From contig JAPOXG010000025.1 of assembly GCA_026707225.1 (NCBI GenBank), positions 62,001 to 126,000 on the forward strand: 64,000 nucleotides of DNA. Reading direction: 5' to 3'. Shown here in pieces: positions 1-64,000 of the stretch (position 1 is the stretch's first letter; the number at the start of each line of letters is the position of its first letter). Source of the DNA: Chloroflexota bacterium. GTDB taxonomy: Bacteria; Chloroflexota; Anaerolineae; Aggregatilineales; Phototrophicaceae. The notes beneath the pieces were generated by a model, which searched no databases, was not told the DNA's origin, and worked only from the letters and a program-made list of their open reading frames with translations. Position numbers and translations under genes: made by a program.

Positions 1-1197
1 ACTTTGATGCGTACAATCGGAACCGACAACCGTGCCCGCGCCAATCGAAAAGCCCGGCGGGATGCGCGCGTTCTTGCCGATGCTGGTGATCTTGAGGTCG
101 CCCATGTCCTGCCAGGAGCCGACGCGCGCCTCCTTGCCAATGACGGCGATCTTGTCCACTAAAGCCCGTTCGACGCGGGCGCCGGCCTCGATGTAGGCGT
201 CATTCAAAATCACTGACTCGCGAATGACCGCCCCGGGACCAATGAAGACGCCCGGCGACAAGATTGAACGCTCGATGACCGCGCCCGCGCCGATCACCGA
301 GCCATCGGTAATCATGCTGTCGACGATGTTGGTATCCGCGCCAATGCGCACCGGCGGCCGTTCTTCGCTGCGCGTATGGATCACCCAGGTGCGGTCGTTA
401 AGGTTCAAGGACGGCGGCCGCGATAGCAGGTCCATATGCGCTTCCCAATAGGCATCTACCGTGCCAACGTCAATCCAGTAGCCGCCATAGGGATAAGCAA
501 AAATATTCATCTTGTCCGCGACCATTTTCGGCAGAATATTTTTGCCGAAGTCATTCTCCGAATCCGGATCGGTTTGGTCTTCCATCAGTACGCGTTCCAG
601 GACATCGTAATCAAAAACGTAAACGCCCATGTTCGCCAGATTGCCCGGCGGCGTCGCCGGCTTTTCGACGAACCCGGTGACGCGATAATCGCTGTCCGTA
701 TCTACAATGCCGAAGCGACTCGCCTCATCCAGCGGCACCCGAATGGTGCAGACGGTGGCGGCCGCGCCCTTGTCGCGATGATATTGCACCAGCATGTCGT
801 AATCCATCTCGTAGATATGATCGCCGGAGAGGATGAGCACATACTCGGGCCTGCCCTGTCGAACGAAGTTGAGATTCTGTGTGACAGCGTCAGCCGTCCC
901 CGCGTACCAGTCGGTATCAAAACTACCCTGATAAGGCTGCAGCATACGCACGCCGCCGGTGAAGGAGCGATCCAGATCCCAAGGGCGCCCTTTGCCAATA
1001 TGATCATTTAGGCTGTGCGGACGGTATTGGGTCAAAACCAGCACGTCAAAGACATTGGAGTTGACGCAATTGCTGAGCGCGAAATCAATAATGCGATACT
1101 TTCCGCCAAAGGGCACAGCCGGCTTGGCGCGCTTGATCGTCAGCACGCCCAGTCGCGTCCCTTTGCCGCCCGCGAGGATCACTGCCTTAATCTTCAC
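1..1197 (-). CDS. glgC: Glucose-1-phosphate adenylyltransferase, 3' end cut by window edge
   Basis: Makes ADP-glucose from ATP and glucose-1-phosphate, the activated sugar for glycogen synthesis. The ORF track misses it because it runs off the window, but reading from a GTG at 1197 gives 399 uninterrupted codons. The nucleotidyltransferase loop AGGKGTRL is at residues 9-16, followed by [19 protein letters not shown], typical of GlgC. The C-terminal part shows left-handed beta-helix repeats ([20 protein letters not shown]). An AGGAG lies 6 nt before the GTG. It follows glgA by 76 bp on the same strand, so a glgA-glgC operon is likely. Usual GlgC length is slightly over 400 residues, so only the last part is missing. 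Confidence 0.93.
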
Positions 1198-1273
1198 CGC
1201 CCGCTCCTGATATCACTCTGCCACTCCTGTATTGAACGAATCACGCTGCTCAAGATCGGACTGCCGATTGCCG

Positions 1274-2734
1274 TCAGTTCGAGCGCGCTTTGGCCAGGGC
1301 ATCCTCATAAAGCGCAATATACTCGCCCGCGCTCTTCGTCCAACTGAAATCAGCCCGCATGCCGCGCTCCTGCATCCGCCGCCAGGCAGCGGGCCGCCCT
1401 TCATACACGTCCAGAGCCCATTCCAAGGCGCCTTCCACCGCCTCCGATTCCTGCCAGTGGAAGACGAAACCGGTGCCAACATCGGCATTCGCGTTGTCAT
1501 AATTGACGACCGTGTCAGCCAATCCGCCCGTTTCGCGCACCAATGGCAGCGCGCCATAACGCATCGCCACCATCTGACCCAAGCCACAGGGCTCAAAGTG
1601 GCTCGGCATCAAAAAGATATCACAGCCGGCATAGATTTGCTGAGCCAGCGCCGCATCGAATTGCAGGAAGGCGCTGGCTTTGTCGCCGAAGTCTTGGTCA
1701 AGCTGCCAGAAATCATACTCCAGTTGGGCTTCCCCCGTGCCCAGGACGACCAACTGCATATCGCGCCGCGCTAAGGTATTTCGCAATGCCGACAGCGCGA
1801 GATCATATCCCTTCTGCGCCGTCAGCCTGCTCACGATACCGACCAATGGAACGTCCGACAACAATGGCAAGCGACATAAGGACTGTAAATGTCGTTTGTT
1901 AAGCGGACGCAAACTTTCAAAATTGTCCGCGTTGAACTTCGCCACCAACGTCGGATCGCTTTCCGGATCCCATTTTCCCAGATCCAACCCGTTGAGGATG
2001 CCGCGCAAATCATCGGCGCGTTTGCTGATCAACGGCGCCAGCTCGTAGCCGGCGTAGGGATATTGTATCTCCACCGCATAGCGCGGGCTGACCGTCGACA
2101 CCATGTCGCTGTATGCAATGCCGATGCCGAGCAGATTGTCGGTCAAGCCGAACTGCATCAAATCAGGATGATGGCGGCCGTGAATCCCAGCCTGCCACAA
2201 GAAACCGCCCGCGTCTTTGCCTTGGTAGGCAATATTATGAATGCTGATCACCGTCGCCAGCTCGCGCCAGCGGTCGTCGCCATGTTCACGCGCCAAAAAG
2301 GGCAGCAAGCTCGTATGCCAGTCGTTGACATGCAGGACATCGGGAAACCAGCCTGCGCGTTCATCCAACCGCGACAGCGCCGCCATCAGCGCTTGATTGA
2401 GATAGATGAAGCGTTCCATATCCCAATCCCAATGGCTGTAAACATCGCCCTCTATACCGAAGAACGGCGGCGACTGAAGCAGATAGAACGGGATGCCATC
2501 GACTTGGCAATGAAAAAGTTTGACCTCGTTGGACCCCAGGCGATGGTGAATATCGAAGCTGAGCAGCGACTCGATACCGTTTGCGCTGTGGTCGATGAAT
2601 CCGTACCCGGGAATGATGACGCGGGCGTCCAGGCTCTGTCGACGCAAGGCGGCGGGCAGCGAACCAGCGACATCGGCCAAACCGCCAACTTTGGCTAAAG
2701 GCGCCGCCTCAGCGCTCGTAATCAAGACTCGCAT
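1274..2734 (-). CDS. glgA: Glycogen synthase (ADP-glucose dependent, GT5)
   Basis: Transfers glucose from ADP-glucose to the growing alpha-1,4-glucan. The N terminus carries the K-V-G-G-L ADP-glucose binding motif at residues 15-19, and the C-terminal Rossmann domain has the SHFEPCGLGQMVAMRYGA signature and an ETGGLADTV segment. At 486 residues it has normal GT5 length. The track starts at a TTG one codon upstream; the ATG at 2734 (MRVLITSAEAAP) is the family-like start. Genes glgA and glgC run in the same direction, giving a compact glycogen module. The upstream region is shared with the divergent LysM gene. Confidence 0.95.
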   Translation of the reverse strand: MRVLITSAEAAPLAKVGGLADVAGSLPAALRRQSLDARVIIPGYGFIDHSANGIESLLSFDIHHRLGSNEVKLFHCQVDGIPFYLLQSPPFFGIEGDVYSHWDWDMERFIYLNQALMAALSRLDERAGWFPDVLHVNDWHTSLLPFLAREHGDDRWRELATVISIHNIAYQGKDAGGFLWQAGIHGRHHPDLMQFGLTDNLLGIGIAYSDMVSTVSPRYAVEIQYPYAGYELAPLISKRADDLRGILNGLDLGKWDPESDPTLVAKFNADNFESLRPLNKRHLQSLCRLPLLSDVPLVGIVSRLTAQKGYDLALSALRNTLARRDMQLVVLGTGEAQLEYDFWQLDQDFGDKASAFLQFDAALAQQIYAGCDIFLMPSHFEPCGLGQMVAMRYGALPLVRETGGLADTVVNYDNANADVGTGFVFHWQESEAVEGALEWALDVYEGRPAAWRRMQERGMRADFSWTKSAGEYIALYEDALAKARSN

Positions 2735-2822
2735 CAAAAGTCATCAATCTCAAATCATGCCCGCTAAAGCGCGATTGTAGCCGAACACTGGCTCATTACA
2801 AGCAATCAATTGCGCAGAAGAA

Positions 2823-2851
2823 TTGCCAGCCTAGTACGCCTGTGCTAGGAT
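2823..2851 (+). promoter_or_regulatory. Candidate sigma-70 type promoter for the LysM/LTD gene
   Basis: TTGCCA at 2823-2828 and TAGGAT at 2846-2851 are separated by exactly 17 bp, about 35 bp before the ATG at 2886. Box matches are 5/6 and 4/6. This is a pattern call only. Confidence 0.4.
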
Positions 2852-2885
2852 TCCAATCAGGCAGCCCGACCGAATAGGCAGGCTT

Positions 2886-3830
2886 ATGATCGAACCATCC
2901 AGCGCATCGCGGCGCAAAAATATCCTCCCCCAGCTCGTATTTCTCGCTCTGACCTTTCTGGCAGCGGCCAGCGGCGCCTACCTCGCGCTGAAATTTATCG
3001 GCGCCGAATCAGATCAGACGGATGTTCCCGAAATCATCACAGTCGAAATTGTCATCACGGTCACGCCGCTGCCGCCCAAGCTCGTTACCGTCTTGCCAAC
3101 CGGCGCCCAACCGGCGCAGGTGGACCTGCCCCTGAGCCTCGCCGAAGAAGCCGCGACCGAGGCCGCCGCCACCATTGACGCCGATGACCTGGGGGCGCGG
3201 CCCGTTGTGCTTAGCACACCCACTATTTCGAGAGCTGGCGCGCCCATACAAGCGCAAAATTGCATCTATCACAGCGTGCTCAGCGGCGACACGCCCTACG
3301 GCGTCGCCTTGCGTTATGGCGCAGACTTTCAAGAGCTACTCGACGTCAACGATTTGACGCTTGAAACATCGCAGCATCTTCAGATTGGCGACATCCTGGT
3401 GGTGCCGCTGGAAGGCTGCCTCGACGAATCCGCTCAGAGTGATTCGCCAGCCCAAGATTCGGGCCGGGCTCAGGCGCCCGCGGCCGAAGCCACCAGTACG
3501 CCGGTGTACGCGCAATTGGAAATCGTCGCCGTCGAGGGCTTGGGTGATATTACCGCGGAGGGCATCCGCCTGCGCAATGCCGGCGATCGCGTTGATATGA
3601 GCAACTGGACGCTATCCGACGAAGATGGCAACCGTTTCACCTTTCCGGTTTCGATGCTCTTCCCACAAGGCGAAGTGGTCATCTATACTCGCAGCGGAAC
3701 TAGCACCGGCGACGCGCGCTTTTGGGGAAGAGACACGAGCGTATGGGAAGCCGGCGAGACGCTCACATTAAGCGACGAACTGGGCCGCGCCTTGCAGACC
3801 TTGCGGATCCCAGCCGCCGCCGACGAATAG
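2886..3830 (+). CDS. Membrane-anchored protein with LysM and lamin-tail domains
   Basis: An exported protein likely held at the membrane. A positively charged N terminus precedes one hydrophobic segment (residues 14-38), then a Thr/Pro/Ala-rich linker, a LysM domain (about 127-175, with the SGDTPYGVALRYG and LQIGDILVVP signatures) and a lamin-tail type domain (about 206-310: IRLRNAGDRVDMSNWTLSD, FPQGEVVIYT). LysM commonly binds glycans such as peptidoglycan; lamin-tail domains are beta-sandwich modules of unclear function in bacteria. The linker style resembles Chloroflexota surface proteins. The role is inferred to be wall or surface attachment. Confidence 0.75.
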   Translation: MIEPSSASRRKNILPQLVFLALTFLAAASGAYLALKFIGAESDQTDVPEIITVEIVITVTPLPPKLVTVLPTGAQPAQVDLPLSLAEEAATEAAATIDADDLGARPVVLSTPTISRAGAPIQAQNCIYHSVLSGDTPYGVALRYGADFQELLDVNDLTLETSQHLQIGDILVVPLEGCLDESAQSDSPAQDSGRAQAPAAEATSTPVYAQLEIVAVEGLGDITAEGIRLRNAGDRVDMSNWTLSDEDGNRFTFPVSMLFPQGEVVIYTRSGTSTGDARFWGRDTSVWEAGETLTLSDELGRALQTLRIPAAADE

Positions 3831-3865
3831 CGCCGAAATCGGTGCCTGGAACGAAAGAAGGACAA

Positions 3866-4330
3866 ATGAAAAAGTGGGAACGCATCGTTGATCGGCTTAT
3901 CTCGGATGCCATCGGTGATGGCGACGTGTCGCAATTGGCAGGCGCCGGCAAGAGACTGCCGACTAAAGACGAGAGCCACACGCCGAGAGAATGGCGCGCG
4001 GCCTTCAAGATGATGGATGATCACAATGTGCTGCCGGAGTGGATCGCCGCAGGGGCGCGGCTGGATCAAGCGGAAGCGGCGCTGCGCAAGCAGATTAACT
4101 CGCGCGCTCAACAACATCGCCGGAAGCTGGCTCGCGCTGAAACGACATCTCAAGCCGAGGCCGCAGTCGAATCAGATTGGACTCGCTATCGGGGACGATT
4201 CCTCGAGCGCGTCAAGAGCTACAATCGCGAAGCGCTGGTATACAATCTCTCGCTGCCCAGAGGCATCCCGCACCGGCAAATCCTGCGAGGCGAGGCGCTA
4301 ATTGAGCAGGCCTTGCAACGCGATAGTTAG
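3866..4330 (+). CDS. DUF1992 (DnaJ subfamily C member 28-like) protein
   Basis: 154 residues of a conserved family with no firm function, named after a domain in eukaryotic DNAJC28. The family-like start MKKWERIVDRLISDAIGDG fits an ATG at 3866 with AGAAGGA about 5 nt before it; the track start at 3722 lies inside the upstream gene. The conserved block with the RE-W internal motif and NVLPEWI is present, then a charged helical region and an SLPRGIPHRQ segment. No J domain, signal peptide or membrane segment is seen. It follows the LysM gene by 35 bp and may be co-transcribed. Confidence 0.75.
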   Translation: MKKWERIVDRLISDAIGDGDVSQLAGAGKRLPTKDESHTPREWRAAFKMMDDHNVLPEWIAAGARLDQAEAALRKQINSRAQQHRRKLARAETTSQAEAAVESDWTRYRGRFLERVKSYNREALVYNLSLPRGIPHRQILRGEALIEQALQRDS

Positions 4331-4348
4331 AAGGCGCTAGCCCGACCG

Positions 4349-4531
4349 CTAGGCGCTCTCCGGCTGATCAGCCTCTTCAGTCTTGCCCTTGGCGCCTTCC
4401 TGCAAGCCCTTGCGGAAATTCGCCACCGCCGAGCCCAACTCGCCACCAATGCGCGAAACGCGGCCGACGCCAAACAGCAATACAACGATGATCAGAACGA
4501 TAAACAATTCAGTTGGTCCCAGATTCGGCAT
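4349..4531 (-). CDS. tatA: Sec-independent translocase subunit TatA/E
   Basis: A 60-residue protein with the TatA layout: short periplasmic N terminus (MPNLGPTEL), one hydrophobic helix (FIVLIIVVLLFGVGR), the F-G-x-G-R hinge, then an amphipathic helix (GGELGSAVANFRKGL) and a charged tail. TatA oligomers form the translocation path for folded twin-arginine proteins. No tatC or tatB is in the window. A GGGAGAATTGGA stretch lies upstream of the ATG. It is convergent with the DUF1992 gene. Confidence 0.92.
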   Translation of the reverse strand: MPNLGPTELFIVLIIVVLLFGVGRVSRIGGELGSAVANFRKGLQEGAKGKTEEADQPESA

Positions 4532-4704
4532 AGTATTCCAATTCTCCCGCTCTTCAAATTCAGGGTCATTATAACACGCTTTGCCAAATTATCGAGAGTC
4601 CGCTGTCCCAGGCCGGATGAGGCCAGCCTAGGCGCGGCATTTCCCCCGGTAGCGGCGCAAAGTGAGAATTCGCGGACAATGCTATACTCGACGGAAGCGG
4701 CTCC

Positions 4705-6570
4705 GTGAGCAGATTGCAGTACATGAAGAATAACGTGGGTCTGGCAAGCATACCGCTATTCGCAAATCTGAGCCCGTCGCAGCTCGACTTGATTGCTGCC
4801 GCGCTGGAGAGACGCGCCTATCGCGCCGGCGAAGACATATTCCTGCAGGGCAGCGCCGCCGACAGCATGATCATCGTTGAGTCCGGCGAAGCGGTGCTTT
4901 TCCGCAGCGACTCTGACGGCAGCCAGCAGGCATTGGCGACCATCACTGCTGGCGAAAGCATCAATCAGGAAGCCCTGTTCAAAGACAGCGTGCAATCCGC
5001 CACCATGCGCGCGGCCCAGCCCCTCATTGCGCTCAAGTTGACCCGGGCCAGCTTCACCCGCCTGCTTGAGCAGCAGCCTGAGCTGGGCGCGGCATTCGGC
5101 CTCGGCCGGGTACGAGAGCAGGCGCAAATCAGCCCCCAATTTGCCGAACAGCGCGAAGATGAAGAGATACTGATCCAGACACGGCGCCACTGGTGGTCCT
5201 TTCTGCGCAGCGCTTGGCTGCCCTTGCTGTTCATGCTCGCCATGTGGGGCGGCGCCATTTTGCTTGAGATCCAGGTTTTATCCCTCGTTCTGCTTGTGCT
5301 GTCGGTCCTGCTGCCGGGCGCCGCGTTGGCTTACTTCTATCTGGAATGGCGCAATGACGCCGTGATCGTAACCGACCAGCGGATCATTCGCATCAACCGA
5401 ACTATCTTGTCGATGGTTCGACAAGTGACGCAGGTTGGCTTGGAAAGCGTCCACGAGATCAATTTCGAGTTTCCCTCTTACGATCCCTTCGCCCGTCTGT
5501 TTCGCTATGGCAAGGTTCTCGTCAAGACGGCCGGCGCGCAGGGCAATCTGGAACTGGATTTCATGCCGAATCCAGAACAATATCAAAAACTGATAATTGA
5601 AGACCGGGCATATTTTGAAAGCCGCCAAGCGCAAAGGCATCACAAAATCGTGCGCGCCGAATTGCAGCGCTGGCTGGCAGGCGACAATGAGGACGCGGCT
5701 GCCGCTGCGAGTTTCGCAGACAGCGATGAAGCGCCGAAGCCGATCGCCGGCGCCAATGGTTTTCTCAGTTCGCGCATCGAGATGAGCAACGGAGACATCG
5801 TCTATCGCAAGCATTTGAGCGTCTGGGCGCAGCATACCTTCATCCCGCTGGCGATTATCCTCGTCGCGCTGGCGTCCTTGGCGCTAAGCCTGGCTCTCAT
5901 CAGTCCAGACTTGCGCATCATCACCATGCCTGTCGGCCTCGCCGCGCTGCTGATCGGCTGCCTCGCCTTCTACTGGATGGATTGGGACTGGCGCAACGAT
6001 CTCTACATCATCTCGGATGACACCATTACGCTAGTGCACAAGCGCCCCTTCTTCTTGCAGAGCCTGCGCGACCAAATCCTGGTCGAGCGCATCGACAATG
6101 TGGAGTCGATGACGCGCGGCATCCTGGCGGCATTGCTGAAATATGGCGATGTGCGCATGTCGCTGGTGGGCGCAGATGAACCCAAGATGTTTCACCGCGT
6201 ATCGAAGCCGCAGGAAATCCAGCAGGAAATCTCTCGCCGTCAACATCAGAAAGCCGAGCGCCGCGCAAGATACGACGCCATGCAGCAGCGGCAGATTCTG
6301 GGCGAATATCTGAATACGGTGAATGGGGGCAGCGCGCCAAATGCGACCGAGGCCGCATTGCCGAGCGAAAATTCATTTGCTAGCCAGCCGTTTGCCCCGG
6401 AGGACGGGGCAATACGCCCGGCCGCCAATCCCGACAGAAATCGTCCGCCGCGGCTGCCGCGCAAGATCATGCCAGCGGCGCCCCGCGCCTCTCATGCCCC
6501 CCAAGACATCGAGAGATCGACAAGCCGCCGCCCGCGCCGTTTTCGTTCGGACAGGAGCGATCCGGCGTAA
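4705..6570 (+). CDS. Membrane protein with cyclic-nucleotide-binding domain and two bacterial PH domains
   Basis: Residues about 15-130 form a cNMP-binding beta-roll (IPLFANLSPSQLDLI, then AGEDIFLQGSAADSMIIVESGEAVLF). Two membrane-helix pairs (about 165-213 and 375-425) are each followed by a YdbT/DUF304-type PH domain (DAVIVTDQRIIRINRTILS; DLYIISDDTITLVHKRPFF). The tail is Pro/Arg/Ser-rich and probably disordered. The duplicated TM-PH unit suggests a membrane sensor or scaffold responding to a nucleotide; the ligand is unknown. Start is the GTG at 4705 with GGAAG upstream; an ATG at 4723 is possible. Confidence 0.75.
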   Translation: MSRLQYMKNNVGLASIPLFANLSPSQLDLIAAALERRAYRAGEDIFLQGSAADSMIIVESGEAVLFRSDSDGSQQALATITAGESINQEALFKDSVQSATMRAAQPLIALKLTRASFTRLLEQQPELGAAFGLGRVREQAQISPQFAEQREDEEILIQTRRHWWSFLRSAWLPLLFMLAMWGGAILLEIQVLSLVLLVLSVLLPGAALAYFYLEWRNDAVIVTDQRIIRINRTILSMVRQVTQVGLESVHEINFEFPSYDPFARLFRYGKVLVKTAGAQGNLELDFMPNPEQYQKLIIEDRAYFESRQAQRHHKIVRAELQRWLAGDNEDAAAAASFADSDEAPKPIAGANGFLSSRIEMSNGDIVYRKHLSVWAQHTFIPLAIILVALASLALSLALISPDLRIITMPVGLAALLIGCLAFYWMDWDWRNDLYIISDDTITLVHKRPFFLQSLRDQILVERIDNVESMTRGILAALLKYGDVRMSLVGADEPKMFHRVSKPQEIQQEISRRQHQKAERRARYDAMQQRQILGEYLNTVNGGSAPNATEAALPSENSFASQPFAPEDGAIRPAANPDRNRPPRLPRKIMPAAPRASHAPQDIERSTSRRPRRFRSDRSDPA

Positions 6571-6598
6571 ACAGGATTCGCCTGAAGGCGAGACTGTC

Positions 6599-7615
6599 TT
6601 ATAAATCGTGTCGCATGTGCCAGAGCTCGCGGTTGACCGTGAACCCATGGCGCTTGAAGAGATCGTTTGCGCTGGCGTCGTCCTGCGGATGCTCGAAGTG
6701 GATTGTTGAACGCTCGTTGCGGCTCACGACATAATCGAGCAATGCTTCCGTATAGGCATGATGATCGAGTTGCGGCGAGACAAATAGCCAGCCGCGAACG
6801 CTGCTGAAGCCCATAGCATGCTCCAACCAGCATGAGGCCAGGATTGCCTGGCTCGTCTCATCACGGATGACCAGCCGTTCCGCGCCGCTCAGTGAAATCA
6901 ATCTGAGCAGCCGCTTCCACCAGGGACGGTAAAACACTGAGCGGTGCGCCGGCTTTAGCCAGCCGATGCCGCCCCGCCTGTTTGGGCGCGCCGATCGGGC
7001 CAGGGCGAGCTCCGCCGCCCACTCGTTCCCATTCAATCGCGCGATTGGGAAACTGGGCGCCGCCGCAGCCGCCGAACCAGCAAAACCGCTGCGGCGCCAA
7101 ATACGCCAGGCTCGTTCATAAATGAAACCATGCCGCTCGTAGAGCCGCTGCGCCGCTACATTTTCGTAGTTCACCTGCAATATGACGCGGACGCCGGCCC
7201 GACGGCGGATCATATCGAGGCAGGCTTCGACCAAGCGGCCGGCGATGCCGCGCCGTCGATAATCCGGATGGACGGCGACATTCGCCAGAATCCAGGTTTC
7301 GCCCATCTCCTTCGGGTACTGCGCCGGATAAAGCGAGACGTTGCCGACGAGCATGCCATCTAGGACGTAAACGAAGCCCAGGCTGATGCCCAAGGCCAGA
7401 TCGTTCAGCCGCGCAATCAGATTGAGCCCGTATCCCAGGTGGCTAAGAGTGCGCATTTCACGGATGGCGGAGCGTCCCGCGCCATCCATCGAATCGGCGA
7501 ACACCAACTCGATCAAATCCGCTAGCGCCCGCAGATCTGTGCGCAGATTGACGGGGCGCAGGCCACCGTCCGCGGCCGCCGGCGACGCCATCGGCTTGAC
7601 GCTGATTCCAGTCAA
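6599..7615 (-). CDS. GNAT-family N-acetyltransferase
   Basis: A 338-residue acetyltransferase. The GNAT core lies in the first half: strands around GMLVGNVSLYP and TWILANVAVHPDYRRRGIAGRL, containing the R-R-x-x-G-I-A acetyl-CoA loop, then NYENVAAQRLYERHGF. The second half (about 200-338) is a weaker module with FKRHGFTVNRELW near the end, perhaps a degenerate second GNAT fold. The substrate cannot be inferred. The track start is TTG at 7615; an ATG at 7591 is the alternative. Confidence 0.75.
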   Translation of the reverse strand: MTGISVKPMASPAAADGGLRPVNLRTDLRALADLIELVFADSMDGAGRSAIREMRTLSHLGYGLNLIARLNDLALGISLGFVYVLDGMLVGNVSLYPAQYPKEMGETWILANVAVHPDYRRRGIAGRLVEACLDMIRRRAGVRVILQVNYENVAAQRLYERHGFIYERAWRIWRRSGFAGSAAAAAPSFPIARLNGNEWAAELALARSARPNRRGGIGWLKPAHRSVFYRPWWKRLLRLISLSGAERLVIRDETSQAILASCWLEHAMGFSSVRGWLFVSPQLDHHAYTEALLDYVVSRNERSTIHFEHPQDDASANDLFKRHGFTVNRELWHMRHDL

Positions 7616-7862
7616 GTTCTAGGGTTCCCGCTCCAAGTTGCTGCTACGTCCGAGCAGTTCTTACAAGCCTAATCCCTAGGCTATCCCCTGTCAAGCAGGC
7701 TGCGGCGAAGCTGGCAAGCAGCGACTGGGGAGCAGCGCGGCGAGAGCCCGCCAACTACAATTGCAGATCGACGCATTGTGCTTTACGCTATGATAGCGGG
7801 AAGAGCCGGACTTGTTCATCTATCAGCGTGGGCGCAAAGCAGCGACGCGCAGGAGAGTCTGA

Positions 7863-9290
7863 ATGTCCTATAAACCTATCGGCGGCAGGCGCCAGCGCAG
7901 CGCCGCCTGGCAATGGGCGCTGATTGGCTTCATTCCGGGTCTGTTCTGCGGCTTGGGCGTCATGATCGCGGTCATGCTGGAGGGTTCGCTGCCAGCCTAT
8001 TTTCTGCCCACGTCGGAACCCGAAGTGGTGACCACGGTGGTGCACGTTGTCATGACCGCCACCGAAGATGCCAGCCTTCCCACAGCCACTCCGCTGGCGC
8101 AGTTCATCGTGGTCACGGCAACACCAGATCCGGCCTCCGCGGGCGGCGAAAGACCGGCGCAACAGACCGAGGCGGGATCCGCCGGCGACGTCGTTTCCGT
8201 GCCGGTGCAGGCGACGCCGATACCCACCGATGTCCCGGCAATTGTCACGCCTCCGACGCAAGCGCCCAGCAGCGATATCCCGGAGTTGCTGAAAGTCATT
8301 CGCAGTCTGACGGTAACGATTCCGAGTGGCGTCTTCGTAATGGGCACGACGCCGGGCGAAGTCACCGAAGCCGTGCGCCAATGCGTCACGCGCGACACCG
8401 GCGCCTGTAAAGCGAGCTACGCGCAAGACTCCTTCCCGGCGCACCAGGTTACTGTCGACGCCTTTTTGATGGAAAGCACGGAGGTGACATTTGAACAGTA
8501 CGTGGCTTTTTTAAATATTCGCGGACCCGACGCGCATGTAAATCGCTGCGCCGGCTTCCCCTGTATTCAAACGCAAAACGAGAGCCGCAACGCCCCGATC
8601 ATATTTGATGGCGCGACTTATACCATCGGCGCCGGTCTGGCGCAGCATCCAGTCTATGGCGTCACCTGGTACGGCGCCCGCGAATACTGCGAGGCGGTGG
8701 GACGCCGCTTGCCGACGGAAGCCGAATGGGAGCGAGCCGCCCGCGCCGACGACGGACGCATTTATCCCTGGGGCAATACATGGGACAACGCCTTAGCCAA
8801 GACCCGCTTGCCCCGGGACGCCCCGCCCGGCTCGTTGCAAGTGGGCAGCCTGCCGTTGGGGGCGAGCGTCTACGGCGTCTACGACATGGCAGGCAATGTC
8901 GCCGAATGGATCAGCGACTATTACAGCGAACGCCATTACGAGCAGCAAGCGAGAGCGGGCAACGCTATCAACCCGACCGGCCCAATAAATGGACAGCAGA
9001 AGGTGCTGCGCGGCGGCTCCTGGAACGGCCTGCCCTTCTTCAGCCGTACCGTTCACCGTCAATTCGCGCGCCCCGACGAGTTTCTGCGTTGGATTGGTTT
9101 CCGCTGCGTCGAAGACCCGCCGAACGAAGATGTGATCGGCTCGGCCGACTTGAACCCGGCGAACTTGGGCGTCGACGTGCCGCCCGCCCCACCGGAGAAC
9201 ACGGCGATACCCAACGCGCAGCCAACCTTGCCGCCGCCGCCAGAAGTAAATCAAGCCGATGACTCCAGCGCTGAAAATTCTTCCGGCTAG
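7863..9290 (+). CDS. Membrane-anchored formylglycine-generating-enzyme (FGE/SUMF1) fold protein
   Basis: One TM segment (about 17-45), a long Thr/Pro-rich linker, then an FGE-sulfatase domain (about 145-415): GVFVMGTTPGE, HQVTVDAFLMESTEVTFEQYV, GRRLPTEAEWERAARADDG, YPWGNTWD, YDMAGNVAEWISDYY, KVLRGGSWN and GFRC. The fold includes sulfatase-modifying oxygenases, ergothioneine-type enzymes and many non-catalytic sensor modules. The canonical FGE copper-binding Cys pair is not evident, so an enzymatic role is not supported. An AGGAG precedes the ATG. It is followed 21 bp later by the PfkB gene. Confidence 0.82.
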   Translation: MSYKPIGGRRQRSAAWQWALIGFIPGLFCGLGVMIAVMLEGSLPAYFLPTSEPEVVTTVVHVVMTATEDASLPTATPLAQFIVVTATPDPASAGGERPAQQTEAGSAGDVVSVPVQATPIPTDVPAIVTPPTQAPSSDIPELLKVIRSLTVTIPSGVFVMGTTPGEVTEAVRQCVTRDTGACKASYAQDSFPAHQVTVDAFLMESTEVTFEQYVAFLNIRGPDAHVNRCAGFPCIQTQNESRNAPIIFDGATYTIGAGLAQHPVYGVTWYGAREYCEAVGRRLPTEAEWERAARADDGRIYPWGNTWDNALAKTRLPRDAPPGSLQVGSLPLGASVYGVYDMAGNVAEWISDYYSERHYEQQARAGNAINPTGPINGQQKVLRGGSWNGLPFFSRTVHRQFARPDEFLRWIGFRCVEDPPNEDVIGSADLNPANLGVDVPPAPPENTAIPNAQPTLPPPPEVNQADDSSAENSSG

Positions 9291-9311
9291 TCGAACGCAA
9301 GGAGCGCAAAC

Positions 9312-10241
9312 ATGGATGGCGAGTTTGTCTTGGTTGTTGGCTCGGCGGTGCTTGAAATCAGCGGCAGAACTGGCGAAGGCCTGCAGCAGGGCGCGCGGCA
9401 ATATGGCCATATCCACGCGTCGGTGAGCGGCGTGGCGCGCAATATCGCCGAAAACCTAGCGCGCCTGGATATTGAAACCGTGCTCCTTTCCGCGATCGCC
9501 GATGACGACATTGGCCAGCACCTCATCACGCATTCAACACGAGCCGGCATCGACTGCCGCCGTATGCTGCGCGTCAGCGGGGCGCGCACCGCCACATCCA
9601 TGCTGCTCTATGAGGCGGAAGACAGCTGCACCCGCGTCGACGACCTAAGCATCGCCGACTCGCTGGATTCGGACTACTTGCTGGAGCATGAATGGCTTTT
9701 CGAAAAAGCCGCTCTCGTCGTTATCGATGCCACGCTTTCCAACGATGCGCTCGAAACGCTGTTTGAATTGGCGGCGCGCCACCAGATCCGTGTTTGCGCC
9801 GATCCCACTTCGCCTCTGTTGGCCAGCCGCCTCTGCCGATTCATCGCCAGTTTCTATCTCATCGTGCCCAATGCCAGCGAAACGGCGTCGCTCTGCTCGC
9901 TGGATGCGCCAGCCAACGAGCGCGATTCCGCTATCGACGCCGCGCAGCATCTCGTCAACATGGGCGCGAACATCGCAGTCGTGACGCTCGGCGAGCAAGG
10001 TCTCGCCTATGCCGACAGCAGCGGCGGCGGTTACATCCGCGCGATTCACACCAAGGCGGTCGATACAGCGGGCGCGGGAGACGCCTTCTCCGGCGCTGTG
10101 ATTTTTGGCATCCTCAACAATGTGCCGATCGATGAGGCGATGCGGCTCGGCGTCACCGCGGCCTCGCTCACGCTCGAGAGCGAAGATACGGTGCTTCAGT
10201 CGCTCAGCCAGGAGCTGCTCTACGACGAGCTTTCAGCCTAG
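9312..10241 (+). CDS. PfkB-family carbohydrate/nucleoside kinase
   Basis: A ribokinase-fold kinase. The N-terminal substrate-binding part has SVSGVARNIAENLARLDIETVLLSAI, corresponding to the G-G-x-x-x-N signature with divergence at the glycines. The C-terminal PfkB motif DTAGAGDAFSGAVIFG supplies the catalytic Asp and anion hole. Overall 309 residues, the normal length. The sequence style is close to pseudouridine or ribokinase-like members, but substrate is not assignable. GGAGCGCAAAC precedes the ATG. It is convergent with the alkA-like gene. Confidence 0.85.
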   Translation: MDGEFVLVVGSAVLEISGRTGEGLQQGARQYGHIHASVSGVARNIAENLARLDIETVLLSAIADDDIGQHLITHSTRAGIDCRRMLRVSGARTATSMLLYEAEDSCTRVDDLSIADSLDSDYLLEHEWLFEKAALVVIDATLSNDALETLFELAARHQIRVCADPTSPLLASRLCRFIASFYLIVPNASETASLCSLDAPANERDSAIDAAQHLVNMGANIAVVTLGEQGLAYADSSGGGYIRAIHTKAVDTAGAGDAFSGAVIFGILNNVPIDEAMRLGVTAASLTLESEDTVLQSLSQELLYDELSA

Positions 10242-10247
10242 GAATCA

Positions 10248-11147
10248 CTAGGGCGCAATCGGCGGATAGCGTTCCAGCACCCAGCGCAGCAGCACAAAAT
10301 GCCCGGCCAGTCCGGCGTATTCTCCATAGCGACTCAGTGTGTTCGTAACCAGGTCAGGGCTCTTCTGACCCTTGCCATCGTGGAAGAAAAGCTGAACCGC
10401 GGCTTGCAGCGCGACATCGTTTTGGCTGACGAAGGGATAGGCGCCCAGCGCCCGCCCGATCACATTGTTGGCGGTCCAATGTCCGACTCCGTTGAGCTTC
10501 ATCAGATGGTCGTAGGCCGCCCTCGGTTCCATAGCGTCGATTGATTCCAGATCGAGAGCGCCGCTGGCGACCGCTTTAGCTATATCGATGATCGTATCTA
10601 TCCGACGGTTGGTAATCTTGAGCGCTTTCAACTCAGATCGGGACGCGCGCGCCAATTGCTGAGGGGAAGGAAATTGGTATACAGCGCCTCGGCCAAGAAA
10701 GGGGCCGCTGTCGAACATGCGCATCAGCGTCCGCTGGTAACGCAAGGCATTCTTCCAGCTGATATGCTGCTCGATTATCAGCGTAATCAGCGCTTCAAAG
10801 ACGGTCTCGCTGCAAAATATGGGAAGTCCGACCAAGGGCGCCACCACATGCCAGAGCGCCGGGTCGCGCGCGGCAAGATCATAAAACGCGCTAAGATCCC
10901 GCCCCAGCCCCAGGCAGTGGCGGGAAATTCGCTTGATTCGCTCTTCCTTGCCCTGGGACAAGCCTTCGCCGCGAACGACGATTGCGTCACCCTCTTGACG
11001 GTACGCGATCAACTCCCCGTCGGTGTAGCGCCACAGGGTATCGTCCTGGACGACGAGGCGCGCCGGATGGGCGATGCGCTTGACGAATTCCAAGAGCAAA
11101 TTGAATCGGTAGGCGAAGGGCGGCAGCGGAAGACGAGCTTCCTTCAT
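10248..11147 (-). CDS. DNA-3-methyladenine glycosylase II-like (AlkA/HhH-GPD) protein
   Basis: A base-excision repair glycosylase. The HhH hairpin reads KLNGVGHWTANNVIGRALG, followed by VSQNDVALQAAVQ with the conserved catalytic Asp. The N-terminal region holds the AlkA_N-like beta domain and IIEQHISWKNALRYQRTLM, matching the helical core entry. It likely removes alkylated purines. Its ATG overlaps the stop of the upstream CNNM/CorC gene (ATGA), suggesting translational coupling. Confidence 0.85.
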   Translation of the reverse strand: MKEARLPLPPFAYRFNLLLEFVKRIAHPARLVVQDDTLWRYTDGELIAYRQEGDAIVVRGEGLSQGKEERIKRISRHCLGLGRDLSAFYDLAARDPALWHVVAPLVGLPIFCSETVFEALITLIIEQHISWKNALRYQRTLMRMFDSGPFLGRGAVYQFPSPQQLARASRSELKALKITNRRIDTIIDIAKAVASGALDLESIDAMEPRAAYDHLMKLNGVGHWTANNVIGRALGAYPFVSQNDVALQAAVQLFFHDGKGQKSPDLVTNTLSRYGEYAGLAGHFVLLRWVLERYPPIAP

Positions 11148-12310
11148 TCGGCTGCGCCTGCGTCGGGCGAGTCCTCCGCTGTCGGCTGCGCGTCTTGCCC
11201 GCGCGCCATTGCCGCGAGCAAATCAGCCTGGCTCTGATAACGGCGGCGCGCCAATTCCTGCAAATCAGCGACTGGATCCGATTCATCCAGGATCTCGATG
11301 CCGAGCAAGGTCTCCAAAGTATCTTCCAGCGTGATCAGTCCCGCCGTCCCGCCGTATTCATCAATGACGAGAAAGATTTGCTCCTGTTTGCTGATGAACT
11401 CGTCGAGCACTTGCGCCACCGAGTTGGTCTCTGGCACCACTTCCAGCTTCCGCAAGATGTCGCGCATCTTCACGCCGTGTTCATCTGCTGCCGCCCGCCG
11501 GTAAATCTCGTGGCGCAGCACATAGCCTTTGACATCGTCGGCTGATTCACCGAAAACGGGAACGCGCGAGAATGGCAGAAAGGCATAGGACCGCATCACC
11601 TCCGCGACCGTCTGATCTTCTTGAAACATGAGCGCCACCGTTCGCGGCGTCATGATGGTTTCGACCAGAACATCGGCGAGTTGCAGCAGATTGGCGACAA
11701 TGCGATTCTCGCGCTCTTGTATACCGCCCTCTTCCGCGCTGATCCGCGCCATCACTTGCAATTCGGAACGCGTCACCGTCGGCGGCTCTTCGCTCGGCCG
11801 CATAGATCGGGTGACAAACTCAAAGGCGAACACAGCGGGCCGCAGCACCCACAGCAGCGCGCGCAAAGAATGGGCGGTGAAGGGCGTCAGTGGCTTGGCA
11901 TATACCGCGCCCAGGGTCTTGGGGATGATTTCGGAAAAGACGAGAATGAGCAGTGTCAGCACGACAGCGATGAGCCCTTCAAACTCGCTGCCAAAGATGA
12001 CCGTCGCTTCGGCGCCAGCGCCAAACGCGCCCACCGTATGGGCGATGGTGTTCAGTGTCAAAATCGCCGATATGGGCTGCTCGACATTTTGACGCAGACC
12101 TTGCATGATAAAGCCCGCTTGCCGGCCCTCCTGCACCAGCAATTCGATGTGCGAAACCGGCGTCGACAGCATCGCCGCTTCCCAAATTGAACAGAGGAAA
12201 GACACGACCAGCGCCATGCCAACATAAAGCAGCAGCGCGGACCATTCGCCTGACCCGCCCGCGCCGGTCGTAACTGCCAGGATGGGGATGCCGTTAAGTA
12301 TGCTGTCCAT
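11144..12310 (-). CDS. CNNM-domain/CBS-pair membrane protein (CorC/HlyC family)
   Basis: 388 residues from the ATG at 12310 (the track start at 12382 is a TTG and adds a non-conserved stretch). Residues about 18-170 form a CNNM (DUF21) membrane domain with several helices, including LLLYVGMALVVSFLCSIWEA and LTLLILVFSEIIPKTLGA. Two CBS repeats follow, with IMTPRTVALMFQE and LVIDEYGGTAGLITLEDTLE. This family is linked to magnesium and other divalent cation handling. The C-terminal CorC_HlyC domain is largely absent, replaced by a short charged tail. Its stop overlaps the AlkA-like start. Confidence 0.85.
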   Translation of the reverse strand: MDSILNGIPILAVTTGAGGSGEWSALLLYVGMALVVSFLCSIWEAAMLSTPVSHIELLVQEGRQAGFIMQGLRQNVEQPISAILTLNTIAHTVGAFGAGAEATVIFGSEFEGLIAVVLTLLILVFSEIIPKTLGAVYAKPLTPFTAHSLRALLWVLRPAVFAFEFVTRSMRPSEEPPTVTRSELQVMARISAEEGGIQERENRIVANLLQLADVLVETIMTPRTVALMFQEDQTVAEVMRSYAFLPFSRVPVFGESADDVKGYVLRHEIYRRAAADEHGVKMRDILRKLEVVPETNSVAQVLDEFISKQEQIFLVIDEYGGTAGLITLEDTLETLLGIEILDESDPVADLQELARRRYQSQADLLAAMARGQDAQPTAEDSPDAGAAE

Positions 12311-12474
12311 GCAATTCCACATACGAGCGACTGGAGCGACGATGTGCGCCACCCGCGATCCCAGTTGCGTTAAGCATACCAATCATGCCGCATGGCGACA
12401 AGCAGATGGGCAGCCGCTCAACCGCTAACGAGACTGCGCAGGCCGCGCCGATTTCACTCGTATTCCCCAGCGGC

Positions 12475-13128
12475 TTATGTCAGTTTCAGCAAGGCTCCAG
12501 GCGGTAGTACCAGGCGCAAGCGCCCCTCAAGTTCGCTTAGCAGCATGGCGGTCGCCCCCCAGACTTTGTGCCCGCGCGCCTGGTAGTAAGGCACGCGCGC
12601 ATCAACGCCGCGTATGCGACGGCGCTCCACAAACTTGTAACGTGGCCGCAGCAGATCTTCCAGCGCGAAACTGAAAATCTCCGCCACTTCGTCCGGATTG
12701 GGAATAAACACCGGCGCGCCATCAAAATAGGCGATAGTCGGACAAACCTCATGATGCGACGCCGGGATGTAAAATTGCGGGAAATGCCCCAAGATGGACA
12801 GTCGCTCGCCGCAGACGCCAATTTCCTCGCAAGTCTCGCGCAGGGCGGTCGCCGTCAAGTTCTCATCCCCTGGATCCAGACGTCCGCCAGGGAAGCTGAC
12901 TTGGCCGCTGTGCCCGCGCAGTTCCGCTGCTCGCAAGGTCAGCGCCGTATAGAGAATCCCTTCAGGACCGGGATAAACCAGAATCATGACCGCGGCCGGG
13001 TGCGCTGGATCATCTCGCTTCAGCCAGCCGCGCGGTGCCGGCGCCATCCGCTGCAGCGCCGCCCGCGAGTCAAAATCATTCAAGTCCAGAGCGCTGCGGA
13101 CGTGATCCAAGGTGATCAGTGGAATCAT
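12475..13128 (-). CDS. Nudix CoA pyrophosphatase-like hydrolase
   Basis: 217 residues with a complete Nudix box G-x5-E-x7-R-E-x-x-E-E-x-G (GGRLDPGDENLTATALRETC then EEIGV), preceded by ELRGHSGQVSFPGGRL, which is the NudL/CoAse-type entry. Members hydrolyse CoA and related diphosphates to 4'-phosphopantetheine and 3',5'-ADP. The position of the box, the FYIPASHHEVCP-like downstream segment and the length fit the CoA pyrophosphatase subgroup. Start ATG at 13128. Confidence 0.85.
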   Translation of the reverse strand: MIPLITLDHVRSALDLNDFDSRAALQRMAPAPRGWLKRDDPAHPAAVMILVYPGPEGILYTALTLRAAELRGHSGQVSFPGGRLDPGDENLTATALRETCEEIGVCGERLSILGHFPQFYIPASHHEVCPTIAYFDGAPVFIPNPDEVAEIFSFALEDLLRPRYKFVERRRIRGVDARVPYYQARGHKVWGATAMLLSELEGRLRLVLPPGALLKLT

Positions 13129-13362
13129 AGATGAGGATATCTGTCTCGCGGTTTGGCTGTCTGGTCCAGTTCAATCGGTGATTCGATCCTTTGCCAGGGC
13201 GCGCGTTTGATTGCGTCTGACAATCGTGGCGAGGCGGCCAAGCGCCGCGCCGCGGTGGGGGCTTCCGCGATTGGAAACGGTGGAAGACGCAAATCGGCGC
13301 GATTCACCAATTTCACGCCAGCGCATGCGAGCATTTCTTTGGGACGAAACCGCCCTACCTGC

Positions 13363-13653
13363 TCATGAGGCAACTGCGCGAGACCGGTCGCGATCATACC
13401 AGGCTCTGCGCTTGCGCAACGATACGCCAGCTTCCGCGCCGCTGCGCCGCGCCGTGCGGACACGACCGCGAGAATCAATGTGCACCTGCCCGGCTTTTTG
13501 CAGCCGCTCGAATTCTTCGGGAGTTATCGCAGGCGCCGGTTCACCGCCCAGCCGCTCCAGCCGGTCCCCCATGTCATCCGCCGAAGATCCGCTCGGGGAA
13601 TTGTTCAGATTCTCGTCCAGATTATCGTTGGGATTTCTGTTCTCGTCGCTCAT
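13363..13653 (-). CDS. Small acidic hypothetical protein
   Basis: 96 residues, not recognised. The N-terminal half is Asp/Asn/Glu/Ser-rich and probably disordered (MSDENRNPNDNLDENLNN). It is followed by ITPEEFERLQKAGQVHIDSRGRVR, which looks structured, and an Arg-rich tail. A GAGGG sits about 7 nt upstream of the ATG, which favours this frame over the overlapping TTG-started track ORF 13125-13478. The 234 bp between this stop and the Nudix gene show nothing I can identify. Confidence 0.55.
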   Translation of the reverse strand: MSDENRNPNDNLDENLNNSPSGSSADDMGDRLERLGGEPAPAITPEEFERLQKAGQVHIDSRGRVRTARRSGAEAGVSLRKRRAWYDRDRSRAVAS

Positions 13654-13911
13654 TTCAACCCTCTGTTTTGACGCAGTATGGCGACGCGCGCGCCTCGAAA
13701 TCGCTGCCTTCCGCGCTTGCCACTACGATAACATAGTTTAGACCATAAGAGCATACTTTGCCAAGTTCGATTCCGAACTTGCCTCGTTCTGTTTGTACTC
13801 ATACACTGAGACGCGTGCCAGTCCTCGATCCATTCAGCCCGTCACCGGCTTCTACGCGAGAATGGCAGGAGCGTCGTGCGCAATCTGAAGGCGCCATGAT
13901 ATTGCCGGCTC
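13654..13911. other. Intergenic stretch without identifiable features
   Basis: Between the small acidic gene and the decayed gene. Short track ORFs here lack ribosome binding sites and coding character. No repeat or terminator was recognised. Confidence 0.5.
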
Positions 13912-14390
13912 TCATGGCGGCAGTTGCTGCGCCGCAGCAAGCTGATAAAACATGCGCATGGTCTCGACCGCCACGTCAAACGGATTCACTTCTCGCGGCG
14001 CGTCATAGGGTGCGTAAAGTCCGGTAAACGGTTCACTTAGCCCCTGCGCCGGCGCCGCCAATGGCAATTGGAGATTTGCCGTGGTCCGCGACCAGGCCTA
14101 AGCATAGAAATAAGGTCGCTCCAAACCAGGGCTGAAGCGCAGGTCCTTCGGCAATGGATCGGAGCCGGCGTCGCGCCCATTATCAGCGCAATTTGCTGCG
14201 GGGCGTCGCGCGTCGCCTCCCAGTTGGCCAATGCGGGCATCGCCATAATCATGCCCTTCTCATTGTTCGACGCCGTTCATCGCTCCCGTCTGTTGAATAT
14301 CCACGCAAGCGCCTCAAGCGTCAAACTTGTCTAGTCCGACATAATGAGCGAATAGTCCGCAGAGATTGGCGCTACATGCACCTCTCATCC
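13912..14390 (-). pseudogene. Decayed gene remnant, family not recognised
   Basis: Read on the minus strand, this stretch has clear coding flavour but is broken at least four times. One frame runs SLTLEALAWIFN and then MPALANWEATRDAPQQIALI, with in-frame TAG (14331-14333) and TGA (14277-14279). A one-base deletion near 14160 then shifts to a frame reading DPLPKDLRFSPGLERPYFYA, a TAG at 14098-14100, and continues as GLYAPYDAPREVNPFDVAVE to a TGA at 13912. Restoring these gives a continuous C-terminal protein segment of about 155 residues. No start codon or N-terminal part was found, so the gene is truncated as well. Confidence 0.5.
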
Positions 14391-14441
14391 TACACAATGT
14401 AGTAAAACACCGCTGATAATTGGACATGCCTGTGTAGTGAA

Positions 14442-14471
14442 TTGACCGCGCAACTGTGATACAAAGATTAT
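14442..14471 (+). promoter_or_regulatory. Candidate promoter for the aminotransferase gene
   Basis: TTGACC at 14442-14447 and GATTAT at 14466-14471 with 18-bp spacing, in an AT-richer stretch just before the AGAGGGA ribosome binding site and ATG at 14499. Confidence 0.35.
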
Positions 14472-14498
14472 AGACGACAGCCTAGAGGGACGCGTTTG

Positions 14499-15695
14499 AT
14501 GAGTCGATACCTTTCCAGAAGCGTGCAACGCTTGCGCCCATCGGGCATTCGCCGGTACTTTGACATCGCCGCCACCATGGATGATGTGGTGACGCTCGGC
14601 ATTGGCGAGCCAGATTTCGTAACGCCCGCGCATATCGTCGATGCCGGCGTGGAAAGCCTCCATCGCGGTCAGACTGGCTATACCTCAAATGCCGGGATTT
14701 ACGAATTGCGAGCGGCGATCGCGGCGCAAGTCGAGAAGCGCTACGGTCTGCGCTATTCACCTGCGAACGAAGTGCTGGTCACAGTGGGCGTTAGCGAGGC
14801 GCTGTTTCTGGCGCTGAAGATTCTGCTTGATCCGGGTGACGAGGTCTTGGTGGTGGAACCCTGTTTCGTCGCCAACCCAGCCTTGGTCGAGACGGCCGGT
14901 GGCCTGCCCGTTATGGTACCGTCATCGGTTGACGCTGATTTCCAGGTGACCGGAGCGGAACTTGAAGCGCGAATTACCGCGCGCACGAATGCGATTCTGC
15001 TCAGCTATCCCAGCAACCCGACCGGCGCTGTGCTGACATGCGAACACATGATGCAAGTTGCCGCCGTCGCCGAAAAACACGATCTCGTCGTCATTTCTGA
15101 TGAGATATATGAACGCCTCGTTTACGACACTCAACATATTAACTTCGCGACCCTGCCAAACATGCGTGAGCGAACCATCGTGTTGAGCGGCATGAGCAAA
15201 TCCTACGCCATGACCGGCTGGCGCATTGGTTACGTGACCGCGCCCGCGGCCTTCACCGAAGCGATGTACAAGATCCACCAATACCTGATCATGTCCGCGC
15301 CGACCACTGGACAAGCCGCGTCGCTGCAGGCGATTCGCTCTGGCGAAGACGATGTTGAAACCATGCGTCAACATTATGACCGGCGGCGCAAGCTGATCGT
15401 GGACGGATTCAATCGGTTGGGCTTAGCCTGTTTCGAGCCGCGCGGCGCATTCTATGCCTTCCCCAGCATCGCGGCCACCGGCTTGGATGATGAGACCTTC
15501 TGCGATGCCCTGCTGCAAGAAGAGCGGCTCGCGCTCATCCCCGGCAGCGCATTCGGAGAAAGTGGGCGTGGTTTCGTCCGCGCCAGCTACGCCACCAGCG
15601 AGGCGAACATTCACGAAGCGCTTGACCGGCTCGAACGCTTCCTCGCGAAGCAGGGACTGATCGAGCGGGCGGAAGCCTCCGTCTACGCGGCTTGA
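14499..15695 (+). CDS. PLP-dependent class I/II aminotransferase
   Basis: 398 residues of the fold-type I aspartate/aromatic aminotransferase family. Substrate-side motif LGIGEPDF near residue 33 and YTSNAGIYELRAAIA; cofactor residues in SYPSNPTGAV (Asn) and VVISDEIYERLVY (Asp, Tyr); the Schiff-base Lys is in VLSGMSKSYAMTGWRIGY at about residue 235; the C-terminal Arg is in GFVRASYATSE. It resembles PatA-type or aspartate aminotransferases; the exact amino acid is not determinable. The track includes an extra TTG codon; ATG at 14499 has AGAGGGA upstream. Confidence 0.9.
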   Translation: MSRYLSRSVQRLRPSGIRRYFDIAATMDDVVTLGIGEPDFVTPAHIVDAGVESLHRGQTGYTSNAGIYELRAAIAAQVEKRYGLRYSPANEVLVTVGVSEALFLALKILLDPGDEVLVVEPCFVANPALVETAGGLPVMVPSSVDADFQVTGAELEARITARTNAILLSYPSNPTGAVLTCEHMMQVAAVAEKHDLVVISDEIYERLVYDTQHINFATLPNMRERTIVLSGMSKSYAMTGWRIGYVTAPAAFTEAMYKIHQYLIMSAPTTGQAASLQAIRSGEDDVETMRQHYDRRRKLIVDGFNRLGLACFEPRGAFYAFPSIAATGLDDETFCDALLQEERLALIPGSAFGESGRGFVRASYATSEANIHEALDRLERFLAKQGLIERAEASVYAA

Positions 15696-15926
15696 TGATG
15701 ACATCCAAGAAGCTTGAGTTTCCAGGTTCCGGCTGACTTGCCGTCGATATCGCTGCTTATACTGGCAAAATAGCGCTTGATACGCTGCGCCTTTGCTGGC
15801 GGAACCAAGGGCATCTGCCCGAGCCAGTGCCGACAGGCTATCCGAAACTGTATCTGTCACCTTTTCAAATCCGTGCTTTTGTGTCAGGCTAGTCCGAACA
15901 CCTGTCCCGCTGACTTAAAGGGTGCC

Positions 15927-17387
15927 ATGAGCGAATGGACAACGGTGATCGGCCTGGAAGTCCACGCCGAGCTGGAAACCGAGAGCAAGATGTTCAGCAG
16001 CTGCCCGGTCGTCGACAGCGTCGAAGCCGAGCCCAACACCGCCGTCGACCCCCTGTCTTTGGGCCTGCCCGGCACGCTGCCCGTCATCAACATGCAGGCG
16101 ATGGAATATGGCATCATGGTCGGCTTGGCGCTCAATTGCGAGATTCCGCCGATCAATCAATTCGCGCGCAAGAATTACTTCTATCCCGACCTGCCCAAGG
16201 GTTATCAGATAAGCCAATACGACCGGCCGCTGGCGGTCAATGGTTATATCGACATCGAGTTGGAAGATGGCTCCAGCAAGCGCATCCGCGTGCGCCGCGC
16301 CCACATGGAAGAGGACACGGGCAAACTCTCGCATATCATGGGCGGCAGCCTGGTCGATTACAACCGCGCCGGCGTCCCGCTCCTGGAAATCGTCTCCGAA
16401 CCGGATATCAGCAGCGCGTCAGAAGCCGAAGTCTACGCGCGCAAGCTGCGCTCGATCCTGCGCTATCTCGGCGTCAACAGCGGCGACATGTCCAAGGGCT
16501 TGCTTCGCTTCGAAGCCAACGTCAGCGTCCGGCTCGAAAGCGATACCGAATTGCGCGAACGCACGGAAATCAAGAATCTCAACAGCATCCGCAATATGGT
16601 CAAAGCCATCGACTTTGAAGTGAAGCGCCAAATCAAGCTTTATGACAACGGCGAAACAGTCAAGCCGGCGACCCTCGGTTGGGACGAAGCGGCGCAAAGG
16701 ATCACGGTGCAGCGCTACAAAGAACGGGCTGACGAATACCGCTACTTCCCCGAGCCGGACCTGCCTGTGGTCGAGGTCAGCCGCGAACAGGTCGCCCAGA
16801 TCGCCGCTGAGCTGCCCGCCCTGCCCGCCAAGCTGCAGGCGCGTTTCGTCGACGAATTGGGCTTGAGCGCCTATGACGCCGGCGTGCTCACGGCGGAGCG
16901 CGCCGTTGCCGAATACTTCCAGAAAATCGTGGATGCCGGCGTCGACCCCAAGCTGGCCGCGAACTGGCTGACCACAGACCTGTTTCGCATGATGAACGCG
17001 AACGATATCGAACGAGAATGCATTGAGCGGATTCCAGTTACCGCGCAAAACTTCGCCAGCTTGTTGACCTTGGTTCAGCAAGGTACGATCAACCAGAGCA
17101 CAGCGCGCAAACAGGCGCTGCCGGCGATGTGGTCGTCCGGCGCTGACGCCCGCGCCATCGTTGACGAGCAAGGCTTGGCGCAAATCTCCGACCAGGACCT
17201 CATCGCGGCCTCCGTCAGCAAGGTGCTGGGCGAGAACGACGATATGCTTCAGCGCTTTCTAGGTGGCAACAAAAAAGTGCTGAACGCGCTCTTCGGTAAA
17301 ATCATGGGCGAGTTGCGCGGCAAAGGCGATCCGGCGGTCGTCCGCCGCTTGCTAATGGATACAATAGAGAAAATGGAATTAAACTAA
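15927..17387 (+). CDS. gatB: Aspartyl/glutamyl-tRNA(Asn/Gln) amidotransferase subunit B
   Basis: Part of GatCAB, which converts misacylated Glu-tRNAGln or Asp-tRNAAsn to the amide form. Starts [16 protein letters not shown] and contains [41 protein letters not shown] and [15 protein letters not shown], all GatB signatures. The C-terminal YqeY-like tail ([16 protein letters not shown]) is intact, 486 residues in total. The track start at 15777 is an upstream extension; ATG at 15927 matches the family. gatA and gatC are not in the window. Confidence 0.97.
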
Positions 17388-17410
17388 ACCATTTTCAGGA
17401 GCAGACCAAA

Positions 17411-17872
17411 ATGTCGTGGCATCAAACCATTATCGTCGGAAACTTGGGTGGTGACCCCGAACTGCGATACCTGCAGAGTGGACAAGCAGTTTGCAATTTC
17501 AGCGTTGCCGTTAGCGAACGCTGGCGCGACCGTCAGTCCGGCGAACAGCGTGAGCGGACCACCTGGTATCGCGTGGCGGCCTGGGGCAACTTGGGCGAAA
17601 CCTGCAATCAATACCTGTCGCGCGGACGGCAAGTCATGGTGGTGGGCAATGTGGCGGCGCGGGGATACATCAACAATAACGGCGAGGCGGCAGCTTCATT
17701 GGACCTTCGAGCGCGCGATGTGCGCTTTCTGGGCGGACGAGATGATGGCGGCGATCAGGGCAACTGGAGTGGCGGCGGGCAACGAGGAGGCGGGCAGCAA
17801 CGACAGCAGCGCGACGATCGCGCGTCGAACTACCCGGAGTCGCCCGGCACGGTCGATGATATCCCCTTCTAG
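17411..17872 (+). CDS. ssb: Single-stranded DNA-binding protein
   Basis: OB-fold SSB of 153 residues: IIVGNLGGDPELRYLQSGQAV, FSVAVSERW, ERTTWYRVAAWG and GRQVMVVGNVAARGYIN. A Gly/Gln-rich linker (about 110-140) leads to the acidic interaction tip ending DDIPF, which recruits replication and repair partners. It begins 24 bp after gatB with CAGGAGCAG upstream and may share its transcript. Confidence 0.96.
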   Translation: MSWHQTIIVGNLGGDPELRYLQSGQAVCNFSVAVSERWRDRQSGEQRERTTWYRVAAWGNLGETCNQYLSRGRQVMVVGNVAARGYINNNGEAAASLDLRARDVRFLGGRDDGGDQGNWSGGGQRGGGQQRQQRDDRASNYPESPGTVDDIPF

Positions 17873-17910
17873 GCGCTTTCAATTCTTTACCGTTCCATTC
17901 TCCCATACTC

Positions 17911-18621
17911 GTGACTGATGTAGAAGTTGACCTTGCCGGTAGAACGGCGCTGGTCACCGGCGCGGGCGCGGGGATGGGACGAGCCATCGCGCTGGCGCTC
18001 GCGGCCAATGGCGCGTCAGTGGCGGTCAGCGACCTCAACATCGAACGCGCCGACAGGACCGCAGAGGCGATTCGCGCTGCCGGCGGCATCGCATGCGCGC
18101 TTCATGCCGATGTTTCCAATCGCTTTCAAGTCGCCAACATGATTGAACGAGCGCGCGACGCCTTCGGCGGCATCGACATCCTCGTCAACGCTGTAGCCAT
18201 CCTGCATGCCGAGCCGCTGCTGCACGTCGATGAATGGAGTTGGCGGCGGCAGATCGAGGTCAATATCACCGGAACGTTTTTCTGTACGCAACTGGTCGCC
18301 CGCGTCATGGCGGACGAAGGCGGCGGCTGCGTCATCAATCTTGCCTCAATCGAAGCCAGCAAGGCATCCGTGCCAGCGGGAATCGGCTTTATCACCGGCG
18401 GCGCGGGCCTCATCGGCATGACCCGGCAAGCGGCCCGCGAACTGGCGACTCACCATATTCGCGTCAATTGCATCGCGACCCCTTCGCCAGCTGAATCGAA
18501 GGAGGAAGTCGCCAACGCCGCGCTCTTCCTCTGTTCTGACGCGGCGAAGTCCTTGACCGGTCAAGTGCTGGAAGCCGGCGGCGGCAGCGCCTTTGACGCT
18601 TGGCATGCGGCCGCCAAGTGA
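17911..18621 (+). CDS. Short-chain dehydrogenase fold protein lacking the catalytic Tyr and Lys
   Basis: A Rossmann-fold SDR: cofactor loop TGAGAGMG (16-23), D41 for adenosine ribose, NAVA (93-96) in place of NNAG, N118 in the EVNITG segment and S146. Where the active-site Tyr-x-x-x-Lys should lie, the protein reads F160-I-T-G-G164, just before AGLIGMTRQAARELA, which is otherwise canonical. This predicts loss of normal dehydrogenase chemistry, though folding and NAD(P) binding may remain. The loop after 190 is also shortened. The GTG start has no visible Shine-Dalgarno. It lies 38 bp after ssb. Confidence 0.8.
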   Translation: MTDVEVDLAGRTALVTGAGAGMGRAIALALAANGASVAVSDLNIERADRTAEAIRAAGGIACALHADVSNRFQVANMIERARDAFGGIDILVNAVAILHAEPLLHVDEWSWRRQIEVNITGTFFCTQLVARVMADEGGGCVINLASIEASKASVPAGIGFITGGAGLIGMTRQAARELATHHIRVNCIATPSPAESKEEVANAALFLCSDAAKSLTGQVLEAGGGSAFDAWHAAAK

Positions 18622-18684
18622 CGTCCTGAAGTTCCGCCCCTTCTTGTGCAGCTTGACACTACGGCAATCGAAACCAAGGTTCGC

Positions 18685-19203
18685 TCAAGTCACCTGCAGC
18701 CGACGCAAATACTCTTCTCCTAGAGCGTGCCAGGGCGCCAAATCCCAATATCCGCGCGCGGCGCCGGATGGGGAAGGCAGCACATAGAACGCCGTCTCTC
18801 CCAGCGTATCGTCCTGCCAGCCATAGGAGACGGCTACACGAGCGCTTAATCCCTTCCAGCGACGCCAGGCCGTCTTGCTCGTGAATGCCAAGATCTGGGG
18901 CTGGAAGCGACATATCTTGCTGGACAATTGCTGACGCTGGAAATCTCGGGGGCGCAAACTTCGGTCTGAACCGAAAGCGTCCTTTGCCAGATCAGTCAAG
19001 CCAATCTTCATGTCAAGCACATCGCGGAAGTCCATCGGATGCAAGCGGCGCGGCGTCATGCCGGCAAGATGCAAGGTCGGCCAGAACGCATTCGTTGGAT
19101 TGGCGTAGTAAGCGCCGACCCGGGCCGATTCTTCGCTGGCTGCCGTCCCACAGAATACCAAGACGAGGCCCCGAGCCAAGACATCGGGCAAAACTTCATT
19201 CAT
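18685..19203 (-). CDS. Mug-type G:T/U mismatch-specific DNA glycosylase
   Basis: 172 residues from the ATG at 19203. Motif 1 reads VFCGTAASEESARVGAYYANPTNAFW with the Mug/TDG active-site region and Asn; the second motif is LPSPSGAARGYW, equivalent to the NPSG loop. The enzyme removes uracil or thymine mispaired with guanine. It overlaps the end of the MBL hydrolase gene by 8 bp, consistent with coupling. The track start at 19230 adds nine residues without support. Confidence 0.82.
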   Translation of the reverse strand: MNEVLPDVLARGLVLVFCGTAASEESARVGAYYANPTNAFWPTLHLAGMTPRRLHPMDFRDVLDMKIGLTDLAKDAFGSDRSLRPRDFQRQQLSSKICRFQPQILAFTSKTAWRRWKGLSARVAVSYGWQDDTLGETAFYVLPSPSGAARGYWDLAPWHALGEEYLRRLQVT

Positions 19204-19966
19204 GCAGGACGAGCCCGCCGTCGACAACAATCAGATTCTTTTGGTGTGTTTCACGAAAAAAGTCATCAAGTGCGCGCGGCAGCTTGAATTGCCGGTCCCC
19301 GGCCAAGGCGCGCAAATAGGCGACCGTTTGGTCGAGGCTCTCGCGCCCAGCCGCGCTGCCATGAGAAGGGATGCAATATTTGAGGCTGTCATTATCCTGC
19401 CAAGACGCCAGCGCATCCAGCCAAGCTTCCAGAAGATGGGCATTGTTGACGACGGGAAGCGGCGTTTCGATCGCGTCGCCCCCCAGCAGAACACCCCACT
19501 CGGGAATCCAGCCGACGATACTATCCGCCGTATGCCCGGGGAGGTGATGCAGCTCCAGCGTAAGATCTCCCAAATCGAGAGCGAGAACTGTGCTAAAGGT
19601 GATGTTCGGCGGGACGAGGCGAACGCTGTCCCACTTGCCGAATTCGGCCATTTGCATTCGCTGCAGGGTTCGCGGCACATCATCGCCAAAGCGGCGCAGG
19701 CACTCCGAGTGGGCGACAACGCCCAAGCGACCGTCGCCGAGGCCCGCCGTGCCCCAAGCATGATCATAATCCCCGTGGCTATAAACCACAAAATAAGGTT
19801 TGCCGCCAATCGCATCAGCCAGGGGCGCTGCTTCGTCCGGCAGGGTCATGGTGTCCCAGACTACCGCCCGTTTCGCGCCCTTGACCACAGCGGCGCGTAC
19901 CATAAGGGGCGGCGCCTCAAGCTCGTAAATCCATAAATTAGGACGGAATTCTTCCAGTCGCGGCAT
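19196..19966 (-). CDS. MBL-fold metallo-hydrolase
   Basis: Metallo-beta-lactamase fold, 256 residues from the ATG at 19966. Metal motif Y-S-H-G-D-Y-D-H (the usual H-x-H-x-D-H with Asp at the second position), a third ligand in HLPGHTADSIVG, an Asp in LLGGDAIE and a His in IPSHGSAAG. Small-molecule thioesterase/lactonase relatives share this layout; substrate unknown. It is upstream of, and overlaps, the Mug-like gene. The H-x-D-x-D-H variant is common in some MBL subgroups. Confidence 0.82.
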   Translation of the reverse strand: MPRLEEFRPNLWIYELEAPPLMVRAAVVKGAKRAVVWDTMTLPDEAAPLADAIGGKPYFVVYSHGDYDHAWGTAGLGDGRLGVVAHSECLRRFGDDVPRTLQRMQMAEFGKWDSVRLVPPNITFSTVLALDLGDLTLELHHLPGHTADSIVGWIPEWGVLLGGDAIETPLPVVNNAHLLEAWLDALASWQDNDSLKYCIPSHGSAAGRESLDQTVAYLRALAGDRQFKLPRALDDFFRETHQKNLIVVDGGLVLHE

Positions 19967-20034
19967 TACTCTCGCCCGCAGGACCAACCCGCATTGCGCT
20001 CTTTCAGGCGCTGCAAGCAGATCCCTTCACGACT

Positions 20035-21153
20035 TCAGTTGATTTCGATTTCAAGATTGGGCAATAGCCGGAAGCTATCCAGCACGGCCAACCAGGGATA
20101 TACAGCGGGATCCACCGCCAAGAGATCTTCATCCAGATGCGGCATCCTGATATTGGCGATATGGACTTGGTCGTCGGTTCCGCGCAGCATCAGCATCGAG
20201 CCGCTGGCCAGCGCCCCGTCCAGCGTCTTGAGCCGGTAGGACACTTGGTAGCCGCTGGCGCCAGCAACTTCAACCGCCCGAGCGCTGCGAGCCGTTACGC
20301 CAGAACGCCAACTCTCGGTCCAGTCCATTGCCGCGTCTTCGCTTGCCAGCGCCACATCCGCTTTGCTGACAACCAAGACGAGTGAATCGCCTTCGATGGT
20401 CGCTGGCAAGCCATCGGCCGAGTCGGTCACTTCCCAATTAGAGGGAAAGCGCACCATATGCTTGTCGCTATTGTCAAAGTACGCGTCCCAGTCATAAGGC
20501 GCGCCCGCATAGTCGCCGATGCGCTCTACGCTATTCGCCAGGCCCCGCAGCAGGTACTTGAGCTCCCGCGACGCGTTTTCCGCCGTGACGACGCGCGCGC
20601 TGTAAATATCGCCGCCTTCAATCCACGATTCCTGACGTGCAATGAGATGAGACCGCCCGCGCCACAGGTTGAAGTCGATCCGCACCACCTCGTCGCCCAG
20701 TATTTTGCGACTGGTCTCGTCCCAGCCGCTGTAGCCGCTCCAGGTATGCCCCAGCCAGACCGTGTCGAGGAAGTCGCTCAGCGATTCCACGTCCGATAAC
20801 CCAGCGTGGTTCTTGTTGATGCGCAGCTCGACAACGCTCTGTACTTCGCTGTTGTTCAAGCCGGCGCGCAATTCATCGGCGCTGCTGCTGTCCGAGGCCG
20901 GGCTCCAGCCGGTTGGCGCGCCTATGGTAAAGAGACCGGAGCGGTGCAGATAACGGCTGTCAAAATCGATCGCGTCTGTATCGGGCGGAGGCGGCATCGT
21001 CGGCTCAGGAAACGGCGTCGGCTGCGGCGTCTCCAAATAACTGTCGCCAACGCCAACCTGGCTCGAAATCATGGGGAGGATCAGGCTGCCCACCATCGCC
21101 ACTGTCATCACAATCCCAATGATGTAGGTAAAGGTCTTGGTCGTCTTGTTCAT
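20035..21153 (-). CDS. Membrane-anchored hypothetical protein with two repeat-like extracellular domains
   Basis: 372 residues, not recognised. An N-terminal TM helix (about 8-32, IIGIVMTVAMVGSLILPMI) is followed by a Pro/Thr linker (TPQPTPFPEPTMPPPPD). Then come two alpha/beta segments that look alike: SGLFTIGAPTGWSPAS.. and KHMVRFPSNWEVTDS.., each followed by a strand-rich stretch ending in a LLRGL or VLDSFRLL element. This pattern resembles PsbP-like or DUF-type ligand domains, but the assignment is inference. GGAGCAGG lies before the ATG. Confidence 0.6.
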   Translation of the reverse strand: MNKTTKTFTYIIGIVMTVAMVGSLILPMISSQVGVGDSYLETPQPTPFPEPTMPPPPDTDAIDFDSRYLHRSGLFTIGAPTGWSPASDSSSADELRAGLNNSEVQSVVELRINKNHAGLSDVESLSDFLDTVWLGHTWSGYSGWDETSRKILGDEVVRIDFNLWRGRSHLIARQESWIEGGDIYSARVVTAENASRELKYLLRGLANSVERIGDYAGAPYDWDAYFDNSDKHMVRFPSNWEVTDSADGLPATIEGDSLVLVVSKADVALASEDAAMDWTESWRSGVTARSARAVEVAGASGYQVSYRLKTLDGALASGSMLMLRGTDDQVHIANIRMPHLDEDLLAVDPAVYPWLAVLDSFRLLPNLEIEIN

Positions 21154-21345
21154 CTGTGGCCTGCTCCGCGCGCCCGGTCAAAATGCCGCCATCATACAGC
21201 AAAAGGATAAGGCTGTTAAGCAAGACTTTTTCTCCCTATAATGCGCCGCTGGCGGCGGACATTGCGCGCGCGCGCCCTGTCTCCGCCTCAATCTCGCCGG
21301 GCGAATTGACACTTCGCGACCGAATGAGAACAGGATTTTGCGACA

Positions 21346-22353
21346 ATGACGCACGCTGGCTACTGGTGGCGCGCGCTTACCATGGAAGACGCCGAGCGCT
21401 GCGCGGAAATCAGCACCGCCCTGTCCGCCTGCGCCGGCGCGTACGAGCGCTTCCAACCGCGCGACTTTCGGGCAGAGTGGACCGAACCAAACTTTGATCT
21501 GAGCGCATCGTCGTTGGGCGCTGCCGACTCAACGGGCGAGCTAATCGCCTTTGCCGTCCTCTTCGCCACGCAGGAACCGCCGGTGCGCCCCTGGTTCAGT
21601 TGGGGCGTAGATCCCGAGCATGGCGAACCCAAGCTTCGCGCCAAGCTGCTGGACTGGGCGATCGACCGGGGCGAAGCCGTCATCGCGAGTTGCCCGCCGG
21701 ATGCCCGCGTCAGCCTGTGGGGCGGCGCCTATCAAGGCTACCGCGCAGACGAATGCGCGCTGCAAGCCGCTGGTTTCTCGCCCGGGCGTCTCTGGCATGA
21801 AATGCGAATCGACATGACTGAACGTCCGGCGGCGGTCGCATTGCCAGATGGCTTCGTCACCCGTCCCTATCGTCACGAAGCGGACCTGCCCGTTCTGGTT
21901 GACCTCGTCCGCGATTCCTTTTCCGATCACTACGGCCATATCGAGCAGAGCTTTGAGAAGGATCTTGAGATGATCCGACATTGGCTCAATGGCAGCCCCA
22001 CTTTCGACCCCGATCGCGTCTTGCTCGCCGTGAACGAAGCGACGGGCATCGTGGCCGGCAGCGTGCTTCCCTTGACGGAATACAACCGCCGACCGGGTTT
22101 CGGTTACATCGACACGGTGGGCGTTCGCCGTGCCTATCGCCGGCGGGGCCTGGCATCGGCAATGTTGAGACGATGCCTCGCTGATTACTGGGATCGCGGA
22201 ATTAAGACGGTTTGCCTGGAAGTCGACGGCGAAAGCCTGACCAATGCGCTGGCGCTGTACCAGCGGGTGGGCATGCGTGTGACTCACAGCTTAGTATCGT
22301 ACGAAAAGACGCTTCGTGATGGCGTCGAGTTGGCGAAGGTGGCGCTGGCGTGA
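21346..22353 (+). CDS. Tandem GNAT N-acetyltransferase
   Basis: 335 residues with two GNAT modules. The C-terminal one (about 170-330) is well preserved: IDTVGVRRAYRRRGLASAML with the R-x-x-G-x-A acetyl-CoA loop, then LEVDGESLTNALALYQRVGM. The N-terminal module (about 1-165) is degenerate but keeps the GYRADECALQAAGFSPG-like end. Such tandem enzymes include mycothiol synthase-like proteins, but substrate is not inferable here. Confidence 0.8.
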   Translation: MTHAGYWWRALTMEDAERCAEISTALSACAGAYERFQPRDFRAEWTEPNFDLSASSLGAADSTGELIAFAVLFATQEPPVRPWFSWGVDPEHGEPKLRAKLLDWAIDRGEAVIASCPPDARVSLWGGAYQGYRADECALQAAGFSPGRLWHEMRIDMTERPAAVALPDGFVTRPYRHEADLPVLVDLVRDSFSDHYGHIEQSFEKDLEMIRHWLNGSPTFDPDRVLLAVNEATGIVAGSVLPLTEYNRRPGFGYIDTVGVRRAYRRRGLASAMLRRCLADYWDRGIKTVCLEVDGESLTNALALYQRVGMRVTHSLVSYEKTLRDGVELAKVALA

Positions 22354-22436
22354 GGGATCCGTGTCAATTGCTCGTAAAGGGCGCGTCGCTGCCCTGCATG
22401 TGAACTTTTTTCAAAGGATATTGGGAAGTTGGTCTG

Positions 22437-23258
22437 ATGAGAACTGCGTCCGGTTTCGCCCAAATCAACGGCGCCCGCCTCTATTACGAGCTCGCTGGCA
22501 GCGGTACGCCCTTGGTCATGATTCACGCCGGCATCGCCGACTGCCGCATGTGGGACCAGGAATTCGAGGCATTCTCTCAAAGCTATCTGGCGCTGCGCTT
22601 CGATATGCGCGGCTATGGCAAGAGCTTGCCCGTCAAAGGCGAATTCAATATCCAGGACGACCTGGAAACGCTGCTAGCCAAACTCGATATCCCAAGTCCA
22701 ATCATCTTAATGGGATGTTCTATGGGTGGCGGCTTGTCTATCGATTTCGCCTTGTCTCACCCGGATCGAGTCGCCAATTTGATTCTAGTGGGCAGCGACC
22801 CGGCCGGCCTGGAACTGGAGGCGCCTTGGCCCGACGAACTGATCGCTCAATCCGAAGCGGCTTTCAATGCCGGCGATGTGGATCGCGTCGTCGAGCTGGA
22901 CATGCGAATTTGGTTCGACGGCATCGGGCGTTCGGCACAAGATGTAGATGCTCGCGCTAGGCGGAAAGCGGGCGCGATGGCCAAGCTCGTGACCGAACAT
23001 GAGCTCAAGGGCATCGGCGACCACATCCGCAAGACCGGGTCCAGAACCTCGGCCGAGCGCCTGCGCGAACTCACTATGCCAGCGCTCATCGTCATTGGCG
23101 AAAACGACTTGCCCTACCTGAAGCTCGCCGCCGACTACATGGTCGACAATCTGCCAGCAGCCTCCATGCTGCTCATTCCTGACGCCGGGCATTTGCCCAA
23201 TCTGGAACATCCCGAACTGTTTCAGAAGGCGGTCCTGGATTTCCTGGCGGGCTCTTAA
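22437..23258 (+). CDS. Alpha/beta-fold hydrolase
   Basis: 273 residues. Nucleophile elbow GCSMGGG at about 97-103, oxyanion region GTPLVMIHAGIADCRMW, acid in VIGENDLPYLK and His in DAGHLPNLEHPE, so the triad Ser-Asp-His is complete. The lid region (about 130-200) is helical. Family members include esterases and C-C hydrolases. GGGAAG lies upstream of the ATG. It is followed 33 bp later by an orphan gene on the same strand. Confidence 0.85.
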   Translation: MRTASGFAQINGARLYYELAGSGTPLVMIHAGIADCRMWDQEFEAFSQSYLALRFDMRGYGKSLPVKGEFNIQDDLETLLAKLDIPSPIILMGCSMGGGLSIDFALSHPDRVANLILVGSDPAGLELEAPWPDELIAQSEAAFNAGDVDRVVELDMRIWFDGIGRSAQDVDARARRKAGAMAKLVTEHELKGIGDHIRKTGSRTSAERLRELTMPALIVIGENDLPYLKLAADYMVDNLPAASMLLIPDAGHLPNLEHPELFQKAVLDFLAGS

Positions 23259-23291
23259 CCGCCGCTGATCCGGCTGTCTGCTTGAATCATC

Positions 23292-23843
23292 ATGCCCGCC
23301 GAAGACAAGAATCAGCGTTACGAGAACATTCTGAAAAACATCGAGCGCCGCCATCCCTTCGGCAGCGCCCGCAAGGAAGCAAATCTGCAGACGCCGCAGG
23401 ACCGCGTTCTCAATCTGCTGAACGCCTTTGACGCCTTGGCGGAACTGGCGCAGCGCGACTTTGAGCGGCTCCTCTGCTACGGACCGCAGATCGTGCGCGG
23501 ACCTGCCTGGTCCGGCGTGGTCATCTGGCATCACAGCAAGGGCTATCATGGCTATCAGACCTTGCGTCTGCTCGGGGTTTGGGCGCATTATCGCGAGGGC
23601 GAAATCATGCTCAGCATCGGCATCCGCAGGCTGCCCTATCGCGCGCCGGTTTATGATGCGGGCGTCTACCGCGTCGCCATTCAGAACAACTTCAGGATCT
23701 ATTACGATGACGACGGTCATCCACCGGCAGACGGAGACCGCCTGCTTTACCGCGCGCCATTCAAATTAAGAGAGCGCCTGGAACATCGTCAAGCGCTCAC
23801 TGATATGCTAGACAGTTGGATTAGCGAAATCGAAGCGCGCTAG
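23292..23843 (+). CDS. Hypothetical protein next to the E2-JAB-E1 cassette
   Basis: 183 residues, not recognised. No signal peptide or TM helix. The N-terminal helical stretch (KNQRYENILKNIERRHPFGS) leads to a likely beta-rich core with several aromatic residues (SGVVIWHHSKGYHGYQTLR; FRIYYDDDGHPPADGDR) and a C-terminal helix. Its stop overlaps the 3' end of the convergent E1 gene by 4 bp. Convergent placement argues against being part of that operon, and it does not look like a ubiquitin-fold modifier. Confidence 0.6.
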   Translation: MPAEDKNQRYENILKNIERRHPFGSARKEANLQTPQDRVLNLLNAFDALAELAQRDFERLLCYGPQIVRGPAWSGVVIWHHSKGYHGYQTLRLLGVWAHYREGEIMLSIGIRRLPYRAPVYDAGVYRVAIQNNFRIYYDDDGHPPADGDRLLYRAPFKLRERLEHRQALTDMLDSWISEIEAR

Positions 23844-24766
23844 TCTTCCTCTTCCTCGAATAAGATATCAGTAGTCAAGCCGGACGCGGCCAAATCTTCG
23901 AGTGAAATGTCATCGCTGTCCGCCTGCGCCAGCAGACGCAGGCCTTGCTTCAGTCGCTCGCCACAGACCAGACAATCCGGGTCGCGCTCAATCTCGATCC
24001 ACAGGCTGGAATGCGGTTCGCTCTCTTGGCCTTCAATGATGTCCAGGGTGCTATTGGCGACAATCAGCGTATTCGCCGGCATCTCCTCGTGCGCGCTCGT
24101 GCCGCGCAGCAATTCGTTGATGATCAGATCCGTCTGAATGCCAGCCACTTTGGTCACATTGACCCAGAGCCCGGGCTCGGCATGCAGCGTCCCCATCGCG
24201 CCAATCATGCCGTAATCCAGATCGCCGCCCGGATTCAGCGAAACCTTGACGCCTTCGCGCGTCGCCTCAGACCAGCAGGCGTAGCAGGGTCCTTCAAGAG
24301 GCTTGATGATGACATGGTCGCCGCCTTCACCGCGCTCATAAACGCCGGCGTACGAGGCTGATAAGCGCTTGACCAAACATTGCTCATTGATCGCGTACTT
24401 CACTTGTTCGTTATCCACCGCCGCCACCACGATGTCGACATCATCCAGGCAATCCCAGTGATCCTCGATCAGACCTTCGCGCGTCTCAATGCGCGCGTCA
24501 GGGTTCCGTTTGCGGATCAGATCAGCCACAGCGGCCGCCTTGTTCTCGCCGATATAGCGCAAATCCGCCACATGACGCGTGACATTGCCGCTTTCGAGCT
24601 CGTCATTATCAACGAGCACAAATTGCCCCAAGCCGCTCATCGCCAGGCTTAGCGCCACGAAGCCGCCGCCCGACCCCAAGCCAACCACGGCCACTTTCTT
24701 CTCCGCCAGTCGGTCGAGATTTTCCGCGCCAATCAGCCCTTCGACGCGTTCCCAGAGATTGCTCAT
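23840..24766 (-). CDS. ThiF/E1-like ubiquitin-activating enzyme
   Basis: 308-residue E1/MoeB/ThiF-fold adenylyltransferase. ATP site: GLGSGG (29-34), D53/D55 in LVDNDELESGN, N61 and R64, K76, D118 in AAVDNE. Two C-x-x-C pairs, C161/C164 (GPCYACW) and C265/C268 (CLVC), form a structural zinc site. The remaining cysteines C106 and C130 are the only candidates for a thioester Cys; the MoeB-type T-x-x-R-C is absent. The C-terminal tail is acidic (ILFEEEED). Its ATG directly abuts the stop of the JAB gene. It is predicted to activate a Ubl modifier by C-terminal adenylation. Confidence 0.85.
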   Translation of the reverse strand: MSNLWERVEGLIGAENLDRLAEKKVAVVGLGSGGGFVALSLAMSGLGQFVLVDNDELESGNVTRHVADLRYIGENKAAAVADLIRKRNPDARIETREGLIEDHWDCLDDVDIVVAAVDNEQVKYAINEQCLVKRLSASYAGVYERGEGGDHVIIKPLEGPCYACWSEATREGVKVSLNPGGDLDYGMIGAMGTLHAEPGLWVNVTKVAGIQTDLIINELLRGTSAHEEMPANTLIVANSTLDIIEGQESEPHSSLWIEIERDPDCLVCGERLKQGLRLLAQADSDDISLEDLAASGLTTDILFEEEED

Positions 24767-26041
24767 CTAAGGCGCCTCTGCTCCGGTCTTTTCGTCCGCC
24801 GTCACTTCGCTATGGGCCGATCCACCCGCCGCTTTCGTCATCGCCTCTGCCTTGGATACGCTTGCGACCGCCGCCGCGTCGCGCCCGTCATTCAGAGACA
24901 AATCGTCTTCTTCAATCAGGACGGGAATCGAAAACGATGAAGGCGCGCGCAATCCCATTTCGACTTCGATGGCAATCACAAACTCGCACAGGTATTTGTC
25001 GGCCGACCAGGACCATCCGAGCGGATCCGCGATTGGCTCTCGCGCAGCCCACAATTTATGAAAGGTCTCCACCGGATCCATCAAATCCAAGCCGTCAACG
25101 AAAGGCGCCGTGTAGGCTTGAGGCGCGCTTTCGGGATAATCGTACTGGGTCGCAAACAGGAGGAAGAAGGAGCTGCCTTGCCGGATGGTGAAGAAACAGT
25201 ACTCCAGGGGCACCTCACCATCGCATTCGTACAGAAGCCGTCGCACCAAGTGGCCATCGTTCTCCAGCGCCGCCGTTTCGGTGTACAGGCGATCGGGATT
25301 GACCACGTGCCAACTGTATTTCATCATTTGCGGAAGCTGCTCGTCGGCCACGACTTTGGGATGGACGGGCTGAAACACGCGCACATCCCGATGCACATAC
25401 CACCAGTCGACGCGCATGACCCGGCCGTTATCCATCGGCACGTTGATATAGTTGACGGTGAGATCCGTCTCGCCAATGTTCGGCAAGTGCCCCACGGTCA
25501 CGATCGGCACCAGCAGAAAGTCCATACCCGATTCTTCGTCATCCAGCCAAGAAAGCGCCGTCATGTGATCGCCGTGGCTGGGCTGAATCATGGAACCCGG
25601 CTGCTTGTGCCAATCGCCCAGATAACGAAGGGGCACGTCAAAGCGATCGGGCAAGGCATCCGTTCCGCGGTGCCGTTCGCGATGAAAGTGCCAGTTCTCC
25701 TGCAGCCACCAAATGATCTCATCTTGCTGGGCATCGCCTTGCTGGAAGGTGTGCGAGCGGCGGACAGCGGTCTCGTCAGGCGATATCGTATCGAGCACGT
25801 AAATCGTCGGCAAACCTTCCGGCGTGTCGTCTTCGACCACAAAACCAACCATGGCTTCACCAGTTTCATCAGCCAGAAACTGGTCGGCGGCCGAGAGCAT
25901 TCTTTCGACTGCCCGGCGCGACAGGACCACGTTAGGCACAATTCCGCGTGAAATCATCGCCATCCCTCGCAAGCGCTTTCTGATGTGATCGAATTCCATC
26001 TGCGCGAGCTGCAGGAATTCGGGCTCATCCATCCTTCGCAT
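24767..26041 (-). CDS. JAB/JAMM-domain protein with C-terminal UBC-like extension
   Basis: 424 residues. The JAB region (about 36-200) keeps E62 (GEAMVGF), H145, S155 and D158 in the H-x-[H]-x7-S-x2-D spacing, but the second His is Gln (H145-K-Q147). JAMM enzymes are zinc isopeptidases that remove Ub-like tags or process their precursors. The C-terminal part (about 240-370) has SFFLLFATQYDYPESAPQAY, which parallels the YP-containing strand of the neighbouring E2 and suggests a non-catalytic UBC/RWD-like domain (inference). The tail is Ala/Glu-rich. GGAGG within the E2 3' end sits 9 nt before the ATG. Confidence 0.8.
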   Translation of the reverse strand: MRRMDEPEFLQLAQMEFDHIRKRLRGMAMISRGIVPNVVLSRRAVERMLSAADQFLADETGEAMVGFVVEDDTPEGLPTIYVLDTISPDETAVRRSHTFQQGDAQQDEIIWWLQENWHFHRERHRGTDALPDRFDVPLRYLGDWHKQPGSMIQPSHGDHMTALSWLDDEESGMDFLLVPIVTVGHLPNIGETDLTVNYINVPMDNGRVMRVDWWYVHRDVRVFQPVHPKVVADEQLPQMMKYSWHVVNPDRLYTETAALENDGHLVRRLLYECDGEVPLEYCFFTIRQGSSFFLLFATQYDYPESAPQAYTAPFVDGLDLMDPVETFHKLWAAREPIADPLGWSWSADKYLCEFVIAIEVEMGLRAPSSFSIPVLIEEDDLSLNDGRDAAAVASVSKAEAMTKAAGGSAHSEVTADEKTGAEAP

Positions 26042-26044
26042 TTC

Positions 26045-26518
26045 TCAGCGCCTCCGTCGACGTGGAAGCGGCGTACTCGCTTTAATGCGCTCCTCAATGC
26101 CGGGCCATTTGCCGGTGGAGCGCCAAGTATAATAGGCGTACAGCCATTGTATCGCCCAGCCGCCAACGGTCACCGCCGTTGACTTGGACGGGTTCCAACC
26201 ATATTGCTCGCCGTCTTTGGGATTAAAGAGGCAGAGCTGCCCGTCCTCATACTGATGCTTTTCGCTGTAAATCCGCGGCTTGCTGCAGTATGCCTCGGCC
26301 GGCCGGTTCGGGTACTCCTTGGGATAAACCAGTTTGAGGCTGTGGTAAGGCGAATCCAGAATGCTCATATTAATCTCGATCGTGCCTTGCCAATAGAGCA
26401 AACCGCCGAAGGGGGGCACAACCAACTCGAAAGTATTGCCAAAGGTGGCTTTCATCGCCTCGACCTCCCAAATCAGGCGAGACGAAACACTCTTGCGCGT
26501 ACCCCACCAATTGGACAT
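26045..26518 (-). CDS. E2-like (UBC-fold) ubiquitin-conjugating protein
   Basis: 157 residues, first gene of the E2-JAB-E1 cassette. The UBC-fold landmarks are visible: SLKLVYPKEYPNRPAEA (the YP-x4-P strand pair), then EDGQLCLFNPKD with C96 as the predicted thioester cysteine, YGWNPSKSTAVTVGGWAIQW and a basic tail PRRRRR. This matches bacterial E2 proteins of ubiquitin-like operons. It would accept a Ubl from the E1 and pass it to a target. A GGGGTG precedes the ATG. No gene upstream on this strand encodes a recognisable modifier. Confidence 0.82.
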   Translation of the reverse strand: MSNWWGTRKSVSSRLIWEVEAMKATFGNTFELVVPPFGGLLYWQGTIEINMSILDSPYHSLKLVYPKEYPNRPAEAYCSKPRIYSEKHQYEDGQLCLFNPKDGEQYGWNPSKSTAVTVGGWAIQWLYAYYTWRSTGKWPGIEERIKASTPLPRRRRR

Positions 26519-26927
26519 TTACGACACCCCGCGATAGGAATCGATCAGCCACAGCTATCTAACTTTATTGCCTGGCGCAATCATTGTCTAGGTTTAGCCC
26601 GCGTGCCAATCAGGGACTGGCGCTTATCGGATTTCACCGCGCGCTTTGCCAGAACCGACAGTGAACAGCCGACAAAGCAAACTTAACCCTGTGCAAGAAT
26701 GCTGCCGCCGTCGATTAAATCCACGCTTAGCTTTCGAGCAATTCACCGTTGCCGGCGCGGGAAAAATGGAATTTACCACAAGCGTGGACAGGCGCTTCGT
26801 TTCTCTGCTAAAACGAAAAGGTCAACCGGGACTGAAGCGATCTGGCAGTAGCTCTCATGCCCAGTTGACCCTCGTATCTAAAGCAAATCCTATACGGGAT
26901 TTGCGCCAAACGCAAGGAGTTCAAAGT
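26519..26927. other. Divergent intergenic region between E2 and Fbp operons
   Basis: 409 bp must hold both promoters. I found no convincing small ORF for a Ubl protein on either strand; the track ORF from 26646 is an upstream extension of the importer gene. A perfect inverted repeat lies at 26883-26904. Confidence 0.5.
26883..26904. repeat. Perfect 8-bp inverted repeat before the importer operon
   Basis: Arms GCAAATCC (26883-26890) and GGATTTGC (26897-26904) flank TATACG. It ends 23 bp before the ATG at 26928 and 9 bp before AGGAG. It could be an operator, for example for an iron-responsive repressor, or a leader hairpin. Confidence 0.5.
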
Positions 26928-27941
26928 ATGTCCCTTCAACGTTTTGCCCTGTTCTTGCTCGTCGCCGCTCTGTGCTGCATCATCGCAGTCCCGGTAATGG
27001 GAGATTATGTCCTGACGGTATATTCCGGTCGGAATGAGAGCCTGATCGGTCCCATTCTGGCCCAATTCACCGAAGACACTGGCATTGAGACCGAGATCCT
27101 CTATGGCGGGACCAGCGCCGTAGCCAACCAGATTCTCACCGAAGGCGAAAATAGCCCGGCCGATGTCTTCATCGCCCAGGATGGCGGCGCGCTTGGCGCC
27201 CTGGCGGCCGCCGGCATGCTCCATAAGCTGCCCGACGCCACACTCGAGCGCGTTGCCAGCGCGGCTTTTGTATCGCCCGATGGCTTCTGGACTGGCTTGA
27301 GCGGACGCGCTCGCGTCTTCGTCTACAGTCCGGAATCGCTGGACGAACACGGTCTCGAACTGCCAACTTCGATCCTCGATCTCACCGGCGAAGCGTGGAG
27401 CGGCTTGGTAGGCTGGGCGCCAACCAACGCGTCCTTCGTCGCCAATGTCACCGCCATGCGCGTGCTGCTCGGCGAGGAAGAAACCGCGGGCTGGCTGGCG
27501 GGCATGATCGCCAACGGCGTGCAAGCCTATCCCAAGAATACGCCAATCGTGCAAGCGACCATTGACGGCGAGGTCGTCGGCGGTTTGGTCAACCATTACT
27601 ACCTGTTCCGCTTCCTGGCCGAAGACCCGGACATCACGTCGACCCTCCACTTTTTCCCCGCTGGCGACCTTGGCTCCCTGATCAATGTGGCCGGCGCGGC
27701 GGTTCTGAAGTCGACCGACCAGCCATACGACGCCTTGGCTCTGGTCGACTACCTGCTCAGCGATACGGCGCAAGAATACTTCGCCCAGCGCACCTACGAA
27801 TATCCGCTGGTGGCGACAGTCGACCCGTCGGTGGATCTGCCGGCGCTTGCCGATATCGAATCGCCCGACATTGACCTGTCGGACCTGGCCGATCTGCAGG
27901 GAACGCTGGAAATGATTGAGGAAAGCGGCGCGCTGGATTAG
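26928..27941 (+). CDS. fbpA: ABC transporter substrate-binding protein, Fe(3+)/FbpA type
   Basis: 337 residues from the ATG at 26928, where AAGGAG precedes; the track start at 26646 is spurious. Signal sequence MSLQRFALFLLVAALCCIIA, then LTVYSGRNESLIGPILAQFTE, typical for FbpA/FutA-type binding proteins. Further signatures: ILYGGTSAVANQILTEG, SPADVFIAQDGGAL and ANGVQAYPKNTPIVQA. The C-terminal end is Asp/Ser-rich. First gene of an fbpABC operon. Ferric iron is the most likely ligand by family; thiamine or phosphonate binders are related. Confidence 0.82.
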   Translation: MSLQRFALFLLVAALCCIIAVPVMGDYVLTVYSGRNESLIGPILAQFTEDTGIETEILYGGTSAVANQILTEGENSPADVFIAQDGGALGALAAAGMLHKLPDATLERVASAAFVSPDGFWTGLSGRARVFVYSPESLDEHGLELPTSILDLTGEAWSGLVGWAPTNASFVANVTAMRVLLGEEETAGWLAGMIANGVQAYPKNTPIVQATIDGEVVGGLVNHYYLFRFLAEDPDITSTLHFFPAGDLGSLINVAGAAVLKSTDQPYDALALVDYLLSDTAQEYFAQRTYEYPLVATVDPSVDLPALADIESPDIDLSDLADLQGTLEMIEESGALD

Positions 27942-28008
27942 CAGCCGCCCGAGCGTCCGTAGCCGGAGTGAGGAATCCATCACCCTGGCCTGACGCCCTA
28001 GGAGAGTC

Positions 28009-29640
28009 ATGCAGCTCGCGGATGCCATACGGCCGAGACTTAAAATCAACGGCCGCCATCATGCCCGGCCGCGCTGGCATGTGGGCAACCGGCAGCTGGC
28101 GCAGGCAGTCAGTTTGGCGGTGGTCGCTGTTGTCCTGATACCGATCGTATATCTGATTCTCGGCGCCCTGGGCGCTGGCCAGGAAGGCGTCGACTATTTG
28201 ATCCGCGCGCGGACGCTGCGCATCGTCGGCAACAGCATCGCGCTCATGCTGTCGGCAACGCTGTTTGCGACGTTGATTGCCATTCCTTTCGCCTGGTTGA
28301 CCAGCCGCAGCGACCTCCCCTGGCGGCGAACCTGGCTCGTGCTGGGCCTCGCCGCCATGGTCATTCCCTCGTATCTGACAGCGGTGACCTACACCGAAGC
28401 CTTCGGTCCCAAGGGCATCCTGCAATCCCTGCTGGAACCCTTTGGCGTCGAAAGACTGCCAGGCATCAAGGGATTCGCCGGCGCGGCTCTGACGCTGACA
28501 GTGGTCACCTTTCCATATATTGTTCTGCCTGTTCGGGCGGCGCTGCTGCATTGTGACCGCAGCCTCGAAGAAGCGGGACAGAGCCTGGGATTGAATCGCT
28601 GGGGCGTCTTCCGCCAGATCATCATGCCCCAATTGCGCCCGGCTCTGTCGGCCGGCATGCTCATGACCGCCCTCTACTGCCTTAGCGACTTCGGCGCGGT
28701 CGCCGTCATGCAATTCAACGCTTTCACACGAGCCATCTTTATCCAGACCGAGTCTTATCGCATGGACAAGGCATCGGCGCTGGCGCTGCTGCTGGTCGGC
28801 ATGACCTTTGTCCTGCTGCTGCTTCACTCGCGAATGCAATTGCGCGGCCGGCACTATCGCGTCGGCACGGGCGCGTCGCGGCACTTGGAAGCGCAGCCCT
28901 TGGGCAAGTGGAAAGCGCCCGCGCTGCTCTTTTGCGCCTCCATAGTTTTCCTCGGCGTCGTCATCCCGTTGCTGATCTTGTTCAGTTGGCTGGTGGGCCA
29001 CACCATCACGGATCCTGTGCAGGTACCGCTTACCCTGCTTCTGCAAAACACGGTTGGCGTCAGCGCGGTTGCGGCGCTCGTCGTCACCTTGGCGGCATTT
29101 CCCTTGGCGCTGCTGGCGGCACGCGGCGCGACCCGCTTCAATCGCTGGCTGGTCAATCTCGCCTACGCCGGCAACGTGCTGCCCGGCATTGTCATCGCGC
29201 TGGCGCTGGTCATGTTCGCCACCCAAAACATGCTAAGCATCTATCAGACCTTGCCCCTGCTCATCGTTGGCTACGCCATTCGCTACCTCCCTTTCAGCGT
29301 CGGCGCTACAGAAAGCGCCTTCCACCAAATCAACCCGCGCTTTGAAGAAGCCGCCCGCAGCCTCGGTCTGTCCCCCTGGGCGGCGCTGGCGCGGATAACT
29401 GTGCCGCTGGCCCGCGGCGGCATCCTGGCCGGCTTGGCGCTGGTCTTCCTCAATGTCATGAAGGAATTGCCTACTACGCTGATTCTGCGTCCGATTGGCT
29501 TCCGCACCTTTGCCACGCGCATCTGGAGCGCCTACGACGAGGCTTTTCTGTCGTCCATCGCGCTGCCGGGCTTGGTGCTGATCCTGGTTTCAGCCTTCGC
29601 CCTGGCGATCATCCTCCGGCGCGAAGAGGCAGTCGCCTAA
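28009..29640 (+). CDS. fbpB: ABC transporter permease, Fe(3+)/FbpB type (fused double domain)
   Basis: 543 residues with about 12 membrane helices in two homologous halves, as in FbpB-type permeases. Each half has an EAA loop: LEEAGQSLGLNRWGVFRQIIMPQLRPAL (about 185-215) and FEEAARSLGLSPWAALARITVPLARGGI (about 445-470). The first half begins after a cytoplasmic basic N terminus. AGGAGAG lies 5 nt before the ATG. It acts with the binding protein upstream and the ATPase downstream to import the substrate across the cytoplasmic membrane. Confidence 0.88.
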   Translation: MQLADAIRPRLKINGRHHARPRWHVGNRQLAQAVSLAVVAVVLIPIVYLILGALGAGQEGVDYLIRARTLRIVGNSIALMLSATLFATLIAIPFAWLTSRSDLPWRRTWLVLGLAAMVIPSYLTAVTYTEAFGPKGILQSLLEPFGVERLPGIKGFAGAALTLTVVTFPYIVLPVRAALLHCDRSLEEAGQSLGLNRWGVFRQIIMPQLRPALSAGMLMTALYCLSDFGAVAVMQFNAFTRAIFIQTESYRMDKASALALLLVGMTFVLLLLHSRMQLRGRHYRVGTGASRHLEAQPLGKWKAPALLFCASIVFLGVVIPLLILFSWLVGHTITDPVQVPLTLLLQNTVGVSAVAALVVTLAAFPLALLAARGATRFNRWLVNLAYAGNVLPGIVIALALVMFATQNMLSIYQTLPLLIVGYAIRYLPFSVGATESAFHQINPRFEEAARSLGLSPWAALARITVPLARGGILAGLALVFLNVMKELPTTLILRPIGFRTFATRIWSAYDEAFLSSIALPGLVLILVSAFALAIILRREEAVA

Positions 29641-29766
29641 CGCGAGTATCATGTGGCCGAAAACGTTGCGCGCTGCCGCCAAGCTGCCTAATCAATTTGC
29701 CCTTTATGCTTTTCGCTTTTCCACTATGCTTGGTCGAGAAAAATTCTTGAATCTATCCCGCCGCCA

Positions 29767-30828
29767 ATGGAATACTCGCTGCAAGCCGACCATCTCACCA
29801 AGCTCTACAACGGGCATGCGCCAGCCGTCAATGATATTACCTTGCGGGTGCGCCCCGGTGAATTCCTGACTCTGCTCGGCCCCAGCGGGGGCGGAAAGAC
29901 GACAACGCTGCGTCTGCTCGCCGGATTCGAAACGCCGACGCGCGGCCGCATTCAGATCGGCGAACATATCGTCGCCGACGATTCGCATTTCACGCCGCCG
30001 GAGAAACGCAAAGTGGGCATGGTCTTCCAGGATTACGCGCTCTTCCCCCATGTCGATGTCGCCGGCAATATCGCATTTGGCTTGCGCGGACCGCGAAAGG
30101 AGCAGGCCAGGCAAGTCGAGCGTTTGCTAACCCTCATCGGCTTGACCCAATTTGCCGAGCGCATGCCCTATGAGCTTTCGGGCGGGCAGCAGCAGCGGGT
30201 GGCGCTGGCCCGCGCATTGGCGCCGAATCCCGATATTCTGCTGCTCGACGAACCTTTCTCAAATCTCGATACCGGCTTGCGAGCGCAAGTTCGCACCGAA
30301 GTTCGCCATATCTTGCTAGAGACTGGCGCCACTGCCATCTTCGTCACCCATGACCAACACGAAGCCTTGAGCCTCTCTGACGAGATCGCGGTCATCTTCG
30401 ATGGAAAACTCATTCAAGTCGCCACCCCGCACGTGCTCTACAATCGTCCCGTAAACATGCAGGTGGCGAAGTTTGTCGGCGACGCCAACTTCCTGCCGGC
30501 TGACGCCCACGGGATGACAGCAGACAGCCGCCTGGGTGAAGTCAAGCTCTTTCATCCCAAGACGGGACCCGTCCAACTCATGATCCGGCCCGAGGCGCTG
30601 GCGGTCAGGCTCGACGAAGCAGGCAAGCGCGCTACGGTGCAATGGCGCGAGTTTTACGGACATTATCAACGGCTTGGCTTAGCTTTGGCGGATGGCGCTG
30701 AATTGATTGCCCAGGCGGGCGTCGACCGATACTACCGGCGCGGCGACCAGGTATCGGTGTCGCTGGCGCTGCCCGCCCTGGCTTATGACAGCGAGAGCGA
30801 GCGCGCGCTGACTCAAAATGCAATTTAA
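29767..30828 (+). CDS. fbpC: ABC transporter ATP-binding protein, Fe(3+)/FbpC type
   Basis: 353 residues. Walker A GPSGGGKTT (about 39-47), Q-loop VFQDYALFPHVDV, ABC signature LSGGQQQRVALARALA, Walker B ILLLDEPFSNLD and H-loop FVTHDQHEALSL are all intact. The C-terminal TOBE-like region (from about 245) fits CUT/FbpC-type importers. It lies 126 bp after fbpB; a weak ribosome binding site precedes the ATG. Likely the last gene of the importer operon. Confidence 0.92.
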   Translation: MEYSLQADHLTKLYNGHAPAVNDITLRVRPGEFLTLLGPSGGGKTTTLRLLAGFETPTRGRIQIGEHIVADDSHFTPPEKRKVGMVFQDYALFPHVDVAGNIAFGLRGPRKEQARQVERLLTLIGLTQFAERMPYELSGGQQQRVALARALAPNPDILLLDEPFSNLDTGLRAQVRTEVRHILLETGATAIFVTHDQHEALSLSDEIAVIFDGKLIQVATPHVLYNRPVNMQVAKFVGDANFLPADAHGMTADSRLGEVKLFHPKTGPVQLMIRPEALAVRLDEAGKRATVQWREFYGHYQRLGLALADGAELIAQAGVDRYYRRGDQVSVSLALPALAYDSESERALTQNAI

Positions 30829-30841
30829 TTATGACTTGAAC

Positions 30842-30870
30842 TTGACTGGATAGAACATATGTACTATCCT
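30842..30870 (+). promoter_or_regulatory. Promoter with overlapping palindromic operator for the DarG-DarT-like pair
   Basis: TTGACT (30842-30847) and TATCCT (30865-30870) are 17 bp apart. The spacer and -10 are covered by a 22-bp palindrome, GGATAG-A-ACATATGT-A-CTATCC (30848-30869), perfect apart from one symmetric pair. Such a site would let a bound repressor block RNA polymerase, as in autoregulated toxin-antitoxin operons. The repressor is not identified. Confidence 0.55.
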
Positions 30871-30963
30871 TGTCTTTAGCGTAATGACAGAGCCGATTTG
30901 TCGAAGGTGCTTTACACTAGATATACTAGCGTTGGTTGGCAAAACCAAGGGGAGCACGATCCA

Positions 30964-31884
30964 ATGATTACCTATGTCGTTGGAGACCTATTTACAAGCC
31001 CAGCCAAGGTCCTGGTTAACACCGTAAACACAGTTGGAGTTATGGGTAAGGGTATTGCTCTTGACTTCAAGCGGATTTACCCGGACATGTTTATAGAATA
31101 CCAATACTACTGCGAAAACGGGATGTTGGACATTGGCAAACTGTGGCTCTACAAGACTCCGCACAAATGGATTCTGAATTTCCCGACAAAGAAACACTGG
31201 CGGAGTATGTCCAAGTCCGAATACATATCGGCGGGCCTAGATAAGTTCGTCAATACCTACGACTCAAAAGGGATCGACTCGATTTCATTCCCAATGCTGG
31301 GCTGCGGAAACGGTGAGTTAGACTGGAATACTGAAGTACAGCCCTTAATGGAGAAATATCTGGAGAAGCTGCCAATCAACGTATTCATACATATTCTTCC
31401 GCATGAGCACTATATTCGTCCTGAGCACAAAGCAATTGACGAAATGAAAAAATGGTTGCGGGAAGAACCCCATGCACTGTCATTTAGCGAGTTTTGGGAC
31501 GACTTGTCATACGTTGCCCGAAAACAGCATGACTTTTTTACCACTATTGGCAACACGCGATTTTCAATGATTCTGCTCGAAGACGAGGATAGCTTCCATC
31601 TTGCGACCCAGGATGACGTAATTGTAATTGGACTCGATGCACTCCGCGACTTCTGGCAGCTAGTGCGCAGCAGCGGCTATTGCAAGGGAAATGAGTTCCC
31701 AGCTGGTCTTAACCAATATCACCACTTCTTGATCCCGATTCTCGACCAATTGCCATATGTCCAGGCAACTCTTCTGTCGCGTCAATACAATGTAGATGCT
31801 ACCGACCTAGGCATTCAATTGATTCCGGAGTCCCAAGTCTTTGCACTACCCTCAATCGAAGTGCGACAGTCCATTACAGCATGA
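30964..31884 (+). CDS. DarG-like macrodomain protein (DNA ADP-ribosyl glycohydrolase antitoxin)
   Basis: 306 residues from the ATG at 30964 with GGGGAG upstream; the track start at 30898 is a TTG. The macrodomain (1 to about 165) has VGDLFTSPAKVLVNTVNTVG, VMGKGIALDFK and the DarG-like ILNFPTKKHWR, then LGCGNGELDW. In DarTG systems DarG removes ADP-ribose from thymidine in DNA. The C-terminal half (about 165-306) is acidic and unlike any domain I can name; in DarG this part binds the toxin. Codon use and GC are clearly lower than in neighbours. The stop overlaps the next gene by ATGA. Confidence 0.83.
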   Translation: MITYVVGDLFTSPAKVLVNTVNTVGVMGKGIALDFKRIYPDMFIEYQYYCENGMLDIGKLWLYKTPHKWILNFPTKKHWRSMSKSEYISAGLDKFVNTYDSKGIDSISFPMLGCGNGELDWNTEVQPLMEKYLEKLPINVFIHILPHEHYIRPEHKAIDEMKKWLREEPHALSFSEFWDDLSYVARKQHDFFTTIGNTRFSMILLEDEDSFHLATQDDVIVIGLDALRDFWQLVRSSGYCKGNEFPAGLNQYHHFLIPILDQLPYVQATLLSRQYNVDATDLGIQLIPESQVFALPSIEVRQSITA

Positions 31885-32879
31885 AATACGATAGTAAAAG
31901 GGATATACAATCGTATCGCGACACGATAAACAGCGTGGCGATGAGTCTCGATACCAATCGACGATGGTGGACCAACTATGTTTTCCACTTCACTTCAATT
32001 GGTAATGCAGCGAACATACTCAAGACTGGACATCTACTTTCGCGTACACAAGTCAGTATTCGATTGCCGGAGTTTGACGACAGCGCGAGCCCTGAAGTTA
32101 TGCACCAAACTCAGGACCAGTGGAAAGACTTTGTCAGATTCTATTTTCGACCTCGAACACCTACTCTGTATCACAATGAAGGATTTCGCCCAATACGTTC
32201 ACAACAGCTTAGCGCTCACTGTCCCATACCCATATACTTTCTTTTCGATTTTCTCTCAGTCATTGGTCATTCTGAAGCCGAGTTTTCGCCTGGAACATTA
32301 GCAAGATCAAGTGCCCTAACCTTTCGAACTGCGAATGAATTTTCCCGGTTACCCTTTGACAAAATATATCATGACTCTTGGTTTGACCAGGAAGACAAAG
32401 ATGACATCATAAGTGCGCGACAGGCTGAAGTCATCTATCCAGAAGAACTAAACCTTCGTTCACTGAAATTAATCTGCTGTCGCTCACCAGCGGAGAAGGA
32501 TACGCTACGCAATCTGCTTTCTTCACAATTGTGGGACGAATGGAAGGACAGGGTCAAGATCGTCGGACACCAACCTGTATACTTCAAAAAATGGCTATAC
32601 ATCGAAAGAGTTACGCTTGAGGATGATGCCGTACAACTTGAGCTTAATCTCCCTGAGCGCAGCGAGGACTATGGTCCGTTCGAAATTCGATCTACAGTAA
32701 CTGACGACATCACAGGTGTGTCGAAAGAAGTAGTAACGGAAAATGCAACGATTGATACAGGTCGGATGCGCTACTATGGACTAAAGAAATATGGCATCGC
32801 GGGTTATCAATATAGATGTTCAATTAACGATGATCTGGCATATCTCGGCAAGCATCAAGATCGGAGCATTCCCTTCTAA
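31881..32879 (+). CDS. DarT-like (DUF4433) DNA ADP-ribosyltransferase toxin
   Basis: 332 residues. The NAD-binding and catalytic signature of DarT is present: YVFHFTSIGNAANILKTGHL (H36), FVRFYFRPRTPTLYHNEG (R90/R92) and ARQAEVIYPEEL with E183 at the catalytic Glu position. DarT modifies thymidine in single-stranded DNA and blocks replication, often in phage defence. The family is usually near 200-230 residues; here a beta-rich extension of about 100 residues follows (from about 235). The region is AT-rich relative to flanks. Toxin follows antitoxin, the reverse of the common order. Confidence 0.8.
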   Translation: MKYDSKRDIQSYRDTINSVAMSLDTNRRWWTNYVFHFTSIGNAANILKTGHLLSRTQVSIRLPEFDDSASPEVMHQTQDQWKDFVRFYFRPRTPTLYHNEGFRPIRSQQLSAHCPIPIYFLFDFLSVIGHSEAEFSPGTLARSSALTFRTANEFSRLPFDKIYHDSWFDQEDKDDIISARQAEVIYPEELNLRSLKLICCRSPAEKDTLRNLLSSQLWDEWKDRVKIVGHQPVYFKKWLYIERVTLEDDAVQLELNLPERSEDYGPFEIRSTVTDDITGVSKEVVTENATIDTGRMRYYGLKKYGIAGYQYRCSINDDLAYLGKHQDRSIPF

Positions 32880-32927
32880 GTCAGCACTCCCTGTCCGAAT
32901 GCTCAAGACACGCTGTCCCTCTGGCTG

Positions 32928-34424
32928 TCATGCCCCCGGCAGCCAAACGCGAAACTCCGCGCCTTTGCCTCGACCGCCGCTGTCGACAGTGATGCGGCCG
33001 CCATGCGCCTCGACAATCTCCCGCGCGATCGCCAGCCCCAGTCCCGTTCCCCGCCGGGGACCGCGAGCCTTGTCCACCTGGTAGAAGCGCTCGAACACCC
33101 TCGATAACTCCTCGCGCGGAATGCCCATGCCACTGTCTCGAATCGAGACGACCGCGCCAGCGCCAGCGCGCTCAACCGCCACCCCGACGACACCGCCCTC
33201 CGGCGTATATTTGAGCGCATTGCTAATCAGGTTCATCAATACTTGCGCCAGGCGATCGCCATCACCGATGATTGTCGGCGCCTGCTCGATAGCCGATTCC
33301 AGATGGATCTGCTGCTTTTCCGCGACGACAGCCAGGCTCTGTACCGCGCCCTCGGCGAGCTGAGCCATGTCGATGCGGTCGCTCGCCATTGACAGCCGGC
33401 CCGCCTGCAGCCGCTCCAGATCAGTCAGCTCAACCACCATCCGGTTCAGCCGGCCGGCCTCTTCGTAGATGATCTGCGCCGCTTCGCCGCTGTCTTCGGC
33501 CGCGCCATCGATGATCGCCTGGGCGTATCCTTGAATCGATGTCAGCGGCGTCTTGAGATCATGCGACACGTTGCTCAGAAAATCGCGCTGAGCCGTGTTA
33601 GCCGCCAGCACTTCCGCCGTCATCTGATTAAATGATTCGGCCAGCGAACGCGCTTCCGGCGGTCCGCTGACGGGCGCCCGCGCGGAATAGTCGCCGCGCG
33701 CCACCGCCGTTGCCGCCCGCGCCACGCGTTGCAGCGGTCGCGCGAAATTGCGGCTGATCAAGGCTGCCAGAATGATGGCGAATGCGAATCCAGCGATGCC
33801 AGCTTGCAGGAGCGGGGGCGCCAGCGCATTGCTGAAGACCGCCAGCGTCTCTTGCAAACTGACGGTCGGCTGAAGCTCGGCCAAGAGCCAGAGGTCGTTA
33901 TGGTCCACGCGTTCGGCAAAGAAGCGCTGCTGGCCAAAGACGACGCCGCCATAAAGCCATTCTCGCCCGCCGGGGTCTTCAAAGCCACCGAAGAATTGCC
34001 GGCTGCCACGCGACAGGACAGTTGCCAGTTGCTTGCTTCGGTATGCGTCTGCGCGCAAGTGAATCAGATCGCCCGGCGCATACTGCCGCGCGCTATCATA
34101 GATGACTCTGGTTTGGTCTTGAGTCAGCAGTATATGCAAGGTCCTCACGTTGCGCGTCCTGGCGAAGACGGCTAGCAACTCGTGCACCTGTTCCTGCAGG
34201 AAACGCCTGTTGGGATCCGCGGCGATATCAGCGATGGCATCAATGTAATTCAAGCCCTGCGTGAGCGCTGCCAGGCGCTCGTAAGTGGGCTGAGGCGGCG
34301 CGTCTCGATTGCCTATCAGGACGATCAGCGCCAATGCAATCACACTCAGCGTTACCAATATCAGTACCAAATACGAAGTCAGCAGCCGCAGTCGCAAATT
34401 GAAGCTAGGCATTCTCACGATCAT
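32928..34424 (-). CDS. Two-component sensor histidine kinase
   Basis: 498 residues. TM1 (LLTSYLVLILVTLSVIALALIVLI) and TM2 (IAGFAFAIILAALIS) bracket an extracellular sensor region of about 170 residues. HAMP (FARPLQRVARAATAVARGDY), HisKA with phosphoacceptor His in NVSHDLKTPLTSI, and HATPase boxes: N (LMNLISNALKYTPEGG), G1 (IRDSGMGIP), F/G2 (GTGLGLAIAREIVEAHGG). Its start overlaps the response regulator stop by 20 bp (ATG at 34412 would give 8 bp). The signal sensed is unknown. Confidence 0.93.
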   Translation of the reverse strand: MIVRMPSFNLRLRLLTSYLVLILVTLSVIALALIVLIGNRDAPPQPTYERLAALTQGLNYIDAIADIAADPNRRFLQEQVHELLAVFARTRNVRTLHILLTQDQTRVIYDSARQYAPGDLIHLRADAYRSKQLATVLSRGSRQFFGGFEDPGGREWLYGGVVFGQQRFFAERVDHNDLWLLAELQPTVSLQETLAVFSNALAPPLLQAGIAGFAFAIILAALISRNFARPLQRVARAATAVARGDYSARAPVSGPPEARSLAESFNQMTAEVLAANTAQRDFLSNVSHDLKTPLTSIQGYAQAIIDGAAEDSGEAAQIIYEEAGRLNRMVVELTDLERLQAGRLSMASDRIDMAQLAEGAVQSLAVVAEKQQIHLESAIEQAPTIIGDGDRLAQVLMNLISNALKYTPEGGVVGVAVERAGAGAVVSIRDSGMGIPREELSRVFERFYQVDKARGPRRGTGLGLAIAREIVEAHGGRITVDSGGRGKGAEFRVWLPGA

Positions 34425-35118
34425 CCAGTTTGTAGCCTACCCCCCAAATGGTATCAATCGTTGGGTCCATGCCGCGCAGTTTGTGGCGCAAATGGGCGAT
34501 GTGGACATCGACCGTGCGCGTTTCACCAGCGAAGTCATAACCCCACACAACCTCCAGCAGGCGCTCCCGGCTGAAGACGACGCCTTTGTTCTCGGCCAGC
34601 GTCTTCAGCAGATCAAACTCCTTCATTCGCAATTCCACGCTGGCGCCGGCGACCTCAACGCGGCGCCGCTGCGCATCAACGCAGAGGTTGCCGATGTTGA
34701 TCGGGGCTGGCGCCTCCTCGCGGGTGGCGCCACGATCCGCTCGCCGCAGGATCGCCCGGATCCGCGCGACCAACTCGCGTGGATTGAAGGGCTTCGTCAG
34801 ATAATCATCAGCGCCCAGTTCCAAGCCCACGATTTTGTCAATGTCATCGTTGCGCGCCGTCAGCATGATGATCGGGACATCCGATTCTTCCCGCACACGC
34901 CGACATACCTCCAGTCCGTCCATGCCCGGCAGCATCAAATCCAATACCACCAGGTTCGGTTTTTCCGTTAGAATCATACGCTTGGCAGCGGTCCCGTTGT
35001 TGGCGCTGGTGACGCGGAATCCGTCTTGCTCCAAATACATCCGCGCCAGGTCAATGATTCGCTGTTCGTCATCGACGACAAGAATGCTGTCGCTTTTGCT
35101 GTTGCCTGCTAATTCCAT
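34405..35118 (-). CDS. OmpR/PhoB-family response regulator
   Basis: 237 residues from the ATG at 35118; the track extends further upstream. Receiver domain: acidic pair in LVVDDEQRI, phosphoacceptor Asp in NLVVLDLMLPGMDG, Thr in IIMLTARNDD, Lys in DDYLTKPFNPREL. The winged-helix DNA-binding domain (about 140-232) ends with RTVDVHIAHLRHKLRG and TIWGVGYKL. Paired with the overlapping downstream kinase. A triple TGTAAA repeat at 35497-35524 is a plausible binding site. Confidence 0.95.
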   Translation of the reverse strand: MELAGNSKSDSILVVDDEQRIIDLARMYLEQDGFRVTSANNGTAAKRMILTEKPNLVVLDLMLPGMDGLEVCRRVREESDVPIIMLTARNDDIDKIVGLELGADDYLTKPFNPRELVARIRAILRRADRGATREEAPAPINIGNLCVDAQRRRVEVAGASVELRMKEFDLLKTLAENKGVVFSRERLLEVVWGYDFAGETRTVDVHIAHLRHKLRGMDPTIDTIWGVGYKLDDRENA

Positions 35119-35120
35119 CG

Positions 35121-35317
35121 TCAGCCTCGCCTGCCCATGAGCTGTGCGCTGGCCCATGATACAAGATCGCCACTTAGCCTCATCAGTTTCTCCATACGAT
35201 ACAGCAGTTCAGAGATCGTTTCACCTCGGCGGGCAGATTCTCTGCTTCAAGCCCGGCCAGGACTTCGATGTTCAATTCCGGCTCGATGTATTCTCGATCT
35301 GGATTGCAAATGGGCAT
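35121..35317 (-). pseudogene. Small gene upstream of the response regulator, apparently frameshifted
   Basis: An ATG at 35317 opens a frame with coding character (MPICNPDREYIEPELNIEVL) that then stops at 35183. A second frame, lacking a start, continues seamlessly as ISELLYRMEKLMRLSGDLVS and ends in a TGA at 35121-35123, two bases before the regulator ATG. A single lost base in the G run near GAGGTGAA would join both into about 65 residues. The family is not recognised. It could be a real lesion or a sequencing error. Confidence 0.45.
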
Positions 35318-35642
35318 AACTCAAATTCTCACTCAATTGGCCCAACATAAACCCAATGCAAGAGCAGCTGCGCTCAATGAATGCGCGCCCGCGGCGATGA
35401 TGTGACACGGTGGCTTCACGCGCCTCTCCATCGAATTCGTCGCAGGAGAGGCCCGCGCCCCTCAACGAACAGTGTGCCGTACAGTCATAACAAGTCTGTA
35501 AACGCCGTGTAAACTCCATGTAAAATATCTACGATCGAAGCGCTCATTCGCGTTCCGAAATCCGGCTGAATAATCCATACATTTGTTGCGTTATCTGCGA
35601 TACAATATCGGCTTCTTCTACTGGACGATACGAGAATGCGCG
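35318..35642. other. Divergent intergenic region upstream of the two-component operon and def
   Basis: 325 bp. Contains the triple TGTAAA repeat. The track ORF 35247-35519 has no coding character. An AT-rich stretch at 35510-35600 is likely promoter DNA for def. Confidence 0.5.
35497..35524. promoter_or_regulatory. Three TGTAAA direct repeats at 11-bp spacing (predicted OmpR/PhoB-type box)
   Basis: TGTAAA begins at 35497, 35508 and 35519, exactly one helical turn apart; the units read TGTAAAC, TGTAAAC, TGTAAAA with 4-bp spacers GCCG and TCCA. Seven-plus-four direct repeats are the classic layout bound by PhoB/OmpR-family regulators, and such a regulator is encoded next door. Confidence 0.55.
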
Positions 35643-36182
35643 ATGACGGTGCTGCAAGTCATTCAACCGGACAATCCGCTCCTGCGCCGCCCAGCCGCGC
35701 GCGTCGAAGACTTCGGGCGACAATTACAAGTTCTGATAGATGATATGCGCGACACCATGGTGCAAGCCCAAGGGATGGGACTGGCTGGTCCCCAAGTCGC
35801 TCGAAGCCTGCGCATCATTATGGCGCGCGCCCCGGAGAGCGAGGACAGCAAAGCGCCCTCCGCCGAAGCTGCCGGCAAGCTATACGTGGTCGCCAATCCC
35901 CAAATCATCAGGCGCAGCGAGCAAATGGTCAGCGGCGTGGAAGGCTGCCTTTCGCTACCAGGGCTGCTCGGCAATGTCGAGCGTCACGAGAGCATCGAAA
36001 TCGCTGGGCAGGATCGCGAAGGTCAGCCAATGCGGCTGCCGGCGTCGGGTCAGCTGGCGCGCGTGTTTCAGCACGAAATCGACCATCTCAACGGCATTCT
36101 CTATATAGACATTGCCACGAGCGTCTGGCGCCTTACCGAGGAAGACGAAGCTGCATTCGCCGGCGCCGCCAAGAGCCAATGA
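35643..36182 (+). CDS. def: Peptide deformylase
   Basis: 179 residues from the ATG at 35643 (MTVLQVIQPDNPLLRRPA); the track start at 35583 is upstream. All three metal-site motifs are intact: GMGLAGPQ, EGCLSLPG and QHEIDHLNG. It removes the N-terminal formyl group from nascent proteins. An insertion of about 15 residues rich in Glu/Ala (PESEDSKAPSAEAAG) sits between motifs 1 and 2. Its stop overlaps the following GNAT gene by 4 bp. Confidence 0.96.
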   Translation: MTVLQVIQPDNPLLRRPAARVEDFGRQLQVLIDDMRDTMVQAQGMGLAGPQVARSLRIIMARAPESEDSKAPSAEAAGKLYVVANPQIIRRSEQMVSGVEGCLSLPGLLGNVERHESIEIAGQDREGQPMRLPASGQLARVFQHEIDHLNGILYIDIATSVWRLTEEDEAAFAGAAKSQ

Positions 36183-36775
36183 GCGCGGTCATTCGCCTGG
36201 CAGCATCGGCCGACGCTGCCGATATCCATCAGATTTATCGCCCCTTCGTGCAGCATACGCACATCTCTTTTGAGCGAATCGTGCCGACGGTTCAGGAGAT
36301 TGCTGACAGAATCGACAGTACAATGAGGCAATACCCCTGGCTGGTTTGCGAAATCAATGGGCGGCTGGCCGGCTATGCTTATGCGAGCGCCTTCCGCGTC
36401 CGCGCCGCTTACCAGTGGACGGCTGAAACCACCGTCTACATCCATGCCGATTTTCAGCGGCGTGGCGTTTCGCGCGCATTGTACAGCTCGATGATCGCGA
36501 TCCTGCGCGAACAAGGCTATTGCAGCGCGGTTGGCGTTATCGCCCTGCCAAATGAAGGCAGCATACGGGCGCATGAATCAGTCGGATTTCGCAAAGTCGG
36601 CGTGTTCAGAAATATAGGCCACAAGGCGGGCGCCTGGCGCGATACCGGCTGGTGGCAGCTGGAGTTGCGCCAACCACCGGAAAAGCCGCGAGCGCCGCTG
36701 GCCATCACGCAGTTGGCAAATGAAGACAGATTCGACAATCTGCTGAAATCCGGCTTGCGATACATCCGCGCCTGA
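36179..36775 (+). CDS. Phosphinothricin/methionine sulfone-type GNAT acetyltransferase
   Basis: 198 residues. IRLAASADAADIHQIYRPFV, TSFE-like THISFERIVPTVQEIADRI, then TVYIHADFQRRGVSRALYSS with the Q-R-R-G-V-S acetyl-CoA loop and ALPNEGSIRAHESVGFRKVG are typical of the PAT/MnaT subgroup. Members acetylate phosphinothricin, methionine sulfoximine or similar amino acids, often incidentally. The start overlaps def by ATGA, suggesting coupling. Confidence 0.85.
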   Translation: MSAVIRLAASADAADIHQIYRPFVQHTHISFERIVPTVQEIADRIDSTMRQYPWLVCEINGRLAGYAYASAFRVRAAYQWTAETTVYIHADFQRRGVSRALYSSMIAILREQGYCSAVGVIALPNEGSIRAHESVGFRKVGVFRNIGHKAGAWRDTGWWQLELRQPPEKPRAPLAITQLANEDRFDNLLKSGLRYIRA

Positions 36776-36790
36776 ATAAGGGAATCAGAT

Positions 36791-38050
36791 ATGACCCAAG
36801 CGAAACGCCCGATCACAGCCGACGACTTGAACAGAATTCACAGCCTGCAAGATCCGCAGATCAGCCCCGATGGCCAGTATGTCGCCTTCGTCAAGATCAG
36901 GCCGGACCCGCTGAACAGGACCTATAAGCGCAATATCTGGCTGCTGCCCACTCACGATGGCGACGCCTTTCAACTGACGCGCGGAAATACTGACAGCGGG
37001 CCCCGCTGGTCGCCGGATGCGACCCAACTCGCCTTTACCTCAGTGCGCGGCGAGAAACCGCAAATCTATCTGCTGCCGATAGCGGCGCCGGGCGGCGAAG
37101 CGCGGGCTCTGACCGATATGGAAAATGGCGCCCATAGCCCGGATTGGTCGCCAGATGGCAGGCAGATCGCCTTCCTGTCGCCGCTGACTGCCGGCGAACG
37201 CGCCGCCGAAGCTGCCGCTGCGGCTCCCCCGCCGGAACCGAAGGACAAGCTCGAGCGCAAGCAGCGCAAAGAACGCAAAGCCGAAGACGAGCTAAATCGT
37301 TGGGATCCGCGACCCATGTGGCGCATTCCCTATCGCCAGGGCACAAGCTACGTCGACGAACGCTACGATCAAGTCTACGTGATCAGCACCGCGGAAACAG
37401 ACGATTCCAAGCCCCGGCGATTGACCAATCTGAACGCCAGCTATTCGCAGCCGCGCTGGTCAGCCGACGGCGATTCCATATATAGCGACCGCACAACGAC
37501 ACCGCAAGGCGACGAACCCTGGCGCGCCAAGAACATCTTTCGGTTGGATGCCGAATCGGGCGAAGAAACCGCCTTGACTGACGGCGAGTACAGCGCCGAT
37601 GAGAATCGCATGGCTATCACCGGCGGTTCCTATGGCGGCTACATGACGGCCTGGATCATCTCCCATACCGACCGCTTCAAAGCCGCCGTCTCTCAGCGCG
37701 GCGTCTACAATATTTCCAGCTTTTATGGTACCTCGGACGTTCCCCTGCTGATGTCCAATGAATTCGATGCCGAGCCCTGGGCGAATCACCAAGTGTATTG
37801 GGATAACTCGCCCTTGAAGTACGCGGCCGATATTAAGACGCCGCTGCTGCTGATCCACTCGGAAAACGATTTTCGCGTGCCGATTGAGCAGGCCGAGCAG
37901 CTATTCGCCTGGGTGCGCCGCGCCACCGATACGCCCGTCCACATGCTCCGATACCCACGCGAAGGGCATGAGCTGTCCCGCAGCGGCGAGCCGGGACATC
38001 GCGTCAGCCGGCTGACGGAGATGATCGATTGGTTCGATCGCTATGTGTAA
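36791..38050 (+). CDS. S9-family (prolyl oligopeptidase-like) peptidase with apparent internal deletion
   Basis: 419 residues, where this family normally has about 620-680. Beta-propeller blades are seen at 14-265 (SPDGQYVAFVK, SPDATQLAFTS, WSPDGRQIAFLSP). The hydrolase domain retains the nucleophile in GGSYGGYMTAW (about 277), Asp in HSENDFRVP and His in YPREGHELSR. Between LTDGEYSA and DENRMAITGGSYGG about 200-250 residues expected for the last blades and the start of the hydrolase are missing, without frame loss. The N-terminal ATG has GGGAAT upstream. Activity is doubtful. Confidence 0.75.
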   Translation: MTQAKRPITADDLNRIHSLQDPQISPDGQYVAFVKIRPDPLNRTYKRNIWLLPTHDGDAFQLTRGNTDSGPRWSPDATQLAFTSVRGEKPQIYLLPIAAPGGEARALTDMENGAHSPDWSPDGRQIAFLSPLTAGERAAEAAAAAPPPEPKDKLERKQRKERKAEDELNRWDPRPMWRIPYRQGTSYVDERYDQVYVISTAETDDSKPRRLTNLNASYSQPRWSADGDSIYSDRTTTPQGDEPWRAKNIFRLDAESGEETALTDGEYSADENRMAITGGSYGGYMTAWIISHTDRFKAAVSQRGVYNISSFYGTSDVPLLMSNEFDAEPWANHQVYWDNSPLKYAADIKTPLLLIHSENDFRVPIEQAEQLFAWVRRATDTPVHMLRYPREGHELSRSGEPGHRVSRLTEMIDWFDRYV

Positions 38051-38210
38051 AACGGTCCCGCGGCTTATGACGTCGGCTCACATTCCAATTGCGCGCGCTT
38101 GCAAGTGAGAATGCTCGACGCCGCGCTCTGTTCGGACTGAACCGTCATCGATTCATGCTAAACTGGATTGAACTCTGCCGCGAACATCGCTTAGGGAGCG
38201 CAAACGTAGC

Positions 38211-39164
38211 ATGCATTCGCCTGCGGTTTCGGTTTTGCTGGCAGTCTATAATGGCGAGCGCTTTCTGGCCGAAGCGATCGAAAGTATCCTGACGCAGACC
38301 TACACCGACTTTGAGCTGATTGTCATAGACGATGGCTCTGTAGACGGTACGGCAGAGATCATCGGCGAATACGCGAGGCTCGACGCACGCATCCGCTTCT
38401 TACAGCTTGCGGAGAATCGTGGGCAATCCGCCGCCCTGAATCGGGGAATGGCCGAAGCGCGCGGGGACTATGTCGCCAAGATGGATAGCGATGACATCAG
38501 TTTGCCGCGGCGCTTGGAGATTCAGGTGGACTTCTTGCAATCCCATCCCGAAATCGGCGTCGTTGGCGCGCAGCGGAAACAGGTTGATGAGAACTTGAAG
38601 CCGCTTCGAGATATTGATTTCCCACTGCGCCATGCTCACATTGTCGCAAACTTGTTTTTTGGGGGCTGGAGTATTGGTGGCGGCGAAGCCGTATTTCGGC
38701 GTGAAGTAATGAGAGGGCTTGGAGGCTTTAACAGTCGCGTTATTCTGGGCGATTGGGAACTGTATTGCCGACTGGTGGAGCGCGCGCGCTTCGCCAATGT
38801 GCCGGAGCGGCTCTACTGGGCGCGCCGTCACGGAAACAATATCACCGCTTCACATCAATCGCGACGCAGCGAAGAATTGCGCGGAATCCGCGCGCGCTGG
38901 TACAAGCGCCTATGGGGAGAGGCGCCCGACGCCCGCCTCGACCGACTGGACCGACTCTACGCTGGCGAGAAGTTCAGTTGGGCGGAAAGGCGAAAGCTCC
39001 GGCGCGACCTTGAACAATTGATCGATCGCTTAATCGCCACCAATTGCCTTGAAGAAGACGACAGGCTTTTGCTCGAGCCTGACTTCGCCCGCCGCCTGGA
39101 AAGCACAATGCCGCGCGCCTGGCAGATGTTTCTGCATTGGCGCCGTTATCGATTGGGCTGGTGA
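38211..39164 (+). CDS. Glycosyltransferase family 2
   Basis: 317 residues. GT-A fold: SVLLAVYNGERFLAEAIESI, IVIDDGSVDGT, ENRGQSAALNRG and MDSDD as the metal-binding Asp-x-Asp equivalent; an acceptor motif GDWELYCRL follows. The C-terminal 100 residues are Arg/Leu-rich and helical, without a membrane anchor. Likely adds a sugar to surface polysaccharide or lipid; specificity unknown. AGGGAG lies upstream of the ATG. Confidence 0.87.
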   Translation: MHSPAVSVLLAVYNGERFLAEAIESILTQTYTDFELIVIDDGSVDGTAEIIGEYARLDARIRFLQLAENRGQSAALNRGMAEARGDYVAKMDSDDISLPRRLEIQVDFLQSHPEIGVVGAQRKQVDENLKPLRDIDFPLRHAHIVANLFFGGWSIGGGEAVFRREVMRGLGGFNSRVILGDWELYCRLVERARFANVPERLYWARRHGNNITASHQSRRSEELRGIRARWYKRLWGEAPDARLDRLDRLYAGEKFSWAERRKLRRDLEQLIDRLIATNCLEEDDRLLLEPDFARRLESTMPRAWQMFLHWRRYRLGW

Positions 39165-39238
39165 GTCCTGCCGCAGGGACCGGTCATCGCAAAAGAGCCT
39201 GTGTATTGGAACTGCCAGAAGCTGGCTGCCGACCGAAG

Positions 39239-39706
39239 TTAGAAACGCTCCAGGGGAAACTGCTGCGAAAAGACGGCGAAATACTGCCGGACCTTGGCGA
39301 TGATGTCGCGCCGCTCCGCATCCGGCAGCAGTCCAAACACGGCCCGCAGTTGAACCATCAGACCGCGCTGCACGGCGACGAAGCGATCTTCGCCGGCCGC
39401 TGTCAGCACAACATCAACCGAGCGACCGTCGCTTTCGTTGCGCCGGCGCCGTACCAGGGGCGGATCCATCGCCTCCAGCCGTTTGACCAGCCCCGTCATC
39501 GTGGCGCTCGTCAAATGATGATCGCGCGCGATGTCGCCGATGCGGCATTCACCCGCATTTTCCGAGAGCGTCTTCAAAACGTAAAATTGCGGCGGCGTGA
39601 GCTGATGGGCTTCAATGTGATAGGCCAGCCGTTTCTCGCTATCAGTGACGATTTCAAATAAGGTCGACCAAAGATCCGCCGCGTCACGATCGAGGTTGTC
39701 GTCCAA
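39239..39706 (-). CDS. MarR-family transcriptional regulator
   Basis: 155 residues from a TTG at 39706, chosen because GGAGG lies 9 nt before it and it starts 24 bp after the dehydrogenase stop; the track start at 39751 overlaps that gene. The winged helix spans about 32-100: LTPPQFYVLKTLSENAG, IARDHHLTSATMTGLVKRLE with the recognition helix, and the wing RRRRNESDGRSVDVVLT. It likely responds to a small ligand; target genes may include the preceding dehydrogenase. Confidence 0.85.
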   Translation of the reverse strand: MDDNLDRDAADLWSTLFEIVTDSEKRLAYHIEAHQLTPPQFYVLKTLSENAGECRIGDIARDHHLTSATMTGLVKRLEAMDPPLVRRRRNESDGRSVDVVLTAAGEDRFVAVQRGLMVQLRAVFGLLPDAERRDIIAKVRQYFAVFSQQFPLERF

Positions 39707-39729
39707 TCTCAGTCGCCTCCAAGCGGGCG

Positions 39730-40821
39730 TCAATCGCCCAAGGCATCCCACACTTCCAGTTTACCACGCACTTCGCGGATCACCTCGTCAACGAATTCGG
39801 TCGTGCTGGCCTGCCCGCCCAGGTCCGGCGTCTTGAAGCCGTTGTACACCGACTCCAGCGCCGATTCATATATGGCGCGGCTGGCGAGCGCCGCTTCGTG
39901 GGTATCGACATAACGCAGCAGAGCGCCGCAAGCCAGGATCATCGCCATGGGATTGGCGATATTCTTGCCCTGCAAGCTGGGCGCCGTGCCGTGCGGCGCT
40001 TCCGTCAGCGCCACCTTCACCCTAAAGTTCTCATCAAATGCGAAGACGATGGATTCGGCGCCGGCGATGGTGCCAAACATCTTGATGACCAAGTCGCTGA
40101 GATTATCGCCATCTCGGTTGAGCGCCGGAATCACCAGCGCTTCGCCATGGGTCTCCAGCAGCAGCGCATAGGTCGCGTCAATCAGCTGCGGGTTGTAACG
40201 AACGCCGGGATGCAAGTCGGCCGCGCGGTCCAGCTCTTCCTTGAACATGCCCTCGTAGATCGGGCTCACGGTGTATTTGGGTCCGCCGAAGACAGTCGCA
40301 TGGTGCTGGGAAGCGTATTGAAAAGTGAACTCGGCGACGGCGCGGCAGGTGCGGCGTGTGATGTGGCGCTTGTTGTAGGCAACTTCATCAAGACCTTCGC
40401 CTTCCCGCCACTCTTCCGCGGAATAAGCGCCCTCGACCGCCATGCGCGCCACCGCGATCGGCGCGTGCAAGCCCGCGAACGGCATCACCGAGGGGATCCG
40501 CCGCCCAGTGCGCAAGATGACGCTGCCATGCAGCAGCTCGCGCAGCAGCGCGTTGGGGCTGCCCACATCATCGGGATCGCCAGGCGTGATCGTCGCCGCT
40601 TTGATGCCGAGCCCAGTCTCCAGCATGCGCGCCGCCGCTGCATGCACGACCTCGTTTTTCGTCCGCCGTCGATTCTCCAGAGACAGGTCAAAGGTCTCGA
40701 ATCGCAGATTGTTCAGGCGCGCCACACTGGGATCGAGCACTCGCAAAGCCTCGTCCAGCAACTCCTGCCCCGTCTGATCGCCCTGCAATACACAGATTGT
40801 TGTCGCGCTCGAGGATTCCAT
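39730..40821 (-). CDS. Isocitrate/isopropylmalate dehydrogenase family protein
   Basis: 363 residues, NAD(P)-dependent beta-decarboxylating dehydrogenase. The substrate-site Arg segment is seen in RTGRRIPSV, YNKRHITRRT supplies the conserved Tyr/Lys region, RDGDNLSDLVIKMF the metal-binding Asp cluster, and EAPHGTAPSLQGKNIANPMAMIL the cofactor loop. The family covers isocitrate, 3-isopropylmalate, homoisocitrate and tartrate dehydrogenases. The absence of leu genes nearby and sequence style favour an isocitrate-type enzyme, but this is not certain. Confidence 0.85.
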   Translation of the reverse strand: MESSSATTICVLQGDQTGQELLDEALRVLDPSVARLNNLRFETFDLSLENRRRTKNEVVHAAAARMLETGLGIKAATITPGDPDDVGSPNALLRELLHGSVILRTGRRIPSVMPFAGLHAPIAVARMAVEGAYSAEEWREGEGLDEVAYNKRHITRRTCRAVAEFTFQYASQHHATVFGGPKYTVSPIYEGMFKEELDRAADLHPGVRYNPQLIDATYALLLETHGEALVIPALNRDGDNLSDLVIKMFGTIAGAESIVFAFDENFRVKVALTEAPHGTAPSLQGKNIANPMAMILACGALLRYVDTHEAALASRAIYESALESVYNGFKTPDLGGQASTTEFVDEVIREVRGKLEVWDALGD

Positions 40822-40990
40822 CGCCTGCCGCCCCTATCATTCGGACTCATCTTTCATTGTATGACAAGAAGCTCATCCGCGTATCGCCTGCGCGCGACAG
40901 TGCCGCGAGATGGACATGAGCAATTTTCTCATTTGCGGTAGAATAGAAGCGATAGACTGTCCGCTTCGATCTAGACAGGAACAAGCCCTA

Positions 40991-42040
40991 ATGCGCAGAC
41001 TCTCGATTCTTCTCAGCCTGATTCTTCTTCTGCTTGCATCGGCCGCGAGCCAAGCGCAGGACGACAGCGGCTATACCTCGACGGTCAATTGGTTTTACAG
41101 CGCTTGCGAAGACCGCATGGTGATTGATCTGCGGGGCCGAATGCAGCTTGGCTACGACCTGTACTTTCAAGCATTCGATCAACTTGGCGGTCAGGGCAAT
41201 GCCATCACGGCACTGCGGCGCGTCAGCGTAAATGGCGATTACGCGGTCAGCCAGGTGATCCTCTGGCTCAATGGGCAAACGCGCGCGCTGGGCACGCCAA
41301 TCAGCGTGGTCATCCGCATCGGACGAGAGAACAACCCCGACAGCACGATCTTTCAGCAACCCTCCGATGATTTCCTCGGCGAATGTGAAGAACCGGGGGC
41401 GACCCTGGTGGAAGGCATCGAGATCGCCGCCGATCCTGAGATGGTCGTGAGTTCGGGCGTCTACACGCCGGATGGAACGATGTTGAATCCGGTATATCAG
41501 CGTTCCCCCGAGAGCCTGGTGCATATTGGCGCGCGACCCAGCGTGGAGAGCCCGGTGGGGCGGACTGCCAACCCCGGCTTAATTTTTGCCGAATGCCTTG
41601 ATGTCACTGGCGCCGATCCTGGAATCCTCTACGACACTGATGAGTTAAAGGTCTTTTGGTCCTGGTACGCCAAGACGCCCGAGCAAGTTCAGGACCACGT
41701 GAATAACGTGCAATATGTCGTAAAGGTCGACACGCAAACCATACCGAACTTCGAGACGAGCGAGATTAAGCAAGTGCCCGGCAGCAGCGACTGGTGGGTC
41801 TTTTATACCGTCAGCCTGGGCGACCGCTGGCGACCGGGCGGTTACGTCATCAGCTTTGTCGTTACCTGGTCGAACGCGATCAGCGACGGCTATGAAGACT
41901 TCGGACCGGGCACGGCCAACGAGCGTCTGGAAAGCGGCTGCCGCTTCGCCATCCGAAAGAATCCCTATGGGCTCGAGATCATGCCTGAACGGCCAGCGTA
42001 TCCATTAGAGACCTTTCCATTTACCGAGACTGAAGAATGA
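40991..42040 (+). CDS. Secreted hypothetical protein
   Basis: 349 residues from the ATG at 40991, where a signal peptide begins (MRRLSILLSLILLLLASAA, cleavage near SQA-QD). The track start at 40910 is upstream. The mature part looks all-beta with paired cysteines (YSACEDRM, GECEEPG, AECLDVTG, ESGCRFA) that could form disulfides. No known domain recognised. Single gene between the divergent dehydrogenase and rsmG. Confidence 0.7.
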   Translation: MRRLSILLSLILLLLASAASQAQDDSGYTSTVNWFYSACEDRMVIDLRGRMQLGYDLYFQAFDQLGGQGNAITALRRVSVNGDYAVSQVILWLNGQTRALGTPISVVIRIGRENNPDSTIFQQPSDDFLGECEEPGATLVEGIEIAADPEMVVSSGVYTPDGTMLNPVYQRSPESLVHIGARPSVESPVGRTANPGLIFAECLDVTGADPGILYDTDELKVFWSWYAKTPEQVQDHVNNVQYVVKVDTQTIPNFETSEIKQVPGSSDWWVFYTVSLGDRWRPGGYVISFVVTWSNAISDGYEDFGPGTANERLESGCRFAIRKNPYGLEIMPERPAYPLETFPFTETEE

Positions 42041-42083
42041 GTCTCGGCCAAGGCCGTCTTGAACTTCCCAAGACTCGCCAGCT

Positions 42084-42806
42084 TTGACTCACCGGCCAAT
42101 TTTCGCCGAATACGCCGCGTCGCTGCTCGGTATAGAATTGTCTGACGCGCAGCTTCATCAGTTCGTACGCTTGACACAGCTCCTGCTGACCTGGAATCAG
42201 CGGATGAATTTGACCGCCATCACCGATCCATCGGAGATAGCCGTCAAGCATTATCTGGATGCCTTGACGCTAAAGCGTGTCCTGCCACAATTCGATAGGC
42301 TGCATCTGATCGACGTCGGTACTGGCGCCGGTTTCCCGGGTTTGCCGCTGGCGATCGCTTTCCCGCGACTGCAAGCGACGCTGATGGATGCGACCGCAAA
42401 AAAACTTCGCTTCATTGATCACGCCGCAGAGTCGCTCGCCTTGGACAATGTCCGTACTTTGCACACGCGCGCCGAAGATGCGGGCCGAGATCAGTTCCAT
42501 CGCCAATCCTACGACATCGTTGTCGCCCGCGCCGTCGCTCGCCTGCCTATCTTGCTGGAATATAGTTTGCCTCTCTGCAAGCTGGGTGGACAGGTGATCG
42601 CCATGAAGGGCGCCTCCGCCTTCGACGAAACCAATGCCGCCGCCAAAGCGATCGACGCGTTGGGCGGCGAGTTATTCGCCATTGAAGAAGTCACGCTGCC
42701 CACGCTGGACAATCCGCGCTACCTCATCGTCATTGACAAGGTGGAGGCGACGCCAAAGCGATACCCGCGCCAAGCCGGCCTGCCTTCTCGCCAGCCCCTT
42801 CTCTAA
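42084..42806 (+). CDS. rsmG: 16S rRNA (guanine-527-N7)-methyltransferase
   Basis: 240 residues of the GidB/RsmG family. MNLTAITDPSEIAVKHYLDAL and the SAM-binding loop IDVGTGAGFPGLPLAI are diagnostic, followed by LMDATAKKLRFID and VVARAVARLPILLEY. It methylates G527 in 16S rRNA; loss gives low-level streptomycin resistance in other bacteria. The start is a TTG at 42084 without a clear ribosome binding site. The stop overlaps the convergent Nudix gene by 4 bp. Confidence 0.94.
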   Translation: MTHRPIFAEYAASLLGIELSDAQLHQFVRLTQLLLTWNQRMNLTAITDPSEIAVKHYLDALTLKRVLPQFDRLHLIDVGTGAGFPGLPLAIAFPRLQATLMDATAKKLRFIDHAAESLALDNVRTLHTRAEDAGRDQFHRQSYDIVVARAVARLPILLEYSLPLCKLGGQVIAMKGASAFDETNAAAKAIDALGGELFAIEEVTLPTLDNPRYLIVIDKVEATPKRYPRQAGLPSRQPLL

Positions 42807-43255
42807 ATCGCCCGCGTCTCTACCAGGACAAAGGGATCGGTTTGGTAAGCGTCGTATCGCGCTTGCGCGTCATCCCGCAGCAGCTCGCGCAAGTTCAGAT
42901 GCAGCGCCGGATGCCTAATCAAGCGCAGCGCGGTTTCGGAATCAGCCCAGCGGACCTGCGGCGTCTCGTCGCTGGGCCGCAACTCGCCACTGACATAAGT
43001 CGCCTGAAACAAGAAGATGACAATCGAAGCGCTCAAATTGCTGCGCACATGCATTAGCCGACCCAGCTCAACCTCGATGCCGCATTCCTCGAGTATTTCG
43101 CGCTGAAGACCATCCGGCAGCGATTCGCCCAATTCGATCTGTCCACCCGGCAGCTCCCAGCCGCGGCGCGCGGTTTTGACCAGCGCGATCTCGCCCTGGT
43201 CGTTTCGAATCAACGCGCTGGCGGCGACGATATGCCGCGGAGGCGAGTCCGACAT
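42803..43255 (-). CDS. Nudix hydrolase
   Basis: 150 residues with a complete Nudix box: GGQIELGESLPDGLQREILE then ECGI. Preceded by VKTARRGWELPGG, as in MutT-like phosphohydrolases. Substrate not inferable. Start ATG at 43255 (MSDSPPRHIVAASALI). It is convergent with rsmG. Confidence 0.88.
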   Translation of the reverse strand: MSDSPPRHIVAASALIRNDQGEIALVKTARRGWELPGGQIELGESLPDGLQREILEECGIEVELGRLMHVRSNLSASIVIFLFQATYVSGELRPSDETPQVRWADSETALRLIRHPALHLNLRELLRDDAQARYDAYQTDPFVLVETRAI

Positions 43256-43432
43256 CGGCCACTCCTTCGTCCTACTTGTTTCATTCCATCGACGTTGCTA
43301 GTTTTCCAAATCTTAACAGTACGTAAGTAAATTCAAATATTTAGGGTGATTTTCAAACCGCAACTGTAATCTACAAATCTTCCAGCTTGCAATAGGCTCT
43401 CCTGCGACAAATCAATCTGGAAAGGATTCAGC

Positions 43433-44056
43433 ATGAAACGCAAACTGATGATCGCAGTACTCTTGCCACTGTTGTTGGTTTCTTCAGCCGCCGCTGATGG
43501 TATTACGTTTCAGGGGAATACCTAAAGTTCGATCGATGCGATGCGGGCCGTAGCTCTCGCGGATAACCCAGACTTGATTATCGGATGCGGACCCGCGACT
43601 TCACAAGCCGATGCCTTGCGCGGCTATTATGATGAGAACACGCAATGGGTGTGTTACATTGGAGATGATGCAAACAACGCGCAATTCTTGAGCAATCAAG
43701 CAATGCGTGAATCGTATCCCTCTACAGCGATAACGCCGCAGCCAACCAGCGCGCGCTCTTCCACTCAGAGATGCCAATGTTCCGATCCCAACCGGGGGAC
43801 TCCGTATCATTACATGTTCTACATTAGTCCCATGGACGACGTGTGCCGCAGTAATCCTCGCGAGAATGTAAGCCACTATGTCCGAATCAGATCTTACTGG
43901 CAGAATGGATACGGGCGGACTTGCTTCTACTACTTGCATTATCCCAATCAGTACTTCTGGCTTGATGGTTCCATAGCCATTACGCCGCCGGAAGTGCGAG
44001 GGCATGCAATGCGATACTATCAGTGGCGCTTCTACGTTAGTGGACGCTGCATTTGA
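43433..44056 (+). pseudogene. Secreted-protein gene interrupted by an in-frame TAA after the signal peptide
   Basis: The ATG at 43433 opens MKRKLMIAVLLPLLLVSSAA-ADG, a clear signal peptide, and the frame hits TAA at 43523-43525 (codon 31). The same frame continues without another stop to 44056, which the track reports separately from an internal ATG at 43541. The mature part has several cysteines (IIGCGP, RCQCSDPN, DDVCRSN, GRTCFYY, SGRCI) and aromatic residues. GGAAAGGATT precedes the first ATG, while none precedes 43541. The family is not recognised. Either a recent nonsense mutation, a base error, or read-through. Confidence 0.65.
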
Positions 44057-44073
44057 GCGCGATCAGCAAATAA

Positions 44074-44098
44074 TGGCTCGACCAGACTGGTTGAGCCA
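44074..44098. repeat. Inverted repeat between two low-GC genes
   Basis: TGGCTC (44074-44079) and GAGCCA (44093-44098) with further internal pairing (ACCAG/CTGGT) form a strong hairpin 18 bp after the broken gene. No T run follows, so it is not a canonical terminator. Confidence 0.5.
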
Positions 44099-44135
44099 TC
44101 TAAACTGTCCCCAAGCAATTAGAAGGAGGTGAAGA

Positions 44136-44360
44136 ATGAGCAGCAACCGAGTATGGCTATTGGCTAAGGCCGTAGTAGTGGCAGCAGCTATTCTTGCCCT
44201 TGCCTTTACAATCCAGACACACGATCACTTGGGCATCTTGCTAGATTCAGAGAAGGGATTTATTAGGCAGTTCGCCCTATCGCTTGCACGCATCGAACAG
44301 GAGCTAGGCATTGACCCGAAAGCCGAATTGTTTGGCGCGGAAAAACCTCGATGCCATTAA
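44136..44360 (+). CDS. Small membrane-anchored hypothetical protein
   Basis: 74 residues, unrecognised. One N-terminal TM helix (about 7-25: WLLAKAVVVAAAILALAF) and a soluble helical tail (RQFALSLARIEQELG). The start is well supported by a consensus AAGGAGGTGA 5 nt before the ATG. It lies in the same low-GC pocket as the broken secreted-protein gene, 79 bp downstream, and may have been co-transcribed with it. Confidence 0.6.
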   Translation: MSSNRVWLLAKAVVVAAAILALAFTIQTHDHLGILLDSEKGFIRQFALSLARIEQELGIDPKAELFGAEKPRCH

Positions 44361-44415
44361 TGGCAACTGGAGAAGTGGCCGCGATGATATGCCGGGGTGG
44401 CGAATCCAACATCAA

Positions 44416-44736
44416 CTAGTCCTTCTCACTGTTTTCCGGCGCGTGCAGCGCGATGCGATAAGGGAACCACTCGGCGCGAAACAGCTTCTCCGCCACACCC
44501 GGATCGCCCGCCGTAATCTCGCGCATGTGCGCGTCATCGCGCGCCTCAAAGATAGCGATGCCAAAGGCGGAGTAATCGCTGTTCAGACTGCGCCCGGCCA
44601 GAACCAAGCTCCCCTCAGCCAGCAATCGCTTGAGGTATTCGAAATGCTCGCTGGCGATTCGCTCTTCTTCGGCTGTCGCTCCCTCCGACAGCATCGCCGG
44701 CCGCACCGGCTGAATCCGATAAATGTATGTCGGCAT
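44416..44736 (-). CDS. YCII-related (YciI-like) domain protein
   Basis: 106 residues from the ATG at 44736. The YCII fold is indicated by HFEYLKRLLAEGSLVLAGRS, then a strand with FGIAIFEARDD, HMREITAGDPGV and FRAEWFPYRIAL. This dimeric ferredoxin-like family is widespread with mostly unknown function. The His and Asp of the putative active pocket (EHFEYL, AGDPGV) are present. The track start at 44757 adds seven residues. Confidence 0.82.
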   Translation of the reverse strand: MPTYIYRIQPVRPAMLSEGATAEEERIASEHFEYLKRLLAEGSLVLAGRSLNSDYSAFGIAIFEARDDAHMREITAGDPGVAEKLFRAEWFPYRIALHAPENSEKD

Positions 44737-44899
44737 CGCGCGCGTCCTCGTCGCCAAAGATGAAGTTTAGCCGCTAGGATAACCCACACATCCGCTTGCG
44801 GGCAGTCATATTCAAGACGGCGTCATTGGCGAATTACGCTCATGACCGTTCCAGGCATCCGCTATAATGGCGATATCTTTTTCATCCTGCGAGGACCCG

Positions 44900-45586
44900 A
44901 TGACCGAAAGATTTTTCCGCGAAGGTGAAGAACGGTACGGGCTGGGCGAAATCTGCAGCGCCCTGCGCGAAGACCTTGAGCGCCGCAACGCCGCTCGCGA
45001 CCAGGCGATTGTGCTCTCTCGCCAGCTCATCCGCCATTGTTCGGAGAGCATCCGCGCAATCCACCGGCGAGATTGGGACGGCGCCGACGCCAAGCTGGAA
45101 GAGGTCACCGCCGGCGCCGCCGAGCTGAAATCAGTGGTCAGCGACTATCCTGATCTTTATCACACCGGCTACACCCAAGATGCGCTGAAAGAAGTCGCCG
45201 AAGCCTTCATCACCCGCGCAATCATCGCCGGGCAAGCGCTGCCCTCCGCCGCCGACCTTGACATCGAAAGCTCGACCTACCTCAAAGGCTTGGGCGAAGC
45301 CGCCACCGAATTGCGCCGATTCATTCTCGACATCATGCGGCGAGACGAAGATCACAGCGTCGAAGCCGAGCGCCTGCTCACGGTCATGGACGCTATCTAC
45401 GACCAGTTGGTCACCTTTGATTTCCCCGACGCGCTCACCCGTGGCTTGCGCCGGCAGACGGATGTCGTGCGTGGCGTGCTCGAGCGCACCAGAGGCGACC
45501 TGACCCAAAGCCTGCGCCAGCAAAAGCTGCAAGACGCGCTCAATCGCATCGAAAGCCAGGTAGATGCGGCCAGCGAAAGCGAGTGA
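44900..45586 (+). CDS. Translin-family protein
   Basis: 228 residues from the ATG at 44900 with GAGGA upstream. All-helical: GLGEICSALREDLERRNAARD, SRQLIRHCSESIRAIHRRDW, then a long central region (YQDALKEVAEAFI-like, LGEAATELRRFILDIMRRDED) and FDFPDALTRGLRRQTDVVRGV, matching translin/TRAX architecture. Eukaryotic translin-TRAX (C3PO) is an RNase; bacterial members have unclear function but keep the acidic residues (here E and D in the TELRRFILDIMRRDED helix). Confidence 0.75.
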   Translation: MTERFFREGEERYGLGEICSALREDLERRNAARDQAIVLSRQLIRHCSESIRAIHRRDWDGADAKLEEVTAGAAELKSVVSDYPDLYHTGYTQDALKEVAEAFITRAIIAGQALPSAADLDIESSTYLKGLGEAATELRRFILDIMRRDEDHSVEAERLLTVMDAIYDQLVTFDFPDALTRGLRRQTDVVRGVLERTRGDLTQSLRQQKLQDALNRIESQVDAASESE

Positions 45587-45610
45587 AGAGGGGGCTGAGG
45601 AGCGTCTCCC

Positions 45611-46495
45611 CTAACTTTTCGGTGTCCACTCGATCAAGGCGCCGGCCACCCAGGTCGGCTTCGGCTGGTCGTAAAGCTCGGAAGCGTCTGTGTAGCTGAT
45701 ATCCAAGACCGCGCCCGACATGGGACCGCGAAGATAGCGATACACTTGCCCAGTGTCGCGCGCATCGCTCTTCGCTTCGACGCAGTGCTGGTTGTACCCC
45801 CAATAGTCGCCTTGCTCAAGCAGGCTGATGCCGCTTTCGATAACCGACCGCGCATGCGCCAAGCCCTCCTCATCGTGATCGTAGGTTTCTTCCGGCGCGT
45901 CTCCGTAGCCGATGCCGTGATGAAAGGGATCAGCCGTTGAAACGACGGCGGCGCCTTCCATCAGCCGCGCCAGCTCGTCGATGCCGGGCAGGTCCTGCGG
46001 CCTGCCGCCCGCCAAATAGGGATAGCGCTCATAGACCGGCGGCGCCTCGTCTTCGGTGATGCCGCGCCTCTTCAGCTCCGCGCGCCAGAAGTGACGCCAG
46101 CTGATCAGGGCATGGTCGCCCCGCCATTCTTGCCGCCCGCCGATGCCCGGCCCCTGGATGCCCCAGAATTTGAAAGCGGCCGGGTCGTCGCCCGCCGCGA
46201 CCGCCACGCGCGCCGCTTCCATCGCCGGCGTAAAGGCGTGGAGGACGCTAAGCGCGACCACTTTGTCCGCGCCACTGTCGAGCGCCGCCTGCGCGCAAGC
46301 TGCGATCTGATATCCGCAATCGTGGACGCTTGCATGCGGGAAGATAAGAATGCCGCCCGCGCGTAATGTGTTCGCCAGCTTCCATTCTCGCCCTCTGTCC
46401 AGATGCTCCAGCGTGCCTCGCTCGCCCAGTTCGGCATGTTCGCGGGCGTAAAGCGCGTGTATTTTCTTCTGCAAGGCATCACGATTCAGTTCCAT
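45611..46495 (-). CDS. MEMO-like (AmmeMemoRadiSam system B) domain protein
   Basis: 294 residues. The motif FPHASVHDCGYQIA parallels the PHAGYxxSG start of MEMO proteins, VVALSVLHAF the P-S-H region, and VVSTADPFHHGIGYG the S-S-D-x-S-H-Y-G region. Some metal-site His residues differ from canonical MEMO1. Related dioxygenase-like folds are non-haem iron enzymes. Function unknown; no AMMECR1 or radical SAM partner is nearby. Confidence 0.6.
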   Translation of the reverse strand: MELNRDALQKKIHALYAREHAELGERGTLEHLDRGREWKLANTLRAGGILIFPHASVHDCGYQIAACAQAALDSGADKVVALSVLHAFTPAMEAARVAVAAGDDPAAFKFWGIQGPGIGGRQEWRGDHALISWRHFWRAELKRRGITEDEAPPVYERYPYLAGGRPQDLPGIDELARLMEGAAVVSTADPFHHGIGYGDAPEETYDHDEEGLAHARSVIESGISLLEQGDYWGYNQHCVEAKSDARDTGQVYRYLRGPMSGAVLDISYTDASELYDQPKPTWVAGALIEWTPKS

Positions 46496-46575
46496 AATTC
46501 TTCGTCTCAGGCAAAAGGTCAGTCCGTCACTTTGTAGTGTATCGGTCAGCCGCCGTCAACTCAACAGATTCAGCC

Positions 46576-46603
46576 TTGACCGCAGCGGCGAATTCCCTAT
46601 AAT
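46576..46603 (+). promoter_or_regulatory. Promoter for rplJ-rplL
   Basis: TTGACC (46576-46581) and a consensus TATAAT (46598-46603), 16 bp apart. It lies about 210 bp upstream of the rplJ start, leaving room for the L10 leader. Confidence 0.65.
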
Positions 46604-46639
46604 GCTGCCTCGGCTATCATATGCATAGCGACGCAAACC

Positions 46640-46720
46640 GCAGACAGCAGGTGGGCAAAGGCCCTTAATTCCCTGCCGAGGGACGCGCCGAGTTCATCGT
46701 GTATGTCCGCATGATCAACT
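46640..46720 (+). ncRNA. Ribosomal protein L10 leader
   Basis: The untranslated region has the conserved L10-leader core AGACAGCAGGTGGG and, after a pairing segment, CTTAATTCCCTGCCGAGG. L10(L12)4 binds this structure to repress its own operon. Borders are approximate because I cannot fold it computationally. Confidence 0.7.
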
Positions 46721-46724
46721 GATT

Positions 46725-46759
46725 GGGCGACCTCGCATCTCGGGTCGCTCATTTGTTTT
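46725..46759 (+). terminator. Attenuator hairpin downstream of the L10 leader
   Basis: Stem GGGCGACC (46725-46732) with GGTCGCTC (46743-46750), followed by ATTTGTTTT. Positioned between the leader and rplJ, it could stop transcription when L10 is in excess. Confidence 0.55.
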
Positions 46760-46819
46760 AGCCGCCGCTGCCACGCGCGCGAAAACGCGACCGCGGGGCG
46801 AACAGGAAAGGAGCGTCGC

Positions 46820-47371
46820 TTGCCGATATCAAGAGAGCGCAAGGGTGAACTTGTCAGCAGCTATGTCGATATGCTGAAGGAGTGCGACGGCTTCATCATC
46901 GTGAAGACGCAAGGCTTGAGCGTGTCGCAAATACAAGGGCTGCGGAACACCATTCGCGAGCAGAACGGTCAATATATCGTGGCCAAGAACACGCTGATGC
47001 GAAAAGCGCTGGAGACAGCCAACTGGATCGTGCCGGATGACCTGCTGGTTGGTCCTGTTGCGATCATCTTCGGGCGAGACAATATGCCCGGCGTCTCCAA
47101 AGCCTTGCTGAAGCACATCGAAGACCAGGAATTCGCCGAGAAGATGCAGGTTACGGGCGGCATCATGACCGGCGATCTGCTGGATGCCCAGCAAGTTGAC
47201 GCCATTTCGAAGCTGCCGACGCTCGATGAATTGCGCGCGCAGCTGGCGGGCCTGGTGATTTCGCCAGCGCAGGGCGTCGTCAATGCGCTGCATCAAGCGA
47301 CCGGCGGCGTCGTCAACGTCTTGCAAGCCTACCTGGACAAAAACGAAGAAACCGCTGGCGCCAGCGCTTGA
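46820..47371 (+). CDS. rplJ: 50S ribosomal protein L10
   Basis: 183 residues. Starts at TTG 46820 (PISRERKGELVSSYVDML) with AAAGGAG 7 nt before. Family signatures: FIIVKTQGLSVSQIQGLRNT, YIVAKNTLMRKALE, GPVAIIFGRD and the C-terminal L12-binding helix region (QGVVNALHQATGGVVNVL). It forms the stalk base and autoregulates through the leader. rplK and rplA are not upstream. Confidence 0.95.
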   Translation: MPISRERKGELVSSYVDMLKECDGFIIVKTQGLSVSQIQGLRNTIREQNGQYIVAKNTLMRKALETANWIVPDDLLVGPVAIIFGRDNMPGVSKALLKHIEDQEFAEKMQVTGGIMTGDLLDAQQVDAISKLPTLDELRAQLAGLVISPAQGVVNALHQATGGVVNVLQAYLDKNEETAGASA

Positions 47372-47452
47372 TCTTACTGAACGCATAATCGAGCGGCGCC
47401 ATCGCCAGACGGACGCGCAGCTCATGATGAATACCTCAAGAAAGGGAGAACA

Positions 47453-47842
47453 ATGGCTGACCTGGACAAATTGGTAGAGGACCTCAGCGCTTTGACCATC
47501 CTCGAAGCGGCTGACCTGAAGACAAAGCTGGAAGAGGCTTGGGGCGTCGAAGCGGCTGCCGGCGGCGGCATGATGATGATGGCGCCCGGCGCTGCTGGCG
47601 CTGTCGCCGATGCCGAGCCCGAAGAAGAAAAGACCGAATTCGACCTGGTGCTCAAGGAAATCGGACCCAAGAAGATCAACGTCATCAAGGCGATCCGCGG
47701 CATCACGCCGCTCGGCTTGAAAGAGGCGAAGGAACTGGTCGAATCGGCTCCGGCAACCGTGCTGGAGGAAGTCAGCAAAGACCTGGCTGAAGACGGTAAA
47801 TCCAAGCTGGAAGAAGCCGGCGCCGTTGTTGAGCTCAAGTAG
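47453..47842 (+). CDS. rplL: 50S ribosomal protein L7/L12
   Basis: 129 residues. N-terminal dimerisation helix ([20 protein letters not shown]), an Ala/Gly/Met hinge ([17 protein letters not shown]) and the C-terminal domain [20 protein letters not shown] and [13 protein letters not shown]. Multiple copies form the ribosomal stalk and recruit translation GTPases. GGGAG precedes the ATG. Last gene of the rplJL operon, followed by a terminator. Confidence 0.97.
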
Positions 47843-47900
47843 AACTGATCCACAGTCCCGCGCTAGAATTCGTCTCGCGTGCGCAGCAGTATCATCATAA

Positions 47901-47940
47901 ACGAAGCAGCTGGATCATTGCCGGCTGCTTCGTATTTTTT
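47901..47940 (+). terminator. Rho-independent terminator of rplJ-rplL
   Basis: Perfect 10-bp stem ACGAAGCAGC / GCTGCTTCGT with a 13-nt loop, then ATTTTTT. Located 58 bp after the rplL stop. Confidence 0.85.
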
Positions 47941-48087
47941 AAGTGGCTATGCTGACGCGCCATGGAAACTGCGGCAGCGCTTCAAGCAATTCCCTTGTGT
48001 GACCACGCTCCGCATTCCTCATAATCGCGCGACGCCTCGTTTTCATCTGCTATACTTATAGTAAGCGTAGAGTCCGAGCGTCCCGGT

Positions 48088-48918
48088 GTGCCAAATATAA
48101 TCTATAGTAAACTGCTCGATCCCGTCAGCGATAACATCTCGCTCATGGAATCTTTGATGCGGGCTGAATTCGGCGCGACCACCGGCGACCAGCGCGAGTG
48201 CTTCAAAAGAATCCATGCCTATTGCTGGGGCTTGCATACCCTGGTGATGGATGTCATTACATCGCTCGGCATTGAGCACGCCGCAACCCGACCGGCGGTC
48301 CTTGAGCGTTTCAACGCGCTCAACGATCCCATCAAGCAGACGCTGGGCAATCTGGCCGCCGGCTTTGATGGGGACCTGAGCGGCGCGCAGCATCAAGTCA
48401 TCGCGCACGTGAGTGATACCGTGTTATCCATCGAGCGGATGATGACCCATATCTGGCATTATTCGCTGCTGCAGCATGACATGCTCGAATATGCCAGCGA
48501 TGAGTTTGACGGCGCCGTTCTCATTCAGCGCATGAAATCCATCCTCCAGGATATGGAGCTGGAAGAACCGCCGGCGCGCTTTCTCGTCATCGGCGACGAA
48601 ACCTATATCTCCCTTGCCTTTGCCGAATTGGCGCGCAACGTCTGGCGACACAGCGGCGTCAAGACCGTGAGCATCCAAACACAAGACTTCGGATATCGCG
48701 TCGACTTCACCATTCGCGATCGTGGCCGGGGCTTTCGGCTGGCTGATAAAGCGACGGCATTCCTCCCCTTCTGGCAAGCCTCAGCGGATGACCCGGGCCT
48801 GGGGCTGGGTTTGCACTTGGCCAAAGCATTCATCGAAGGCAGCGGCGGCAAAATCGCCATCGGAAGCGCGCCAAGCCGCGGAACGCTGGTCAAAGTATCG
48901 CTTGAAGCGGTCCCTTGA
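48088..48918 (+). CDS. Soluble histidine-kinase-like ATPase, orphan
   Basis: 276 residues, without TM segments. N-terminal helical part (about 1-130) with ERMMTHIWHYSLLQHD, which may include a phosphoacceptor His, followed by an HATPase_c domain: N box ELARNVWRHSG, G1 IRDRGRGFR and G2 PGLGLGLHLAKAFIEGSGG. No response regulator is adjacent. Could be a kinase with a distant partner or a regulatory ATP-binding protein. Start GTG at 48088. Confidence 0.7.
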   Translation: MPNIIYSKLLDPVSDNISLMESLMRAEFGATTGDQRECFKRIHAYCWGLHTLVMDVITSLGIEHAATRPAVLERFNALNDPIKQTLGNLAAGFDGDLSGAQHQVIAHVSDTVLSIERMMTHIWHYSLLQHDMLEYASDEFDGAVLIQRMKSILQDMELEEPPARFLVIGDETYISLAFAELARNVWRHSGVKTVSIQTQDFGYRVDFTIRDRGRGFRLADKATAFLPFWQASADDPGLGLGLHLAKAFIEGSGGKIAIGSAPSRGTLVKVSLEAVP

Positions 48919-49054
48919 TCGCGCCCATTGCCCGCTGCGGATGCCCCCATTCATGCCCGTCAAAGGCACTGCGCTGAACCCGCCCTGATAGATTTCACCT
49001 TCACGTGTAACTGCGCTATAATCTCGCGTGGCAAACTGCACCGGGAGCGCAACA

Positions 49055-50038
49055 ATGAGCAGAGACAAGGTATTCGCCACCCGTCAAATGCCAGGGGCGA
49101 CTCTGGAACGCTTGGCGCAACATTGTGAATTGGAGATTTGGGGAGACTTCCTGCCGCCCGACTATGAGATCATCTACGACAAGATGCCCGATCTCACGGG
49201 TCTGCTTTGCCTGCTGACCGACCGCATTGATCCACCGCTGATGGACGCCGGCGCCAACCTCAAGGTAATCAGCAACATGGCGGTGGGGTTCGACAATATC
49301 GATGTCGCTGCCGCCAGCCAACGCGGCATCCCGGTTGGCAATACGCCCGGCGTCCTGAACGAAACTACCGCCGATTTCGCCTTTGCCCTGTTGATGGCGG
49401 TCGCGCGGCGCATCCCGGAAGGGCGACAATACGTCCAGGATGGCAAGTGGCGGACCTGGCATCCGACGGTTTTGGCCGGGCAAGACGTCTTTGGCGCCAC
49501 CTTGGGCATTGTCGGCAGCGGGAGAATCGGCGCCGCCGTCGCCCGCCGCGCCAAAGGCTTCAACATGCGCCTCCTGGTCAACAGCCTGGAAACTGAAGAA
49601 GAAATCCGCCAGCTCGGCGGGGAGAAAGTCAGCCTGGACGATTTGCTGGCGCAGAGCGACTTCGTCAGCATGCACGTGCCGCTCACCGACGAGACGCATC
49701 ACATGATCAGCGAGCGCGAGCTGGCGCTGATGAAGTCGACGGCGATCTTGATCAATACCGCGCGCGGCAGCGTGCTCGATCCAAAGGCGCTCTTCGCCGC
49801 CTTGCGTGACGGCCAAATCCTGGCCGCCGGGCTTGACGTCACCGATCCCGAACCGATCGCGCTGGATGACCCGCTGCTGACCCTGGACAATTGCCTGATC
49901 GTGCCCCATATCGCCAGCGCCAGCGTCGCCACGCGGACTAAAATGGCGGAGATGGCGGTGGACAATGTGATCGCCGGTCTCCGTGGCGAGCGGCTGCCCA
50001 CCTGCGCCAACCCGGAGGTCTACGAGCGGAGCGAATAG
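49055..50038 (+). CDS. D-glycerate / glyoxylate-hydroxypyruvate reductase family dehydrogenase
   Basis: 327 residues from the ATG at 49055 with GGGAG before it. D-2-hydroxyacid dehydrogenase: substrate loop [21 protein letters not shown] motif [19 protein letters not shown], Arg in [11 protein letters not shown], Glu in LDVTDPEP and His in VPHIASAS. The pattern is closest to glyoxylate/hydroxypyruvate reductases. Reduces glyoxylate or hydroxypyruvate, or runs in reverse. Confidence 0.9.
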
Positions 50039-50121
50039 ACGCGTACACCGTCATGCGCGCAAGTGTGATTGATCTCCACCCCGGCGATTCCGTCCTGCGT
50101 TGACATCAGAATGCGCCCCAT
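50020..50121 (-). CDS. Short ORF, possibly a truncated UPF0145/YbjQ-like remnant
   Basis: 33 codons from an ATG at 50121, preceded by a consensus AGGAGG 7 nt away. The peptide begins [17 protein letters not shown], similar to the N terminus of YbjQ/UPF0145 proteins (I-x-T-T-x-x-I-x-G-x-E-I), which are about 105 residues, but stops early. It overlaps antisense the 3' end of the dehydrogenase. Too short for the ORF track. Either a small protein or the stump of a lost gene. Confidence 0.3.
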
Positions 50122-50459
50122 GGTCCGGCCTCCTATTGTTGATGATTGACATTCGCGCTAGATTGTATCAGAATGGTTGAAATTACATGTCTCGATGAAG
50201 GATGTCTGAGGTCATCTTAAGGCACGTAGACATTGAGTCGCGCGGCTTGAGCGAATGCGGCGCTTTAGCAAATTTGTGCATCTAACGGATTTCTTATAGA
50301 ATACGAATAAATTGGGTTGCAGATGAATCACTGCGCGTCCTGTCCTGTGGGCAGGGCGTTTCATCTAATGGAAGCGTTTCCGTCAGTTTAGGCGCTAGCT
50401 AAGACCTAAGGCACTGGCCGCCGTATAGACGGGTGACTGCATTTCGAAAGGAAGATCAC
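50122..50459. other. Leader/promoter region of greA
   Basis: 338 bp without a gene on the plus strand. Holds the candidate greA promoter and, about 30 nt after it, a GC-rich hairpin (CGTCCTGTCC pairing with GGCAGGGCG) of unknown role. Confidence 0.4.
50274..50302 (+). promoter_or_regulatory. Candidate greA promoter
   Basis: TTGTGC (50274-50279) and TAGAAT (50297-50302) with 17-bp spacing; -10 matches 5/6, -35 only 3/6. It would give a leader of about 150 nt. Confidence 0.4.
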
Positions 50460-50948
50460 ATGGTTGAACGACGCATTCAATTGACGCGGCAAGGCTACCA
50501 GAAGCTGCAGCGTGAGCTCAACATTCTTACCAGCGAAGAAAACTCGAAAGTCGCCGAAATGCTCGCCGAAGCGCGCGAAGACGATCAGGGTGAAGAGGCG
50601 GTTTTCTTCGACGCGATGGTATCCAAAGAACGACTGGACGAACGCGTGTCCCATTTGCAGAATGTGCTGGCGCGCGCCGAGATCATCGATGCTGACGAAG
50701 ACCCAAACACCATTACAGCGGGCAATCGCGTGACCGTCTACGACTCGGCTGAAAAGGAAGAGTTCACGCTGGACCTGCTGGATCACGAAGAAATCACGCA
50801 CGGACGGCGCGGCGTTTCGCTGGATTCGCCGGTTGGACAGGCGCTCCTGGGCCAGAAAGTGGGCGCCCGCGTGAAGGTGGAAGTGCCTGACGGGCTGGTC
50901 ACTTACAAGGTGCGCAAGATTGAAATGATCCCGGACGGCGCCAACTGA
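50460..50948 (+). CDS. greA: Transcription elongation factor GreA
   Basis: 162 residues from the ATG at 50460 with AAAGGAAG upstream. The N-terminal coiled coil carries acidic tip residues (AREDDQGEEAVFFDAM; Asp and Glu present, although the usual L-x-E-N-A-E-Y reads QGEEAVF). The C-terminal FKBP-like domain has NRVTVYDSAEKEEFTL and GRRGVSLDSPVGQALLGQKVG. Rescues backtracked RNA polymerase by stimulating transcript cleavage. Followed by a terminator. Confidence 0.9.
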   Translation: MVERRIQLTRQGYQKLQRELNILTSEENSKVAEMLAEAREDDQGEEAVFFDAMVSKERLDERVSHLQNVLARAEIIDADEDPNTITAGNRVTVYDSAEKEEFTLDLLDHEEITHGRRGVSLDSPVGQALLGQKVGARVKVEVPDGLVTYKVRKIEMIPDGAN

Positions 50949-50972
50949 CGGCAAGCCCGCTAAATCGAATCG

Positions 50973-51001
50973 GGGATACTGCCGGTCAGTATCCCTTTTT
51001 G
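50973..51001 (+). terminator. Rho-independent terminator of greA
   Basis: Stem GGGATACTG / CAGTATCCC with loop CCGGT and a TTTTT tail, 25 bp after the stop. Confidence 0.85.
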
Positions 51002-51052
51002 TTTACATTCGGGATCCAAATTGCTTAAGTGAGCCGGGTCCCGCTGACCGCG

Positions 51053-51613
51053 CTAGGCCTTTTGCGGCAGCTCATCGAGATAATCGAGCACGGATCGCAG
51101 CAAATAAGGAGTGAGCGCGAGCGTCGCCGTGGCTATCTCAGGCTCGCTGCGCGCCCGATTCTCCGCATCGTCCAACAGTTGAATCAAAGCGTCAGTGACC
51201 AGGGTCATCCAGCCGATGGTCTCAATCATGACGCTGCTCAAGAGCTTGGGATCGCGCTGCGCGTTCAGCACCAGCCAGGACGCCGCCTCCATCATGGGCA
51301 TCATCGCCATCATCGAGGCGGACAGACAGAGCATCATCACCTGCTGCGTCTCGGCTGGCAAGTCGGCCAGCGCCGTCTCGGCTTGGACGCGCTGCGCCAG
51401 ACGCGCCATTATTGTGGCCGCCAGACGCGCCGGCGCTCGCTGCTGCGGCGCCCGCTTAAGCAAACTGTCCACCCGCTGCAAGCGATCGTATTCCCGCGCG
51501 GCCGATCGATCGCTGCCCAAAATGTCGACCAGCTTACGCGCCATGTCCTCGGAAAGCTGTCCATCGATGGCGTCTTGCATCAGCTGCTGCCGCGGGTCTC
51601 GCTTTAGGGACAT
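51053..51613 (-). CDS. Putative anti-sigma factor, membrane protein
   Basis: 186 residues from the ATG at 51613 with AAAGGAAG upstream. The N-terminal part (about 1-80) is helical with DAIDGQLSEDMARKLVDIL, resembling anti-sigma N-terminal domains but without the H-x3-C-x2-C zinc motif. Then hydrophobic segments rich in Met (LCLSASMMAMMPMMEAASWL; MIETIGWMTLVTDALIQLL). It starts one base after the TGA of the ECF sigma gene, which suggests that it binds that sigma factor. The function is inferred from position. Confidence 0.6.
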   Translation of the reverse strand: MSLKRDPRQQLMQDAIDGQLSEDMARKLVDILGSDRSAAREYDRLQRVDSLLKRAPQQRAPARLAATIMARLAQRVQAETALADLPAETQQVMMLCLSASMMAMMPMMEAASWLVLNAQRDPKLLSSVMIETIGWMTLVTDALIQLLDDAENRARSEPEIATATLALTPYLLRSVLDYLDELPQKA

Positions 51614-51614
51614 T

Positions 51615-52232
51615 TCATCTTCCTTTCGGCAGCGGATCTGCCAGCCGGTCATCGCCTTCAAGGTGAATCTGTTCTACCGTTTCCATCAGCTCTGCCAGCT
51701 TTTTGCGCGCGCGATGCAGCCGGCTCTTGATGGCGCTTTCGGTCGTATCCATGAGTTCGGCGATTTCGGCGTAAGAATACTGAAACCAGTACCGATAGAT
51801 GACGGCAAGCCGGTAATGCTCATCGAGCTGCAGCAAGAGTCTCTGTATGAATGAGCTGAGCTCGCCGGCAACCGCCGCCTGCTCCGGCGTCGGATCTTTG
51901 CTGCGCAGCGCAAGCGCGGCCGCGGTCGGCTCATCGTCAAGCGACACGAGCTGCATTCGACGCTTCCGCAGACGGTCAATGCAGTGATTTGAGGCGATGG
52001 ACAGTATCCATGTCTTGAATGGGCGGGTCGTGTCGTAGCGATTCAAGTTCTTATAGACGCGCAGAAATGTTTCCTGGGTGGCGTCTTCCGCCTCGCCGCC
52101 TTCGCCCAACATGCGATAACACAGGTTGTAGACTGGATCTTGAAAGAGGTAGAGCAACTCGGCAAAGGCATCCGAGTCGCCCACTTTTGCCAACGTCACC
52201 CATTCGAGTATGACGGGATCGATTTCCGGCAC
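51615..52232 (-). CDS. ECF-type RNA polymerase sigma factor
   Basis: 205 residues. Region 2: DPVYNLCYRMLGEGGEAEDA and TQETFLRVYKNLNRYD, W-I-L-S-I-A-S-N-H-C-I-D-R-L-R-K-R-R; region 4: YRYWFQYSYAEIAELMDTTE and SAIKSRLHRARKKL. No extra C-terminal domain. Directs RNA polymerase to a small regulon, presumably stress-related, and is probably held by the membrane protein encoded immediately downstream. Confidence 0.93.
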   Translation of the reverse strand: MPEIDPVILEWVTLAKVGDSDAFAELLYLFQDPVYNLCYRMLGEGGEAEDATQETFLRVYKNLNRYDTTRPFKTWILSIASNHCIDRLRKRRMQLVSLDDEPTAAALALRSKDPTPEQAAVAGELSSFIQRLLLQLDEHYRLAVIYRYWFQYSYAEIAELMDTTESAIKSRLHRARKKLAELMETVEQIHLEGDDRLADPLPKGR

Positions 52233-52378
52233 GTTTTATCCCTGCCCCACCAACGGCGATCGGGAGCCGGCGCCTTTGCCAGACCAGGTCCGCTTGCGCA
52301 GGCGGTCGCTCCTCAAGTTAGATTATGCCGCAGGACCAGCCAGCGTTTAAGCAAGAAAACCGTAAGATCGGCGCTGAT

Positions 52379-52756
52379 TCAGGCATTGATGAGTAGCACG
52401 GCGGTCGCGATATTGGTCGCCAGCGGCACATTATGCACATTGCAGATTCGAAGCAGGCTTTGGATGTCGGGATCATGCGGATGTTTGCCCAGCGGATCGA
52501 GGAAGAAAAACACGGCGTTCACGCGCCCTTCCGCCACTGAGCTCGCGATTTGCGCGTCGCCGCCATAAGGTCCGGAAAGCATGCAGCGCACGTCGAGGCC
52601 CGTCTTCTCCCGTATCAGCGCGCCCGTCGTTTGAGTCGCCACCAGATCAAAATCGCGCAGGCGCTCCTTATGGTCCATCACAAATGCGACCATGTCGGCT
52701 TTCTTGCCATCATGGGAGATAAGAGCGAGCGTCTTTTTTGCCGGCGGTTCTGTCAT
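52379..52756 (-). CDS. mgsA: Methylglyoxal synthase
   Basis: 125 residues. ISHDGKKADMVAFV, TQTTGALI-REKTGLDV, LSGPYGGDAQIASSVAEG and FFLDPLGKHPHDPDIQSLLR are the MgsA signatures, with the catalytic Asp in GGDAQIA. Converts dihydroxyacetone phosphate to methylglyoxal and phosphate, a bypass relieving sugar-phosphate build-up. Monocistronic as far as visible; a 42-bp gap separates it from the GT4 gene. Confidence 0.95.
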   Translation of the reverse strand: MTEPPAKKTLALISHDGKKADMVAFVMDHKERLRDFDLVATQTTGALIREKTGLDVRCMLSGPYGGDAQIASSVAEGRVNAVFFFLDPLGKHPHDPDIQSLLRICNVHNVPLATNIATAVLLINA

Positions 52757-52797
52757 ATCGTTATGGTCTCATTCCGCGAGTACGAGTCCCCGCCAAG

Positions 52798-54120
52798 CTA
52801 GGACAAGCTCTTGGGACGGCGCACCAACTGCGCGGGAATGGATAAGGGCATGTGATAGCGCGTGAAACCAAACAGGCTCTTGAAGCGCTGGTTCATTGTA
52901 TAAGCTTCTTCGTAGTAGCCCTCGAGCTGCGCCATCAAAGCCGACCATGGGCGCTGCTCCGCCATTTGTCGCGCCCGGCGGCTCATCGCCTCTCTAGCCG
53001 CGCGCCGATCGCGCAGCCGGAGGATTTCCGTGGCGAAGGCAGCGGCAGTCGGCGCCACGGCGATGCCACTCACACCGTGTTCAATGACATCAGGCGCGCC
53101 GCCGGCCTTTACGACTATGGATGGCAAACCCGATGCCATCGCTTCTTGGATGACCTGGCCAAAGGTCTCGTATTCGCCCGGAAAGGCGAAGACATCGGCG
53201 CTGGCGTAGGCTTGAGCCAGTTCCTCTCCAATCAAGTATCCGGTGAAACAGGCGTCGGTATCGCCAAACTCGGTTTCGAGTTCCTCGCGCAAGGCGCCGT
53301 CGCCGATGATCGTCAGAGCCACGCCGGGCGTCTTGGCGACATCATGCAACAGGTCGACGCGCTTCTCCTGAGCCAGCCGCCCGACGAAAATGCAAAGTAA
53401 TGATTCGGGGTCGCGCCCATTCAGGAGACGCCGGCGCATCTCGGGCCGCGCGTGCCGCGGATGGAAACGCTCCGTATTGACGCCGCGCCCCCAATGACGA
53501 ACGCGGCGATAGCCCACCGCGCGCAACTGCCCGATGATGGTGCGCGTCGGCGCAAGCGTCAAATGGCAGCCGTTGTGGATATATCGCAGCCAGCGATTGA
53601 CCGGACCCGACAGCAAAGGAAAGCCATAATGTTCGGTATAACCGGGCAGGTCGGTCTGATAATTGGCGATCACTGGCAAGTTCAAATGTCGGCCGACCGC
53701 CATGCCATTGACCGCCATCGCCGCCGGGCTGAAGAGATGAATCAGATCTGGATTGAAGTCCTCAATGTGCCGCGCCACAACCGGATTCGGCAAAGCCATT
53801 CGTGTCTCCGGCGCTTGCGGCAAGCTTATCGACGGCAGCGGGATGACCTGTGAGTTCCCGACCTGGTCGACGGCGATATCAGGCGCAAACACCAGCACTT
53901 CGCGTCCCGTCTCCTGCAAATAGCGGACCGTCAGGAAAGCCGTCTTGACCACGCCGTCAACTTTCGGCAGGAAAGATTCGGTCAGAACGGCGACGCGCTT
54001 CACCGCCGCAAAGGGCGACGCCGAATGCGCTTCGTCGATCAAACGCGGGCTGCCAAAGAAGGCTTCAAGCTCTCTGTCCTGCTGGGCATGCAGGTTTTCA
54101 AGTAGGCGCTGCGCTTGCAT
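52798..54120 (-). CDS. Glycosyltransferase family 4 (mannosyl/glucosyl transferase, lipid-type)
   Basis: 440 residues from the ATG at 54120; the track start at 54174 is upstream. GT-B fold: LTESFLPKVDGVVKTAF, HLFSPAAMAVNGMAVGRHLN, YQTDLPGYTEHYG, then GRGVNTERFHP, FVGRLAQEKRVDLL and the donor-site E-x7-E in ETFGQVIQEAMASGLP. Close in layout to MgtA/PimB-like and sulfoquinovosyl or digalactosyl-type transferases acting on membrane lipids. Donor sugar uncertain. Confidence 0.85.
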   Translation of the reverse strand: MQAQRLLENLHAQQDRELEAFFGSPRLIDEAHSASPFAAVKRVAVLTESFLPKVDGVVKTAFLTVRYLQETGREVLVFAPDIAVDQVGNSQVIPLPSISLPQAPETRMALPNPVVARHIEDFNPDLIHLFSPAAMAVNGMAVGRHLNLPVIANYQTDLPGYTEHYGFPLLSGPVNRWLRYIHNGCHLTLAPTRTIIGQLRAVGYRRVRHWGRGVNTERFHPRHARPEMRRRLLNGRDPESLLCIFVGRLAQEKRVDLLHDVAKTPGVALTIIGDGALREELETEFGDTDACFTGYLIGEELAQAYASADVFAFPGEYETFGQVIQEAMASGLPSIVVKAGGAPDVIEHGVSGIAVAPTAAAFATEILRLRDRRAAREAMSRRARQMAEQRPWSALMAQLEGYYEEAYTMNQRFKSLFGFTRYHMPLSIPAQLVRRPKSLS

Positions 54121-54275
54121 GTTTACCTTTATCACGGCGGGTTTGCTTATCTTCAGTGTAGCACAGCAACACAATCAGAATCGACCACGAGCCTCGCCAT
54201 TAGGAACACCGAAAACGGCGGCGAGATATGGGGCTAACGCGCAATTGCGGTCCGCCGTTCCAGCCGACAATGCGC

Positions 54276-56735
54276 TCAGCCGCTGTCCCCGTAAAGCTCG
54301 CGATAGATATTGTAATTGCGATATATAAACTGTACGTAATGGCGCGTCGAATCGATCGTAATGGTCGTCATAAACAGGTCGGGATCGCCGCCAGACAGGT
54401 TGTTCCAATTGTAGGCTCGCCCCGGCCCCGCATTGTAGGCGGCCAACGCGACGACCGCGTTCCGGTCGAAGAGAGTCAATTGCTCATCAAGATAAAATGC
54501 GCCAAAGGCGACGCCGGCGTAGGGGCGGAAGAGATCCGCATGTTGGTAGTCCCGCCACGCCAGCTTTTCGGCAATATACTGCGCGGTCGACGGGATGACC
54601 TGCGTCAAGCCCTTCTCGCCAGCCGCGGCTGTGGCCAAGGTATTGAAGAGGCTTTCCTGCCTGATCAAAGCGAGCGTCAACAGGGGATCCACCGCGCGTT
54701 CTTCGGCCGCCGGTCGGATCACGTCAATGTAATACGGCGGAAAACGCAGTCGGGCAATGAAGCGCGGCGCGTCCAGCGTGCCCAACCCGGACGCGATAAT
54801 CACATCGGCCGCCGCGATAATGCTCTCCCGATAGACTCCCGCGTCACGCAGATAGATCGCCAGGCGATAGCTGCTTAAGACATCGCCATTGTCACGCGCT
54901 TCGTCAACCAGATCCTCAAACTCCTTGAATGCCTCGTCAAAAGCGCTCAGCGCCAACAATTCGCGGCCGCGTTTCATGCGCGGTTCGTTATCCAGCGCCT
55001 CGGAAAGTCGCCATAGCTCAGTTGAATCGTCAATGTTGAAGCGGCGGCGAAGCCAGTCCTCGGCTATGTTCCGCTCGGCCGCTTCGTCGAATTCGAACTG
55101 ATAGGCTGCTGGCGCCTGAAATGGCAGCCGACTGATGCGGAAATCCCCCGCCCGCGCCGCGAAATAACTGTCGGGCGCCGCCGCGATCGCCTGGTCGAAC
55201 GCCTCGTTCGCCGCCTCGGAATCCCCGTTGCCCAGCGTGATGCGGCCGATCCACAGATAAGCCGCCGCTTGATCCTCCCCCGACGTCAGCGCCGCGATTC
55301 GCTTGTAAAGTGCTTCGGCGATGCGCCACTCTTCATCTCGCACAGCCGCCGACGCCGCGATGAAAAGTCCGTTTGTGGTCAGCTCGTGATCGGGATAGCG
55401 CTCGACCAAACGGGTGAACACTTGACGCGACAAGGTCGTTTGACCATTGATGCCGTAAAGATAACCAGCGCGCCAGAGCGCCTCGCCCGCCGCGCTCGCC
55501 AGCTGATCATAGTCTTCAGCCAGCGCCAGATAAATCTCTATCGCCGCCGGGCTGTCGCCGGCCAGAAAGCGGGTCCTTCCGCGCTCGAGCAGCGCTTCAC
55601 CGAATAGTGGATCTTGTGGATAGCGGTCGATCAGCGTCTGGAATGCCACCGAGGCGGCTTGGAAATTACCGATCTGGCGATAGGCGCGCCCGAGCAGCAG
55701 GTACAGCTCCGCCGGAATCGCCGTCGACTCTTGCCCCGCCGCGAACTGATTAAAAGCCTCGATCGCCGCCTGCGCTTCTCCGGCGATGAATGCCGCTTGC
55801 CCACGGCGAAAGCCATCAAAGGCCGTCCCATGCCGACGCAATTGCTCTTGCGCAGCCCAGGCCGCGCTTGTGCCTGGGTAAGTCTCCGCGACCGCTGTCA
55901 AACGCGCCAAGCCGGTCTCGACATCGATGCTATCCAGCGTAACCTGCGCCGCCGACAACGCGATCTCAGCACGGTAAGGAACATTGCGCGCAACCCTCAG
56001 AATCGCGTCATACTGGGCGACCGCCTCAGCGTAGCGACCAAGCTCGATGTTGATCCGCGCCAGTTTCTCGCGCAGTATCAGCAGCGGCACTTTGGACCGC
56101 TTGGCTTGGATCGCGCGCCCGTAGTTTTCCAGCGCCGCCTCCGGCATTCCCAGCGCGATCTGCGCATCGGCGATTCGCTCATGGACGTAGCTGTCGATCA
56201 AGCCGGGACGCAGCAGCAGATAACGTTGGAGATCGTCGATCGCCTCGCGCCATTGTGACAGACCCAGGCGGGCGTCTGCTCGCAAGAAATGGGCTTGCGC
56301 CAGCCGCGCCTCCGCTGGCAATACGTCGATATACAGACTGAAGGCATCCCGCGCCTGCTCGTTATAGCCCGCGCGCAAGGCGACTTGCCCAAGGCGGAAA
56401 GCCGCTTCGGCCCGATGCCGCGGCGAAAGTACGTCGCCAACGTTCAGCAGTGAGCGATAGATGCCAGCCGCCTCTTCGAAATACCCGTTGCGCGTGAAGC
56501 GCTCAGCCGACTGAAGTTGGTGATGCGGGTCAATGTCAGGCGTCGTCTGCGAGACCGGCGCAACCTCGGTTGGCGCTTCCGTGGGAAGCGCCTGCGCCAC
56601 GACGGGCAGCGGCGTCGCTGTGACGTATATGATGTTGTCTTCGTCAGGCGTCGGCAGCGGCAGCTCCAGCCCGGGAAAGTTGCAAGCGTTAAGGGACAGA
56701 CAAAGCGTCAAAACAATGACAGGAAAACGGAACAT
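54276..56735 (-). CDS. Lipoprotein with TPR array and lytic transglycosylase (SLT) domain
   Basis: 819 residues. Signal peptide with lipobox-like end LCLSLNAC, a short Thr/Pro linker, then about 550 residues of TPR-like helical repeats (FRRGQAAFIAGEAQAAIEAF; LGRAYRQIGNFQAASVAFQT), and a C-terminal SLT domain (about 660-800): LIRQESLFNTLATAAAGEKG with the catalytic Glu, LTQVIPSTAQYIAEKL and VALAAYNAGPGRAYNW. Cleaves peptidoglycan glycan strands, releasing anhydromuropeptides. It has the same architecture as Slt70 with a lipoprotein anchor. Confidence 0.9.
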   Translation of the reverse strand: MFRFPVIVLTLCLSLNACNFPGLELPLPTPDEDNIIYVTATPLPVVAQALPTEAPTEVAPVSQTTPDIDPHHQLQSAERFTRNGYFEEAAGIYRSLLNVGDVLSPRHRAEAAFRLGQVALRAGYNEQARDAFSLYIDVLPAEARLAQAHFLRADARLGLSQWREAIDDLQRYLLLRPGLIDSYVHERIADAQIALGMPEAALENYGRAIQAKRSKVPLLILREKLARINIELGRYAEAVAQYDAILRVARNVPYRAEIALSAAQVTLDSIDVETGLARLTAVAETYPGTSAAWAAQEQLRRHGTAFDGFRRGQAAFIAGEAQAAIEAFNQFAAGQESTAIPAELYLLLGRAYRQIGNFQAASVAFQTLIDRYPQDPLFGEALLERGRTRFLAGDSPAAIEIYLALAEDYDQLASAAGEALWRAGYLYGINGQTTLSRQVFTRLVERYPDHELTTNGLFIAASAAVRDEEWRIAEALYKRIAALTSGEDQAAAYLWIGRITLGNGDSEAANEAFDQAIAAAPDSYFAARAGDFRISRLPFQAPAAYQFEFDEAAERNIAEDWLRRRFNIDDSTELWRLSEALDNEPRMKRGRELLALSAFDEAFKEFEDLVDEARDNGDVLSSYRLAIYLRDAGVYRESIIAAADVIIASGLGTLDAPRFIARLRFPPYYIDVIRPAAEERAVDPLLTLALIRQESLFNTLATAAAGEKGLTQVIPSTAQYIAEKLAWRDYQHADLFRPYAGVAFGAFYLDEQLTLFDRNAVVALAAYNAGPGRAYNWNNLSGGDPDLFMTTITIDSTRHYVQFIYRNYNIYRELYGDSG

Positions 56736-56793
56736 GGAAGGGCTCAGCCAGAATGAGAACTGCCCGTCATGGTACGAAGCTGAAATTCACTTG

Positions 56794-57291
56794 TCAAGCG
56801 AGGTCGCCCGCTTGCTTTTCGGCCGGCGGGATCAAATCGCCAGCCAACCAGGGTATGCCATAGCCGACAACGAGATGCCCCGCTTCCGCCAGCGCCGCGC
56901 CCAGCGATTCCGTGTCATGGAAAGCCCACCAATGGTCAGCCGATGGCAGAATCGCCACGCCGAAGTCTTCAACCACCAGTTGGCTCAGTCCGCGCGCCGC
57001 CTGCCCCGCGCTGCTGTCAACCAGGCCATGGCGATTGCGCGAGCGCCTTAGCTGAACGTTGAAACGCGATTGCGCGCGATCCGACCACATGGTATCGCTG
57101 TATACGAGGACTTGGAAATCGATCAAGCCGAAGCAACCATCGGGCAAAGCTCTTAAGAAGCGATACTTTCCGCCCGCCCATTGCATAGGCGCGTCTTGCA
57201 ACTGATAGCCGGCGGCGCTGAATGCCTGCCCCACCACAGTTTGCAGCAAAGTCTTGAAGTAATCCTGCCCAGCTTGCCGTTCCTGCACCAT
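56794..57291 (-). CDS. Hypothetical protein
   Basis: 165 residues from the ATG at 57291 (MVQERQAGQDYFKTLLQTVV); the track start at 57465 runs back into the next gene. A mixed alpha/beta domain with FLRALPDGCFGLIDFQVLVY, ARGLSQLVVEDFGVAIL and FHDTESLGAALAEAGHLVV. The layout recalls DUF4304-type proteins, but I do not assign it. It follows the YyaL-type gene on the same strand by about 100 bp. Confidence 0.55.
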   Translation of the reverse strand: MVQERQAGQDYFKTLLQTVVGQAFSAAGYQLQDAPMQWAGGKYRFLRALPDGCFGLIDFQVLVYSDTMWSDRAQSRFNVQLRRSRNRHGLVDSSAGQAARGLSQLVVEDFGVAILPSADHWWAFHDTESLGAALAEAGHLVVGYGIPWLAGDLIPPAEKQAGDLA

Positions 57292-57392
57292 GAGCGAACC
57301 TGTCTGACGAGACGACCGACCCGTTTGCTTACAGCAATGGCGGCGAACGCGCGGCCTTCCAGGCATCATTGACGAACACATGCAAGCGGCGC

Positions 57393-59462
57393 TTAACGCT
57401 CGGAAAGCAACGCCTCGGTCTCGGCAGCTGTTGTCACCGGCATCTTGCAGGCGAAATGGCGGCAAACATAAACTGTCGCCTTGCCGTCGCGTTTCCTGCG
57501 CGCGCTCAGCAGCGGAATCAGTTCATGTTGCTCGACATCGTCTTCCGCAAAGGCGCTGATCAGATTCGGACGATAGGGCTGGTGAAGAGCATCCAAGAGT
57601 TCGATAGCGGCGCCGTCGGCGCGGTCGCCGATGACCGCCACTTCAGCGATGCCCTGAATCAGCATATCCGCGGCGTTCAGGGATTCGGCGAATGCTTGTG
57701 GATATTGGCGCATGGCATCAGACAGTTTCCGCAATACCTCGCGCGCCGCTTCGTCATAACGTGGATCAGCGGTATATGCCGCCAGGCGCAGAAGCTGCTT
57801 GGCCATCATCGCGTTGCCCGATGGCGTGACGTTGTCTTGCAAGTTTCGAGGCCGCACAATCAGAGCTTCGTGATCGTCGCTCGTGTCATAGAATCCGCCA
57901 TCTTCGGAAGGGAAATGCGTCAGCGCCACATCGGCCAGCCGCCGCGCCGCCGCGAACCAGTCTTCCTCATACGTTGACTGATACAGCTCCAGCAGCGCGT
58001 CGATCAGGTTGGCGTAATCTTCCAAATAACCATTGAGCTTGCTCCGTCCATCCTTATGCGTGCGATACAAACGCCCGCTCTCGTCCACCAGCTGATTGAG
58101 CAGGAATGCGCCGGCTCGTCGTGCGGCCGCCAGGTAGTCGTCGCGTTTTAATACGCGAGCCGCTTCCGCCAGGCTCGCCAGCATCAAGCCGTTCCAGGAC
58201 GTCAGAATCTTGTCGTCCAAGCCCGGTGGCACGCGCTCAGCGCGAACGGCATATAGTTGCCGCTTGATCCAGTCCAGGGCGCTGATCAGATCATCAACCG
58301 ACAGCCCGAGCAATTGGGCAGTCTCATCCAGGGGGCGCGGCAGGTGCAGGATGTTGGCGCCTTCGAAGTTGCCCTGCGGCCTCATGCCGAAGGTCTCGAT
58401 GACAATTTCCAGCGCGCGCGGAACTTGCTCGCGAATCGGCTCCAGCGCTTCCACCGCCTCCTCAATGGTCCAAACGAAGAACTTGCCCTCTTCGCCCTCG
58501 CTGTCGGCATCGGTGGCGCTGTAGAAGCCGCCGCTCGAGGCAGTCATCTCGCGCAAGATATAATCGTAAATGTCCACGGCGATAGACTTGAAAAAATCAT
58601 CGCCGCTGATCTGCCAGGCATGCAGATAGAGCCGGCTAAGTTGAGCGTTGTCATAAAGCATCTTCTCAAAATGCGGTACCAGCCAATGGGCGTCGACACT
58701 GTAACGGGCGAAGCCGCCCCCGATCTGATCGTAGATCCCGCCATGCGCCATCTGCCGCAACGTGAAGGTCGCCAAATTGAGCGCCTCTTCGTCGCCCGCG
58801 CGCGCATGATGACGCAGCAGAAATTCCAAACTGATCGGATTCGGGAACTTCGGCTGAGCGCCGAAACCGCCGTTTTGCCGGTCAACGCTTGACAGCATGG
58901 TCCGCGCCGCCTCGTCCAGCATGTCGTTGGTCAGGCCGCTGTCGTCCGCGCGACCAATCGCCAGCACATCACGCTTCAGCGCCTCATGCAGATTGTCCGC
59001 TTGCTTCTCGAGGTTCTCTCTCTGGTTGCGATAAGCGTTATGTACAGCGCCCATCAGCTGCGTGAACGACGGCGTGCCATAGCGCTGTACTTTGGGATAG
59101 TAGGTGCCGCCATAAAATGGGCGGCCGTCCGGCAGCAAAAAGACGGTCATGGGCCAGCCGCCCTGCCCGGCAATCGCCTGCACCGCCCCCATATAGATGT
59201 CATCGACATCGGGCCGCTCTTCCCGATCGACCTTCACGTTGACGAAGAGGGCGTTCATCATCCCCGCCGTCGCTTCGTCTTCAAAGCTTTCATGCGCCAT
59301 CACGTGACACCAGTGGCAGGCGCTGTAGCCAATGCTCAGCAGGACCGGCTTGTCCTGCTCGCGCGCGATGCGAAAAGCCTCCGCGCCCCAGGGATGCCAA
59401 TCCACCGGGTTGTCAGCGTGCTGCAGCAGATAGGGACTGGTCTCGTCTTTCAATCGATTCAT
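57393..59462 (-). CDS. YyaL/SPATA20-type thioredoxin-domain protein (DUF255)
   Basis: 689 residues from the ATG at 59462 ([20 protein letters not shown]), the conserved start of this family. The thioredoxin-like domain has [20 protein letters not shown] with the C-x-x-[13 protein letters not shown] and [20 protein letters not shown]. The remaining 500 residues form an (alpha/alpha)6 barrel with [16 protein letters not shown]. Widespread family with unclear function, possibly redox-linked glycan or N-acyl sugar epimerase-like. The track start at 59519 is upstream. Confidence 0.93.
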
Positions 59463-59779
59463 GCTGCATCTCGGTCGGCTCTCATGTCCATTGACATCAC
59501 ACACAGCGTCTGTTCCCAAAATAATAACGGTGATTCGCCGCTAGCGAAATCGTGATTCGCGCCTCAGCGGCGTCAGCATGCGCCGCCCGCGCCGTGAACG
59601 GCAGCAAGCGAGGCCGCAACCGACCGGCGAAATCGCTCGTATTTCATGGTATCATCGCCTAGCGCAGCCCTACATTGAAGGCGCAGCCGAGGCATTCTAA
59701 GACAAGTCTTGCACAATTCCCGCCGCTGATACGGTATAATCAGGATATACAAGCCGCTTTTCGAGGCTACGATCTATCG
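59463..59779. other. Divergent intergenic region between yyaL-type gene and ftsH
   Basis: 317 bp. A consensus TATAAT lies at 59735-59740; a TTGCAC sits 20 bp upstream, wider than usual. No ORF or repeat of note. Confidence 0.45.
59735..59740 (+). promoter_or_regulatory. Candidate -10 box for ftsH
   Basis: Perfect TATAAT 40 bp before the ATG at 59780; the -35 partner is poor. Confidence 0.35.
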
Positions 59780-61807
<2,028 letters not shown>

Positions 61808-61846
61808 AGCGATTGCCCGGCAATCAGCGCGCAGTCTTGCGCAATT

Positions 61847-61881
61847 CAAAAGGGCGAGATTACAACCGGTCTCGCCCTTTG
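61847..61881. terminator. Bidirectional terminator between ftsH and the EF-G-like gene
   Basis: Stem AAAGGGCGAGA / TCTCGCCCTTT with a 10-nt loop. The A/T ends provide short U tracts on both strands, fitting the convergent genes. Confidence 0.75.
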
Positions 61882-61904
61882 TCATAGCTACATTTCAAAT
61901 CTGC

Positions 61905-63971
61905 TTATTGCGCCGTTTCCGCCTCGACTTCGGCGATGATGTCATCCTGCACGTAGTTCGGCACGCGATCGTAGCGGTTGAAATCCATGGTGTAGATGCC
62001 GCGCCCGCCGGTCATTGATCGGAGGTCATTGCCGTAGCGCAGCATCTCCGCCAGCGGCGCCTCCGCCGTGACGACGCTCTTGATGCCGATCGTGTCCATG
62101 CCTTGGACGCGGCCGCGACGCGTGTTGAGATCGCTCATGATGTCACCCATCATCGACTCGGGGACGGTGATTCGGACATCCATAATCGGCTCCAGCAGAA
62201 CCGGTTTGGCTTTGCGGAATGCTTCGCGAAAAGCCTCGCGCCCCGCGATCTGAAACGCGATGTCTTTTGAATCGACCGGATGCTCCTTGCCATCGAAGAC
62301 GTTGACCTTCACCCGCTCAACCGGGAAACCGGCGATGACCCCCGTCGGCAAGACCGCGCGAATGCCCTTCTCGGTCGACGCGACAAATTGCTGGGAGATC
62401 GCCCCGCCAAAGACCGACGATTCGAACTCGAAGCCCTCAATCGTCGGCTCGATTTTCAGATCCACGCGCCCGTATTGCCCGGCGCCGCCCGTCTGTTTCT
62501 TGTGCGTATAGCTCGATTCGGCGTTGCCAGTAATCGTCTCGCGATAGGGTACCTTGGGCATGTAGGTGTCGATGCCGACCCCCAAGGCTTCGGCCCGCTT
62601 CAGCGTGACGTCAAGGTGAATCTGGCCCATGCCCTCAAGGACGGTCTGCCGCGTATCGCCATCTTGGCGCCAACGCAAGGTCGGGTCGGCATCACAGAGG
62701 TTGCTGAGCGTCGGTCCCATTTTAGCGCTATCGGCTTGCGTGCGCGGCGCAACCGCCATCATATAAAGCGGCGCCGGGAAATCAGGCGCGACGACGCGGA
62801 CATCAGAATCGGCAGCGACAAAGGTATCGCCCGTCTTGGTCTCGCTCAGCTTCGCCACCACGCCAATATCGCCCGCGCGCATCATCGAGATCGGCAGCTG
62901 TTCCTTGCCGCGCATGACGAAAAGCGAATTGAAACGCTCACTGGCGCCGCTGTTTCCATTTGTGTAGCGTCCATCATCTGAAATCGAGCCGGAAAAAATG
63001 CGGAAGTAGTTAAGCGTGCCGACAAATCGGTCATTCAATGTTTTGAAGACATAAGCCACCAGGGGATCGTCATCGGCATGAGGCGCGCCCAGCACATCGG
63101 TTTCTTCGCCGCGCATGATATTCACGCGCCGCTCGTTTGGCGCTGTGGTGTAGGCGACCAGCGCCTCCAATAACGGGATGGTGCCGATGTTTTCGGTGGC
63201 GGATGTGGTGAAGACTGGCACCGTCTTCAGCTCGGGCGAGCGCGATGCCTTGCGCATGCCCTGGCGGATCTCGTCAAAGGACAGCGACTCTTCTTCAAAG
63301 TATTTCTCCAGCAGATCGTCATCGGCTTCGGCAGCGGCTTCCATCAATTCCATATGCGCCTCGTCCAGCGCGTCGGCATAGTCATCAGGAAGATCGGAAC
63401 GTTCCGCGCCATCGCCCAGATAAGCTTTCCGCGTCAGGGCATTGGCGACTCCTTTGTAGTCCTCCTGCTGCCCGATTGGCAGCATGATGGGGATGAACTT
63501 GTAGTCGTCAAATTGGCCGCGCAACTGGTCGAGCACGACTTCGTAATTGGCGTTTTCACGGTCCATCTTGTTGATAACGGCAATGATTGGCTGTTCGCTG
63601 ATGCGGGCATACTCCCAAGCCAGTTCCGTACCCACTTCCACACCGGCGACCGCGTCGATCACCACAATCACGGAATCGGCGGCCAGTATCGCATTCTTGA
63701 GCTCCCCTTGAAAGTCGGTGAAGCCGGGCGTGTCCAGCAAGTTGATCTTGATGTCATTGAATTCTACGGGCGCCAAAGATGTGGACAGGGACAAGCCGCG
63801 CTCCCTCTCTTCATCATCCCAGTCGGAAACCATATTCGATTCGGAAATATGCCCCATCCGATTCGTGGCGCCGGTGCTGTACAAGAGCGCCTCCACTAAT
63901 GATGTCTTGCCACAGCTTTGATGCCCCACTAAGGCGACGTTTCTAATGTTTGCCGTCTGGTATTCCTTCAT
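61905..63971 (-). CDS. Elongation factor G-like GTPase (FusA2 type)
   Basis: 688 residues from the ATG at 63971 (MKEYQTANIRNVALVGHQS). G1 GHQSCGKTS, switch I RGLSLSTSL where canonical EF-G has RGITI, G3 DTPGFTDF, G4 NKMDREN. Domains II-V follow, with KKQTGGAGQYGRVDL (domain IV) and RRGRVQGMDT in domain V. The altered switch I and the domain IV tip sequence fit the EF-G2/FusA2-like branch rather than the housekeeping translocase. Its precise role is unsettled. The first 7 track residues are an upstream extension. Confidence 0.88.
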   Translation of the reverse strand: MKEYQTANIRNVALVGHQSCGKTSLVEALLYSTGATNRMGHISESNMVSDWDDEERERGLSLSTSLAPVEFNDIKINLLDTPGFTDFQGELKNAILAADSVIVVIDAVAGVEVGTELAWEYARISEQPIIAVINKMDRENANYEVVLDQLRGQFDDYKFIPIMLPIGQQEDYKGVANALTRKAYLGDGAERSDLPDDYADALDEAHMELMEAAAEADDDLLEKYFEEESLSFDEIRQGMRKASRSPELKTVPVFTTSATENIGTIPLLEALVAYTTAPNERRVNIMRGEETDVLGAPHADDDPLVAYVFKTLNDRFVGTLNYFRIFSGSISDDGRYTNGNSGASERFNSLFVMRGKEQLPISMMRAGDIGVVAKLSETKTGDTFVAADSDVRVVAPDFPAPLYMMAVAPRTQADSAKMGPTLSNLCDADPTLRWRQDGDTRQTVLEGMGQIHLDVTLKRAEALGVGIDTYMPKVPYRETITGNAESSYTHKKQTGGAGQYGRVDLKIEPTIEGFEFESSVFGGAISQQFVASTEKGIRAVLPTGVIAGFPVERVKVNVFDGKEHPVDSKDIAFQIAGREAFREAFRKAKPVLLEPIMDVRITVPESMMGDIMSDLNTRRGRVQGMDTIGIKSVVTAEAPLAEMLRYGNDLRSMTGGRGIYTMDFNRYDRVPNYVQDDIIAEVEAETAQ

Positions 63972-64000
63972 TGCGATTTTTCCCCAACACAAACCTGGAT

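Follow-up and report, generated by a model that had tools for sequence, protein, structure and literature searches.

The three TGTAAA repeats that lie between a two-component operon and the divergent gene def, in the 64-kb stretch of Chloroflexota DNA analysed here (the window), are very likely the operator of that operon. Its response regulator would bind them, activate its own transcription and control a small regulon of genes that carry the same box. The evidence computed here comprises the repeats themselves, their conservation and spacing across a genus, the orientation of the adjacent genes, a fixed distance to the -10 hexamer and a set of recurring targets.

A tandem array upstream of a two-component operon

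A first-pass annotation had described three TGTAAA hexamers at exact 11-bp spacing, and they are indeed present at 35497–35502, 35508–35513 and 35519–35524. Read on the minus strand, towards the two-component operon, the array becomes TTTACA-N5-TTTACA-N5-TTTACA, which is most likely its working orientation. In this orientation, half-site A (35519–35524) is the farthest from the regulator gene, followed by half-site B (35508–35513) and half-site C (35497–35502). Half-sites A and B make up the pair that is conserved across the genus; half-site C is perfect in the subclade of the window and often degenerate elsewhere in the genus, where a TTAC core is conserved. A weaker fourth unit, GTTATG, may continue the 11-bp register at 35486–35491 (minus strand, positioned by eye), and similar units are present in relatives.

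A pattern search of the 4.34-Mb genome returned a single exact triple and no instance of the reversed pattern, which served as a control. Exact pairs are found at three places: the array itself, C56:45796 and C73:145152. Across the 64-kb window, TGTAAA-N5-TGTAAA with up to two mismatches has 5 matches against 0.88 expected, and no shuffle yielded that many. A search of 34900–36200 against Rfam returned no match.

The regulator gene (P0001; 34405–35118, minus strand, with an alternative start at 35157) encodes a protein of 237 amino acids that has a receiver domain (PF00072, 1.2e-32) and a winged-helix Trans_reg_C domain (PF00486, 5.3e-26), both above the Pfam cut-off, and is therefore of the OmpR/PhoB type. 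The gene for the sensor histidine kinase (P0002; 32928–34424, minus strand; 498 amino acids with HAMP, HisKA and HATPase_c domains) overlaps its end. The array has the layout of an operator for such a regulator, a head-to-tail direct repeat with a unit of about 10–11 bp, both in the sequence itself and in the genus-wide spacing.

The leader between the array and the regulator gene contains what alignment indicates is the remnant of a small open reading frame (ORF; 35125–35310, minus strand, reading frame assigned by eye). In close relatives (for example, L047 and L051–L053), the leader has an open ORF of about 63–66 codons that ends just before the ATG of the regulator; the copy in the window has a one-base deletion relative to these and appears to be frameshifted.

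On the plus strand, def (peptide deformylase, 35643–36182) is the divergent neighbour and is followed by an acetyltransferase gene (36179–36775). The product of the latter scores 212.8 bits with the NCBIfam model for arsinothricin resistance N-acetyltransferase ArsN1 family B, above the cut-off of 210 bits, and throughout the genus the gene keeps its synteny with the regulator. Two further overlapping plus-strand ORFs (30898–31884 and 31881–32879) resemble, by eye, a DarT/DarG-type toxin–antitoxin pair, a likeness read from the sequence through a macro-domain-like start and the context.

Conservation and spacing across the genus

The first-pass annotation had interpreted the repeats as tandem OmpR/PhoB-type half-sites and suggested that they autoregulate the operon, a reading to be abandoned if the motif were not conserved upstream of orthologous regulators. 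It is conserved: when regulator coordinates were compared with TGTAAA-N5-TGTAAA sites, 32 of the 34 genomes from the same genus proved to have an exact 11-bp pair upstream of the regulator's orthologue. Genome comparison thus strongly supports the tandem half-sites and the predicted autoregulation of the operon. Of the two exceptions, G001 retains the pair in degenerate form, and G033, an atypical genome of 8.5 Mb, lacks it. In a second collection, which overlaps the first and is therefore not fully independent, all 21 genus loci have a pair that matches at 12 of 12 letters, with the TTTACA strand directed towards the regulator. The close relatives are metagenome-assembled Chloroflexota, several of which are labelled Anaerolineae.

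Exact pairs are enriched throughout these genomes, with 94 occurrences (about 3 per genome) against 8 of the reversed pattern in 33 genus genomes, a count that omits the outlier G033. The enrichment is specific to the spacing: a comparison of the three spacings in 21 genus genomes counted 59 exact pairs at 11 bp, against 5 at 10 bp and 4 at 12 bp. Across the genus, def or the acetyltransferase gene for the most part remains in synteny, and the box lies between about 50 and 380 bp from the regulator.

A fixed promoter register

We tallied TATAAT-like hexamers by their distance (offset) from the first base of the second half-site. A -10-like hexamer lies exactly 37 bp from this point in 26 of 41 non-redundant promoters; the next-best offset has 10, with a mean of 2.4, and in 2,000 shuffles the highest count was 10. 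Further cases fall one unit away, at offsets 26 and 48, and go together with arrays that are a unit shorter or longer. Setting the -10 hexamer at -12 to -7 puts the first base of half-site A at about -60, that of half-site B at about -49 and that of half-site C at about -38, where a -35 element would be expected. The consensus of the regulator promoters in the genus comprises A, B, the weaker TTAC core at C and the -10 hexamer. The thymidine phosphorylase and Rieske-type sites described below do not fit offset 37.

In the window, the predicted -10 hexamer is CACACT (35471–35476, minus strand), 37 bp from the start of half-site B, which implies a leader of more than 300 nucleotides. It is a poor match to TATAAT when taken alone and was found only through aligning promoters on the box. 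A scan of 35100–35700 for consensus sigma-70 signals found neither a promoter nor a terminator. The lack of a consensus -35/-10 promoter fits a promoter that needs help, and the fixed distance between the box and the -10 hexamer suggests that this help is activation.

Very probably, the phosphorylated regulator occupies the three 11-bp units in a head-to-tail arrangement along a single face of the helix. The bound array would then lie upstream of, and reach into, the -35 region of its own promoter, where the regulator would most likely recruit RNA polymerase to a weak promoter without a consensus -35. Binding would require phosphorylation, presumably in response to a signal sensed by the kinase. 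At target promoters with the same box, orientation and promoter distance, the same regulator would act in the same manner.

Alternatively, the bound regulator could cover the -35 region through half-site C and shut off its own promoter while activating other targets. Half-site C does occupy the expected -35 place, and both WalR (PMC7299342) and RpaB (PMC11633204) activate or repress depending on the position of the site. We nevertheless regard such negative autoregulation as unlikely, because the regulator promoter and most targets share the same -10 offset, for which one sign of control throughout is simpler, and because the absence of a consensus promoter fits one that needs help. That the repeats are a product of chance, or a conserved element with no regulatory role, is barely credible. 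TGTAAA is a short and fairly common word, but the genus-wide enrichment, the specificity of spacing, the orientation and the promoter register all contradict this explanation.

Predicted regulon and the question of def

The regulon survey covered exact-match sites, of which 53 outside the regulator loci were fetched. At 48 of the 53, a gene of at least 150 codons starts within 160 bp on the TTTACA strand. Seven sites also have such a gene on the other strand, and at none of the 53 is such a gene found on the TGTAAA strand only. Recurring targets include a secreted M16 peptidase, a secreted protein of unknown family (about 255 amino acids), a protein with two fasciclin domains, thymidine phosphorylase (divergent from a thioredoxin/DsbA-like protein), a DUF4956 protein with CotH, and a Rieske-type protein; one recurring site is flanked by YceI on one side and a metallo-beta-lactamase-fold protein on the other. 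Signal peptides were assessed by eye. On this basis, the regulon is very probably a small set of genes, mostly for exported or membrane (cell-surface) proteins, that is controlled by the same regulator.

In the genome from which the window derives, the box precedes the gene for the secreted protein of unknown family and that for thymidine phosphorylase, and, with one mismatch, YceI. A search of this genome found no fasciclin target. Its M16 gene lies at a contig end and has only a degenerate TTTGCA-N5-ATTACC, yet CATGCT is present at offset 37. In L104 and L110, from other families, proteins with short repeats like those of the secreted target family (GL..LR.AL..G.TI.EL.EANG.D) adjoin boxes, a weak likeness (E values of 0.008 and 0.04).

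The first-pass annotation had also raised the possibility that the array controls def; in this reading it would work in the plus orientation, on def alone or on the operon as well. The gene is divergent and about 146 bp from the array, and this distance is fairly constant (about 146–180 bp in most genomes that have def), whereas the distance to the regulator varies. The sequences nevertheless do not support such control, which we consider quite improbable. On the def strand, -10-like hexamers do not gather at any one offset (the best accounts for 5 of 21), sites across the genus point to genes on the TTTACA strand as tallied above, with none serving a TGTAAA-strand gene alone by the criterion used, and the box is kept where a def match is absent from the fetched flank (for example, L035 and L037).

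Probable identity of the binding regulator and occurrence beyond the genus

The protein that binds the array is very probably the regulator encoded at 34405–35118, as judged from its proximity. A different OmpR-type regulator might bind instead, in which case the operon would belong to the regulon of another system and would not be autoregulated. The genome encodes several other OmpR-type regulators, a class in which half-sites of this kind are common, and several regulator families share half-sites that resemble TTTACA. A case in point comes from family f8, in which a perfect TTTACA triple (L240:5181-5208, and also in L105–L108; conserved in four genomes) lies between a different two-component system, the regulator of which is less similar (39% identical), and a secreted protein with two PDZ domains; the half-site alone therefore does not identify the binder. 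Against this, the box stays with the present regulator in nearly all of the genus genomes, and none of the exact or one-mismatch sites in the genome of the window lies beside the other OmpR-type regulators that were found there. In G041, from another family of the order, an exact pair is located 95 bp upstream of a gene for a cognate-type kinase, which is homologous to the present one over its full length (43% identity, E = 9e-103); the regulator is encoded on a different contig. This pair links the box to the two-component system independently. Taken with the conservation, these observations make binding by another regulator improbable.

Beyond the genus, two orthologues from Dehalococcoidia (57–60% identity) are preceded by TTTACA-N5-TTTGCA (shuffle p below 0.005), with a -10-like CATACT or GAAACT at offset 37 by hand count. 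Orthologues from other genera are mostly without a clear box. Across the phylum, 7 of 29 orthologues reached a shuffle p of 0.01 or less, with varied half-sites, and phylum-wide autoregulation is for this reason only suggested. Many of the orthologues without a box perhaps lack it because they are not first in their operons.

Comparison with known systems

The best family models for the regulator are MtrA, YycF and PhoB, and those for the kinase are WalK, PnpS and PhoR; all score below their cut-offs. The operon thus resembles OmpR-type systems that are autoregulated, with a box like that of wal, yet is not filed as WalRK, MtrAB or PhoBR. Among NCBIfam models, that of MtrA matches the regulator best, and the MtrB model spans nearly the whole kinase (residues 9–496), but both are below the curated cut-offs (237.9 against 300 bits and 196.8 against 450 bits, respectively).

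In the PhoP box of Bacillus subtilis, a TTAACA-like unit recurs about every 11 bp close to the promoter; the array resembles it in its TTTACA-like units on the coding strand, its 11-bp spacing and its location just upstream of or in the -35 region. The pho box of Escherichia coli, in which PhoB binds two 11-nucleotide direct repeats head to tail (PMC4415409), is similar in its unit length, head-to-tail layout and location next to the -10 hexamer, and differs in half-site sequence. The scores for PhoB (229.3 against 296.2 bits) and PhoR (203.4 against 334.2 bits) do not reach the cut-offs for PhoBR/PhoPR, and there are no phosphate genes among the recurring exact-match targets examined.

The HLR1 element bound by RpaB in cyanobacteria, (G/T)TTACA(T/A)(T/A)NN(G/T)TTACA(T/A)(T/A) (PMC11633204), shares the directly repeated TTACA core and, for activation, a location upstream of promoters. 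Its repeat is 10 bp, in contrast to 11 bp here, where 10-bp pairs are not enriched, and the regulator falls below the RpaB cut-off (227.5 against 330 bits).

The box of WalR/VicR (YycF) of Firmicutes is TGTWAH-N5-TGTWAH (PMC4168254), which all three units of the array fit exactly. Both are direct repeats for an OmpR-type regulator with a regulon rich in exported proteins. Here, however, there are three units and the TGTAAA strand reads away from the gene under control, and the operon appears to be autoregulated, whereas wal operons are reported not to be (PMC9210968). We found none of the peptidoglycan hydrolases or their inhibitors that belong to the WalRK regulon among the recurring exact-match targets scanned. 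The regulator does not reach the YycF equivalog cut-off of NCBIfam (237.0 against 340 bits), and the match of the kinase to WalK (261 against 725 bits) is confined to the kinase core. No PAS domain was found in the kinase; WalK of Clostridioides difficile also lacks an intracellular PAS domain (PMC9210968).

Although this kind of element is well known, the circuit itself appears not to have been described before. Our broadest proposal, which we put forward tentatively and at slightly less than even chances, is that Chloroflexota have a hitherto undescribed two-component system that regulates itself and acts like a wal-type envelope regulator, with a regulon mainly of surface and exported proteins rather than peptidoglycan hydrolases, and with the box, the register and the link to the kinase extending beyond the genus (G041 and the two Dehalococcoidia).

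A repeat of three copies thus marks a regulatory circuit whose operator, promoter register, orientation and target genes can be followed through more than 30 genomes of a genus that is uncultured. For organisms with few cultivated relatives, this provides a transcription signal and a regulon that can be tested. It also shows the WalR box, TGTWAH-N5-TGTWAH, to be present in a further phylum, where it accompanies a different gene set and apparent autoregulation.
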